A DNA stretch of 46,010 nt, taken from Oscillospiraceae bacterium (GTDB lineage Bacteria; Bacillota; Clostridia; Oscillospirales; Oscillospiraceae). Location of the stretch: positions 1 to 46,010 of the forward strand of contig JAFQIL010000003.1 in NCBI GenBank assembly GCA_017397565.1, read 5' to 3'. The notes below the pieces were generated by a model. The model was not told the DNA's origin. It ran no database searches and was given only the letters and a program-made list of their open reading frames with translations. This document shows positions 1 through 46,010 of this stretch, in pieces (position 1 is the stretch's first letter; each line of letters opens with the position of its first letter). The position numbers and the translations under genes are program-made.

Positions 1-99
1 GTAATACCTGTAGACTGGGATCCATTATTGTCGATGGGGGCAGGAACCCGTCAAGCGGTCAACCGCTTGCAGTGGGTCAGGTCATAGGTTCGAGTCCTA
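1..99 (+). repeat. 99-bp direct repeat, copy A (tRNA-tail element)
   Basis: These 99 bases recur without a mismatch at 265-363, a period of 264. The copy carries the end of a nested hairpin (the small hairpin CAGGTAATACCTG starts just left of the window edge), then a 7-bp hairpin CAAGCGG/CCGCTTG, then the T-arm of a tRNA. Because it begins inside a structure seen complete at 247-287, a further element copy probably lies just outside the window. No intact tRNA is formed: the bases left of the T-arm do not fold into an anticodon arm. Confidence 0.9.
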
Positions 100-111
100 T
101 ATCGTCCACCA
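74..111 (+). pseudogene. tRNA 3' end remnant (tRNA-Val-like)
   Basis: Positions 84-100 form a perfect 5-bp T-arm with loop TTCGAGT. They are followed by a 7-base acceptor strand ATCGTCC (101-107) and an encoded ACCA (108-111). A variable loop AGGTC (79-83) precedes the arm. The matching 5' acceptor, D-arm and anticodon arm are absent, so this is a tail without a head. From memory it resembles clostridial tRNA-Val tails, but the identity is not proven. It may be a 3' end regenerated when an element inserted downstream of a real tRNA outside the window. Confidence 0.6.
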
Positions 112-180
112 AAAGAAAAAGTCATCCCAATCGGGATGGCTTTTTTCTTTTGGTATGGTATTCAGATATAGGACTCGAAC
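84..180 (+). repeat. Long palindrome of tRNA 3' half with terminator core
   Basis: The tRNA tail, A-rich arm and hairpin GTCATCCC/GGGATGGC with T-run (121-146) are followed by the inverse of the same parts. TTTTCTTTTGGT mirrors the A-rich arm, and ATATAGGACTCGAAC (166-180) is the exact reverse complement of the T-arm segment 88-102. The left and right arms differ only around the acceptor end (155-165). The core should act as a rho-independent terminator, but the outer arms go well beyond what termination needs. Confidence 0.75.
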
Positions 181-287
181 AGGCCGGCGGTCGCAGACCG
201 CAACCAAGTGTCCGGTGGACACTTGGTTAGGCCGCGGAAGAGTCCTATGGATCGCAGGATGCAGGTAATACCTGTAGACTGGGATCC
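181..287 (+). ncRNA. Structured tRNA-trailing element, copy 1
   Basis: Nested stems are visible: GGCC (182-185) with GGCC (230-233); hairpin GCGGTC/GACCGC; a perfect 12-bp hairpin with 3-base loop at 202-228 around GTGTCCGGTGGACAC; GAGTCCTAT (240-248), able to pair with the upstream ATAGGACTC; and GGATC (249-253) with GATCC (283-287) enclosing CAGGTAATACCTG. The element after tRNA-Leu has the same order of stems with compensating base changes. I do not recognise it as a named RNA family. It could be transcribed tRNA trailer or a DNA-level mobile repeat. Confidence 0.55.
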
Positions 288-363
288 ATTATTGTCGATG
301 GGGGCAGGAACCCGTCAAGCGGTCAACCGCTTGCAGTGGGTCAGGTCATAGGTTCGAGTCCTA
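265..363 (+). repeat. 99-bp direct repeat, copy B
   Basis: Identical to 1-99. The match stops abruptly inside the T-stem after GTTCGAGTCCTA, where copy A continues into the acceptor strand and copy B runs into unrelated sequence. The sharp end inside a tRNA tail suggests a recombination or insertion boundary. Confidence 0.9.
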
Positions 364-510
364 AGATACCATATAAAAAGTGCGGTATAGAAAATATTAT
401 GTGAACGGCAAAATTGAAAAAGATCTTGATAGTCAGTTACTTTTAAATTGGTACTATATTTTGGTCAGAAACTTTTTGGTGAAATAGCATTTTGCACAAA
501 GAAGAATATC

Positions 511-539
511 TTGACAAATCGGTTTCTTTTTTAGATAAT
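511..539 (+). promoter_or_regulatory. Promoter of the anion permease gene
   Basis: A -35 box TTGACA (511-516) is followed after 17 bases by GATAAT (534-539). The -10 box overlaps the first in-frame ATG (538), so that ATG would lie upstream of the transcription start and cannot be the translation start from this promoter. Confidence 0.65.
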
Positions 540-561
540 GTGGTTGTTTTTTGTAAAGGAA

Positions 562-1695
562 GTGAAAACTACGAACCACATACATTTGTACCGAGGCGTC
601 AGCAGCTTTATTAAGAAAAATGTGGTGATGGTGGTTGCTATGATCGCAGCAGCGATCACCTGCTTTTTTGTGCCGCCGGATCGGGCGTATCTTGACTATT
701 TTGATGTCAAGACCTTAACCTGCCTGTTCTGTGTGCTGGCTGTGGTTTGCGCGTTGAAGAATATCAATTTTTTCTATATGTTAGCCAGAAAATTGATTCA
801 AATCTTCCGCAATACCCGGGTATGCATTCTCGCTTTGGTGTACATTACCTTTATCGGCTCTATGCTGATCGCCAACGACATGGCGCTGCTTACCTTTTTG
901 CCCCTTGGAACCTATGTAATCACCAAAACCGGCAAAGGAAAGTATATGGCATTTTGCTTTATTATGCAAAACATTGCTGCCAATCTGGGTGGTATGCTGA
1001 CCCCTTTCGGCAATCCTCAGAACCTGTATCTTTACACCAAGTTTCAGATCCCAAACGGAGAATTTATGGGGATCATGGCGGCACCCTTTGTGCTGGCGGT
1101 GATGCTGATCACAGTGTGCTGCATGATTTTTGTGAAGCCGGAGCCTTTGACGCTGAAGGATGAAAAGGTCAGCTTACCGGTGGGGCGGTCTATCGTGTAT
1201 CTGCTGTTGTTCGGTCTTGCCATCGCAATCGTTTTTCGCGGGGTTCCTTACGGGATCGGTCTTGTTGTGATTCCTGCGGTGATGCTGTTTATGGATCGCA
1301 AAGCGTTGAAAATGGTGGACTATCCACTGCTGCTTACCTTTGTGTTTTTCTTTGTTTTTTCGGGGAATATGGCACGCATCGAGGCGGTGCGTCGGTTGTT
1401 TTCTTACCTGTTGGAGAAAAATACCTTGTTGGTATCCACCTTGTCCTGTCAGGTGATCAGCAATGTACCGTCTGCGATCCTTCTTTCCCAATTTACGGAT
1501 AACTACAAGCATCTTTTGCTGGGTGTTAATATCGGCGGCGTGGGAACGCTCATTGCCTCTCTGGCCAGCTTGATTACATACCGTGAGTACAGCAAGCAAA
1601 ACAAAGGAAAGACTGGCCGTTATATCTTGCTGTTTACCGCATTCAATTTCGCGTTTTTGATTATTTTGGCAGCATTCAGCTTGCTGTTTCAATAG
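562..1695 (+). CDS. SLC13/ArsB-type anion permease
   Basis: An inner-membrane transporter of the anion-permease (SLC13/DASS, ArsB/NhaD) superfamily, expected to import dicarboxylates or another organic or inorganic anion. Evidence is a string of 9-11 hydrophobic segments, the FFVPPD-type end of the first helix, and GGMLTPFGNPQNLYL, which matches the conserved hairpin motif of the family. The first in-frame ATG (538) lies in the -10 box, so translation probably begins at GTG 562, giving about 377 residues. AAAGGA (555-560) is unusually close to that codon, so the start is uncertain. The gene has its own promoter and is followed by a separately promoted gene. The substrate cannot be told from sequence. 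Confidence 0.8.
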   Translation: MKTTNHIHLYRGVSSFIKKNVVMVVAMIAAAITCFFVPPDRAYLDYFDVKTLTCLFCVLAVVCALKNINFFYMLARKLIQIFRNTRVCILALVYITFIGSMLIANDMALLTFLPLGTYVITKTGKGKYMAFCFIMQNIAANLGGMLTPFGNPQNLYLYTKFQIPNGEFMGIMAAPFVLAVMLITVCCMIFVKPEPLTLKDEKVSLPVGRSIVYLLLFGLAIAIVFRGVPYGIGLVVIPAVMLFMDRKALKMVDYPLLLTFVFFFVFSGNMARIEAVRRLFSYLLEKNTLLVSTLSCQVISNVPSAILLSQFTDNYKHLLLGVNIGGVGTLIASLASLITYREYSKQNKGKTGRYILLFTAFNFAFLIILAAFSLLFQ

Positions 1696-1724
1696 AGTTT
1701 TTGTTACGAATGTTGGTCGATTCG

Positions 1725-1752
1725 TTGACAAATTAAAAAATGGCTGTATAAT
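1725..1752 (+). promoter_or_regulatory. Promoter of the zinc-ribbon membrane protein gene
   Basis: TTGACA (1725-1730), 16-base spacer, TATAAT (1747-1752). AGGAGG (1771-1776) follows 8 bases before the ATG at 1785. Confidence 0.8.
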
Positions 1753-1784
1753 AGAATTACCATCATTTTTAGGAGGTTTTAGCT

Positions 1785-2225
1785 ATGTACATTTGCCCCA
1801 ATTGCGGAAAAACATACGAAGATGAAGTGGCTTTCTGCTCAGCCTGCGGCACAAAAGTTATTGTTAAGCCGGCACCCGTGGAGGAGGTTCCGGATAATGC
1901 GATTAAGCCTGCTGAGTCGTTTATTGTGACGCTGATGTCCTTCCTGGCAAATGCTGTGCAGATTGTTTCTGCGTTCTTTGCTGCGGTAGCGCTGGCAACT
2001 TCCTATGTCAGAGTGAGAACTTATTCTGCCTCGCTGATTCCCGGTACAGGAAGCGCCGTGTTCGCGTTGCTGTTTGCTATGGGCGGCTTGGGCTTGTCCG
2101 TTGTTTCCTTTATTTTCTCTATGAAAAACGGTGCCGATCTCAAGACTAAGTTTAATAAAATCACAAGCATGGCTTCCGGTTTCCTGCTGTTTATTCTCAG
2201 CATTGTACTGCTTGCGCAAGTTTAA
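1785..2225 (+). CDS. Zinc-ribbon membrane protein, unknown function
   Basis: A 146-residue protein. Residues 4-23 hold two CxxC pairs (CPNCGK and CSACGT), a classic small zinc ribbon. A proline-rich linker follows, then about three hydrophobic helices (roughly 48-70, 85-110 and 125-145). It is probably a membrane protein with the ribbon on the cytoplasmic side. Such proteins are common in Clostridia and have no settled role. It is monocistronic, with a consensus promoter, an optimal SD and a strong terminator. Confidence 0.75.
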   Translation: MYICPNCGKTYEDEVAFCSACGTKVIVKPAPVEEVPDNAIKPAESFIVTLMSFLANAVQIVSAFFAAVALATSYVRVRTYSASLIPGTGSAVFALLFAMGGLGLSVVSFIFSMKNGADLKTKFNKITSMASGFLLFILSIVLLAQV

Positions 2226-2235
2226 TGATAATACC

Positions 2236-2265
2236 AAGCCCCCGGCTTTGTGCCGGGGGCTTTTT
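2236..2265 (+). terminator. Rho-independent terminator
   Basis: Stem GCCCCCGGC/GCCGGGGGC with loop TTTGT and a T-run. An A-pair on the left gives partial function for the convergent regulator gene as well. Confidence 0.9.
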
Positions 2266-2295
2266 CGTGCACAGGGCGGTTAAATACGGGCCTGT

Positions 2296-3162
2296 TTATT
2301 TGAAATTCGGAAGCGTGTCGATGGCCGTGTAAGCGGAAGGGGTCTTTCCGGTCACGGCAGTAAAAGCGGTATAGAAATTGGAGGAGCTGGAAAAACCGCA
2401 TTGCTCCGCAATTTCCAGCTTGGTCATGGATGTGGTTCTGAGTAAGCTGATGGCCAGTTCTACCCGCTTGATGGTGATGTATTTCCAAGGGGAGACACCG
2501 TTGAATTTCTTGAAGAGAGAGGAAAAGTAGGTGGGGGTAAGGTGAGCCACATCTGCCAGTTCCTTTAAGGTCAGAGGCTCTGCCAAATGCTGTTGAATAT
2601 ACTGCATGGCGGCTTTAAGATCATGGACAGGCGCGGTAGGACTGCTGATGGCTTTTTTAGGGTCGATGCAGTCATATTGCCGGATCATATGGACTAAGAC
2701 AGAGAACAGCAGATACTTTGCGTTGATAACACAGCCTACCTGCTGCTGGATCAGTTCCTGTTCCAAGCTGGAAAGCTTTTCTGCTAAAATGGCATCGCCG
2801 GCAGGAAAGCGGTTGCTGAACTGCTTCCCACGGGCGGCAAACAGGTTTAAGATTTGACTGCATTCAAATTGCTCCCACAGAATTCGTGGCTCAAAGTGGA
2901 AGTTCAGAAGATCCATTTCCTGATGGATCTCGGTAATACAGTGGGCTTCGTTGCTGCCAAACAGGAAAACATCCCCGGCATGAAATTCATATTGCCTGTT
3001 TTGCAGACGGTAAATGCCGCTGCCTTTTAAAAAGAAGGAAAGCTCACATTCGGTGTGATGGTGGGCTTGGTAGGGGCGTTCCTGGGATGGAAGATAGGAA
3101 TGGTAGGCCTTGAGGACAATATTCCCGTTGTCGTCGGTCAATAAAATTTCCGGTGAACGCAT
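2296..3162 (-). CDS. AraC-family transcriptional regulator
   Basis: A 288-residue regulator. The N-terminal half looks like a cupin sugar-binding domain (HHHTECELSFFLKG near residue 35, then GDVFLFGSNEAHCI). The last 100 residues form the double helix-turn-helix of AraC proteins, with LKELADVAHLTPTYFSSLFKK and IAEQCGFSSSSNFYTAF. It is transcribed away from the dehydratase operon at 3391, so it most likely controls that operon in response to its sugar or sugar acid. AGGAG lies 8 bases before the ATG. The effector is unknown. Confidence 0.88.
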   Translation of the reverse strand: MRSPEILLTDDNGNIVLKAYHSYLPSQERPYQAHHHTECELSFFLKGSGIYRLQNRQYEFHAGDVFLFGSNEAHCITEIHQEMDLLNFHFEPRILWEQFECSQILNLFAARGKQFSNRFPAGDAILAEKLSSLEQELIQQQVGCVINAKYLLFSVLVHMIRQYDCIDPKKAISSPTAPVHDLKAAMQYIQQHLAEPLTLKELADVAHLTPTYFSSLFKKFNGVSPWKYITIKRVELAISLLRTTSMTKLEIAEQCGFSSSSNFYTAFTAVTGKTPSAYTAIDTLPNFK

Positions 3163-3390
3163 AAGGTTATCTCCTAAGATACAATCGTAAAATACAGGAC
3201 AGAGTTCGTAATAATGCAGATTGTTTTTATCTCCATATTATGGTATATATAATACTGTAATGGACAAAGTGTGTCAATAGTGAAGCGTTATTTTAGTTTG
3301 TCTGTTGGAAGCTTGTTTGAAAATTTGGGATAGGTTTTCCGGTTTGGGAAGGCCTATTGCTATGAAAAAGAAAAATTGGAGGTATTCCGG

Positions 3391-4728
3391 ATGAATTTTT
3401 GTTCCAACCCCTCGGATCTGAAAATCACAGATCTGCGCTGCGTGGATATTGATGGTGCCCCGAAGCGCTGCACCATTATCCGCATCGACACAAACCAGGG
3501 TATCAGCGGCTACGGCGAAGTCAGAGATGCTTCTTCCAAGACCTACGCGCTGATGCTCAAGAGCCGTATTCTTGGCGAAAACCCCTGTAATGTGGATAAG
3601 ATCTTCCGCAAGATCAAGCAGTTCGGCGGTCATTCCCGTCAGGGCGGCGGTGTTTCCGGCATTGAGATCGCTTTGTGGGATCTGGCAGGCAAGGCTTACG
3701 GCGTGCCTGTGTATCAGCTGCTGGGCGGCAAGTTCCGGGATGAGATCCGTATTTACTGCGATACCGATGTAGACGGCCGTCACACCGGTCGCGACATGGG
3801 TCTGGCTCTGAAAAAGCGCATGGAAATGGGATTTACCTTCCTGAAGATGGACCTCGGTATCGGCTTGCTGCTGGATGAGCCCGGTACCATCAACGCACCT
3901 TTGGGATTTATCGACGAGATGAAGAAGTATGCTTCCCACATTCTGAATGTTCAGGGCGGCAGTGTAGAAGCTGACATGGTCAAGCATCAGAAGAGCTACG
4001 CCATTGTCAACACCGCGCACCCCTTTACCGGCATCCACCTGACAGAAAAGGGCCTGGATTTCCTGGAAAATTATGTCCGGGAGGTTCGTGAGGTCATCGG
4101 TTATGAAGTGCCTCTGGCTATCGACCACTTCGGCCATGTGTGTGTGGAGGACTGCATCCGCTTTGCCAGAAGAATGGAAAAGTACAACATCGCATGGATG
4201 GAGGACATGGTTCCCTGGATCTTTACCGATCAGCATGTGCGTCTAAGAAACAGCACCACCATCCCTAACTGCACCGGCGAGGATATTTATCTGAAGGAAG
4301 GTTTTGAAACGCTGATCAAGGCCGGTGGTGTTTCTGTGATCCATCCCGACATCCTGACCTGTGGTGGTGCTTTGGAGCTGAAGAAGATTGCGGACATTGC
4401 TGACGATCACGGCGTTGCCGTGGCGGTTCATATGGCGGAAAGCCCTGTTGCCTGCCTGGCAGCGGTACATACTGCTGCTGCTATGCACAACGTGCTGGCA
4501 CTGGAACTGCACTCTGTGGATGTGCCTTGGTGGGCAGACATGGTTACCGGTCTGGAGAAGCCTCTGATCAAGGACGGCTTTATCCGCGTACCTGAGAAGC
4601 CCGGTCTTGGTTTCGACGATCTGAATGAAGAAGTCATCAAGGCTCACATTAATCCCAAGATCCCCGGATACTTCCTGCCCACCGATGCGTGGAATACGGA
4701 GTTCTCCAACGACAGAATTTGGAGCTGA
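3391..4728 (+). CDS. Enolase-superfamily (MR/MLE) sugar-acid dehydratase
   Basis: Predicted cytoplasmic Mg2+ enzyme of the mandelate racemase/muconate lactonizing family, most likely an aldonate dehydratase yielding a 2-keto-3-deoxy acid. Counting from the ATG at 3391 (GGAGG 10 bases upstream; an in-frame ATG at 3376 lacks an SD), there are 445 residues. Likely metal ligands are Asp245 (AIDHFG), Glu271 (WMED) and Glu297 (TGED). The Asp320/His347 pair (HPDI and VHMAE) fits the family base dyad, and KMD at 152-154 takes the place of the usual KxK. Residues about 160-225 form an extra stretch between KMD and Asp245, making the protein longer than typical members. First gene of the operon; the exact substrate is not deducible. 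Confidence 0.85.
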   Translation: MNFCSNPSDLKITDLRCVDIDGAPKRCTIIRIDTNQGISGYGEVRDASSKTYALMLKSRILGENPCNVDKIFRKIKQFGGHSRQGGGVSGIEIALWDLAGKAYGVPVYQLLGGKFRDEIRIYCDTDVDGRHTGRDMGLALKKRMEMGFTFLKMDLGIGLLLDEPGTINAPLGFIDEMKKYASHILNVQGGSVEADMVKHQKSYAIVNTAHPFTGIHLTEKGLDFLENYVREVREVIGYEVPLAIDHFGHVCVEDCIRFARRMEKYNIAWMEDMVPWIFTDQHVRLRNSTTIPNCTGEDIYLKEGFETLIKAGGVSVIHPDILTCGGALELKKIADIADDHGVAVAVHMAESPVACLAAVHTAAAMHNVLALELHSVDVPWWADMVTGLEKPLIKDGFIRVPEKPGLGFDDLNEEVIKAHINPKIPGYFLPTDAWNTEFSNDRIWS

Positions 4729-4735
4729 TACCGCT

Positions 4736-5437
4736 ATGGGAGAGTTAACGATTCGTTGGATCGGTCAGGGCGGCTATCTGTTTTCTGACGGAAACACAAC
4801 GGTCTGTGTCGATCCGTATCTTTCCGATGTGGTGAACCGGGTGGCGGGGCGTCCCCGGATGGTAGAGCCTGCGGTTCAGCCGGAGGCACTTTCCTGTGAT
4901 GTGGTGGTGTGTACCCACAACCATTTGGATCACATTGATATCGATGCCATTCCCCGGATGCAGAAGGAAGGTCTGCCTTTTTTGGCACCTTCCCACGGGG
5001 AAGAAACCTTGCGCAGCTGTGGTGTAACCGACTACACAGCATTTGACGAAGGTGCGGTTTACCAAATTGGCGCATTTACCCTGAAGGCGGTGTTTGCGGA
5101 TCATTCTGTCCCGGCGGTGGGACTTCTGCTGTGTCACGGAAACCGGAAGATCTATCTTTCCGGCGACACCGAGTACCATGAAAAGCTAAAGGAATTGTCC
5201 GGTGAGGCGTTGGATATTGCCATTATCTGCATTAACGGAAGACTTGGCAATATGAATGTCGATCAGGCTGTGGAGCTGACAAAGGCACTCAATCCGACGG
5301 TTGGCATTCCCACTCATTATGGAATGTTCGAGAGCAACACAGAGGATCCCGCAAAGTATACCTCTCGTTTGACTTGTGGTGTAGAATTAAACTATAACCA
5401 AGTTTATGAAGTAGAGGAGCTGATCAAAAATGTTTGA
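4736..5437 (+). CDS. UlaG-like metallo-beta-lactamase-fold hydrolase (lactonase candidate)
   Basis: A 233-residue MBL-fold metallohydrolase. The signature HNHLDH (61-66) gives the first zinc or manganese ligands, LSGDTEY the bridging Asp and PTHYGMF the last His. The closest characterised relatives by layout are UlaG-type L-ascorbate-6-phosphate lactonases, so lactone hydrolysis is the best guess. It starts 7 bases after the dehydratase stop, with a weak GGAG 11 bases upstream. Its end overlaps the next gene by 8 bases, suggesting translational coupling. A lactonase beside a dehydrogenase and an aldonate dehydratase fits an oxidative sugar pathway. Function is inferred from context. Confidence 0.78.
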   Translation: MGELTIRWIGQGGYLFSDGNTTVCVDPYLSDVVNRVAGRPRMVEPAVQPEALSCDVVVCTHNHLDHIDIDAIPRMQKEGLPFLAPSHGEETLRSCGVTDYTAFDEGAVYQIGAFTLKAVFADHSVPAVGLLLCHGNRKIYLSGDTEYHEKLKELSGEALDIAIICINGRLGNMNVDQAVELTKALNPTVGIPTHYGMFESNTEDPAKYTSRLTCGVELNYNQVYEVEELIKNV

Positions 5438-6158
5438 CCTGCATGGAAAAACGGCAGTTGTGACCGGTGCTACCCAGGGCATTGGCTTTGCCATCGCAAA
5501 AATTTTGGCAGAGCATGGCGCGAAGGTGTTTGTTTGCGGCTGCCACAGTCAGCAAAAGACAGAAGCGGCTGCTGCCAAAATTCCAAACGCTGTAGCGGCT
5601 GCCGTGGATGTTTCTAAGGAAGAATCCATCAACCAGCTCTATCAGATGACCGGTGATGTGGATATTTTGGTACTCAACGCCTCTATCCAGCACCGGGGTA
5701 CCTGGGACAGTTTCACAGTAGAGCAGTTTGACGAAACGGTAGACTGCAACCTGAAAAGCACATACCTTTTGATCCGTAAATACGCTCCCGGTATGAAGAA
5801 TCAGGGCTGGGGACGGATCGTGACCTTGGGAAGCGTCAATCAATACAATCAGCATCCGGAGCTTTCCCTGTATGGCATTACAAAGGCGGCGCAGATGAAA
5901 ATGGTAAAGAATTTTGCGCCTGCTCTGGCACCCTACGGCGTTACCATCAACAATGTGGCCCCCGGTGCCATCCATACCCCCCGGAACGCGGAAATCTACG
6001 ACAATGACGCACTGCGGGCTGGTGTGGAGGCGAAAATTCCCTGCGGTCGTTTCGGTGAGCCGGAGGATATTGCACCTGCGGTGCTGCTGCTTTGCTCTCA
6101 GGAGGGAAGCTACATTACCGGTAGTGAGATCATCATTGACGGCGGACTGTCTTTATAA
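5430..6158 (+). CDS. Short-chain dehydrogenase/reductase (SDR), FabG-like
   Basis: A classical SDR of 242 residues. It has TGATQGIG (12-19) for NAD(P) binding, NAS at 83-85, a catalytic Ser in GSVNQ (135), Tyr148 and Lys152 (YGITK), and the C-terminal GSEIIIDGG. In this operon the likely role is oxidation of a sugar to its lactone, or of a keto-deoxy acid, rather than fatty-acid synthesis, because no fab genes are near. It overlaps the upstream gene and is followed by an AAGGAGG site for the next. Confidence 0.85.
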   Translation: MFDLHGKTAVVTGATQGIGFAIAKILAEHGAKVFVCGCHSQQKTEAAAAKIPNAVAAAVDVSKEESINQLYQMTGDVDILVLNASIQHRGTWDSFTVEQFDETVDCNLKSTYLLIRKYAPGMKNQGWGRIVTLGSVNQYNQHPELSLYGITKAAQMKMVKNFAPALAPYGVTINNVAPGAIHTPRNAEIYDNDALRAGVEAKIPCGRFGEPEDIAPAVLLLCSQEGSYITGSEIIIDGGLSL

Positions 6159-6189
6159 TCAGTACCGCATAATATTAAGGAGGAACATC

Positions 6190-7098
6190 ATGCATTTTAA
6201 CGACAGAGAAGAAATCATTGCGTTGACCCCTATGTGGAAGGGTGAAAGACTTCCCGACGGTCGTCCCATGGTTGATGAAAAATACTTGAAGGCTCTGCGG
6301 ACCTTGACTTTGGAAGAGGTTTGGAAGCCCATCTTTGTAAAGGGCTATGAGAGCCAGTTTGAGGGCCGCTTCCAAACACTGCACAATGACGGCAGAAAGC
6401 TCATCGGCCGCGCTGTCACCGCAACCTATTGCCCTTACCGGCCTGACCTGGATGAATTCACCAAGGATGTTGGCCGTAGCGAGGGCAGAACCGGCACTTA
6501 CAACCAGTGGGTCATCGACAACTTGCTGCCCTACGATGTGCCTGTTATCGATATGTATGACAAGATCTACAAGGGCACCTTCCTGGGCGGTAACCTGACT
6601 ACCGCTCTGAAGAATAAGACCAAGAATGAAAACGGCGGCGCTGTTATTTGGGGCGGCGTTCGCGATGTGGAGCAGATGCATAAGGTGGAGGATACTCAGG
6701 TCTACTTCCGTGGTATCGATCCTACCCCCATCCGCGACTTCATTATGACCGGCTATAATACCACCACCCGGATCGGCAATGCTGTATGTCTGCCCGGTGA
6801 CGTTGTCTTCGGTGCCGGCGGCGGTGTGCTGTTCATTCCTTCTCACTTGGTTGCTGAGGTCGTTGGCGGCGCTGCCAAGACCCAGGTCAAGGACCTGTTT
6901 GGCTTTGAAATGATCAGCCTGAATAAGTTCACCACAGCGCAGATCGACAAGAACACCTGGACAAAGGAAATGCTGGATCTGCTGATGGACTTTATCGAAA
7001 AGGACGACAGAGCTGCAGAGTACCGGGGCTTGGATTGGAGCGAAGAGTACGATCTGGCTATCAACGGCGATCCCAACGATACCCAGTCTTCTTTGTAA
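6190..7098 (+). CDS. RraA / HMG-aldolase-like family protein
   Basis: A 302-residue protein of the RraA-like fold (RNase E inhibitor RraA and 4-hydroxy-4-methyl-2-oxoglutarate aldolase). It has GGVRD (155-159), carrying the Arg-Asp pair that binds pyruvate and metal in the aldolases, followed by VYFRG and GDVVFGAGGGVLFIP. It is longer than RraA (about 160-230), with extra N- and C-terminal parts. In a sugar-acid operon a pyruvate-releasing aldolase or a lyase role is more likely than RNase control. The start is fixed by AGGAGG 7 bases upstream. The acid-rich DxDG motif of many members reads GAGGG here, so catalysis may differ. Confidence 0.78.
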   Translation: MHFNDREEIIALTPMWKGERLPDGRPMVDEKYLKALRTLTLEEVWKPIFVKGYESQFEGRFQTLHNDGRKLIGRAVTATYCPYRPDLDEFTKDVGRSEGRTGTYNQWVIDNLLPYDVPVIDMYDKIYKGTFLGGNLTTALKNKTKNENGGAVIWGGVRDVEQMHKVEDTQVYFRGIDPTPIRDFIMTGYNTTTRIGNAVCLPGDVVFGAGGGVLFIPSHLVAEVVGGAAKTQVKDLFGFEMISLNKFTTAQIDKNTWTKEMLDLLMDFIEKDDRAAEYRGLDWSEEYDLAINGDPNDTQSSL

Positions 7099-7120
7099 GC
7101 CAATATAGGAGGACAATATT

Positions 7121-8455
7121 ATGACAGTTGCAGAGTTTCGCGCCAAGCTAATGGACCAGCTGGATGCCCATGGGGATGAGATCAATGCACAGGCGCAAGC
7201 GAACATTGAGCAGTACCGGAAGCGCAACCATAAGATCCGTATCATGGACAAGGAAGGCAAGCCTGTTGTCGGTGCTAAAGTTCATGTGAACCAGCAGACT
7301 CATGATTTCAAGTTCGGCGCCAATATGTTTATGCTGGACGAATTTGAGGATCCTGAGGTCAACCGGCGGTATCGGGAAACCTTCCCTAAGTACTTCAATT
7401 TTGGCACTGTTCCTTTCTACTGGGCGGGGTTGGAGCCGGAGGAGGGCAAGCCCCGTTATGAAATCGGCAGTCCCAAGGTTCATCGCCGTCCCGCACCGGA
7501 TCTGTGCATGAAGTTCTGCGAAGAGAATAACATTCTGCCCAAGGTTCACTGCCTGTGCTACGATAAGGTGATTCCGGAGTGGCTCCCAAAGAATGATAAG
7601 GAAGCTATGTGGCGGCTGTACGAAAAGCGCTTTCAGGAAATATCCCAGCGTTATGCCGGTCGGATGTATGAGATTGAAGTAACCAACGAATTAGTGGCTT
7701 CCTATGGCTGGACAACCTGTTCTATTCTGGCAAACGAGCCTGATACAGATCTGAGAATGTTCGAAATGGCCCGGAAGTACTTCCCTCAGGATAAGCTTTT
7801 GGTCCATGACTGTGAGCTGGCGGATGTGGGCTGGGCAGGCTGCCGCTCTCCTTACTACCTGCAGATCCATGACCTGCTCCGCAGAGGCGCGCAGATCGAT
7901 AAGATCGGTGTGCAGAACCACATCTTTATTGGTGTTAGCGGTGATCAGGAGGCGGATATTCCCACCTACTACCGGCATTTTATGGTGGATCGGATCTTCA
8001 ACGGTCTGAAGACCCTGTCCTCCTTCGGTAAGCCTATTGGTATCACCGAGGTGACCATTCCCACTGTGGGTGAAGAGGGCTTGGAGGCAGAGCAGCTGCA
8101 GGCGGATATGCTCCGTATTCTGTACACCATCTGGTTCTCCGCACCTTTGATGGATAGCATTACTTATTGGAATCTGGCAGATTATTCAGCAGTTACCTTC
8201 CCCAAGTGGGATGAAAACAACTGCCGCGGCGGCATTTTCCATAAGGATATGACACCCAAGCTGGCAGCTTTAGAGCTTTATCGCCTGGTTCACGAGGAAT
8301 GGCATACGGAGCTGGAACTCACCACCGATGCTGAAGGCTATGTAAACTTCCGTGGCTTCTACGGTGACTACACTGCGGATGTGAACGATGAAACCATCCA
8401 CTTTGGTATCCATAAGGGCGGCCTGCAGCAGACTAACTATAAGTCTCAGAAATAA
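7121..8455 (+). CDS. Glycoside hydrolase family 10-like enzyme, cytoplasmic
   Basis: A 444-residue GH10-type TIM barrel. VTNE (Glu190) matches the acid/base motif and GITEV (Glu310) the nucleophile motif. HCLCYDKVIPEWLP, KIGVQNH and YWNLADYS match other conserved strands. Residues 37-70 (from KIRIMDKEGKPVVGAKV) form the small beta-domain often preceding GH10 barrels. There is no signal peptide, so unlike typical secreted xylanases it should act inside the cell, on imported short oligosaccharides. Last gene of the five-gene run, 22 bases after the RraA-like gene with an AGGAGG site. Specificity is unproven. Confidence 0.82.
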   Translation: MTVAEFRAKLMDQLDAHGDEINAQAQANIEQYRKRNHKIRIMDKEGKPVVGAKVHVNQQTHDFKFGANMFMLDEFEDPEVNRRYRETFPKYFNFGTVPFYWAGLEPEEGKPRYEIGSPKVHRRPAPDLCMKFCEENNILPKVHCLCYDKVIPEWLPKNDKEAMWRLYEKRFQEISQRYAGRMYEIEVTNELVASYGWTTCSILANEPDTDLRMFEMARKYFPQDKLLVHDCELADVGWAGCRSPYYLQIHDLLRRGAQIDKIGVQNHIFIGVSGDQEADIPTYYRHFMVDRIFNGLKTLSSFGKPIGITEVTIPTVGEEGLEAEQLQADMLRILYTIWFSAPLMDSITYWNLADYSAVTFPKWDENNCRGGIFHKDMTPKLAALELYRLVHEEWHTELELTTDAEGYVNFRGFYGDYTADVNDETIHFGIHKGGLQQTNYKSQK

Positions 8456-8466
8456 GTCCCAAATAC

Positions 8467-8496
8467 AAAAGATCCTGCCAAATAGCAGGATCTTTT
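8467..8496 (+). terminator. Terminator of the sugar-acid operon
   Basis: Perfect stem AAAAGATCCTGC/GCAGGATCTTTT with loop CAAATA, 11 bases after the GH10 stop. The T-run is short. Confidence 0.8.
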
Positions 8497-8510
8497 GCAT
8501 GGAAGGGCAT

Positions 8511-8540
8511 TTGACATTCCTATCGGAACGGTGGTATAAT
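8511..8540 (+). promoter_or_regulatory. Promoter of the amidohydrolase gene
   Basis: TTGACA (8511-8516), 18-base spacer, TATAAT (8535-8540). The gene is therefore a separate transcription unit from the operon before it. Confidence 0.78.
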
Positions 8541-8572
8541 AACAAAAACACCACCATGAAAGGAAAGATTCT

Positions 8573-9358
8573 ATGAAACATCCCTGGATCATACCTACAG
8601 AATTTCCCGGTGAGCTTATTGCTATTGATATGCACAGTCACCTGAATCACGGATCACCCTATGATGCCAAAGAGAGATTTGGACGGGCAGCGGATCTGGA
8701 TGAGCTGATCCTCATCAACCGGGCGGCGGGAATTGAAAAGCTGTTTTGCTGCACCTTTGCTTCGTGTATGAACCCTGATGTGATCGTGGAAGAAAATGAA
8801 TATATGCACAGCCTGCTGGATCAGTATGATTGCCTTTATCAGTGGGTGGTGATCGATCCCAGAATTGAGGAAACCTTCCAACAGGCAGAACAAATGCTTC
8901 AGCATAAAAAATGTGTCGGCATCAAGCTGCATCCTTACTATCACAAATATGATCTGGAAGCGTATGCCGATAAGCTGTTTTCCTTTGCAGCCCGTTTTCA
9001 GACGGTTGTGCTGATCCATCCGGAGAAGGAGGCTTCTTATATCCTGCCCATTGCCGACAAGTACCCTGAGGTGACTTTTATCATGGCGCATCTGGGCGGA
9101 GAAGCCTATGTGGATGCGGTGGAGTTTGCGGTACATAAGAATGTGTATACCGATACATCCGGTATCGCCAGCTCCACCAATTTAATGGTAGAAGCTGCAT
9201 ACCAACGAATCGGTGCGGATCGAATTCTGTTCGGCACAGATACTTATTCTGCCGCGTTCCAACGGGGACGCATTGAGTTCGCCTTGCTTCCTAAGAAGGA
9301 TAAGCAGAAGATCCTCCGGGATAATGCTCTTCGGTTGTTTGCCAAAAATCTGCTTTAA
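8573..9358 (+). CDS. Metal-dependent amidohydrolase (amidohydrolase-2 type)
   Basis: A 261-residue TIM-barrel hydrolase. DMHSH near residue 24 supplies the HxH metal pair. IKLHPYYHKY, VLIHPEK and FIMAHLGG supply the later His residues, and FGTDT the catalytic Asp. The family contains decarboxylases such as ACMSD and sugar lactonases of the fuconolactonase type. Next to a sugar-acid operon a lactonase role is attractive but only inferred. It has its own consensus promoter and a GAAAGGA SD. Confidence 0.75.
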   Translation: MKHPWIIPTEFPGELIAIDMHSHLNHGSPYDAKERFGRAADLDELILINRAAGIEKLFCCTFASCMNPDVIVEENEYMHSLLDQYDCLYQWVVIDPRIEETFQQAEQMLQHKKCVGIKLHPYYHKYDLEAYADKLFSFAARFQTVVLIHPEKEASYILPIADKYPEVTFIMAHLGGEAYVDAVEFAVHKNVYTDTSGIASSTNLMVEAAYQRIGADRILFGTDTYSAAFQRGRIEFALLPKKDKQKILRDNALRLFAKNLL

Positions 9359-9364
9359 AGACGT

Positions 9365-9394
9365 AAAAACCTCTCCAAAACGGAGAGGTTTTTT
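9365..9394. terminator. Bidirectional terminator between convergent genes
   Basis: AACCTCTCC/GGAGAGGTT with A-run on the left and T-run on the right. It can serve both the amidohydrolase (+) and the acyltransferase (-). Confidence 0.85.
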
Positions 9395-9400
9395 ATGTAT

Positions 9401-10597
9401 TTAAAGTCCCAGGAATTTTTCTTCCGGATCACCGGACTGGATGTTTTTATACCGGTGGAAGAAGTTAACATACTTCAGGGCATTGAACCGCTTGCCGCTC
9501 TTCAACTGCAGAAGCTCATCGCCAAAATAGATGTTCAGCTTATTTCTGCCCAAAACAACCACAGCGTGGGTTTGTTCAAAGGGGAAAACCCGATCATCAA
9601 TGGTGATCCGGTCACCGTACAGGCAGATATCAACGGACTTTTTCAGTAAAACTTTGTGCTTGTAGGGGATGACCTTGGAGAGCTGTGCCGTGTCCCGGAA
9701 GACGGGGACTTCCGTCAGAGTCAGCAGGTCAGCCTGATTGACAAGCTCGTTTTGCTGTAAGTACCAGTCCGCTACAAAACGATGGGGGAACGCAAAACCG
9801 ACGCCCTCCAGTTCTTTGGTGGGAAGATGTCGGATCTCCCGCCCACAGGTTTTGCATTGAATGATATCATCATGACTTTCAAAAGGGGAGAAGCCGCACC
9901 AAGGACAGGTATAGATGGCACGCTCCAAAAATTCTGCGTTCTTTTTGTGGCGGAATTCACCGGTCACTTTGGCTTCATCCACGTACATTTCCGATTCAAT
10001 GATCCGGAACAATTCCTCGCTGGACAGTTGCTTATATTCTTCCGGCTCGATCAAACGGCTGACACGGCAGCGCATAGAGCCCTTGCGGGTCACATCGCTC
10101 CACCGGGGCTGAACACCGTAGCCACCTTCAATTCGGAAGATCGCAATGGGCAGACCAAGCTTCTTTGCCAGGGAGGCAACACCAGGCTTCATGTATACCG
10201 GACGACCGTGAAAAGTACGGTTGCCCTCCGGAGCAATGCAAATAGAGCCACCCTCTCTTGCCACCAAAATGCAGTTTTTAACTGCCTGCAGATCCAGAGT
10301 CTGTTTTTTGATGGGAATGGGCGCAACCAGGAAACGAATCAGCTTGGATACCCAACCGTTGGAGAACAAATCTTCACTGGCCAAATAATACACCGGGCGC
10401 TTGAAGACCATACCAACAAAAAACTGGTCAAAGGCGGTTTGGTGATTCATGAGGATCAAATATGCCCGCTTGCCCTGGTTTGGTAATTTTTCGTAAGTGA
10501 CGTGGTATTTGAAGTGCATATACGGCCCCAGAATCATCCAAAGTAAAATGGTTACGACTCTGTGGCGGAATTTTGTCCATTTTTTCTGCTTTTTCAT
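9401..10597 (-). CDS. PlsC-type acyltransferase with C-terminal zinc ribbon
   Basis: A 398-residue protein. Residues 1-210 are a 1-acyl-glycerol-3-phosphate acyltransferase-like domain, with the catalytic HX4D in NHQTAFD (51-57) and the phosphate-binding EGNRT (124-128). It is probably membrane-associated through a hydrophobic N-terminal helix (12-28). It then departs from the family: CPWC (231-234) and CKTC (248-251) form a zinc ribbon, followed by about 140 residues of unknown type. Typical PlsC proteins are 200-250 residues. AAGGAG sits 5 bases before the ATG. It is divergent from the MoxR operon, with no lipid genes nearby. Confidence 0.82.
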   Translation of the reverse strand: MKKQKKWTKFRHRVVTILLWMILGPYMHFKYHVTYEKLPNQGKRAYLILMNHQTAFDQFFVGMVFKRPVYYLASEDLFSNGWVSKLIRFLVAPIPIKKQTLDLQAVKNCILVAREGGSICIAPEGNRTFHGRPVYMKPGVASLAKKLGLPIAIFRIEGGYGVQPRWSDVTRKGSMRCRVSRLIEPEEYKQLSSEELFRIIESEMYVDEAKVTGEFRHKKNAEFLERAIYTCPWCGFSPFESHDDIIQCKTCGREIRHLPTKELEGVGFAFPHRFVADWYLQQNELVNQADLLTLTEVPVFRDTAQLSKVIPYKHKVLLKKSVDICLYGDRITIDDRVFPFEQTHAVVVLGRNKLNIYFGDELLQLKSGKRFNALKYVNFFHRYKNIQSGDPEEKFLGL

Positions 10598-10729
10598 AGG
10601 AGCTCCTTACCGTGGTATTACTGAAGTTGATTTATTTACTATATAAATTATCGCTTTTTTTGGGTTTCGTGTCAACTGTTATTGTGCAGTTTTTTGCAAA
10701 AAACTGCTGCTTTCTGTGCAAGAAATTCC

Positions 10730-10758
10730 TTGCAACTATAAGGATACCATGCTACAAT
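10730..10758 (+). promoter_or_regulatory. Promoter of the MoxR-DUF58 operon
   Basis: TTGCAA (10730-10735), 17-base spacer, TACAAT (10753-10758). The expected transcript start is about 25 bases before the ATG at 10789. Confidence 0.65.
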
Positions 10759-10788
10759 AAATCAAAAAAACAAGCGAGGATGATCACT

Positions 10789-11736
10789 ATGGAATATTCA
10801 CAAATTGCCAATTTTGCCAAAAAAATCAAGGACAATATCAGCCAAGTTATCATCGGTAAAGATCATGAGATTGAACTGGTGCTGACAGCACTTTTGGCAG
10901 GCGGACATATTCTGTTGGAAGATGTTCCGGGAACCGGTAAAACTACCATGGCAAAGGCCCTCAGCAAGTCTTTGCAGTGCGGTTTTTCCCGGGTGCAGTT
11001 TACCCCGGATCTTCTGCCGTCGGATATCACCGGTACACGGATCTACAATCAGCACGAGGGGTGCTTTACCTTTGTAAAAGGCCCTGCTTTTACCAATGTT
11101 TTGCTGGCGGATGAGATCAACCGCGCCACACCCCGAACCCAGTCTGCGCTTCTTGAGTGTATGGAGGAACGGCAGATTTCGGATGGCGGTGTGACCTACC
11201 GCCTGGAAGAGCCTTTTTTGGTAATCGCCACCCAAAACCCGGTGGAAACACAGGGTACATTCCCTTTGCCGGAAGCACAGATGGACCGGTTCTTAATCCG
11301 TCTTTCTCTTGGGTATCCTTCACAGGAAGAAGCTGTACAGCTTTTGCAGCGGTTTATTGACCGGCAGCCATTGGCAGAAATTGCAAGCGTTGCTACCGGT
11401 GAAGAGATTTGTCAGGCAGTGAAGCTTTGCCGCGGCTGCTTGGTCAGTGAAGATGTCATGCTCTATATGGCGCAGCTTTGTGAGGCTGCCCGGAATCCTG
11501 AAAAGGTTCGTCTTGGACCTTCTCCCCGTGCTTTGCTGGCTCTGATGCGTTGCTGTCAGGCGCTGGCCGCCATTCGGGGCAGAGATTATGTGATTCCTGA
11601 TGATGTAAAAGAACTGGCTGTTCCTGTGCTGGCACACCGTATTCTGGTTCGTGGAATCAGCTATCAGGCAGACAGTAGGCATTTTGTCCGGGAGCTTGTG
11701 AATTCTGTTCCCGTACCCACTGAGAATAAAGCATGA
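10789..11736 (+). CDS. MoxR-family AAA+ ATPase
   Basis: A 315-residue AAA+ chaperone-like ATPase. Walker A is DVPGTGKT (45-52) and Walker B is LLADEINRA; sensor 1 lies in VIATQNPVE, and a C-terminal lid domain follows. MoxR proteins work with DUF58 partners in metallo-chaperone or envelope-assembly roles, and the next gene is such a partner (4-base overlap). An open frame extends upstream to 10612, but the promoter at 10730 and GCGAGG before 10789 favour the ATG at 10789. Confidence 0.9.
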   Translation: MEYSQIANFAKKIKDNISQVIIGKDHEIELVLTALLAGGHILLEDVPGTGKTTMAKALSKSLQCGFSRVQFTPDLLPSDITGTRIYNQHEGCFTFVKGPAFTNVLLADEINRATPRTQSALLECMEERQISDGGVTYRLEEPFLVIATQNPVETQGTFPLPEAQMDRFLIRLSLGYPSQEEAVQLLQRFIDRQPLAEIASVATGEEICQAVKLCRGCLVSEDVMLYMAQLCEAARNPEKVRLGPSPRALLALMRCCQALAAIRGRDYVIPDDVKELAVPVLAHRILVRGISYQADSRHFVRELVNSVPVPTENKA

Positions 11737-12806
11737 GTGTTCTGAATTTTTTTGCGGCGTTGGTGATCCTGTGTATCATATGGAGCCTTACGGTGCGTCG
11801 CGGAACAAAGAAGCTGACGTGTTCCCGCAGTTTTTCCAGTACGCGATTTTTTGAAGGAGAACAGGGTGAGTTGATTGAGGTCGTGCGTAATGATGGCCCT
11901 TATATCATCCCCTGGCTGAGAATAGAAAGCCGGATATCTCCCAATATTCGTTTGGGAAAGCAGGAAAATCTTACGAACAGCGATGAAATGTATTATTTTA
12001 GCTGCTTTACCCTGTTTCCGCACCAGCAGATCCGTCGTCGGCACCGGGTAACGTTTTTGCGCCGGGGTTCTTATAATTTGGGAAACGCCTATCTGACTAC
12101 GGGAGATGTGTTGGGTACCGGCCGTTTTGGTAAAGATCAGCAGCTGGAAACGCCTGTTTTGGTGTTTCCCAGAATTTTGGAGCCGGAGGAACTGCCTTTT
12201 CCCGTATCTCAAATGATGGGTGAAATGCTGCGCAGAAATCAGCTGATAAAGGACCCGTTTTTGATCCGGGGGATCCGGGATTATCAAAGCGGAGACCCGG
12301 TTCGGGACATCCATTGGGCAGCTACGGCCAGAACCGGCACCTTACAGGTCAGTGTGCATGACAGTACCGTCAGAACGAAGCTTTTGGTTGTTTTAAATGT
12401 ACAGCATGATGACAATCAATGGAGCAATCTGATCCTGGAAAAGAACGTCGAGCCTGTAGAAGCTACCATTCGTCTTGCGGCAAGCGTCTGCGTGCATACT
12501 CTGCGCTCAGGATTGTCGGCAGGCTTTGCCACCAATATGCCGTTGGATACGGAGAAAAGCTCTGTTGTGATTCTTCCTGCAGACGGAACGGTTCAGGAGG
12601 ATATATTGCTGCACAATATGGCACGGCTTCGTGTACACTGTGCGGAAAAATTTATTTCTCTTTTGGATTCTCTTTCCAGACAAACAGGGCTGGATATTTT
12701 AGTGCTTTCTTTCTATAACAGTGAAAGCATTCAGGAAAGTATTGAAAGACTGAAAGCTGCGGGAAATCGGGTAAGCTTCTATGAGATGGAAGGAGGCAGG
12801 CCATGA
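11733..12806 (+). CDS. DUF58 domain protein
   Basis: 357 residues with one N-terminal hydrophobic helix (about 4-20), a beta-rich middle part, and the DUF58 signature GDPVRDIHWAATART (188-202), where the family's degenerate von Willebrand-A-like fold begins. It overlaps both the MoxR gene and the following gene by 4 bases, so the three are almost certainly co-translated. No MIDAS metal site can be assigned with confidence. Confidence 0.88.
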   Translation: MSVLNFFAALVILCIIWSLTVRRGTKKLTCSRSFSSTRFFEGEQGELIEVVRNDGPYIIPWLRIESRISPNIRLGKQENLTNSDEMYYFSCFTLFPHQQIRRRHRVTFLRRGSYNLGNAYLTTGDVLGTGRFGKDQQLETPVLVFPRILEPEELPFPVSQMMGEMLRRNQLIKDPFLIRGIRDYQSGDPVRDIHWAATARTGTLQVSVHDSTVRTKLLVVLNVQHDDNQWSNLILEKNVEPVEATIRLAASVCVHTLRSGLSAGFATNMPLDTEKSSVVILPADGTVQEDILLHNMARLRVHCAEKFISLLDSLSRQTGLDILVLSFYNSESIQESIERLKAAGNRVSFYEMEGGRP

Positions 12807-14041
12807 AACGGAATCTGAAGGATTTTCTGAGACTGGTGCAATGCCCTCTGACCATAGCAGCCGGCTTGATGCCGGTTCCGATTCTGCTATTTACATACTT
12901 ACAGCCTCAGCTGCAAAAGTATGCCTGGATCTTTCCGGTGAGTTATTTTGTTTTGACTGCTTTAAGCTTTTTGCTTCCCGGAAAGCTGAGGCTGCCCTTT
13001 GGACTGCTGTCTGCTGTGGCAATCGTATTACCTTGGCCTTTTCTTTTGACAGGGGAGTCCTTGGCTTTGTGTTTAGCCGTTGCGATCATCTTCGACGCAC
13101 TGCTTTTGTGGAGTATACGGATGGGTGGCTGGAACGCGGAAAAAGAGCTCCATTCTGCGTGGATTGGTGTGTGTCTGGTTGCTCAGTTTCTGGGGCTTGG
13201 TGTGCAGCTTCTGGATCGTCAGACCGCCCAGCACCCTTTGACACCTATGGCACCCTGGTTTTATCTGTCTTTTTTTGTTACGGTTATTCTGTGCATGTTG
13301 GCAATGAACCGGAAAGCCCTTAATACGATTACGCAGGAGCGAACAGCCGTAGTGAAAGCGATGCACCGCAAAAATGTTGTTCTTGTGTTTCTGCTGGTTG
13401 GTGCAGCAGCTGTGATTTCGCTGTTGCCCTCTGCCATGGGCGCGATAAACATTGTTATCGGATGGATCAGACAGCTTTTAAAGGTGTTTGAACGTGATTA
13501 TTCGGAAGATATCATGACAGTGCCGCCCATGACGGAGACTGCTGAGCCGGAAGACTTGGGGACAGGCTTTGCGCCCAACGTTGGCAAGCATACGGATATA
13601 TTAAACATCATGTTTCAGGTGTTTTTTATCGTGCTGGTGGCGGTTGCGCTTCCGTTTTTGCTTTATTTTTTGTGGAAACGGCTTCGAGGTGTTGCAAAAA
13701 AACTGTGGCGATCTCTGCGTAATTTTACATCTGACAGTACGGCGGAGTACGAGGATGAAATCACGGATACCCGAGATTCTGTGATCGCGGATGAAGAGGA
13801 GATTATCAAGCCGAAGCGACGCAGACGAATTCTTTCGGATCGGGGGCTTTCTAATACGGAGAAAATTCGCCACCGGTATCGCCAGCTGCAGAAGAAAAAT
13901 CCTCAATGGCGGAAATCATCCACCGCAAGAGAGAACCTGCCGGAAGCTTCTGCGGGAATTTATGAACGGGCAAGATACAGTCCCCATCCCGTAACTTCGG
14001 AGGATGCAGATCTGTTTAAAACGGAAACAAAAAGAATGTGA
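12803..14041 (+). CDS. Multi-pass membrane protein, third gene of MoxR operon
   Basis: 412 residues. About seven hydrophobic segments lie in residues 15-290, the last at 268-290. A charged cytoplasmic tail of about 120 residues follows, with an acidic stretch (YEDEITDTRD, IADEEEIIKPKRRRR). The usual third partner in such operons is a transglutaminase-like membrane protein. Here I see no Cys-His-Asp transglutaminase core, so this is either a shortened relative or a different protein filling the slot. GGAGG lies 7 bases before the ATG. Confidence 0.72.
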   Translation: MKRNLKDFLRLVQCPLTIAAGLMPVPILLFTYLQPQLQKYAWIFPVSYFVLTALSFLLPGKLRLPFGLLSAVAIVLPWPFLLTGESLALCLAVAIIFDALLLWSIRMGGWNAEKELHSAWIGVCLVAQFLGLGVQLLDRQTAQHPLTPMAPWFYLSFFVTVILCMLAMNRKALNTITQERTAVVKAMHRKNVVLVFLLVGAAAVISLLPSAMGAINIVIGWIRQLLKVFERDYSEDIMTVPPMTETAEPEDLGTGFAPNVGKHTDILNIMFQVFFIVLVAVALPFLLYFLWKRLRGVAKKLWRSLRNFTSDSTAEYEDEITDTRDSVIADEEEIIKPKRRRRILSDRGLSNTEKIRHRYRQLQKKNPQWRKSSTARENLPEASAGIYERARYSPHPVTSEDADLFKTETKRM

Positions 14042-14146
14042 CATTTTTAGCAGCCGATGATGAAACAAATCGCCTGCGGTTATTGGCAGATCTTTCGCCA
14101 ATTATGCTTGCTTATTTCGTCATCGGTTACTTCAGTGGTGAATAAT

Positions 14147-16273
14147 ATGAGCGATATTCATTTTGAACAGAATCTTAAAGGTTCGCCCAAAGCAGAACAA
14201 TTCTCTTTGTGCCGCAACCCTTTGCAACCCCTTCCGCTTGGTGATATCAAATGCGGCGAAGGCTGGCTCTATGAGCAGCTAAAGCTTGTTGCGGAGGGAA
14301 TCACAGGACGTTTGCCGGAATACGGTCCCTACTTCAGGAAAGAGAATAATGGTTTCTTGCATCCGGAAGTAGACAGAGGTTGGGAAGAAATTCCTTATTG
14401 GCTTCGTGGGTTTTATCCTCTGGCAGTGTTGTTGGGAGATGAAAAGCTTCTGAAAACCGCGAATGCGTATATAGAGGCGATCTTTCGCAGTGCGCAGAAA
14501 GATGGATGGTTTGGCCCAGCTTATCTGAAAACCGCTGCGGTGACGGATGATGAAAAACCAATTCCCGATCTTTTTCCCAATATGCTCCTTACGGATACCT
14601 TGATCCTGTATCATTCTTATACGAAGGATCCCAGAGTTCTGGAATTGCTGGACAGTTATTTTCACTTCTGCCTGTCGCTGTCTGACCCACAGTTTTTGCC
14701 CCCCATTCGCAAAGGAAAACTGCGGTGGCAGAAGATTCGCGCGGGCGGTATGCTGGAACAGCTGTATTGGTATTACCGGGTAACAGGGGACAAGGATGCG
14801 CTGACGCTGGCAAATCGGGTGTACCGGGGAATCGCTAAAAGCAAATCCGGTTTTGCGGCAACCCATGCTGTGGATTTTTCCCAACGCTTTGCTTACGATG
14901 GGATCTATTCCCAGCAATCCGGAGAAAAGGCGCATTTTGAAAAATCGGAATATGAATATGATAAGTACGCGCTGATTTGGGGACAAATGCCTCGGGGAAT
15001 CTTTGCGTCAGATGAGAAAATCCGGATCGGTGCCACCGACCCCAGGCAGGCCTTTGAGCCCTGCGGGATGGTGGAGCTTGCGAAGAATTTTTATTCTCTT
15101 GGCCGTATCAGCGGTCTTACCAAGTATGCAGACAGGGCAGAGGACGTGATGCTCAATCACTTTGCCGCGTCCTTTACGCCGGATTATAAGCAGGTGCACT
15201 ATCTGACATCCGCCAATGGTCCGGTATTGTCCAACTACACCTACGCATCAACCAACAACGGAAGTCATTCCCATGACAGATCTTATCAGATCATGACCCC
15301 CAATAACCGATGCTGCGGTCATAATACCGGAATGGGGTGGCCATGGTATACCATGAATCTTTGGCAAAAAACTGCCGAAGGTGGCCTTGCGGTGTTTTTG
15401 TATGCCCCATGTCAGGTGGATACAACCGTTAATGGAAAAAGAATTCGCTGGACAGTACGAACAGACTATCCGTTTAAGGATTCCGTATGTATGGAAGCGG
15501 GGTTTGACGGAGAACTTTCTATGGGCCTTCGGATTCCTGCATGGTGCGTAAATTGTTCGTGTACAATAAATGGAAAAGCGGTGTGGAGTGGAACGCAAAG
15601 CGGTGGATGGCTGTGCATCCACCGGGAGTGGAAACAGGGGGATATAGTCGGTTTAACATTTTCTATGGAGCTTTCCCTGACAAAATGGCGCAATAACGGC
15701 AGTGTGAGCGTAGACCGTGGACCGCTAACCTATTCGGTTCGGATCAAAGAGCAGTATCGCGTGGTAGAGGACGCATTTGCTTACAATCATCCGAAGCCCC
15801 ATTTGTGGGAGAATTACGAGATTCTGCCAGCTTCCCCGTGGAATTATGGACTGGTGCTTGAAAATGGAGAGCTTGGGGGTTCCGTAAGTGTCTATTCTGT
15901 TGCGGAAGGCCTTGCAAAGCAGCCGTTTTCGGAAGAAGTAGCTCCTGTTGTGCTGCAGGCCAGGGCAAAAAGGATACCTCAGTGGCAAACCCAGGATTCC
16001 TGCGCGGCTGAGCTTCAGCAAAGTCCTGTTTACTCAGAGGAACCGGAAGAATTGATTGAAATGATCCCAATGGGCTGCGCACGGCTTCGCATGACCTGTT
16101 TGCCGGTGCTGACAGATGATCCTTATGCTCCCAGGTGGGAAGAAGCGCCTGCTCACATTCCTTGTGAGCAGCGACCTGCGTCGTTTCCTTTAGAATATGA
16201 TTTTTTGGAGGATCATAAGGAAGTGTCACCAACAGAGCAGGAAGCACCGTGGAAGCCGGAGGATGAAAGATGA
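14147..16273 (+). CDS. GH127-type beta-L-arabinofuranosidase (DUF1680)
   Basis: 708 residues from the ATG at 14147. An in-frame ATG at 14057 gives a 30-residue extension that starts without an SD and resembles no domain. PLPLGDIKCGEGWL (28-41) is the typical opening of the family. The zinc site known from the Bifidobacterium enzyme HypBA1 is kept: E-x-C at Glu304-Cys306 (AFEPCG) and the Cys-Cys pair 389-390 (NRCCGHNTG), which includes the nucleophile. No signal peptide, so it likely trims imported arabinose-containing oligosaccharides. No clear SD or promoter was found. It is 105 bases after the MoxR operon and could be co-transcribed, but function links it to the AraC and oxidoreductase genes downstream. 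Confidence 0.85.
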   Translation: MSDIHFEQNLKGSPKAEQFSLCRNPLQPLPLGDIKCGEGWLYEQLKLVAEGITGRLPEYGPYFRKENNGFLHPEVDRGWEEIPYWLRGFYPLAVLLGDEKLLKTANAYIEAIFRSAQKDGWFGPAYLKTAAVTDDEKPIPDLFPNMLLTDTLILYHSYTKDPRVLELLDSYFHFCLSLSDPQFLPPIRKGKLRWQKIRAGGMLEQLYWYYRVTGDKDALTLANRVYRGIAKSKSGFAATHAVDFSQRFAYDGIYSQQSGEKAHFEKSEYEYDKYALIWGQMPRGIFASDEKIRIGATDPRQAFEPCGMVELAKNFYSLGRISGLTKYADRAEDVMLNHFAASFTPDYKQVHYLTSANGPVLSNYTYASTNNGSHSHDRSYQIMTPNNRCCGHNTGMGWPWYTMNLWQKTAEGGLAVFLYAPCQVDTTVNGKRIRWTVRTDYPFKDSVCMEAGFDGELSMGLRIPAWCVNCSCTINGKAVWSGTQSGGWLCIHREWKQGDIVGLTFSMELSLTKWRNNGSVSVDRGPLTYSVRIKEQYRVVEDAFAYNHPKPHLWENYEILPASPWNYGLVLENGELGGSVSVYSVAEGLAKQPFSEEVAPVVLQARAKRIPQWQTQDSCAAELQQSPVYSEEPEELIEMIPMGCARLRMTCLPVLTDDPYAPRWEEAPAHIPCEQRPASFPLEYDFLEDHKEVSPTEQEAPWKPEDER

Positions 16274-16276
16274 TAA

Positions 16277-16321
16277 CAAAACGGCAGATGTCTGGAATTT
16301 ACCGGGCATCTGCCGTTTTGT
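16277..16321. terminator. Bidirectional terminator after GH127 gene
   Basis: Perfect 15-bp stem ACAAAACGGCAGATG/CATCTGCCGTTTTGT with a 15-base loop region, between the convergent GH127 and AraC genes. Confidence 0.85.
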
Positions 16322-16335
16322 GCGTAGAAATCAGA

Positions 16336-17148
16336 TTATTTTTTGCCGGCTGCGGCAGAGGGGAGCTCGCCCATAAGCCGTTTGTAGGTTCTGGAAAAAT
16401 AGGATAGGTTTTCATATCCGCAGCAAAGGGCAGCTGCGGAAACGGAAGCGCCGGCTTCCATCAGCCGTTTAGCCTCTGTGCAGCGGGTAAGATTCATGTA
16501 TTCAATAATTGTCTTTCCGGTTGCCAGCTTAAACTGCCGGGAAAGATGATATTTACTCAGACCGATGTGGGTGGATAAAAGATCCAGTGTGATGGGGTGG
16601 TTGATATGGCGCCTCATGTAAACAATGGCTTCTTTAATGGCGGGATCGGTGTATGTGGAAGCAGATGGCTGCTTAGCAGTGTAGTTGCGGCAAAGAAATA
16701 ACAGAAAGTTTAATGCTTTGCAGCGGATCTCAGCAGCGGCGCAGAAAGTATGGGGGTCAAAATTTCGGTAGGCTTCCGCAATATCCGAAAACAGGATGGA
16801 TACTTGGGGATCGCGGATCGTATTTTGAAAATACAGGTTATGAAATGAAATGCCGTTTTCGATAAAGAAGGAGCGGTCTACGATCAGACATTGGTAGGTA
16901 ACGCTGTTTTGGCTTCCGGTGGTATGTAAGGTATCCGCATTAACGACAAACAGATCGTTGGGGCGAAAAGGAAAAATCTCTCTGCCGCATTGAACATAGC
17001 CTTCGCCTTCGGTGCAGTAGAGAAACTCAATGTTTTCGTGCCAGTTGATTCTGGGGCACGGACCGGTACGGACGAATTCCGGGTGATAGATAAAGGGAAG
17101 CAGAGTGTCTGACAAGGTGTGAGTTTCATAAATATAGTGTTCGTGCAT
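16336..17148 (-). CDS. AraC-family transcriptional regulator
   Basis: 270 residues from the ATG at 17148, which has AGGTG 7 bases upstream; an in-frame ATG at 17247 would add 33 residues without an SD. The N-terminal cupin part shows NWHENIEFLYCTEGEGYVQCG and PNDLFVVNADTLH. The C-terminal part carries the AraC double HTH (LLSTHIGLSKYHLSRQFK, AALCCGYENLSYFSRTYKR). It is divergent from the oxidoreductase pair and convergent with GH127, so it probably controls one or both. Confidence 0.88.
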   Translation of the reverse strand: MHEHYIYETHTLSDTLLPFIYHPEFVRTGPCPRINWHENIEFLYCTEGEGYVQCGREIFPFRPNDLFVVNADTLHTTGSQNSVTYQCLIVDRSFFIENGISFHNLYFQNTIRDPQVSILFSDIAEAYRNFDPHTFCAAAEIRCKALNFLLFLCRNYTAKQPSASTYTDPAIKEAIVYMRRHINHPITLDLLSTHIGLSKYHLSRQFKLATGKTIIEYMNLTRCTEAKRLMEAGASVSAAALCCGYENLSYFSRTYKRLMGELPSAAAGKK

Positions 17149-17265
17149 TTGAATCACCTGAAATAGCAATATCGTGTCAACAAACGGCACAATTCTGCAT
17201 TGTTTTGATGTTTTATCCAGTATAAAATAAAAAATAGGAAAAATCAACAGGGAAGGTGTGTTGTT

Positions 17266-18570
17266 ATGAAAAAGATTCGTGCCATCGTCATCGGCGCAGG
17301 AGGCCGGGGCTTTGCCTATGTTTATTATATGTCCTTTCTGCGGGATAAATATCAGGTGGTTGCTGTGGCAGATCCCAGCGAGCCTCAGCGTAGGAGCGTT
17401 CAGGAAATGTGGGGATTTTCAGAGGAAAATTGCTTCCACGATTGGCAAGAAATCTTAAGCAAACCGAAAATGGCGGATGTGGCTATCATTGCCACTCTGG
17501 ACGATATGCACCGGGAGCCGGCTTTGGCTGCCATCGAAAAGGGTTATGACATTCTGCTGGAAAAGCCGGTGGCACAAACGGCTCAGGAGTGTGTGGATAT
17601 TGCGCTGGCAGCGGAAAAGAAGGGTGTCAAGGTGCTGGTTTGCCATGTACTGCGGTACGCACCGTTTTTTGTTAGGGTAAAGGAGCTTCTGCGCTCTGGG
17701 ATCATTGGTAAGCCTATGACTATCAATATGGTGGAGGCTGTTGGAGACAACCATTACTCCAGAAGCTATATCCGTGGCAAGTGGCACAGCGAGAAGGAAT
17801 CTACACCTATGCTGCTGGCAAAGTGCTGCCATGACCTGGATTGCATTCAGTGGTTTATGGATCAGCCCTGTGAAAAGGTGCAATCCTTCGGTGAGCTGAC
17901 CTACTTCCGGGAGGAAAACGCTCCGGAAGGTGCGCCCGTCCGCTGCGCAGACGGCGGTTGTCCGGTGGGAGATACCTGTCCTTACGACTGCATGAAGATC
18001 TACTATAACGATAAGACCAAGGTGGCCTGGCGGAATCAGATCACCCGGGGCAGCACCAAAGATTATGATGCTACCGATGAAGAGGTTATGCATGCTCTGA
18101 AGACCACAGATTACGGTCTGTGTGTATTCCATGCCAACAACGATGTGGTGGACCATCAGACAGTTAATATGTACTTCCGGGGCGGCGCCACGGCAACCCT
18201 GACCATGAATGCCTTTAATAAGGGTGGACGGTATGTCCGCATTTACGGTACCAAGGGCGAATTACACGCCTATGCGTCTGCAGACGAGATCGAGGTGTAC
18301 ACCTTTGCGGATGAAAAGACCCAAAAGATCCCGGTAAAGGCTACAATCGAGAGCATTGAGGGCGGTCACGGTGGCGGTGATAGGGGTATCGTTGAGGAGC
18401 TTTACGATTATTTGAACGGTACCTATACCGGCTTCCAGGCGGCAGATATTATGACCTCCGTGAAAAATCATCTCATCGGCTTCGCGGCAGAAGAAGCAAG
18501 ACGTTCCGATACCGTTGTGGATCTGAACGAGTTTTTCAAACAGTACAATATGAAAAATGAATATATTTAG
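17266..18570 (+). CDS. Gfo/Idh/MocA-family oxidoreductase
   Basis: 434 residues. An N-terminal Rossmann domain starts with VIGAGGRG (8-15) and has EKP at 99-101. The C-terminal alpha/beta domain has CCHDLD (187-192), where such enzymes hold catalytic Asp/His residues. A Cys cluster (Cys227, 232, 238, 242) suggests a bound metal. The family oxidises or reduces sugars, inositols and glycoside rings with NAD(P). AAGGTG precedes the ATG by 8 bases. Next to GH127 and an AraC regulator, a role in sugar or glycoside oxidation is likely, but the substrate is unknown. A second, broken copy follows after 12 bases. Confidence 0.87.
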   Translation: MKKIRAIVIGAGGRGFAYVYYMSFLRDKYQVVAVADPSEPQRRSVQEMWGFSEENCFHDWQEILSKPKMADVAIIATLDDMHREPALAAIEKGYDILLEKPVAQTAQECVDIALAAEKKGVKVLVCHVLRYAPFFVRVKELLRSGIIGKPMTINMVEAVGDNHYSRSYIRGKWHSEKESTPMLLAKCCHDLDCIQWFMDQPCEKVQSFGELTYFREENAPEGAPVRCADGGCPVGDTCPYDCMKIYYNDKTKVAWRNQITRGSTKDYDATDEEVMHALKTTDYGLCVFHANNDVVDHQTVNMYFRGGATATLTMNAFNKGGRYVRIYGTKGELHAYASADEIEVYTFADEKTQKIPVKATIESIEGGHGGGDRGIVEELYDYLNGTYTGFQAADIMTSVKNHLIGFAAEEARRSDTVVDLNEFFKQYNMKNEYI

Positions 18571-18582
18571 GAGAAGAAATAT

Positions 18583-19884
18583 ATGAAACCAATATCAGTT
18601 GTTATTATCGGTGCAGGAAATCGAGGAGAAGTATATGCAACCCATATGGCTAAACTGCGGGAGCAGTTTCAGGTGGTTGCTGTGGCAGACCCGGACCCGG
18701 CTCGTTGTGAAAATATTCGCCGCTTGTTCGGTTTTTCAGAGGATGCCTGCTATCAGGATTGGCGCGATATCATGGCACAACCAAAAATGGCGGATCTTGT
18801 GGTGATTGCTACGGTAGATAATATGCACTACGCGCCGGCCTTGCAGGCTATCGAAAAAGGGTATGATCTGTTGTTGGAAAAGCCTGTTGCGCAGACGGTT
18901 CAGGAGTGCGTAGATATTGCATTAGAGGCGCAGAAAAAAGGTGTGAGAGTACTGGTTGCCCATGTTTTGCGCTATACACCATTTTTTGGCAAGGTTAAAA
19001 AACTTCTGATGGACGGTGCAGTCGGTGAAGTGATGTCCATCGCCCAGGTAGAGGCTATCGGAAATGATCACTATGGTCATGCCTATGTTCGGGGCAACTG
19101 GCACAATGAGCAGGAATCTACGCCAATTCTTTTGGCAAAGTGCTGCCATGATTTGGATATGATCCAGTGGCTTTTGGGGAAACCCTGTAGGCGCGTTCAG
19201 TCTTTTGGCAGTCTGACACACTTTGTAAAAGAAAATGCTCCGGCAGGTGCGCCTAAGCGCTGTGCGGACGGAGGATGCCCGGTAAGTGATACCTGCCCAT
19301 ATAATTGCCTGGATTTCTATTATGCAAAACAGGGGCATGTGGTTCTCAGAAAGAAAATTACCGGGGGTATCGCCAAAGGAAGCATTCCCACCGACGAAGA
19401 AGTGATGCAGGCTTTGAAAACAACGGACTTTGGTCTCTGCGTCTATCAGGCCAATAATAACGTGCCGGATCACTAAACAGTTAATATGGAATTTGCAGGC
19501 GGAGCAACCGCTACGCTGACGATGAATGCCTTTAATGAGGGCGGTCGCCATATACGTGTTTTCGGCACTAAGGGTGAACTATATGGATATTTGGAAGGGG
19601 AAAACATTACGCTGTTCACTTTTGAGGGCAAAAAGACCGAGCAGATTCCTATTCTGGAAGATGGCCAAATCATTACCGGCAACCATAGCGGTGGAGATGA
19701 GGGCATCATAAGTGAACTCTACGAGTTTCTTAGTGATACATATACGGGCTATCGGGCGGCAGATATCATGACATCTGTCAAGAATCATATGATTGGCTTT
19801 GCTGCGGAAGAGGGAAGACGCACCAATACCGTAGTTGACTTAGACGAATATTTTGCCCGGTACGGTATGAAAAACGAATATTAA
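18583..19884 (+). pseudogene. Gfo/Idh/MocA oxidoreductase interrupted by a single TAA
   Basis: A tandem paralogue of the preceding gene. Codons run in one frame from 18583 to 19884 (434 codons, the same length) except for TAA at 19474-19476. The paralogue has CAG in the same place (ACCATCAGACAGTTAATATG against ATCACTAAACAGTTAATATG), so a Gln codon, probably CAA, turned into TAA by one C-to-T change. The first part (297 residues) keeps GAGNRG, EKP and the Cys cluster; the rest (19477-19884) keeps the C-terminal sheet. Nothing else in it has decayed, so the loss is recent, is a sequencing error, or is read through. A downstream ATG at 19486 could start a fragment but lacks a good SD. Confidence 0.85.
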
Positions 19885-19901
19885 AACACAGGCGCGACTG
19901 A

Positions 19902-19935
19902 CAATGGTAGACACGAAAGTGTCTACCATTATTTT
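19902..19935 (+). terminator. Terminator after the oxidoreductase pair
   Basis: Perfect 12-bp stem AATGGTAGACAC/GTGTCTACCATT with GAAA tetraloop, followed by ATTTTTG. Confidence 0.92.
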
Positions 19936-20281
19936 TGCCTTTTATACAAGATTATAAGTAAATTATATTCAACTGACAGGATCAGAGAACGTAAAATAGT
20001 GTGTGAAAATTATCTGAATCAGTGAATTTCTAAAAATTGCTAGACACACAGAAAATGGCAAAATAACCAATTTCAGACGAAAAATGTTTCAAATAATGTG
20101 AAAGAATGACTGATATACGTAAAAACTAGTAAAAATTAACAAATTTTAATTCATTATTTCTACATCTAAAATGGAAAAAAATAGTATATTTTTTGATATT
20201 ATTTATGTTAATATATTTTAAAAATGTATGCGTACACATGTTGTATGTGTCATTTGAATATTTATGAAAGGTGTGAAGAAA
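19936..20281 (+). other. AT-rich leader region before the giant surface-protein gene
   Basis: About 330 bases without a gene and much richer in A/T than the flanks. Close to the start codon are two overlapping dyads, ATGTATGCGTACACAT (20224-20239, imperfect) and ACACAT-GTTGT-ATGTGT (20234-20250, perfect 6-bp arms). They could be an operator or a leader hairpin. TTGATA at 20193 is a possible -35, but no convincing -10 lies at the right distance. I see no riboswitch I can name. Confidence 0.4.
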
Positions 20282-23200
20282 TTGAAACGATTCCAAAGAG
20301 TAGGTGCCTTGTTTATGGCTTTGGTTTTAGTCATTGGCCTGATCCCGGCGAGGATTTTGGTCACAAGAACCAATGCTGTAGAGGTTGTCAACAATGAGCC
20401 TTCTGAGGCAGACAAAAAGGCTGCCAAAGAAGTCGACGAAAAGATCGATGCGATTGGTACGGTTACGCTGGAAAGCGAATTTAGTATCAAAGCGGCGCGT
20501 TCGGCGTATGCTCTGTTGACTCAGATTCAGAAAGGGCTGGTTGAGAAGCTCGCTATTTTGGAGAATGCAGAGATTACTCTGAAAAATCTGCAGAATTTGG
20601 CGGCTGGCATTTATCCCAACTATGCTTTTGCGGTGTTCTCCGAGGGAGGCATCACCGACGATGGCCTACTGAAAGAGGCTGCCTGGCGATTGAATAATCC
20701 AATCACCGGTTCTCAGAAGTTTGGTGTTGTCTGGGACTTTGACAATCTGTACATTGGTGTTACCAGTGGCAGCACTAAAGTTCCCAACGGTTTGACGGAT
20801 ATGAAAATCAATGGTATCGAAGTTGGTGTATACGGCACCAACGGTATCGATAGCAGAGAGCTGACAATTCCTCTGTCCGCTATTGGGATCGATGAAATTG
20901 ATTTCACCAAGGAGTACGATCTGACTTTCACATTGGATAAGTTTGTCTGGGAAGGTAAGCTGATCTTTGATAAAGTTGGTTATGAAGTCCAAACTATCAA
21001 TGGTTCGATTTGGGAAACCACATCTTCTGCCGGCAAGACCGAGGGTGCTTTGAAATCAGACCAGTCTACGGAAGACGGTTTCAGAATGGGCTTTACTTAT
21101 GCCAGTGACAAACTGACTCCGGTTATGGGAAGCACTACGGTTTTGGAGTTTGACTTAAAAGTCAATGCCATGCCGGACGATGTTAAGATCAATCAGGTTG
21201 GTCCTTACTTTGTGCAGGGCGGAATCAATTTGCTTATCCGTGACGATGACACCAATGTAGGTGCTAACGGGTTTGGTACAGAAGCAATGATGATCGGCTT
21301 TGCGAAACAGAATGGCAGGCTGCATTTTATTTATTGGGATGATGCTGCCGGAAAATTCCAGACAATACGGATCAATCCATATAAGAGTACCGATTATCAT
21401 GTCCGTGTAGAGTACACATACACCACCAATGACGATGTGGCTGCCAGATTTTTTGTGAATGGCGGTTTGGTTGCACAAATTGCCGATGCCAAGAAAATTG
21501 GCGAGGATGGTTTTACGCTCACCACAGCAACGAACCTCGTTCAAGTTGTTGCATATGGTGTGGAAGCAGCGCCTGTTGATGCGGTTGTGTCTAATTTCTC
21601 AATCTCCCATCCTCAGGAGATTGAGGCTCCCGCACCGCTGTCGCGCCTGACTCCCCAGTATATTTTCGGACGTTTGGATCTGGGACATATCGAGTATGAT
21701 TTGCCGCTGATTCCTACTTTTGTTGGAAGAGATAAGCAGGAATATACGTTGACCTGGATCAGCAGCGACGAGACCGTGGTTGCACCCAATGGTAAGATCA
21801 ATCGTCATGCTACTGAGAGTAAATCCGCAAAGATAACCCTGAAGGTAGGCAATACGGAGCTGTGGTCTGTGGATGTGACAGTAGAGCCCCGTACCAAGGT
21901 GGAGCAGGAATCCGCCGAAAATGTGGATGCAGCTTTCAGTAAGGCTGAGATCGTCATCGATGGCTTGCTGAAAGAGGAAGGCTGGAGAATGGCCGGTCGC
22001 GTTCTGGATGCCGACAAGCTGTTGGTTGCAGAATACGGTTTCCAGTGGAATCAGACGCATTTGTTTGTTGCCGTAGATTTTACCGGCGAGTTTGGATCTG
22101 TTGAGCTGACGCTCAATGGTAAGACGTTTACCATTGAAGAGGGCAAACTGAAAATGGACAATGCTGCCGTTGCCGACGCACAGATCGCGGTAAAGAACGG
22201 CATTGCTGAAATCGCGATTCCCATGCAGCTTTTGGGATTCGGGGATAAGATCACTGAGTATGGAAAGTCCATGGAAATGTCTATCAAGGCCGGTGGCTTT
22301 ACCGGTGCCGGCAAGAAACTGTCGCTGGCTTCGTTTGACTGGTTTGTTACCGACAACCGTGACCATGCAGCTGTTGTTGGCAGTACCAAGTCTACGGACG
22401 AACAGCATGGTGTCCAGCAGTTGGTTAACGGCTGGCGTCTGTTTGACCTTTTTGGTGGAACCAATACTAAGGCAAAGGTGCGCAGCTTTATCGGATTTAT
22501 GACGGACCCGATCTATGTTAGAAATTTTGCGGACCGTGTTTACGATACGCGTTTGGAATTCGATTTCCAGGCACATGCGCTGCCGGTGTTGTCCACAGAT
22601 GTAACAGATAAAAATACATATGTTGCAGGTGGCGGAGCCTATGGTAACAGCGGCTTTACCTGTGCATTTGGTGAAATTGCCGATGCCCAAAAATACTCCT
22701 ATACCTTCAATATCGGTATTGTCAATACGGAAGAGGGATTGCTGTTCGTAGTTACCCACGGAAAGACAGAAACCTATAAGCTGAACAAGCAGGTTGGCGA
22801 TAAGTTCTCCGTCGCTGTGGAGTGGGCGTATGATAACACGCTGGAGCTGTTTGTTGACGGTGTATTGGTTAAGACCTTTGAAGGTGTAGCCAACTGGAAA
22901 AAAGGTGCCGGCAATGCCAGCTTGGTTGTGAACATGCGTCCTCTGACAAAACGCACAAGCGAGGCTGATAACTTCGATGTATCCATTACCAACATCGCCT
23001 TTGGTAAGGTTCATACGGAAAGAAATTTGATTGCGCAGCTGGACTTCGATGACATCCAAGGCGAGAATGAAACTGCTGATCAGATTGTGGATGACTTGGT
23101 TTTGCCTGGCGTTTTGACCAATGGTCAGATGGATAAGGAATACCAGATCACCTGGACCAGCGATAACAATGTTTTGAATCCTCAGAACGGTAAGGTTACT

Positions 23201-26200
23201 CGTCCTGCTTCCGGCTCGATTGCTGTGAAATTAACCGCAACCCTGGAGAATGGGGAATCTAAGTCTTTTGATCTCGTAGTATTGGGCGGCGGCATCAGCA
23301 ATGACAATGTTCTGAATGTTCCCGCTGATGCGAACCCTGCCACCGGTGTGGGTGTAGCTTATCCCAGCTTGCTATATACCTTTGACGAGAATAACAACAG
23401 TATTATTGCGGTTTTGAGTGAGAAACAGAAAGTGAATTCTGTTGTTTTGACTGACGGTGATGATAAGGCTCGCTTGAGTGCTGAATTCCTGTCCCTGTGG
23501 ATCAGCGATGACAATGTTACCTACACGCGCGTACCTTCCTTCAAGCTTCTGCAGGTCAACGAGAACTGGTATCTGTATGACTTCGAGGCCGAAGGCAAGT
23601 ATGTCAAGGTCCATTATCAGCAGGATGATAGTACCGGTTCTGATTTTATCGGCACTTACGGTAATATGATCAAGGCTGGCTATGAAAAGGTCTTTGGCGG
23701 CGGCGATGCTACTTTTGTTGAAAGCACCTACACGCTGACCAATAGCTTTACAACCACGAAGTATGACTATGCATGGACAATCTCTAAGAGTGACTTGGGT
23801 ATCATCGGCACGGATGCCTCCATTCGAATCTCTTTGAATGGCAGCTTCCTGTACCACTATGTGGATGGGGAAAATGTGATTGTTCGCGTACCTGAATTGG
23901 CACCTGGCGCGTCTGTAAAACTGACGGTTCAACAGAGCAACAGTCAGGATGTTCTGGACATTGCCAACAAGGAAAATGTCTATGAGATCATTTATGGCAA
24001 CCGCGAGTTGACGCTTACCAGCAGCAGATGGTATTATCTGACGCTGCCTGCCGGTACGACATTCCCTGACGGCTCCAAGCTGGAGAAGGAAACAATCTAC
24101 CGCATGAGACGCGGTTACTTCTCTACATCCACGGATGGTGGAACAACATGGTCTAAACAGTATTCTGCTTTGGACAACGCTCCGGAAGGTAAGAAGGCTG
24201 TAGAAAAGATGGGCGAAGGCGGCTGGATGTTTGATGATGTTACCGGCCGGCTGATGTTCGAAAACTATGTGTCCTATACCGGCTTTGATCCATATGACAT
24301 GATGAAGTCTCACATGGAGACGCAGATTGTGGCATCGGATGACGGTGGTAAAACGTGGTATATACTGGCCACCTTGCCTTGCCGCTGCATGGAAGAATAT
24401 AAAGATAATACCAATATTCCTACCTATGCACTGTCTTACTCTGACGGTATAAAGCTCTCCACCTATGACGGTAAGGATGGTCCTAATGTGGACTTTGTAT
24501 TCCCCTTAGGCTCCCAATATGACAACATTGGCAGCTTTGCTTGCCGCGTTGCATACACAACGGATGCCGGTGAGACTTGGCAGTACAGCAAAACTCAGAT
24601 CACCTATCCCTCCGAATACGGCTCTGAAGGCGGCTGTTCTGAGGCTTATATCATTGAACGGGAAGACGGAGTGCTGGTTCTTCATGTTAGATGTCAAGAG
24701 GCCTCCGTTTACCATTTCAAGGTTTGCTATTCCTTGGACTGGGGTCTTACATGGACAAACGATCATATCTTTACAGATTATTTTGCTTCTAACGGCCAGG
24801 CTGTGATCAAGGAGATGGAAGTTAACGGAGAAAAGACGATTCTCTCTGTTTGGGGCGGTAACAATGCATTTGGTGGCGGCAGCTACCACCGCAACCCCTT
24901 TAACTTCGCTACTTCGGCCAATGATGCAGAAACCTTCCGGAATATTCAAAATATTGTCTCCAAGACTTGGATGGAACAGTATGAGTCTGTTTACTATTCT
25001 AATACAACCAATGTTTCCTTGACCAAGTACGACGAGGATAATATGCTGCTCACTTTCCGCAGAAATGCATATAGTGACTTTGTTGAGATTCGGGTTGAAG
25101 ACTTCGACGCGTGGTTGACCCGTACCAAGGGCGCTTATGACGACTTCGAGCACGGCAACATCCGTTACGAAGGCTGGGGCCTGAGAACCGGTGCTTATGA
25201 ATTGTCTGATAAGAATGCACACGGTAAATATTCCATGAAGGTTACTGCAGGATCTGTTGTGACCCGTTGCATACCTTATCTGCAGAACGGAAAGCTCTCG
25301 ATTGACATCTATGCAGCCGCTGACAGCAGCTTTACGCTGCAGCTTCAGAGCGCATTCGACCAAATCTACGGTAATATTGCGATGCCGATCGGTTTGCGCG
25401 TAGAGAATGGCAAGCTGTACCTGAATAAGGAAACTACGGCAATCGGCGAACTGGCGGCAGGATGGAATACACTGAGCTTCGATTTGGAACTGACTGAAGA
25501 TAAGGCTGGCCTGTCTGTTAACGGCGCAGAGCCTGTTGAAATTCCTGTTCGTGTAGAGGACGGTGACTATGTCTGCTTCATTACCATCAGCACCGCGGAA
25601 AGAAATGAAATCTTCGTTGATGATCTGCTGGTTATCAGTGATCTGGAGCCTGTAATATCCGCTACTGAAGACGATAAAAAGGCTGCCAATGAGGTCATTG
25701 ATCTGATTAAGGCAATCGCAGAGGCTGAAGATAAGGCGACTGCTACTGCCGCAGCACGCGCAGCTTTCGATAAGCTGTCTCAGGTCCAGGCAGACTTGGT
25801 GGATAGAAGAGTCCTTTTGAACCGCGCATCTGCCGGCTTGGACGGTTTGATCAACTACTATGAAGTCTTGGTCGCGGCAGAGAGTGGCAAATACGAGGGA
25901 ATCGAGGAAATTGTGGATCAAGCTGCTGCCGGAGAGGTGCACGAAATGATCCTTGCCATTGGTAAGGTTACCTTGGCCAGCAAGAGTGCTATTGTTGCAG
26001 CCCGTCAGGCATACGATGCTTTGACGGCTGAGCAGAAGCTGTTTGTTAATAACTACAAGGTCCTCACGGATGCGGAAACCGCCTTTAAGGTTTTAGAGGA
26101 GAAAGACAAAGAACCTCCTAAGACTATGGATACAACACCTGTGGGTTTGATTTCCGTTTTGATGATTGTTAGCGTGCTGGGGATCGTTGTGGCTATGGTG

Positions 26201-26233
26201 CCCGACATTCGCAGAAAGCTGATGGGTAAGTAA
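20282..26233 (+). CDS. Giant modular surface protein with Asp-box (sialidase-like) propeller
   Basis: About 1,983 residues from TTG 20282, chosen because AAAGGTG lies 8 bases before it; the ATG at 20264 has no SD. Numbers below count from 20264. A signal peptide covers about 7-43. Predicted modules: helical repeat (47-112); CBM9-like (125-235); lectin-like sandwich (245-445); Ig-like (450-545); second CBM9-like (555-690); second sandwich (690-915); second Ig-like (920-1005); discoidin-like (1010-1125); a beta-propeller with four Asp-boxes, STDGGTTW, SDDGGKTW, TTDAGETW and SLDWGLTW (about 1287-1497); a jelly-roll-like domain (1625-1800); two more helical repeats (1803-1950). The end is PPKTMD, a hydrophobic helix and IRRKLMGK, like a sortase signal. 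Module names other than Asp-boxes are judged by pattern only. It probably acts outside the cell on glycans. Confidence 0.8.
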   Translation: MKRFQRVGALFMALVLVIGLIPARILVTRTNAVEVVNNEPSEADKKAAKEVDEKIDAIGTVTLESEFSIKAARSAYALLTQIQKGLVEKLAILENAEITLKNLQNLAAGIYPNYAFAVFSEGGITDDGLLKEAAWRLNNPITGSQKFGVVWDFDNLYIGVTSGSTKVPNGLTDMKINGIEVGVYGTNGIDSRELTIPLSAIGIDEIDFTKEYDLTFTLDKFVWEGKLIFDKVGYEVQTINGSIWETTSSAGKTEGALKSDQSTEDGFRMGFTYASDKLTPVMGSTTVLEFDLKVNAMPDDVKINQVGPYFVQGGINLLIRDDDTNVGANGFGTEAMMIGFAKQNGRLHFIYWDDAAGKFQTIRINPYKSTDYHVRVEYTYTTNDDVAARFFVNGGLVAQIADAKKIGEDGFTLTTATNLVQVVAYGVEAAPVDAVVSNFSISHPQEIEAPAPLSRLTPQYIFGRLDLGHIEYDLPLIPTFVGRDKQEYTLTWISSDETVVAPNGKINRHATESKSAKITLKVGNTELWSVDVTVEPRTKVEQESAENVDAAFSKAEIVIDGLLKEEGWRMAGRVLDADKLLVAEYGFQWNQTHLFVAVDFTGEFGSVELTLNGKTFTIEEGKLKMDNAAVADAQIAVKNGIAEIAIPMQLLGFGDKITEYGKSMEMSIKAGGFTGAGKKLSLASFDWFVTDNRDHAAVVGSTKSTDEQHGVQQLVNGWRLFDLFGGTNTKAKVRSFIGFMTDPIYVRNFADRVYDTRLEFDFQAHALPVLSTDVTDKNTYVAGGGAYGNSGFTCAFGEIADAQKYSYTFNIGIVNTEEGLLFVVTHGKTETYKLNKQVGDKFSVAVEWAYDNTLELFVDGVLVKTFEGVANWKKGAGNASLVVNMRPLTKRTSEADNFDVSITNIAFGKVHTERNLIAQLDFDDIQGENETADQIVDDLVLPGVLTNGQMDKEYQITWTSDNNVLNPQNGKVTRPASGSIAVKLTATLENGESKSFDLVVLGGGISNDNVLNVPADANPATGVGVAYPSLLYTFDENNNSIIAVLSEKQKVNSVVLTDGDDKARLSAEFLSLWISDDNVTYTRVPSFKLLQVNENWYLYDFEAEGKYVKVHYQQDDSTGSDFIGTYGNMIKAGYEKVFGGGDATFVESTYTLTNSFTTTKYDYAWTISKSDLGIIGTDASIRISLNGSFLYHYVDGENVIVRVPELAPGASVKLTVQQSNSQDVLDIANKENVYEIIYGNRELTLTSSRWYYLTLPAGTTFPDGSKLEKETIYRMRRGYFSTSTDGGTTWSKQYSALDNAPEGKKAVEKMGEGGWMFDDVTGRLMFENYVSYTGFDPYDMMKSHMETQIVASDDGGKTWYILATLPCRCMEEYKDNTNIPTYALSYSDGIKLSTYDGKDGPNVDFVFPLGSQYDNIGSFACRVAYTTDAGETWQYSKTQITYPSEYGSEGGCSEAYIIEREDGVLVLHVRCQEASVYHFKVCYSLDWGLTWTNDHIFTDYFASNGQAVIKEMEVNGEKTILSVWGGNNAFGGGSYHRNPFNFATSANDAETFRNIQNIVSKTWMEQYESVYYSNTTNVSLTKYDEDNMLLTFRRNAYSDFVEIRVEDFDAWLTRTKGAYDDFEHGNIRYEGWGLRTGAYELSDKNAHGKYSMKVTAGSVVTRCIPYLQNGKLSIDIYAAADSSFTLQLQSAFDQIYGNIAMPIGLRVENGKLYLNKETTAIGELAAGWNTLSFDLELTEDKAGLSVNGAEPVEIPVRVEDGDYVCFITISTAERNEIFVDDLLVISDLEPVISATEDDKKAANEVIDLIKAIAEAEDKATATAAARAAFDKLSQVQADLVDRRVLLNRASAGLDGLINYYEVLVAAESGKYEGIEEIVDQAAAGEVHEMILAIGKVTLASKSAIVAARQAYDALTAEQKLFVNNYKVLTDAETAFKVLEEKDKEPPKTMDTTPVGLISVLMIVSVLGIVVAMVPDIRRKLMGK

Positions 26234-26278
26234 TTCTACCGTTATCTCTTTGACAAAGGTAAAGAGACATAAAAACCA

Positions 26279-26308
26279 GGGCGCACTGCTTGGCAGTGCG
26301 CCCTTAAT
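26279..26308. terminator. Bidirectional terminator, surface protein / NagA operon
   Basis: Perfect 11-bp stem GGGCGCACTGC/GCAGTGCGCCC with 3-base loop, with A-run to the left and T-rich tract to the right. It separates two convergent units. Confidence 0.88.
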
Positions 26309-26326
26309 TTATTTGCGTTGCGGATA

Positions 26327-27472
26327 TTACACCTTGACAACACCGTTGAGCATAACTCTCTGGATGTTCATCCAGTGGTCTACAAAGATCAGGTCGGCAC
26401 GCAATCCAACGGCGATCTCACCGCGGTCATATAGACCTACGCAGCGAGCAGGATTATAGGAAGCAACCCGGAAAGCATCTACCAAAGACGCACCTGTGTG
26501 CTTCATCCAGTTCCGGCAGGCCACATTCAGCGTCAGCTTAGAGCCGGCAATATCACCCCATTTATCAAAGTTGATATCGGTGATATGCTCATAGCCGGGC
26601 GGATTGGGGGCATCGGCGTAGCTGCGATCAGAGATCAGAATGATTTTCTCATCACCCTTGATTTGTCGCACAAGCCGCAGCATATAGGGTGCCACATGGA
26701 TACCCTGACTGTCACAAATCAACTCCGCGTAAATGCCGCTGTTGTAATTGACAGCTTCATCCACACAGCAGCCCCGGCAGCCGGGATAATTGACAATGGT
26801 TCCGGTAGCGTTGGTGTGGTGAGTACCGATACACAGACCGTAGGGCATCAGCTTTTCAATCTGCTGAGGGGTAGCCTCGCTATGGGTCACGGCAAAACGG
26901 GTATTAGGGTTGGCTGCATGGGCGGCCTTTACAAAGTTTTCCACATTTTCCTGTTCCGGACCCAACCCCCAAACCAAAGCCAGTTCAGCACAAGCTTCGA
27001 TAATAGGTTCATAGTCCTCAGGGATAATGGGCTTGTTATTCCAGGGATTGGCGGCCCGGTTTGAGCCGTAGGCGGGATTGATGTATGGACCTTCAAAGTA
27101 CACACCGGCAATATTGCCGCCATCTGGGTGAGCCATGGCTTCCCGAATGTTTGCTGCCATCTGAATGTACTCTTCCTTGGTCATTCTGGGATAGGAGGCA
27201 GGAAGCACAGTAGTGGTACCGTGCTCCAGATGGTACAGACATCCGGGAATGGGGTTCTGCCATATCCGGTAATTACCACCGGTGTGGGTGTGGATATCCA
27301 CCAGGCCGGGGCCGACATAGGCACCTTTCGCATCCAGAATCTCACAACCCTCCGGGATGGGAGTGTTACGCATTTCGCCAAATCCGGTAATCTTACCGTC
27401 CTCTATGAACAAAACCGCATCGGGGATCATGTGGTCACGCATAATCAGCTCTGCGTTAACAATAGCAAGCAT
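26327..27472 (-). CDS. NagA-like N-acetylglucosamine-6-phosphate deacetylase paralogue 1
   Basis: 381-residue amidohydrolase of the NagA type. HTH at 61-63 sits in GLVDIHTHTGG; Glu127 in YFEGPY is the family's metal ligand; His197 (VTHSEA) and HH at 218-219 (GTHHTNATG) follow; Asp282 (LISDRSY) is the likely catalytic acid; and GSKLTLNVA matches the late NagA motif. Expected reaction: removal of acetyl from GlcNAc-6-P or a related amino sugar. Last gene of the minus-strand operon, 21 bases after its close paralogue, with AAAGGAGG before the ATG. Two different NagA-like copies side by side suggest different substrates. Confidence 0.85.
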   Translation of the reverse strand: MLAIVNAELIMRDHMIPDAVLFIEDGKITGFGEMRNTPIPEGCEILDAKGAYVGPGLVDIHTHTGGNYRIWQNPIPGCLYHLEHGTTTVLPASYPRMTKEEYIQMAANIREAMAHPDGGNIAGVYFEGPYINPAYGSNRAANPWNNKPIIPEDYEPIIEACAELALVWGLGPEQENVENFVKAAHAANPNTRFAVTHSEATPQQIEKLMPYGLCIGTHHTNATGTIVNYPGCRGCCVDEAVNYNSGIYAELICDSQGIHVAPYMLRLVRQIKGDEKIILISDRSYADAPNPPGYEHITDINFDKWGDIAGSKLTLNVACRNWMKHTGASLVDAFRVASYNPARCVGLYDRGEIAVGLRADLIFVDHWMNIQRVMLNGVVKV

Positions 27473-27493
27473 GTTAATTCCTCCTTTGAGGTC

Positions 27494-28633
27494 TTACTGC
27501 ACTTTGCCGCCCAGCATGACTGTGGAAACATTCATTTTATAGTCCACAAAAATCAAGTCAGCACGCTTACCGACGGCGATCTCGCCCCGATCCAGGAAAC
27601 CAACAGCCCGGGAGGGGTTGTAAGAAGCAAACTTGAATACATCCACGATGGATGCGCCGGTGTGTTTCATCATATTCCGACAGGCGACCTCCAGAGTCAG
27701 CTTGGAGCCCGCGATCTCGCCTTCAAAGTCGAAGCAAAGATCGGTAACGCCATCATAGCCTTCCGGAGTGGGACCCTGGAACCAGCAGGCATCAGAGATG
27801 AGGATCAGACGGTCATCGCCCTTGATCTTCCGGATCAGCCGCTGCATATAAGGATCTACATGGATACCACGGCTGTCGCAGATCATTTCTGCGTAAATCT
27901 CCCGGTTGTAGTTGACAGTTTCATCAACACAGACACCCCGGCACTCGGGATACATGGGGCGGTCACCGGTGGCGTTGGTGTGGTGGGTGCCAATACACAG
28001 ACCGTAGGGCATCAGCGCCTCGATCTGCTGAGGGCTTGCCTCACTGTGACCAACAGCAAAACGGACATTGGGGTTGTATGCCTTGGCATCCTGAACAAAG
28101 CTTTCGATATTCTCACGCTCTGGGGCAACGACCCAAACCCGGACATCCTCACCGGCAGCTTCGATCAAAGCTTGATAATCTTCCTTGCAAACAGGTCCCT
28201 TCCAGGGATTGTTTTCCCGATCGGCACCAAATTTGGGGTTCATATAGGGGGCTTCCATGTAAAAACCGGCAATATTAGCACCGTCAGGTTCTTTCATGGC
28301 GGATTGTACAAGGGCGGTCTGCTCCAGCAGCTCAGCTCTGGGGGTATTGAAATACAGGGTGGCCAAAATACTGGTGGTGCCGTGGGACAGATGGTACTTT
28401 GCGGCTTCCAAGGGCTCCTGGTTGAACCAGTGGCAGTCGCCGGCATGACAGTGGATATCCACAAGACCGGGACCTACAAACCTGTCCTGTGCGTCGATGA
28501 TTTCGCAGCCCTCCGGGATGGGGGTAGTGCGCATTTCACCGAAACTGCGGATTTTTCCGTCCTCTACGAACAAAACGGCATCAGGGATCAAATGGTCACG
28601 CATGACCAAGGTGGCGTTTTTAATGGCAATCAT
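27494..28633 (-). CDS. NagA-like deacetylase paralogue 2
   Basis: 379 residues, colinear with the neighbour throughout. The HxH is HCH in GLVDIHCHAG, the metal Glu is in YMEAPY (the usual G is A), His is in VGHSEA and GTHHTNATG, and the catalytic Asp is in LISDACW. The region after the His pair, CRGVCVDETVNYN, is shared with paralogue 1 but is not part of the NagA motifs I know. It likely deacetylates an amino-sugar phosphate that differs from that of paralogue 1. GAGGT lies 8 bases upstream of the ATG. Confidence 0.84.
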   Translation of the reverse strand: MIAIKNATLVMRDHLIPDAVLFVEDGKIRSFGEMRTTPIPEGCEIIDAQDRFVGPGLVDIHCHAGDCHWFNQEPLEAAKYHLSHGTTSILATLYFNTPRAELLEQTALVQSAMKEPDGANIAGFYMEAPYMNPKFGADRENNPWKGPVCKEDYQALIEAAGEDVRVWVVAPERENIESFVQDAKAYNPNVRFAVGHSEASPQQIEALMPYGLCIGTHHTNATGDRPMYPECRGVCVDETVNYNREIYAEMICDSRGIHVDPYMQRLIRKIKGDDRLILISDACWFQGPTPEGYDGVTDLCFDFEGEIAGSKLTLEVACRNMMKHTGASIVDVFKFASYNPSRAVGFLDRGEIAVGKRADLIFVDYKMNVSTVMLGGKVQ

Positions 28634-28663
28634 AGTTTTTTACCTCACAGTCTTAGAGAATAG

Positions 28664-28687
28664 ACAGAGCCGGTTTCCCGGCTCTGT
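28664..28687 (-). other. Intercistronic hairpin without T-run
   Basis: A perfect 10-bp stem ACAGAGCCGG/CCGGCTCTGT with loop TTTC lies in the 65-base gap between the NagB-like and second NagA-like genes. On the minus strand no T-run follows, so it looks like an mRNA processing or stabilising hairpin rather than a terminator. It could let the NagB-like gene be expressed at a different level. Confidence 0.55.
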
Positions 28688-28698
28688 GAGGAGTATTC

Positions 28699-29670
28699 TT
28701 AGTAGCCGACCTTCTCCCAGCACTCGAAGGGAGCAGCCAGCTCTTCGCTGATGTAGACCTGAGTCTTCTTGGTCTGCAGCATGGAGCTGGGAACCAGAGG
28801 AGTAACAGGACCGTGGGTGACCAGACGGGAGGTCATTCTCTGCCAGCTGGAGAAGGTGCCGCAGGTAGCCAGAGCATGAACCTCAATACGCTCCTTAGCA
28901 CGCATAACGTCAATGGGACCGATGGTAGCAGCCATGGGAGGCACGTTGGCAATGTCGCCGGACTGGCCGAAGGTGCCGTTCAGAGAGTTCTGCATGATGG
29001 TCATGGGGTGCAGCTTGACCAGCTGAGCGGGCTGATTCAGCCACTCTTCGATGTCGCCGCTGCCAACAAACTCGGGGATGGGGTCAACGAAAGCAACGTG
29101 ACCGGTCCAGCCGGGAGAGGTGGAGATGATGTCAGCGCCGCCTTCGGTGACGTCGTTGATGATCTTGGAGTAGTCGTTGATGTTCTTGTTGGTGGGGTAG
29201 TAGACATTCTCCATGGGCATACGCAGCTTGGGATCGATCTGGTTGACCAGATACTTGATCATGGAGTGTGCAAAGCCGGCTTCGTAGGTCTCAGGAGCGA
29301 TGTTGCCGTCCTGGTCAGCCCACTCGTCCTCAGCAAAAATGCTGACCTTGGAGCAGTCAACGCCGAAGTAGTTGATCAGCTGAGCCAGGGGGATGTAGGT
29401 GTCAGGCTCGGGGTTGCCCAGAATCATGGAGAAGGGCTTACCGGCTTCGCTGGCAGCCTTCAGACGGGAGAACAGGGTGGCGATGAGAACGGGATGGGGG
29501 TTCATCATAACCTTAACATTGAACTCAGGATGCCACCAGGGCTCGCGCTGCTCCAGCTCTTTGCCGCTCATCTTGCGGACGCGGTCACAGACTTCCTTGT
29601 CCTTGAAGGGAACAAAGGGTGCGGGATCAAAATTGAAGGTGGTTGCGGGTTCGAAAACGATGTCTTTCAT
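28699..29670 (-). CDS. NagB-like glucosamine-6-phosphate deaminase/isomerase family protein
   Basis: 323 residues from the ATG at 29670 (AAAGGA 10 bases upstream; the in-frame ATG at 29700 is less well placed). It is a divergent sugar-phosphate isomerase of the NagB fold. LGNPEPDTYIPLAQLINYF stands where NagB has its GSTP substrate loop, IFAEDEWAD matches the NMDEY catalytic stretch, SPGWTGHVAFVDP matches GxGxDGHIAFNEP, and MAATIGPIDVMRAKE the late helix. It likely converts an amino-sugar phosphate to a ketose phosphate and ammonia, following the NagA-like steps. Codon choice is strongly restricted, much like nifJ at the window's end, pointing to high expression. Confidence 0.75.
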   Translation of the reverse strand: MKDIVFEPATTFNFDPAPFVPFKDKEVCDRVRKMSGKELEQREPWWHPEFNVKVMMNPHPVLIATLFSRLKAASEAGKPFSMILGNPEPDTYIPLAQLINYFGVDCSKVSIFAEDEWADQDGNIAPETYEAGFAHSMIKYLVNQIDPKLRMPMENVYYPTNKNINDYSKIINDVTEGGADIISTSPGWTGHVAFVDPIPEFVGSGDIEEWLNQPAQLVKLHPMTIMQNSLNGTFGQSGDIANVPPMAATIGPIDVMRAKERIEVHALATCGTFSSWQRMTSRLVTHGPVTPLVPSSMLQTKKTQVYISEELAAPFECWEKVGY

Positions 29671-29729
29671 TTGGATACATTCCTTTCTGAAAATATTCAT
29701 TGATGACCGGTTTGGTCAAAAATTACAAA

Positions 29730-31037
29730 TTAAGCGTTGCGGAGAGTCTGGGAAACTTCCTTGCCGGCATCTGCCAAAGCTTCACCGATTCCTGCAACAA
29801 ACCGGGCGGTACGGGATTCGTAGCCGTTGACCTCGAAAGCATCCTTCATGGGGAAGTAGCCTTCGTAACCATTGCAGATGCCGAGAGTCAGCTGCATAGC
29901 GAAGGGAGATGCTTCCCGAATCTGGCGGCCAATGTCACAGAAGCCTTCACCGGGGATGCCGACCATACAGATATCACCCATGGAGAAGCCGCAAACACTG
30001 ACGGTTTTCTCACTTTGATAACCGGGTTTGGAGCGCTCTATGATTTGTTTTGCTTCAAACACGGCAGTGATCAGCTCCATGCCCTTGTAGGGAAGCTGCT
30101 CGTCCAGACCGGCTTCATGCATACGCCAAATCTCCTTGGATTCTTCAAGCCGTTCCGGTTCAGGCTTTTTCAGCTGAATGGTAACATATTTTTCTTCGGT
30201 ATGGACAGGACCGGTCTGAATGGGACGGGCCTTGGTGTACATGGACAGGATCTTGCCGGCAATGGAGAAGCCCATATACTCTACCTGACCCGGTCCGGTG
30301 CAGGGATCCCAATCAGGGCAGTGGATGTTGATGTGGTTCAAATCACCGCAGGTGCCGTTGAAATAGATGCACTTGTTGCCGGGAAGGGCCCGCTCCAAAG
30401 TGTTGCAAACAACGCCAGGGTAATCGGCAGAGTAGCCCTTGCTGTTCATCACATCAGGATGGCACTGGAAGTTGACAAGAAGGATATCATCTGCGCCTTC
30501 ACGAACAAATTTCAAAAGACGGATGGTCTCGTCAGCGGGGGACATGGGGCCAACGACATCGGGATTCTTGCCGGGGTTGGTACGGACAGTGCCGTCCTTC
30601 ATCCGGTAACGGCGAACATAGGTTACATTTTCCAGCTCAGACTGGGCGCCGTATACGGTAGCTTCCTTCAAATCAGCAATGGCGCTCTGGGCGGCATTGA
30701 GAGCCAGCTGGGGCAGGGATGCAACATACACCTCGTCAGCCGGAGCGGTACCTGCCACCAAAACAGGACCGGTATGGGTGTGCGTGCCGGAAATGAAAAT
30801 GTTTTTGTAATCCAGTCCGGTTTTTTCTGCGATGTAATTGCGGATATCAGCACACATGATCTGATCAATTCCGCAAAGGTCAAAGACCAGAACCACGGCA
30901 ATGGATTCTTCCTCAAAAGCGATCGCCCGGATGTTCAGGGGATCGTTAATGCCCTGGGCAATGCGATCATAGGCCTTGCCTTGCATATACTGACCGGCAG
31001 GCGGGGTGATATCTTTTTTACCAAATCCACATTTCAT
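29730..31037 (-). CDS. Neutral/alkaline ceramidase-like N-terminal domain protein
   Basis: 435 residues matching the ceramidase-like N-terminal domain. The start KCGFGKKDITPPAGQYMQG is typical; ISGTHTHTGP (82-91) supplies the zinc His pair His86/His88; VNFQCHPDVM supplies a further His; and FNGTCGDLNHIN follows. Real ceramidases are about 650 residues or more with a signal peptide; this lacks both the signal and the C-terminal Ig-like domain. It is a cytoplasmic metal-dependent amidase or esterase of unknown substrate. In this operon, hydrolysis of an N-acyl group from an amino sugar or related lipid headgroup is a reasonable guess. It overlaps the AraC gene by 4 bases. Confidence 0.78.
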   Translation of the reverse strand: MKCGFGKKDITPPAGQYMQGKAYDRIAQGINDPLNIRAIAFEEESIAVVLVFDLCGIDQIMCADIRNYIAEKTGLDYKNIFISGTHTHTGPVLVAGTAPADEVYVASLPQLALNAAQSAIADLKEATVYGAQSELENVTYVRRYRMKDGTVRTNPGKNPDVVGPMSPADETIRLLKFVREGADDILLVNFQCHPDVMNSKGYSADYPGVVCNTLERALPGNKCIYFNGTCGDLNHINIHCPDWDPCTGPGQVEYMGFSIAGKILSMYTKARPIQTGPVHTEEKYVTIQLKKPEPERLEESKEIWRMHEAGLDEQLPYKGMELITAVFEAKQIIERSKPGYQSEKTVSVCGFSMGDICMVGIPGEGFCDIGRQIREASPFAMQLTLGICNGYEGYFPMKDAFEVNGYESRTARFVAGIGEALADAGKEVSQTLRNA

Positions 31038-31924
31038 TGTGATTCCTCCTGTGCTTGAAAGCCTCTTTTATATTCTGTAACGGTCATGCTGTAATACCGC
31101 TTGAATATTCTGCTGACATAATTTACATCGGTGAAGCCTACATGCTCACCGGCTTCTGCCAGGGTGTAGCCGTACCGACGGATCAGCTCTACCATGTAGG
31201 AAAGCTTGCGACGGTTGATATATTCTGTCAGGGTGATGCCCTCTGAGGAGCTGAAGATGTTCGTCAGATAGTTTTTGCTGAGACCGATGGCCTCGGCAAC
31301 TTCGCCGACAGAGATCCTGCGCCCGATGTTTTCCGAAATGAAAGCCTTTGCCTGGCGGCAGTAGCGATAATTTGCGGGGGAAATTCCGTTGCCAATAATG
31401 ACCTCCTGAGTAAGGCTGCTGAGCTTATGAAGCAGCAGCATAAAGTCAGCACATTCTTCAAAATAACTGCGGCCGTGGCGGGTGTTCTTCTCCAAAACAA
31501 TGGAACGGATCAGGGAAATAACATCCTTACTGCTTTGTGATGGGGGAAGGATCATGGGCAAAGTCAATGTATTTCCGGAAGGGGGCGGGCAGTCGTCAGT
31601 AAAACGGCTGCGGCATTTGATCAGAAATTCCACAGAGGTGTGACGATGGATCCCCGCTTCCAAAGTGCGGACACCAAAATCACATTGTGGCGGGATGACA
31701 AAAATACAATTCTCATCCAACCGATATTCTTCGCCTTCGTAGGTAAGTATGATGGGGTTTTGCTCCACAAAGCCAATTTCCAAAACGGCTCCGTCTTCCG
31801 GCGTGTCACCGTAAATACCATAGCCCTGCGTTTGCAAGGTGTAGCGATAATTGTTGGCAGACAGGCTGTGGGCAAAGGCAACCCGATCAAAGGAGAGAAT
31901 TTCGAACTGTGTGTACAGATTCAT
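31034..31924 (-). CDS. AraC-family transcriptional regulator, first gene of amino-sugar operon
   Basis: 296 residues from the ATG at 31924, 7 bases after AAGGGGG; the ATG at 31930 is only 1 base after it, and the open frame to 31984 has no SD. The N-terminal half is beta-rich (YEGEEYRLDENCIFVIPP). The C-terminal double HTH is clear: VGEVAEAIGLSKNYLTNIFSS and LAEAGEHVGFTDVNYVSRIFK. It is encoded at the head of the operon it probably controls, so autoregulation is likely. Confidence 0.87.
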   Translation of the reverse strand: MNLYTQFEILSFDRVAFAHSLSANNYRYTLQTQGYGIYGDTPEDGAVLEIGFVEQNPIILTYEGEEYRLDENCIFVIPPQCDFGVRTLEAGIHRHTSVEFLIKCRSRFTDDCPPPSGNTLTLPMILPPSQSSKDVISLIRSIVLEKNTRHGRSYFEECADFMLLLHKLSSLTQEVIIGNGISPANYRYCRQAKAFISENIGRRISVGEVAEAIGLSKNYLTNIFSSSEGITLTEYINRRKLSYMVELIRRYGYTLAEAGEHVGFTDVNYVSRIFKRYYSMTVTEYKRGFQAQEESQ

Positions 31925-32198
31925 AAACATGCCCCCTTGATAACAGTATATCAAATATTTGCAAAAGGGAAATAGATAATTCAAAGGTATATGGACTTTT
32001 TAAAGATTGGAATTGAGAAAAAATTGAAATGAAATTTGAACAGCTGGAAATTTCCCTTAAGTATTGTGTTTATTATAGCATAATCCGTCGAAGCTGAATA
32101 GCATGAAATAACGATTTGGTGATTTCGCATATAGTAAAAAGCTTTAAATTGTGCATTTTTACAAGAAACAAAGCATATTCCGATCCGGCAAAAAAATA
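31925..32198. other. Intergenic region upstream of the amino-sugar operon
   Basis: About 270 bases without a gene and fairly A/T-rich. On the minus strand TATAAT occurs at 32072-32077 (read as ATTATA on +), a plausible -10 for the AraC operon, but no good -35 stands 16-18 bases away, as expected for an activator-dependent promoter. No riboswitch is recognised. Confidence 0.35.
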
Positions 32199-32218
32199 GC
32201 CGCCGGAGAACCGGCGGC
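32199..32218 (-). terminator. Terminator of the Cys-rich protein gene
   Basis: Perfect 8-bp stem GCCGCCGG/CCGGCGGC with AGAA loop. Read on the minus strand it is followed by a T-run, 10 bases after the stop. Confidence 0.88.
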
Positions 32219-32228
32219 AAAAAGCGTT

Positions 32229-32594
32229 TTATTGGATGCCCTGCACATCCAAAAGCTCCAAAACCTGTTGCCCACGGGCGGAGAGGGCAAAGCTGCCAAC
32301 TACGGGGAAATCGTGATAGCGCTGGTCATGGAAGCCTTTGATGGGCAAGTCGTAGTCTAAGGTGATGAGCCCTTTCTGTTCCAGGACTTGCAGGATCGCG
32401 CTGTACTCTTCCACACTGTGCTTCTGGTCTTCCAAATAGATGGGGTTCATGGAATCTGCCCTGCGGGCTACGGGCAAAAAGGGGATTTCTCCCAATTGTT
32501 GAAGCATTGATAATTCTGCTTCCGTTAATGTCAGACAATTACTGCAATTGCTGCAGCCGCTGCAGCTGCTACAGTTGTGCATACATTCTGCCAT
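32229..32594 (-). CDS. Small protein with Cys-rich N-terminus, unknown
   Basis: 121 residues from the ATG at 32594 (GGAGG 8 bases upstream); the open frame to 32666 overlaps the promoter. Residues 4-20 hold six Cys in CMHNCSSCSGCSNCSNC, a dense cluster that could bind zinc or an iron-sulphur centre. The remainder has the feel of a winged-helix domain (VEEYSAILQVLEQKGLITLDYD, then ALSARGQQVLELL), so a metal- or redox-sensing regulator is possible. I do not recognise the family. It is divergent from serC-serA, with a strong promoter of its own. Confidence 0.68.
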   Translation of the reverse strand: MAECMHNCSSCSGCSNCSNCLTLTEAELSMLQQLGEIPFLPVARRADSMNPIYLEDQKHSVEEYSAILQVLEQKGLITLDYDLPIKGFHDQRYHDFPVVGSFALSARGQQVLELLDVQGIQ

Positions 32595-32624
32595 AAATAG
32601 AACCTCCAGGAAGCGTTTTAAAGG

Positions 32625-32653
32625 ACTATAACAGGATTTTATGTTGCTGTCAA
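32625..32653 (-). promoter_or_regulatory. Promoter of the Cys-rich protein gene
   Basis: On the minus strand, TTGACA (32653-32648), 17-base spacer, TATAGT (32630-32625). Confidence 0.78.
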
Positions 32654-32710
32654 GGTGGTTATGCACAGGGAAACGGAAAAAAGAGGGAACATTTCTATGA
32701 ATTTCGCATA

Positions 32711-32739
32711 TTGTAATTCTGTGCAGAAAGTGGTATTAT
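32711..32739 (+). promoter_or_regulatory. Promoter of serC-serA
   Basis: TTGTAA (32711-32716), 17-base spacer, TATTAT (32734-32739). The short leader contains a 7-bp hairpin GTTCACG/CGTGGAC (32755-32771) just before the AGGGAGG site. It is too short for a T-box. Confidence 0.6.
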
Positions 32740-32791
32740 GTATAAAACACAAATGTTCACGCAACGTGGACGTTAGGGAGGAGCGTTTGTT

Positions 32792-33874
32792 ATGGCAAGA
32801 GTATATAATTTTTCTGCAGGCCCTGCGGTGCTTCCGGAGGCGGTTTTGAAGGAAGCCGCAGCGGAAATGCTGGATTACCGCGGAAGCGGTATGTCCGTTA
32901 TGGAGATGAGCCATCGGTCAAAGGTTTTTCAGGAGATTCTGAACACAGCGGAGCAGGATCTGCGGGACCTGATGAATATTCCTGCTAACTACAAGGTCAT
33001 GTTCCTGCAGGGTGGCGCTTACCAGCAATTCGCCGCCATCCCCATGAACCTGATGAAAAACAGAGTGGCGGATTACATCATTACCGGCCAATGGGCGAAG
33101 AAGGCTTTTCAGGAGGCTAAGCTTTACGGAGATGCCTGTGCGGTTGCTTCTTCCGCTGACCGGAATTTCTCCTATATTCCTGACTGTTCTGATCTTCCCA
33201 TCCGTGACAATGCGGATTATGTATATATCTGTCAGAACAACACCATTTACGGCACTACATTTAAACAGCTTCCCAATACCAAGGGTAAGACTTTGGTCGC
33301 GGATGTTTCTTCCTGTTTCCTGTCTGAACCTGTCGATGTGGAAAAGTACGGCGTGATCTACGGCGGTGTTCAGAAGAACGTTGGTCCTGCAGGTGTTGTC
33401 ATCGCTATCGTTCGGGAAGATCTGATTACCGAAGATGTTCTCCCCGGTACACCCACCATGCTGCGTTATAAGACTCATGCTGACGCAGGCTCTTTGTTTA
33501 ACACTCCCCCTTGCTACGGCATTTACATCTGCGGCAAGGTGTTCCAGTGGCTCAAGAGCATGGGTGGCCTGGAGGCTATGAAGGCTCGCAATGAGGAAAA
33601 GGCAGCCATTCTTTACAATTTCCTGGACCGTAGCCAGCTGTTTAAGGGCACTGTGGAAAAGGACAGCCGCTCTTTGATGAATGTACCTTTTGTTACCGGC
33701 AGTGAAGAACTGGACGCGGCCTTTGTCAGTGCGGCAACCAAGGCTGGTTTGGTGAATTTGAAGGGTCACCGTACTGTCGGTGGTATGCGCGCCAGCATTT
33801 ATAATGCTATGCCGAAGGAAGGCGTAGAGCAGCTGGTGGCCTTCATGGAAGAATTTGAAAAGAAGAATGGTTGA
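32792..33874 (+). CDS. serC: Phosphoserine aminotransferase
   Basis: 360 residues, full length for the family. It is PLP-dependent and converts 3-phosphohydroxypyruvate and glutamate to phosphoserine in serine synthesis. The opening VYNFSAGPAVLPEAV and GGAYQQFAAIPMN are diagnostic, and Lys195 in GGVQKNVGPAG binds PLP. AGGGAGG lies 9 bases upstream of the ATG. serA follows after 10 bases. No serB is in the window. Confidence 0.97.
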   Translation: MARVYNFSAGPAVLPEAVLKEAAAEMLDYRGSGMSVMEMSHRSKVFQEILNTAEQDLRDLMNIPANYKVMFLQGGAYQQFAAIPMNLMKNRVADYIITGQWAKKAFQEAKLYGDACAVASSADRNFSYIPDCSDLPIRDNADYVYICQNNTIYGTTFKQLPNTKGKTLVADVSSCFLSEPVDVEKYGVIYGGVQKNVGPAGVVIAIVREDLITEDVLPGTPTMLRYKTHADAGSLFNTPPCYGIYICGKVFQWLKSMGGLEAMKARNEEKAAILYNFLDRSQLFKGTVEKDSRSLMNVPFVTGSEELDAAFVSAATKAGLVNLKGHRTVGGMRASIYNAMPKEGVEQLVAFMEEFEKKNG

Positions 33875-33884
33875 GGTGTGACCT

Positions 33885-35048
33885 ATGTTTCAGGTGCATT
33901 ATTTAAATCCCATCTCCCAGAAGGGCACTGCCCTCTGGACAGAAGATTACCAAAAGTGTGAGGCTATGGAGCAGGCGGATGCCGTGATGGTTCGTTCTGC
34001 CGCTATGCATGATCTTTCCTTGCCGGAATCCCTGCTGGCTGTGGCCCGTGCCGGTGCCGGTGTCAACAACATTCCTTTGGATAAGTGCGCAGAGGCCGGC
34101 GTTGTGGTGTTTAACACTCCCGGTGCCAATGCTAATGGTGTTATGGAGCTGGCCATCTGCGGTATGCTTTTGGGCTGCCGCGATATTATCGGCGGTATCA
34201 ACTGGGTGCAGACTATTAAGGATGAGGGCGATGTCGCCAAGAAGGTAGAGAAGGGTAAGTCCAAGTTTGCCGGTATGGAGCTGGCAGGCAAGAGTCTGGG
34301 CGTTATCGGCCTGGGCGCCATCGGCGGTCCTTTGGCCAATGCAGCCCGGAAGCTTGGTATGCAGGTTTATGGCTGCGATCCCTACATTTCCATTGATGCA
34401 GCATGGCACTTGGATAGCCATATCATTCCCGTTAAGACCCGGGAAGAAATTTATGAGAAGTGCGATATCATTACCGTGCATGTCCCACTGCTGGACAGCA
34501 CCCGGAAGATGATCAATGCAGAGGCCATTGAAAAGATGAAGGACGGCGTGATCCTGCTGAACTTCGCCCGGGATGCACTGGTTGACGATGATGCTTTGGA
34601 AGAAGCTCTGAAGTCCGGCAAGATCAAGCGCTACATTACCGACTTCCCCAACGACCGGACTGCCGGAATGGCAGGCGTTGTTGCCATCCCGCACCTGGGC
34701 GCTTCTACCGAGGAATCGGAAGATAACTGTGCTAAGATGGCTGTTCGTCAGGTGATGAACTTCCTGGAAAACGGCAATATCGTCAATTCTGTGAACTATC
34801 CCAACTGCGATATGGGCATTTGCAGTAAGGAAGGCCGTATTACCATCATGCACCGGAATATCCCCGGCATCCTGACCAAGTTTACCGGCGCAATGGCTAT
34901 GGAGAATATCAACATTTCCGATATGCTGAACAAGAGCCGTGGCGACTATGCCTATACCATGCTGGATATGGACGGCAAGCCCTCCAGTCATGCTGTGGAA
35001 GTGCTGAAAAAGATCGAAGGTGTTTTGCGTGTCCGTGTGATTCGCTAA
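33885..35048 (+). CDS. serA: D-3-phosphoglycerate dehydrogenase
   Basis: 387 residues. It oxidises 3-phosphoglycerate with NAD as the first step of serine synthesis. The NAD-binding motif GVIGLGAIGG, the substrate-binding ARAGAGVNNIP, catalytic Arg in LNFARDALVD and His in IPHLGAST are all visible. A C-terminal ACT domain (RITIMHRNIPGILTKFTGA) suggests serine feedback. It is the short form without the intervening ASB domain. Second gene of the serC-serA operon. Confidence 0.95.
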   Translation: MFQVHYLNPISQKGTALWTEDYQKCEAMEQADAVMVRSAAMHDLSLPESLLAVARAGAGVNNIPLDKCAEAGVVVFNTPGANANGVMELAICGMLLGCRDIIGGINWVQTIKDEGDVAKKVEKGKSKFAGMELAGKSLGVIGLGAIGGPLANAARKLGMQVYGCDPYISIDAAWHLDSHIIPVKTREEIYEKCDIITVHVPLLDSTRKMINAEAIEKMKDGVILLNFARDALVDDDALEEALKSGKIKRYITDFPNDRTAGMAGVVAIPHLGASTEESEDNCAKMAVRQVMNFLENGNIVNSVNYPNCDMGICSKEGRITIMHRNIPGILTKFTGAMAMENINISDMLNKSRGDYAYTMLDMDGKPSSHAVEVLKKIEGVLRVRVIR

Positions 35049-35058
35049 ATGAGAAAAG

Positions 35059-35105
35059 AAAACTCCTTGAATGAATTTCGTTCGAAATTCGTTCAAGGAG
35101 TTTTT
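35059..35105. terminator. Bidirectional rod-like terminator, serA / proC
   Basis: Outer stem AACTCCTTGAA/TTCAAGGAGTT and inner stem GAATTTC/GAAATTC around GTTC, with A-run left and T-run right. It separates two convergent amino-acid operons. Confidence 0.9.
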
Positions 35106-35106
35106 G

Positions 35107-35889
35107 TTATCCTAATTGTTTATTTCGCCTGTAGGCGGCCTGAATGCAGTCCATCACAGCACCACGGAAGCCGTTTTCTTCCAGGGCTTTGACACCGGCA
35201 ATGGTGCTGCCACCGGGGGAGCAAACGGCATCTTTTAATTCACCGGGGTGGATTCCTGTTGACAGATACATTTGGGCTGCGCCGGCCAGGGTGTTGGCGG
35301 CATACTCCAAAGCCTTCTGCCGGGGTAGTCCGCAGGCTACCGCACCGTCAGCCATGGCTTCCATAAACATATACACGAAGGCAGGACCGCAGCCGGATAC
35401 ACAGCAGGCGGCATCGATCAGATGCTCATCTAAGTGATCCAAAGAACCTGCGGGAGCCATGTCTGCCAGAAAGTCATCCAAAGTTTCCTGCTCCACCAAG
35501 GAGTTACAGCAGTACAGGATCATGCCTTTGCCAACGGCAACAGGGGTGTTAGGCATGATGCGGATGATAGGCAGCTCCGTGCCGGCAAAGGATTCAATGG
35601 TCTCGATCTGAAGGCCGGCAGCGATGGTGATCAGCAAAGGCTTCTTTTGCCGCAAAATGGGAGCCAAAGGACGCAGCACAGCTTCCATCATCTGAGGCTT
35701 TACCGCCAAGAATAGACGCTCACATTCCCAGGCGGCAGTTTCGTTATCGCCGATCAGGCAGTCCAGCTCCTGAGCCAATGCCTGAGTTTTGGGAGAGGGG
35801 TCTGACAGAAGAATGTCTGTTGTGGAACAGGCCAGGGCTTTTGCTAAGGCACCGCCCATGTTGCCGCAGCCGATAAATCCGTATTTCAT
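35107..35889 (-). CDS. proC: Pyrroline-5-carboxylate reductase
   Basis: 260 residues. It makes proline from pyrroline-5-carboxylate with NAD(P)H. The N-terminal FIGCGNMGGALAKAL binds the cofactor; IRIMPNTPVAVGKGM and the C-terminal HPGELKDAVCSPGGSTIAG are signature stretches of the family. It starts 5 bases after the proA stop with GAGGT upstream, as the last gene of proB-proA-proC. Confidence 0.96.
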   Translation of the reverse strand: MKYGFIGCGNMGGALAKALACSTTDILLSDPSPKTQALAQELDCLIGDNETAAWECERLFLAVKPQMMEAVLRPLAPILRQKKPLLITIAAGLQIETIESFAGTELPIIRIMPNTPVAVGKGMILYCCNSLVEQETLDDFLADMAPAGSLDHLDEHLIDAACCVSGCGPAFVYMFMEAMADGAVACGLPRQKALEYAANTLAGAAQMYLSTGIHPGELKDAVCSPGGSTIAGVKALEENGFRGAVMDCIQAAYRRNKQLG

Positions 35890-35894
35890 AGTTA

Positions 35895-37118
35895 TTACCT
35901 CACATGTCCGTTGCCTTGAATGACATACTTATAGGTGGTCAGCTCCCGCAGACCCATAGGGCCTCTTGCGTGAAGCTTTTGGGTGGAAATGCCCATTTCG
36001 CAGCCAAGACCAAATTCTCCGCCGTCTGTGAAACGGGTGGAGGCATTCACATAAACCGCCGCACTGTCAATACCGGCGGTAAATGCAGCGATTGCGTTTT
36101 CGTCCTGAGATACAATAGCTTCACTGTGTCCGGTAGAGTGGGCAGAAATGTGTGCAATGGCTTCTTCTACGTCCTCCACACACTTGATGGCCAGAATATA
36201 GTCCAGAAATTCGGTATCAAAATCCTTCTCTCCGGCAGGCGTACCGGAAATGATGCCTTGGGCAAACGAGTCTAGCCGCAATTCTACCTGAGGAATCCGT
36301 TCTTTCAGCCGGGGAAGGAAGTCAGGGGCGATAGCCTTGTCTACCAGCAGCACCTCTTCTGCGTTACAGACACTGGGGCGGCTGGTTTTGGCGTTTTCAA
36401 TGATGGAAAGCGCCATGTCCTGGTTGGCGGTTTTTTCTACATATACGTGGCAAATACCGGTGCCGGTGGCGATACAGGGAACGGTTGCCTGGGTGACACA
36501 GGCGTTGATAAGGCCTGCACCGCCCCGGGGGATCAGCAGATCTACATAGCCTACCGCCTGCATTAAAGCCGTTGCGCTGGCGCGGGTGGTGTCCTGTACA
36601 AGATTGACAGCATCCTCCGTAATGCCAACGGATCGTAAGCCTTCTTTTAAGGCCCGGACAATGGCATTGGCAGAGGAAAATGCTTCCTTACCGCCACGAA
36701 GGATACAGACATTGCCGCTTTTTAAGGCTAAAGCAGCAGCGTCGCTGGTAACATTGGGACGGCTCTCGTAAATAATTGCGATAACGCCCATAGGCACAGA
36801 CACCTTGCGGATCAGTAGACCGTCTGCGCGGGTGTGCTCCTCAATCAGTCTGCCAACAGGATCCGGGAGTGCAACAACTTCCCGAATGCCCTTGGCCATG
36901 CCTTTAATCCGGTCGGCAGTCAGCTGCAGCCGATCCAGCATCACGGTGGAAACGGTGCCTTCTGCCTTTTCCATATCCTCAGCATTGGCGGCAAGGATTT
37001 GTTGCGTGTTGGCGATCAGGGCATCTGCCATGGCGTTCAGGGCTGCATTTTTTTGCGTTTCAGACAGCCGGGCGATTTCCGGCTTTGCTGCTTTGGCAGC
37101 TTTCAGCATTTCAATCAT
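35895..37118 (-). CDS. proA: Gamma-glutamyl phosphate reductase
   Basis: 407 residues of the aldehyde dehydrogenase fold. It reduces glutamyl-5-phosphate to the semialdehyde with NADPH. The motifs [24 protein letters not shown], the catalytic Cys in [12 protein letters not shown] and the C-terminal [19 protein letters not shown] region all fit. It overlaps proB by 4 bases. Confidence 0.97.
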
Positions 37119-37885
37119 ACACGTTCTCCATAAAACAGTGTACCGACGCTCTCTCCGTCGATAATGGCATAAAGGTTTGTGGGTTGACTGCCGTTGGTGA
37201 TGATCATATCACAGCCGGCTTCCATACAGATCTTAGCGGCATGGAGCTTTGTGACCATACCGCCTGTCCCCAAATTACTGCCGCTTGCACCGGCAAGGGA
37301 TAGAATTTCATCGTCCAAAGTATGGACTTCCCGAATCAGCTGAGCCTGGGGGTGGGTATGGGGGTCGGCAGTATAAAGACCGTCAATATCCGAAAGAAGA
37401 ACCAGCTTGTCAGCAGATACGCTGCTGGCAACGATGGCAGCCAAAGTGTCATTGTCACCGATCCCCAGTTCTTCTGTAGCTACAGTGTCATTCTCGTTGA
37501 TGATGGGCAGCGCATCCAGTTCCAGCAGACGGTTCAGGGTGTTGCGGAAATTGGTATGCCGGGTATCATTGGCAACATCGTCACCGGTAATCAGCAGCTG
37601 CGCTACGGTGTGATGGTATTCGCTGAACAGTTTGTCGTAAAAATACATCAGCTCGCACTGACCAACCGCCGCAGCGGCCTGTTTCGTGGGAATATCCTTC
37701 GGGCGTTGCTGCAGACCAAGCTTCCCGACACCCATGCCGATAGCGCCTGAGGATACCAAAATCACCTGATGACCGGCGTTTTTGATATCACTGAGAATCT
37801 TGCAAAGCTGTTCCACTCTTTGAATATTCAGCCGCCCGGTTGTATGAGCCAAAGTGCTTGTTCCGATTTTGATGACAATGCGCAT
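37115..37885 (-). CDS. proB: Glutamate 5-kinase (short form)
   Basis: 256 residues of the amino-acid kinase fold. It phosphorylates glutamate as the first, proline-inhibited step. [11 protein letters not shown] starts the nucleotide site; [19 protein letters not shown] and [12 protein letters not shown] are characteristic. It ends after the kinase domain, without the C-terminal PUA domain of the E. coli enzyme; short forms are known. It has its own promoter and an AAAAGGAG SD. Confidence 0.95.
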
Positions 37886-37917
37886 AGATACTACTCCTTT
37901 TCGGATGCTTTCTCGTT

Positions 37918-37946
37918 ATTATAGCAGAATATGTGGACATTTGCAA
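37918..37946 (-). promoter_or_regulatory. Promoter of proB-proA-proC
   Basis: On the minus strand, TTGCAA (37946-37941), 17-base spacer, TATAAT (37923-37918). Confidence 0.75.
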
Positions 37947-37985
37947 TCCCTGCATGGACGAAAAGGTGTATTTTTCAAAAGGTGT

Positions 37986-38020
37986 AAAACAATCCGCCGG
38001 ACAAAACGGCGGATTGTTTT
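37986..38020 (-). terminator. Terminator of rsmE
   Basis: Perfect 11-bp stem ACAATCCGCCG/CGGCGGATTGT, flanked by A and T runs, just after the rsmE stop. Confidence 0.85.
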
Positions 38021-38030
38021 GGTATATCAG

Positions 38031-38762
38031 TTAAAATTCACCGGCATCGTACATGACTGCAGACAGCGCGCACAGAGGTGCGGTTTCGCAGCGGAGGATC
38101 CTTTTTCCCAGTGTGCAGACCTTTAGTCCTGCGGTCTGTGCCTGTTCAACCTCAGAAACCTCTAAACCACCCTCCGGGCCGGTAAGAAGGCTGACTGAGT
38201 GATATTCTCCTTGGGATAAAGCCATTTTTAACGTTGTGGACTGCTCGTTTTCATAAAAAAGCAGGGCAAGATCCGCTTGTACCGCACGTTCCAGGGCGGC
38301 GCGGTAGCTGGGAACAGTTACGACCTGAGGAATTCGACCGCGACCGGATTGTTCAGCTGCGGATGCGGCAATTTTCTGCCATCGCTCCAGTTTCTTTTTT
38401 AAGCTTTTATCATCGGGTCTGGATACACAGCGGGAGGAAGGAAAGGCGACAATCTCATAGGCACCTAATTCCGTGGCTTTTTGGATCACATGCTCCAGCT
38501 TGTCACCTTTGGGAAAAGCCATATAAACGCTGACTTGAACCTGAGGTTCTGATTCAGAAGCCAGCCGCTTTTGCACTACAAGGGAAATTTGATCCGGGCT
38601 TACATCGCTGACAGTGCAAACGCACTCATTACCCTGACCGTCACAAACAAGAACATTTTCTCCGTTTCTTAATCGCAAAACTTTGGCGTGTTGGGCGTTT
38701 TCTCCGGTGAGTACCAAAAAGTCCGGCTGAAGTTCTTCCGGCTCTACAAAAAAACGTGTCAC
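38031..38762 (-). CDS. rsmE: 16S rRNA m3U1498 methyltransferase
   Basis: 243 residues from GTG 38762, which stands 7 bases after GGAGG; the ATG at 38768 is only 1 base after it, too close for a start. It is a SPOUT methyltransferase that acts on U1498 of 16S rRNA. TRFFVEPEEL opens the PUA-like domain, and LLTGPEGGLEVSEVEQA and LGKRILRCETAPLCALS form the knotted SAM site. No dnaJ or prmA is beside it, unlike in many genomes. Confidence 0.93.
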   Translation of the reverse strand: MTRFFVEPEELQPDFLVLTGENAQHAKVLRLRNGENVLVCDGQGNECVCTVSDVSPDQISLVVQKRLASESEPQVQVSVYMAFPKGDKLEHVIQKATELGAYEIVAFPSSRCVSRPDDKSLKKKLERWQKIAASAAEQSGRGRIPQVVTVPSYRAALERAVQADLALLFYENEQSTTLKMALSQGEYHSVSLLTGPEGGLEVSEVEQAQTAGLKVCTLGKRILRCETAPLCALSAVMYDAGEF

Positions 38763-38833
38763 GATCATTCCTCCTTTTTTTACGTATAGTTTAACAGAGA
38801 AGAAGGAAACTTGCAAGAGATTCCAAAAAGATG

Positions 38834-38862
38834 TTGACAAAAAGCCGGGAAAAGGTTATAAT
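38834..38862 (+). promoter_or_regulatory. Promoter of tRNA-Leu
   Basis: TTGACA (38834-38839), exact 17-base spacer, TATAAT (38857-38862), 12 bases before the mature tRNA 5' end: a strong consensus promoter. Confidence 0.9.
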
Positions 38863-38874
38863 ACCTTAGCACTT

Positions 38875-38957
38875 GCGAGAGTGTTGGAATGGTAGACAAG
38901 CACGTTTGAGGTGCGTGTGGTTACGCCGTGTGGGTTCGAGTCCCATCTCTCGCACCA
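38875..38957 (+). tRNA. tRNA-Leu(GAG)
   Basis: 83 bases, class II. Acceptor GCGAGAG (38875-38881) pairs with CTCTCGC (38947-38953), followed by encoded ACCA. The anticodon stem CACGT/GCGTG encloses loop TTGAGGT with anticodon GAG at 38908-38910. A variable arm TGGTTACGCCG follows, and the T-arm is GTGGG-TTCGAGT-CCCAT. It reads CUC and CUU. Confidence 0.95.
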
Positions 38958-39015
38958 AAAAAGAGAGGGTACGCAAGTACCCTCTCTTTTTTGGTGCGAG
39001 AAAGGACTCGAAAGA
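38941..39015 (+). repeat. Palindrome of tRNA-Leu 3' half with terminator core
   Basis: After ACCA comes a terminator with 16-bp stem (six A and GAGAGGGTAC, loop GCAA, GTACCCTCTC and six T; 38957-38992). It is followed by GGTGCGAG (38993-39000), the inverse of the tRNA end CTCGCACC, and GGACTCGAA (39004-39012), the inverse of TTCGAGTCC in the T-arm. The design is the same as at 84-180 but copies a different tRNA. Confidence 0.8.
38980..39004 (+). repeat. 25-bp direct repeat, copy A
   Basis: CCCTCTCTTTTTTGGTGCGA and five further bases recur exactly at 39165-39189, a period of 185. Copy A is the right arm of the tRNA-Leu terminator palindrome. Confidence 0.9.
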
Positions 39016-39129
39016 GCGACCCGACCGAAGGGAGGGTAAGGAAGTGTCCGGGGGACACTTCCTTAGCTCGTGGGAGAGTCCCTCGGATTTGAGACGCATC
39101 CGGTATGGATGTGGATCAAATCCGAGTAA
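39004..39129 (+). ncRNA. Structured tRNA-trailing element, copy 2
   Basis: Same order of stems as at 181-287: GGACTC (39004-39009) with GAGTCC (39076-39081); GAGC (39014-39017) with GCTC (39066-39069); a perfect 12-bp hairpin with loop GGG at 39038-39064 around GTGTCCGGGGGACAC; and GGATTTGA/TCAAATCC enclosing CATCCGGTATGGATG (39085-39125). Compared with copy 1, GGCC/GGCC became GAGC/GCTC and ACC/GGT became AGG/CCT, so pairing is kept while bases change. I know no named family for it. It may be tRNA trailer RNA or a DNA repeat acting as a cruciform. Confidence 0.6.
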
Positions 39130-39164
39130 GTTTCGATAATAGAGAAGTAAAAAACGGGGAGAGG

Positions 39165-39189
39165 CCCTCTCTTTTTTGGTGCGAGAAAG
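39165..39189 (+). repeat. 25-bp direct repeat, copy B
   Basis: Exact second copy of 38980-39004. With the preceding GAGAG it forms a new terminator-like hairpin (GAGAG-GCC-CTCTC plus six T). It marks the right boundary of the element. Confidence 0.9.
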
Positions 39190-39301
39190 AACACGTAAAA
39201 ATTGCCCCAGTCCTCAACCGGTTTAAAAGTGACCATAAAGAATTGCCGTTGGATTCATTTTGTGCTATCATGGATCTATCTATAGTAACAGGAGTTTGCC
39301 G

Positions 39302-39844
39302 ATGGAAGGTACAGAATTTGGCTACCAAGTGATATACAGCAGACGAAAGACCATTGTGATTCAAATCCGGAATGCTGAGGTGATCGTTCGCTGTCCCTAT
39401 GGAGCAAAGGATTCTATTATAGAAGAATTTGTAAAGAGCAAAAGCTTATGGGTCCAGAAAAATCTGGAGGAGCAATACCGGGCGTCCCTTTTGCCAAAGT
39501 ATACCGAAGCGCAGATCGCAGAATTAAAGGCTGCGGCAAAAATTGACCTGCGGCAGCGTGTGGAAAAGTACGCACCCATTGTCGGTGTCAGCTACAGCAA
39601 GATTTCGATTCGACACCAGAAAAGCCGATGGGGCAGCTGCAGCAGTAAAGGCAGCCTAAGCTTTAACTGCCTTTTGATGCTCGCGCCGGAAGCCGTGCGG
39701 GACTATGTGGTAGTCCATGAGCTGTGCCACCGAAGGCAGATGAATCATTCTGCGGTGTTTTGGGCTGAGGTTGCCCGGGTTTTGCCGGAGTATAAACAGA
39801 GCAGACAGTGGCTGAAAAACAGCGGGAAACAGATCATCAGATAA
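39302..39844 (+). CDS. SprT/YgjP-like zinc metallopeptidase (DUF45)
   Basis: 180 residues from the ATG at 39302 (CAGGAG 7 bases upstream); an open frame back to 39260 has no SD. The zinc motif VHELCHRRQMNHSAVFW gives HExxH plus a third His; KSRWGSCSSKGSLSFN before it is the hallmark of the YgjP family. These proteins are probably cytoplasmic and their role is not settled. It follows the tRNA-Leu element with no clear promoter. Confidence 0.88.
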   Translation: MEGTEFGYQVIYSRRKTIVIQIRNAEVIVRCPYGAKDSIIEEFVKSKSLWVQKNLEEQYRASLLPKYTEAQIAELKAAAKIDLRQRVEKYAPIVGVSYSKISIRHQKSRWGSCSSKGSLSFNCLLMLAPEAVRDYVVVHELCHRRQMNHSAVFWAEVARVLPEYKQSRQWLKNSGKQIIR

Positions 39845-39847
39845 GAA

Positions 39848-39872
39848 CAGCGGGACTCCGGTGAGTCCCGCT
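39848..39872. terminator. Terminator between convergent metallopeptidase and pcp
   Basis: Perfect 9-bp stem AGCGGGACT/AGTCCCGCT with loop CCGGTGA-type bases, between two stop codons. There is no long T-run. Confidence 0.7.
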
Positions 39873-39878
39873 GATATG

Positions 39879-40478
39879 CTATTTCATTGCAGAAATGGCA
39901 GCTGTGAGGGCGATAACGATCTTTTCCAGAGAAAGGCTGGGAACACCTTCCTTAGCCTGCTTCGGGAGGTACGGAACATGAATGAAACCAACCTTTGTGT
40001 TCGTGCCGTGATACCGGTGCAGCAAGGTGTACAGCACATCGTTACAGACATAAGCACCGGCAGACAGGGAAAGAGAGGCAGAGATATTTTCCGCCTGAAT
40101 GGCTTTGACCATGTCCCGAACAGGTGCTGTTGCAAAATAGGCAGCTGGCCCACCGGGGATGACAGGGATATTTTGCTGCAGTAATCCTGCATTGTCCGGT
40201 GCTGTGGCATCCCGGAGGTTGATTCCAATGGCCTCCGGCGTGACACCGCTGCGCCCACCTGCTTGTCCCACACAAAGAATCACATCTGCTTTACAGAAGG
40301 AAGCTCGTTCCGCGACAAGATCGGCGGCTTTTTCGTATTCCACAGGAATTTGAAGCTTTGTTAACCGATAAGAGCCAATTTCGTCAGGAAGTCTTTGTAC
40401 GGCCTCCCAGGAGGGGTTAATAGTCTCACCACCAAAGGGTTCAAAGCCTGTAACCAATATTTTTTTACACATATGCAT
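39879..40478 (-). CDS. pcp: Pyroglutamyl-peptidase I
   Basis: 199 residues of peptidase family C15. It removes N-terminal pyroglutamate from peptides in the cytoplasm. LVTGFEPFGGETINPS opens the protein, and the catalytic triad is Glu in GVTPEAIG, Cys in GAYVCND and His in FIHVPYLP. AAGGGG stands 4 bases before the first ATG and 10 before the second (40472), so the start may be either. Last gene of a run after rlmH. Confidence 0.94.
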   Translation of the reverse strand: MHMCKKILVTGFEPFGGETINPSWEAVQRLPDEIGSYRLTKLQIPVEYEKAADLVAERASFCKADVILCVGQAGGRSGVTPEAIGINLRDATAPDNAGLLQQNIPVIPGGPAAYFATAPVRDMVKAIQAENISASLSLSAGAYVCNDVLYTLLHRYHGTNTKVGFIHVPYLPKQAKEGVPSLSLEKIVIALTAAISAMK

Positions 40479-40492
40479 TTTCCCCTTTATAT

Positions 40493-40909
40493 TTACGGGC
40501 AGTAAAGGTAAATTGGTGTATCTCCACAGTATTTTTTGAACAGCGCAGCAATTTGTTCAAATTCCGAACGACTGAACACAATATAACGTTCTGCATCCCA
40601 TTCTTTTGCTGAATAACAGCCATCCGTGGCAATGGCAAAGACGATATCCCCAAAAGAGATGGAGATATCTTCCTCGTATGGGCAGCCACCAATACCAAAA
40701 TCATAGAATTTGAAGCGGAAAATTTTCTTCATTTGCTCAGCTTCTTCGCTTGTGAGGGGGAAGTCTTTTCCATCATAGTGCAGTACCGCTTCTCCGGAAG
40801 AAATTCCGGTAGAGAAATTAGTGAAAATGAGGTATGTGGCAAATAAAGCAAGAATCAGCAGAATCAAAAGGGTCGTGACAATTAGGATAATTTTTGTTCT
40901 TCTACTCAT
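40493..40909 (-). CDS. Small membrane-anchored protein, unknown
   Basis: 138 residues with a basic N-terminus (MSRRTK) and one strong hydrophobic helix (about 7-30), then a compact soluble part (residues 35-138) that should face outside the cell. No lipobox Cys is present. The soluble part has three spaced Cys (CPY, DGCYS, KYCGD) but no motif I recognise. It starts 11 bases after rlmH and ends 14 before pcp, so all three are likely co-transcribed. Confidence 0.7.
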   Translation of the reverse strand: MSRRTKIILIVTTLLILLILALFATYLIFTNFSTGISSGEAVLHYDGKDFPLTSEEAEQMKKIFRFKFYDFGIGGCPYEEDISISFGDIVFAIATDGCYSAKEWDAERYIVFSRSEFEQIAALFKKYCGDTPIYLYCP

Positions 40910-40920
40910 TTTGGTTCCTC

Positions 40921-41403
40921 CTATTTGTGATATTTACTTCCGGCCTGAATGGCTTCCGCCCGGTAAAGCTGCTCCAATACCATAATTCGCGCTAAGTGAT
41001 GAGGGAAGGTCATGGGTCCCATGGAAAGCTGAAAGTCTGCTTTTTGCTTCACAGCAGGGGAGATACCGAAGGAAGAGCCGATCAGAAAGCAGGCGCTGCT
41101 TTTGCCGGACAGCTTAATCTCCTTCAGCTTGGCGGCAAAGCCTTCGCTGGAAAGCTCCTTGCCCTCAGGAGTAAAGACGCAAAGCCATGTACCCTTGGGG
41201 ATCTTGCTGAAAATTGCTTCAGCTTCTTTTTCAAGACCGGTGGTAATTTCTGACGGGGAAGGATTCTCAGGAAGTCTAAATTCCGGCAATTCAATCAAGT
41301 GAAAATTACAGTAGCCTTTCAGCCGCTTACAGTATTCTTCCGCGGCGCTGAGATAAAACTTCTCTTTCAGCTTGCCCATTGTGATCAGCGTAATATCAAA
41401 CAT
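40921..41403 (-). CDS. rlmH: 23S rRNA pseudouridine-1915 N3-methyltransferase
   Basis: 160 residues, standard length. It is a SPOUT enzyme methylating pseudouridine 1915 on the large subunit. LIGSSFGISPAVKQKAD is the SAM-binding knot, and the C-terminal MTFPHHLARIMVLEQLYRA with GSKYHK is diagnostic. GGAGGGG lies 5 bases before the ATG. Confidence 0.97.
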   Translation of the reverse strand: MFDITLITMGKLKEKFYLSAAEEYCKRLKGYCNFHLIELPEFRLPENPSPSEITTGLEKEAEAIFSKIPKGTWLCVFTPEGKELSSEGFAAKLKEIKLSGKSSACFLIGSSFGISPAVKQKADFQLSMGPMTFPHHLARIMVLEQLYRAEAIQAGSKYHK

Positions 41404-41476
41404 AGAATCCCCTCCAAGATTATCTTAGCATAATTCGCATCTTTCGGCAATACTAAAGTCGAGAGGAGGGCTTACT

Positions 41477-41638
41477 GTGAAAAAGAATAATAAACAGATC
41501 GATATTATACCCCAGCTTCCCTTGATGGGCATTCCTTTGAGCATGGCAGATCCGGTAGCAACGGATCCTTTGGGCAGCTACACCGGCGTACCGGAAAATG
41601 CTTTGGAACAACCGATACAGGATGCAGACGATCTGTAA
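41477..41638 (+). CDS. 53-residue peptide ending in VQDADDL-type tail
   Basis: GTG start 6 bases after GAGGAGGG, then 53 codons to TAA. The peptide opens with a basic, Asn-rich stretch (KKNNKQ), then holds LPLMGIPLSMADPVATD and GSYTGVPEN, and ends QPIQDADDL. I recall similar short proteins with GSYTGVP and DADDL in clostridial genomes, without a known function. It is divergent from rlmH and convergent with spoIIID, sharing a terminator hairpin with it. Confidence 0.65.
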   Translation: MKKNNKQIDIIPQLPLMGIPLSMADPVATDPLGSYTGVPENALEQPIQDADDL

Positions 41639-41641
41639 ATC

Positions 41642-41672
41642 AAAATGTCCGGGCACGAAAAGTGTCCGGACA
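41642..41672. terminator. Shared terminator, 53-residue peptide / spoIIID
   Basis: Stem AATGTCCGGGCAC/AGTGTCCGGACATT with GAAA loop and one wobble pair, between convergent genes. Confidence 0.8.
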
Positions 41673-41679
41673 TTGAGCT

Positions 41680-41931
41680 TTATGATTCTCCCTTGTATTT
41701 TTTGCGGGTTGCGATGCCGCCCCGGATATGCCGCTGTTGCTTGTTGATATCCAACACCTGCCGAACTTTTTCGTATAGGCTTCGATTGTATTGGGGCAGT
41801 CGCTGCTGCAGGTCTTTATGTACCGTGGATTTTGAGATGCCAAAGTGTCGGGCTGCGGCCCGTACTGTGGCGCCGGTTTCAATCATGTACACAGCCAATT
41901 CGCAGGCGCGTTCCTCGATGGTATCTGACAT
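41680..41931 (-). CDS. spoIIID: Stage III sporulation transcriptional regulator SpoIIID
   Basis: 83 residues from the ATG at 41931 (GGAGGGG 5 bases upstream); the ATG at 41961 has no SD. It is a DNA-binding switch protein of the mother cell during spore formation. IEERACELAVYMIETGATVRAAA, HFGISKSTVHKDL (the recognition HTH) and the basic tail ATRKKYK are typical. Its presence says the organism belongs to a spore-forming lineage. Confidence 0.96.
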   Translation of the reverse strand: MSDTIEERACELAVYMIETGATVRAAARHFGISKSTVHKDLQQRLPQYNRSLYEKVRQVLDINKQQRHIRGGIATRKKYKGES

Positions 41932-41997
41932 GATATCCCCTCCGATGCTGTGTGCTACCAAGAAACTCTATGCAAAATCCCATTGCAATATGCATTC

Positions 41998-42026
41998 TTG
42001 ACAGGTCTTCATAAAGAGGATAAAAT
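41998..42026 (+). promoter_or_regulatory. Promoter of the threonine-aldolase-like gene
   Basis: TTGACA (41998-42003), 17-base spacer, TAAAAT (42021-42026). Confidence 0.75.
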
Positions 42027-42056
42027 GGATACAAAGAGATGCTTGGGGGGAACAAC

Positions 42057-43112
42057 GTGATTTATTTCCACAATGACTATGCAGAAGGTTGCCATGAAAG
42101 TATTTTGAAGCGTCTGAGTCAGACAAATCTGGAACAGACGCCTGGCTACGGCACAGATCCTTACTGCGCGGCTGCAGCTGGTCGGATTCGGGAGCTTTGC
42201 AGGGATGATTCCCTTTCTGTACATTTTCTGGTGGGAGGTACACAGACTAATATGACAGTGATTGCGGCAGCACTTCGGCCTCACCAAGGTGTTGTATGCG
42301 CTGGGACCGGTCATATTCATGTCCATGAGACAGGTGCCATCGAGGCTACCGGGCATAAGGTGCTGGCGCTGTCTTCCCAGGACGGCAAGATTACTGTTGA
42401 GCAGGTACGGAATTTGGTAGATGAGCACAGAGTCTCTGAAGCGATGGAGCATACTGTCCAGCCCAAAATGGTTTATATCTCCAATCCTACAGAACTGGGA
42501 ACGATCTATTCACGCAAAGAGCTGGAAGCTCTGAGTGCGTACTGCCGCAGCAACGAATTGTATTTATTTCTGGACGGAGCCCGATTGGGATATGGTTTGG
42601 AAGCAGCCGATAATGACCTGACCCTTCCGGAGCTTGCCCGGCTTTGCGATGTGTTTTACATTGGTGGAACAAAACAGGGTGCGCTGTTTGGCGAAGCTGT
42701 TGTGTTTTCCAACTCTGTCCTTGCAGAGGATTTTCGCTACATGATCAAGCAGCGTGGCGGCATGTTGGCGAAGGGAAGGCTTCTGGGCTTGCAATTTGAC
42801 ACATTGCTGCGGGATAATTTGTATTTCCAACTGGCAAGACAGGCCAACCAAAAAGCAGATCAGATCCGCAAGGTTTTGTCTGAACTGGGGTATTCATTGT
42901 ATGTTCCTGGCTCTACCAATCAAATTTTTGCGATTATCCCGGATCGGGTTTTGGATGAATTGGCAAAGAATTTTACGTTTTCTCTGGAATGTCGGATAGA
43001 TGAAGAACACAGGGCGGTACGATTCTGTACCAGTTGGGCAACCAAGCAGGAGAATGTGGACGCTCTGTGTGATGCATTACGGGAAATTACAAAAAAGCAA
43101 AAAGATTCATAA
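42057..43112 (+). CDS. Threonine aldolase / beta-eliminating lyase family enzyme
   Basis: A PLP enzyme of 351 residues, probably a low-specificity L-threonine aldolase that splits threonine to glycine and acetaldehyde. IYFHNDYAEGCHESILKRL opens it, HVHETGAIEATGHKVL lies near the cofactor, FLDGARLGYGL holds the PLP Asp and IGGTKQGALFGEAVV the Schiff-base Lys. GTG 42057 is preferred because GGGGGGAA lies 6 bases upstream; the ATG at 42039 lies before that SD. It has a single-gene promoter. Confidence 0.88.
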   Translation: MIYFHNDYAEGCHESILKRLSQTNLEQTPGYGTDPYCAAAAGRIRELCRDDSLSVHFLVGGTQTNMTVIAAALRPHQGVVCAGTGHIHVHETGAIEATGHKVLALSSQDGKITVEQVRNLVDEHRVSEAMEHTVQPKMVYISNPTELGTIYSRKELEALSAYCRSNELYLFLDGARLGYGLEAADNDLTLPELARLCDVFYIGGTKQGALFGEAVVFSNSVLAEDFRYMIKQRGGMLAKGRLLGLQFDTLLRDNLYFQLARQANQKADQIRKVLSELGYSLYVPGSTNQIFAIIPDRVLDELAKNFTFSLECRIDEEHRAVRFCTSWATKQENVDALCDALREITKKQKDS

Positions 43113-43119
43113 ATTATTA

Positions 43120-43148
43120 TTGGCTTTTCGCTGATTTTCCGGTATAAT
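43120..43148 (+). promoter_or_regulatory. Promoter of the AI-2E-type permease gene
   Basis: TTGGCT (43120-43125), 17-base spacer, TATAAT (43143-43148). Confidence 0.65.
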
Positions 43149-43170
43149 AGAGGTAAAAGGAGGGAATGCA

Positions 43171-44433
43171 GTGGAATTGAACAAGAAAACCCTTCGCACA
43201 CTGATTTTGGGTGCTGCGGGATGTATCGTGCTGTACTGGCTTCTTCATGAAACGGCGAAAATTACAACGTTCTTGCGCGGTGCCTGGGCAATACTTTCTC
43301 CGTTTTTTATTGGCGCGGCTATCGCATTCGTGCTAAATGTACCCATGCGCGCAGTGGAACGGCGTCTTTCCAAGATCCGGAAAGACGGTTTTCGCAGAGC
43401 CCTGGCAATTTTCATTACGTTAGTGATCATTCTTTTGGTACTGGCGGGCATCGTTTGCTTGCTGATTCCCCAGGTGGGCAAAACTGTGGAGACCCTGGTA
43501 GAGAAACTACCGGTATTTTTTAACAATAGTGTTGAAAGTATCAAAGCTTTTCTGGATAAGCATCCGGAGCTTTCAGAAATGATACAGGAAAATATAGATT
43601 TGTCCAGCATTGACAGAGAAAGCCTGATTCAAAAGGCAGTTGATTTGATCAGTGACAGTCTGTACATTGTTGTAGATAGAGGTTTCTCTGCTGTAGTAGG
43701 CATTGGCAACGGTGTTTTTGACGCGGTTATCAGTTTTGTATTTGCGCTGTATTGCCTGGCACGGAAAGAAATCCTGGCGCGGCAGTTTCGCCGTCTGCTT
43801 TATTCGCTGGTTCCGGAAAAAGCTGGTGACGAGGTTGTACGAGTCTTACGCATGACAAATAAGACCTTTTCAAATTTTATTTCCGGACAGTGTCTGGATG
43901 CGTTTATTTTAGGCTTGATGTTTGCGGTGTGTATGCCGATTTTCAGAATGCCGTATACACCGTTGGTCAGTGTTGTGATTGCAATTACAGCACTGGTTCC
44001 CATTGTTGGTGCCTTTGCCGGTTGCGTTATCGGCGCATTCTTTATCATGGTCGATAACCCCTTGATGGCTGTTTGGTTTGTAGTCATGTTCCTGATCCTG
44101 CAGCAGATTGAAGGGAATTTGATCTATCCAAAGGTCGTAGGCACTTCTGTTGGCTTACCGGGAATGTGGGTGTTACTAGCCCTTTCTGTTGGTGGCGGAC
44201 TTATGGGTGTCGGCGGCATGCTGCTGATGATTCCGCTTACATCGGTTCTGTATGCGTTAACTCGCGAATTTGCCGACAAAAGACTGAAAAAGCGGAATAT
44301 TGATCCGGACAAGCTGATGGATCACCCCCCGGAGCTAAAGTCCGGCTTTCGGGAAAACCGGGAAAAGCGGAAGAAGAAATTTGAACTGCAAAAGCTGTTA
44401 AAAAAGCAAAAGCAGAACCAAGAAGACGAATAA
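43171..44433 (+). CDS. AI-2E/PerM-family membrane permease
   Basis: 420 residues from GTG 43171 (AAAGGAGGG 6 bases upstream). It has about eight membrane helices, the PFFIGAAIAFVLNVPM stretch near residue 42, a soluble segment at about 110-170, and the family's late motif VPIVGAFAGCVIGAFF followed by EGNLIYPKVVGTSVGLP. A highly charged tail of about 45 residues (KKRNIDPDK to QNQEDE) lies in the cytoplasm. Members export small molecules or ions; few are characterised, so the substrate is open. Confidence 0.9.
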   Translation: MELNKKTLRTLILGAAGCIVLYWLLHETAKITTFLRGAWAILSPFFIGAAIAFVLNVPMRAVERRLSKIRKDGFRRALAIFITLVIILLVLAGIVCLLIPQVGKTVETLVEKLPVFFNNSVESIKAFLDKHPELSEMIQENIDLSSIDRESLIQKAVDLISDSLYIVVDRGFSAVVGIGNGVFDAVISFVFALYCLARKEILARQFRRLLYSLVPEKAGDEVVRVLRMTNKTFSNFISGQCLDAFILGLMFAVCMPIFRMPYTPLVSVVIAITALVPIVGAFAGCVIGAFFIMVDNPLMAVWFVVMFLILQQIEGNLIYPKVVGTSVGLPGMWVLLALSVGGGLMGVGGMLLMIPLTSVLYALTREFADKRLKKRNIDPDKLMDHPPELKSGFRENREKRKKKFELQKLLKKQKQNQEDE

Positions 44434-44466
44434 CGCACCGTGATACTTTCAAAGAAAAAAGAGCTG

Positions 44467-44613
44467 TAAATTAACGCGCATAAATATCTAATATTGACTC
44501 TTGACACAAGCCCCCGCCCTACAGAATGTCCGGAAAGACATAGTAGGGCGGGGGTTTACTCCTGCCGTAACCTTTTATGTTTGAATACCTAAGATTAAAT
44601 ATACGTTAATTTA
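44467..44613 (+). repeat. Inverted repeat enclosing a GC-rich hairpin
   Basis: TAAATTAACG (44467-44476) is repeated inverted as CGTTAATTTA (44604-44613). Between them sits a 12-bp stem CCCCCGCCCTAC/GTAGGGCGGGGG with an inner ATGTC/GACAT hairpin (44511-44554), probably the terminator of the permease gene. The layout resembles a small non-autonomous repeat, but no target duplication is evident. The rest of 44434-44676 holds nothing else I can name. Confidence 0.4.
44508..44557 (+). terminator. GC-rich hairpin terminator after permease gene
   Basis: AAGC5GCCCTAC pairs with GTAGGGCG5, with a short TTT following and an inner 5-bp hairpin. It is 75 bases after the stop, so it is either a terminator or a repeat unit. 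Confidence 0.55.
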
Positions 44614-44676
44614 TAACCCCTTTACTGTATAAAGAAGCCAGCGCATTAGACGCATAGGCTATGCCCGCATATGAAG

Positions 44677-44708
44677 GCCCCCCGGTTCAAAAACCGGGGG
44701 GCTTTTTT
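44677..44708 (-). terminator. Terminator of nifJ
   Basis: Perfect 11-bp stem GCCCCCCGGTT/AACCGGGGGGC with loop CAAA, just downstream of the nifJ stop. On the + strand it is followed by six T; on the minus strand the tail is CTTCATATG, so it is placed for nifJ but has a weak T-run in that direction. Confidence 0.6.
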
Positions 44709-44723
44709 GTGGGGTATTAAGGA

Positions 44724-46010
44724 TTAATCCTTGTACATTTCGACCAGCTTCTTCAGATGCTCCCAACGCTCCTTGGCAGCCTCTTCGTTCTTCACGAACA
44801 GCTCCTTGGCACGCTCGGGGAACTCGCGGGTCAGACGGCTGTAACGGGCCTCGTTCATCAGGAACTCCTGATAGCCTTCCTTGGGATCCTTGCTGTCCAG
44901 CTGGAACTTGCCGGTCTCCTTAGAAGGATCGAAGCGGAACAGATTCCAGTAACCGCAGTCAACAGCCTTCTTCATCTCAGCCTGGCAGTTCATCATGCCA
45001 CCCTTGATGGAGTGCATCTCACAGGGAGCGTAGCCGATGATCAGGGAAGGACCGTTGTAAGCTTCTGCTTCGCAGATAGCCTTGATGGTCTGAGCCTGGT
45101 TAGCGCCCATAGCGATCTGAGCAACGTAAACATAGCCGTAGCTCATAGCGATCTCAGCAAGGCTCTTCTTCTTGGTTTCCTTACCGGAAGCTGCGAACTG
45201 AGCAACCTGACCGATGTTGGAAGCCTTGGAGGCCTGTCCGCCGGTGTTGGAGTAAACTTCGGTATCGAATACGAAGATGTTTACGTCCTTATTGGAAGCC
45301 AGAACATGGTCAACACCGCCGAAGCCGATGTCGTATGCCCAACCGTCGCCACCGAAGATCCAAACGGACTTCTTAGACAGGTATTCCTTCTTGTCCAGGA
45401 TCTCCTTAACGGTATCGCAGCAAACCTTAGCTTCCAGAGCAGCAATCAGCTCCTTGGTAGCGGCCTTGTTGGCTTCGCCATCGTTGAAGGTCTCCAGCCA
45501 CTTAGCGCAAGCAGCCTTGCGATCCTCGCAGCAGGTGTCTTCCATAACCTTGCGAACCTTGTTAGCCAGGGATTCACGGATCACTGCCTGAGCGGTGTAC
45601 ATACCCAGACCGTGCTCAGCATTGTCCTCGAACAGAGAGTTGGACCAAGCGGGGCCGTGACCGTTCTCGTTGACGCAGTAGGGAGAGGTAGCAGCGGGGC
45701 CGCCCCAGATGGAGGAACAGCCGGTGGCGTTGGAGATGTACATCCGATCGCCGAACAGCTGAGTTACCAGGCGGGCATAGCTGGTTTCTGCACAACCTGC
45801 GCAGGAGCCGGAGAACTCAAGCAGAGGCTTGCGGAACTGGCTGCCCTTGACGGTGTTGTCCTGCATTTCCTTCTTCTCGGAAACCTTGGAAACCATGTAG
45901 TTGAAGACTTCCTGCTCCTGGAGCTCCTGCTCCTGAGGAACCATGGTGATGGCCTTGGTGGGGCAGACGCCGACACAGACGCCGCAGCCCATGCAGTCCA
46001 GAGGAGAAAC
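44724..46010 (-). CDS. nifJ: Pyruvate:ferredoxin oxidoreductase, C-terminal part (partial)
   Basis: The frame is open to the window edge, giving about 428 residues of an enzyme of roughly 1,170. It oxidises pyruvate and CoA to acetyl-CoA, CO2 and reduced ferredoxin, the hallmark of anaerobic fermenters. Visible are the second 4Fe-4S motif CMGCGVCVGVCP, the GSCAGCAET loop binding the proximal cluster, and the TPP/Mg motif GGDGWAYDIGFGG with FDTEVYSNTGGQASKAS. The C-terminal extension follows. Codon use is strongly restricted, as in highly expressed genes. Confidence 0.97.
   Translation of the reverse strand, partial: VSPLDCMGCGVCVGVCPTKAITMVPQEQELQEQEVFNYMVSKVSEKKEMQDNTVKGSQFRKPLLEFSGSCAGCAETSYARLVTQLFGDRMYISNATGCSSIWGGPAATSPYCVNENGHGPAWSNSLFEDNAEHGLGMYTAQAVIRESLANKVRKVMEDTCCEDRKAACAKWLETFNDGEANKAATKELIAALEAKVCCDTVKEILDKKEYLSKKSVWIFGGDGWAYDIGFGGVDHVLASNKDVNIFVFDTEVYSNTGGQASKASNIGQVAQFAASGKETKKKSLAEIAMSYGYVYVAQIAMGANQAQTIKAICEAEAYNGPSLIIGYAPCEMHSIKGGMMNCQAEMKKAVDCGYWNLFRFDPSKETGKFQLDSKDPKEGYQEFLMNEARYSRLTREFPERAKELFVKNEEAAKERWEHLKKLVEMYKD

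Follow-up and report, generated by a model that had tools for sequence, protein, structure and literature searches.

Hairpin repeats carrying copies of tRNA 3' ends in gut Oscillospirales, and their possible nature as gene-less integrating elements

Hairpin repeats which carry copies of the 3' end of a tRNA gene are a real, order-wide family in gut Oscillospirales, and two of them lie in the 46,010-nt stretch of an Oscillospiraceae genome analysed here (the window, which is the start of a contig in an incomplete assembly of 1.8 Mb in 89 contigs and 60.55% complete). From their arrangement we think there is an even chance that they are non-autonomous DNA elements without genes which integrate at the T-loops of tRNA genes, and also in 5S rRNA genes. 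A description of such elements was not found in the titles and opening lines of abstracts of the literature searched.

The full unit consists of the tRNA gene, a terminator, an inverted copy of the T-arm and part of the acceptor (tail'), a folded module (M) and, often, a second direct copy of the tRNA tail with or without a terminator. The original prediction had described a conserved element with a common core and stem order in two copies, and a covariance model of the module type concerned (type A, see below) matches both (Table 1). The pair changes it named are present, with AACC/GGTT against AAGG/CCTT at the core, GGCC/GGCC against GAGC/GCTC, and differing outer stems in the last hairpin, and the terminator does precede the element at tRNA-Leu(GAG). 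Attachment to two different tRNAs holds for the intact tRNA-Leu, but copy 1 stands behind a displaced tRNA-Val tail only; no intact tRNA was found at 84-111, and tRNA-Leu is the sole tRNA reported by ARAGORN in the window. The tRNA-Leu module is made up, in order, of an outer stem, a variable hairpin, the core hairpin and a last hairpin, with tail' as the left strand of the outer stem. The sequence at 39165-39198 looks like the beginning of a second, broken unit. A 99-nt direct repeat adjoins the displaced tRNA-Val tail, so that copy 1 resembles one member of an array which the contig end has truncated; the repeat itself suggests that the array is a tandem one. Rfam at gathering score matched only the tRNA in the window and in 20 related loci from across the order, with 19 bits for the best sub-threshold match to the element.

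Table 1. Features of the two type A copies in the window and their surroundings.
Feature	Positions	Strand	Basis
tRNA-Leu(GAG), host gene of the element	38875..38957	+	ARAGORN; Rfam tRNA
Intrinsic terminator; together with the tRNA tail a perfect inverted repeat of 25 nt	38958..38992	+	Repeat search; sequence
tail', reverse complement of tRNA-Leu acceptor/T-arm (GGTGCGAG..GGACTCGAA) with a short gap	38993..39012	+	Sequence; match statistics
Type A module M	39004..39131	+	Covariance model match 127.7 bits; training row of the model
Outer stem GGACTC/GAGTCC of the tRNA-Leu module	39004-39009 / 39076-39081	+	
Core hairpin AAGGAAGTGTCC-GGG-GGACACTTCCTT	39038..39064	+	Sequence; exact-core counts
Last hairpin (P4), invariant G-T pair, covarying outer stem	39082..39126	+	Repeat search; alignment
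Terminator 3' arm and tail', probably where a second, degenerate unit begins	39165..39198	+	91% direct repeat of 38980-39013
Displaced copy of the tRNA-Val(GAC) 3' end	79..111	+	Sequence; ARAGORN; tail identical to tRNA-Val in L011, L157
Copy 1 terminator	112..154	+	By eye
Copy 1 tail' (reverse complement of the tRNA-Val T-arm)	164..180	+	By eye
Copy 1 type A module	171..294	+	Model match 88.5 bits; outside the training set
Last hairpin and second tRNA-Val tail copy	265..363	+	Direct repeat of 1-99 (99 nt)

In the loci which we read, the units are about 100–300 bp long and are judged to be gene-less by this length, and a hairpin with a CCGGTGG-like loop is common to several module types. At least 11 of 14 T-arm positions are complemented downstream in 92 of 193 tRNA 3' contexts (a sample enriched for the element), compared with 1/193 when the downstream DNA is shuffled. 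In these 92 contexts, which were chosen for a good match to their own tRNA, the own tail scores above the mean of the other tails in all 92 and is outscored by none of the 96 tails in 59; another tail fits better in 33, and we count this against integration. The second direct tail starts at tRNA positions 55–59 in 58 of 65 cases (at position 56 in 30), tail' is also present in 63 of the 65 cases with a downstream direct tail, and nine of these second tails are preceded by TGCAAA. A clean second tail is missing in many type A copies, which also counts against integration. By eye, tail' with all or part of M follows the tRNA in 15 of the 30 tRNA contexts read in this genome, one of which is cut by a contig end right behind tail'. 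We note that candidate second tails were seen 0.9–1.2 kb away in L134 and L128.

The 19-nt core AAGTGTCCGGNGGACACTT has six exact copies in this genome, with none for the reversed control, and is no chance repeat. It is present in 49 of 101 same-genus genomes (our own included) and in eight of the 28 good ones, with the reversed control at zero in every same-genus row listed; among the named genomes listed, the matches are mostly to records named Oscillospiraceae or Ruminococcus. Forty-nine of the 147 distinct exact-core copies in the collected loci have an intact tRNA upstream on the same strand, at 67–98 nt (median 85) and with 21 anticodons between them, and further copies directly behind tRNAs, as the original prediction expected, therefore exist. 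A tRNA lies downstream on the other strand in a single case, so that 49 of the 50 tRNA-linked copies share the strand of the tRNA. The other copies include 23 with a T-arm complement and no intact tRNA in range, seven with the complement of a 5S rRNA tail, 26 which fit an intergenic repeat pattern of Ruminococcus-named and similar genomes, and a mixed remainder of 41 with likely chance matches in distant phyla. The core by itself is thus an imperfect marker, and copies away from tRNAs, which the prediction held would speak against it, do occur in part, both at 5S rRNA genes and at places without a nearby tRNA. In L048, L049, L051, L117 and other Ruminococcus-named loci the core forms part of the intergenic repeat ..GAGCATAGCGAGGGTA-core-TAGTGCTTGCACCGGGGAAGTTTATT (with variants) with no tRNA, and by eye this repeat sits near other intergenic repeats.

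The type A alignment A1 was made from 47 of 57 non-redundant copies (61 found), with ten left out beforehand because the last hairpin was incomplete or the copy too close to another. The covariance model built from it finds 12 places in this genome at E <= 0.1, of which ten, including both window copies, fall below E 1e-4 (several of the 12 are training rows). Among seven places whose context was determined, three share their locus with an intact tRNA and four do not. Across 202 genomes of the order (our own included) the model reached nine other genomes at E <= 0.001 under strict filters; type A is local, and elsewhere other module types prevail. Type A copies are also present in a cultured carrier, the genome named Pseudoflavonifractor sp. 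MSJ-30 (L097).

The wider family was traced with a spaced pattern of tail, CCA, 25–55 nt and GGAYTCGAA, which is found in 68 of 295 genomes and 38 of 148 genera of the order with a reversed control of zero in the rows listed, and where at least one of the 68 (L267, genome G335) is by eye a neighbouring tRNA gene. In a sample of the phylum the pattern is found in 10 of 329 genomes, comprising this genome, three which by eye are neighbouring-tRNA cases, and six others. Seven loci from these six include four (L292, L293, L294 and L302) that have a module and carry the same tail twice, one (L297) with a module and a different tail-like end, and two (L295 and L296) with neither module nor second tail. 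The difference between the order (68/295) and elsewhere (6/325) has a p of about 1e-17.

Occupancy was compared at the orthologous tRNA-Leu(GAG) site, where 12 rows are filled and 10 are empty (the truncated remnant in L185 was counted as filled, and L208 was not caught by the pattern). On a tree of these 22 rows the filled or empty label needs six changes, at least three of which are forced by well-supported branches, and is unclustered with 97 of 500 shuffles as low; the tree leaves out L191, L192, L194, L198, L201, L209 and L210 because of long branches or seemingly non-orthologous upstream DNA. Even close sisters such as L186 and L188, which match over about 147 nt only, have different downstream DNA, and hence an exact empty-site junction was not obtained. 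By eye there are tandem units in L135, L186, L192, L198, L205, L239, L240, L246 and L258–L260, with near-identical units within arrays. Two tRNA-Arg loci of this genome, L165 and L171, have by eye tail'-M-tail in common and not the terminator, which would mark tail'-M-tail as the moving unit. The type A architecture is also kept at tRNA-Leu(GAG) in many species while the letters of the terminator and stems vary, and such retention at one tRNA could also mean a host function.

The paired columns of type A covary strongly. In A1, 95.5% of cells are paired compared with 74.5% when shuffled, and changes on both sides of a pair occur in 300 cells, whereas shuffled alignments give 78 on average and slid controls reach no more than 85 (these controls took the place of R-scape); the covariation above background that the original prediction looked for is therefore present. 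The last hairpin contains an invariant G-T pair in 47/47 rows and leans to G-U, with 13 against four A-C in 37 sequences. The M stems as a whole are different, with 1671 Watson-Crick, four G-U and three A-C pairs in 100 units, when the adjacent terminators of 100 units have 1344, 30 and 5, respectively (the ratio of G-U to Watson-Crick differs at Fisher p 2e-7, whereas that of G-U to A-C, 4:3 versus 30:5, does not differ significantly, with p 0.11). G-U pairs should be acceptable in an RNA whose selection acts on a single strand, as they are in the terminators, and the near absence of G-U from M stems favours folding, or the making of palindromes, at the DNA level, though a younger age of these stems could be another cause. 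Furthermore, because tail' tracks its own tRNA, the apparent compensation in the outer stem would largely be copied tRNA sequence, and this part of the covariation seems to be inherited from the tRNA. This weakens the predicted selection on structure, as does the scarcity of G-U in M (4 vs 30).

Neither Y1 transposases (30 of 68 pattern-positive and 80 of 227 pattern-negative genomes, counted by hand, p 0.20) nor reverse transcriptases (19 of 68 and 62 of 227, p 1.0) are associated with the spaced pattern in the genomes of the order, which are incomplete, and both a RAYT-like Y1 transposase and a reverse transcriptase were rejected as the source. An autonomous copy with a recombinase gene was not met among the loci that were read. 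Carriage by phages or plasmids was likewise rejected, as type A has no blastn match in the phage or plasmid records. IMG/VR contains 22 core matches, two of them of the tRNA type (L219 and L231), and three matches to the type B hairpin, of which L235 and L237 belong to the tRNA type, both close to where the retrieved stretch ends. By eye, most of the other core matches in this collection (L213–L218, L220–L230 and L232–L234) have one common, conserved context, mostly TTCGAA-core(C)-TCC, which is unrelated to tRNAs. A gene with a Phage_integrase domain adjoins tRNA-Trp in this genome (L160, G000:C29), and on another contig (L309, G000:C40) there is a Trp tail with terminator, tail' and M, joined at T54 and with TGCAAA in front. 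The frames beside this displaced element look phage-like by eye; Pfam assigned one to no family and the other to leucine-rich repeats, and confirmed no phage gene in them. We infer that a prophage may have entered the same tRNA-Trp T-loop and pushed an older element away, a reading which joins two separate contigs with the tRNA on one and the displaced element on the other.

Integration is suggested by the one-strand position of units behind tRNAs, the tRNA-specific tail' and the T-loop starts of the direct tail, by the tandem units, the patchy occupancy at tRNA-Leu and the M stems nearly without G-U, and by the tail'-M-tail common to L165 and L171, the integrase gene at tRNA-Trp and the displaced Trp tail. 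The elements would enter tRNA genes at the T-loop, and 5S rRNA genes at a comparable place, through a recombinase which may recognise M and the tail'/tail inverted repeats as folded or palindromic DNA. This would probably be a tyrosine recombinase, either host-borne or acting in trans from prophages or ICEs, which joins the M unit to the T-arm; the tRNA would remain intact, the old tail would be displaced downstream, and the outer stem would follow each tRNA because it is copied from that tRNA. The lack of an enzyme association, the fact that no autonomous copy was met, the inverted M at 5S loci and the missing type A matches in phage and plasmid records weaken this reading, as do the G-U lean and invariant G-T pair of the last hairpin, which are as expected in an RNA. 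The step from pattern to mechanism is therefore one to which we give about even odds. It is unlikely, if conceivable, that the elements form an integron-like system across much of the order, in which tRNA T-arms are the attachment sites and gene-less cassettes, each a replacement tRNA tail with a terminator and a folded hairpin site, would be captured, stacked and renewed tRNA by tRNA by a recombinase reading single-stranded folds.

The original prediction offered three readings, of which a mobile repeat targeting tRNA 3' ends fits best and a new tRNA-linked RNA less well. The latter would be a functional structured RNA in the tRNA trailer, with M made by read-through from the operon and taking part in tRNA processing or decay, or soaking up tRNA 3' fragments via tail' as a sponge. 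We regard this as improbable, even though it would agree with the strong covariation, with the constant type A architecture at tRNA-Leu(GAG), with the shared strand of 49 of 50 tRNA-linked copies, with the G-U excess of the last hairpin and with the observation (by eye) that the T-arm complement is kept while the acceptor complement decays. M sits behind a terminator, however, and has stems nearly without G-U overall; at 5S loci it runs, by eye, in the opposite orientation to the gene (in some of them as tandem copies), different module types occupy the same place, sister species are filled or empty, and there are tandem copies and copies away from any intact tRNA.

Two further explanations concern the copying of the tail. 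During replication, the nascent strand could snap back at the terminator palindrome, copy the tail backwards to the T-arm hairpin, snap back again and copy forwards, as in the model of a miniature tandem inversion duplication, with M the junction which was kept palindromic. This would account for the tail-tail'-tail order, with T-loop and terminator as turning points, would follow each tRNA without an enzyme, and would allow changes on both sides of a stem with few G-U intermediates; in addition, the stretch from T54 to the end of tail' is at least 90% palindromic, ungapped, in 5 of 100 units, and L255 has tail' without a recognisable M. M, however, is a recognisable family common to tRNAs and species, which a copying error would not supply, and a tail-tail'-tail skeleton without M or a remnant of it was not seen by eye in the order-wide loci displayed; we regard this explanation as quite improbable. 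More improbable by far is a retro-copy, in which the folded terminator of the tRNA transcript would serve as primer for a reverse transcriptase, the tail would be copied up to the modified T-loop bases and the product would be integrated. L148 and L151 do contain (by eye) a perfect palindrome from T54 through the terminator to tail', and 7 of the 65 direct tails begin at position 59, which immediately follows the base whose methylation blocks reverse transcriptases, but 46 of the 65 begin at 55–57, inside the modified loop, and there is no association with reverse transcriptase genes.

Few sites are used for docking by mobile DNA as commonly as tRNA genes. Prophages, ICEs, IMEs and islands integrate at the 3' end of tRNA-like genes, leaving the gene whole and making direct copies of the 3' end, and the units described here share these features, including a direct repeat which starts at a crossover within the tRNA gene (58/65 at positions 55–59). 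They differ in that those elements carry integration genes and cargo over kilobases, whereas our units are about 100–200 bp long and, judged by length, carry no integrase or any other gene, have an inverted tail copy and use many tRNA families within one genome simultaneously. Among those known integrative elements are the ssrA islands of Dehalococcoides, which use the tmRNA 3' end (PMC3146451). REP and REPIN palindromes moved by RAYT transposases (PMC3733652) are like our units in being short, intergenic, hairpin-forming, probably non-autonomous and of several families per genome; our units have no Y1 association, are bound to tRNA and 5S genes and carry the sequence of those genes, and the REP tags GTAG and CGTC, looked for at the stem foot up to 8 nt from the stem, each occur in 1 of 56 type A hairpins. 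Compared with integron attC sites and cassette arrays (PMC2727003), the units similarly keep structure over letters, have ends which are inverted repeats matching the target, and form tandem arrays; they lack cargo, and the target is a tRNA T-arm. In none of 100 units were both of the boxes RYYYAAC and GTTRRRY found at the stem base. These boxes, as RYYYAAC..GTTRRRY, define attC sites, and judged on such defining letters our units belong with neither attC sites nor tagged REPs.

A widespread gene-less element which copies host tRNA 3' ends both ways would show the re-use and upkeep of tRNA docking sites, and could be one reason why tRNA loci of gut Oscillospirales behave as hot spots. The roughly one hundred folded candidate sites also form a natural collection for tests of single-strand recombination. 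It should be noted that covariation in tRNA-linked repeats may come from the tRNA or from the DNA level, and need not signify a functional RNA.

By eye, the 5S rRNA 3' ends in L004, L018, L022, L056, L116 and L138 have copies of the tail, terminator and core hairpin. A nearly identical terminator-like sequence, AAAAGAAACGACAATTTTCG.., stands behind the CCA of different tRNAs in L163, L164 (behind the second tail), L207 and L248, which are from different genomes, one of them in another family of the order. The palindrome TATCGAGTGTTCATAAC..GTTATGAACACTCGAT (with variants) comes immediately after the CCA in a number of different tRNAs or tail copies (the right flank of L171, and L270, L272–L276 and L278), and we dropped the L171 flank as an original terminator since it is this palindromic end, repeated behind several tRNAs. 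The frame beside the palindrome in L275 and L276 resembles, by eye, what we take to be the C-terminus of a large serine recombinase. Elsewhere in the window, tandem duplicated stretches, mostly of 71–80% identity, are located at 17327-19544 and 26401-28633, with spacings of about 1317 nt and about 1164 nt, respectively.
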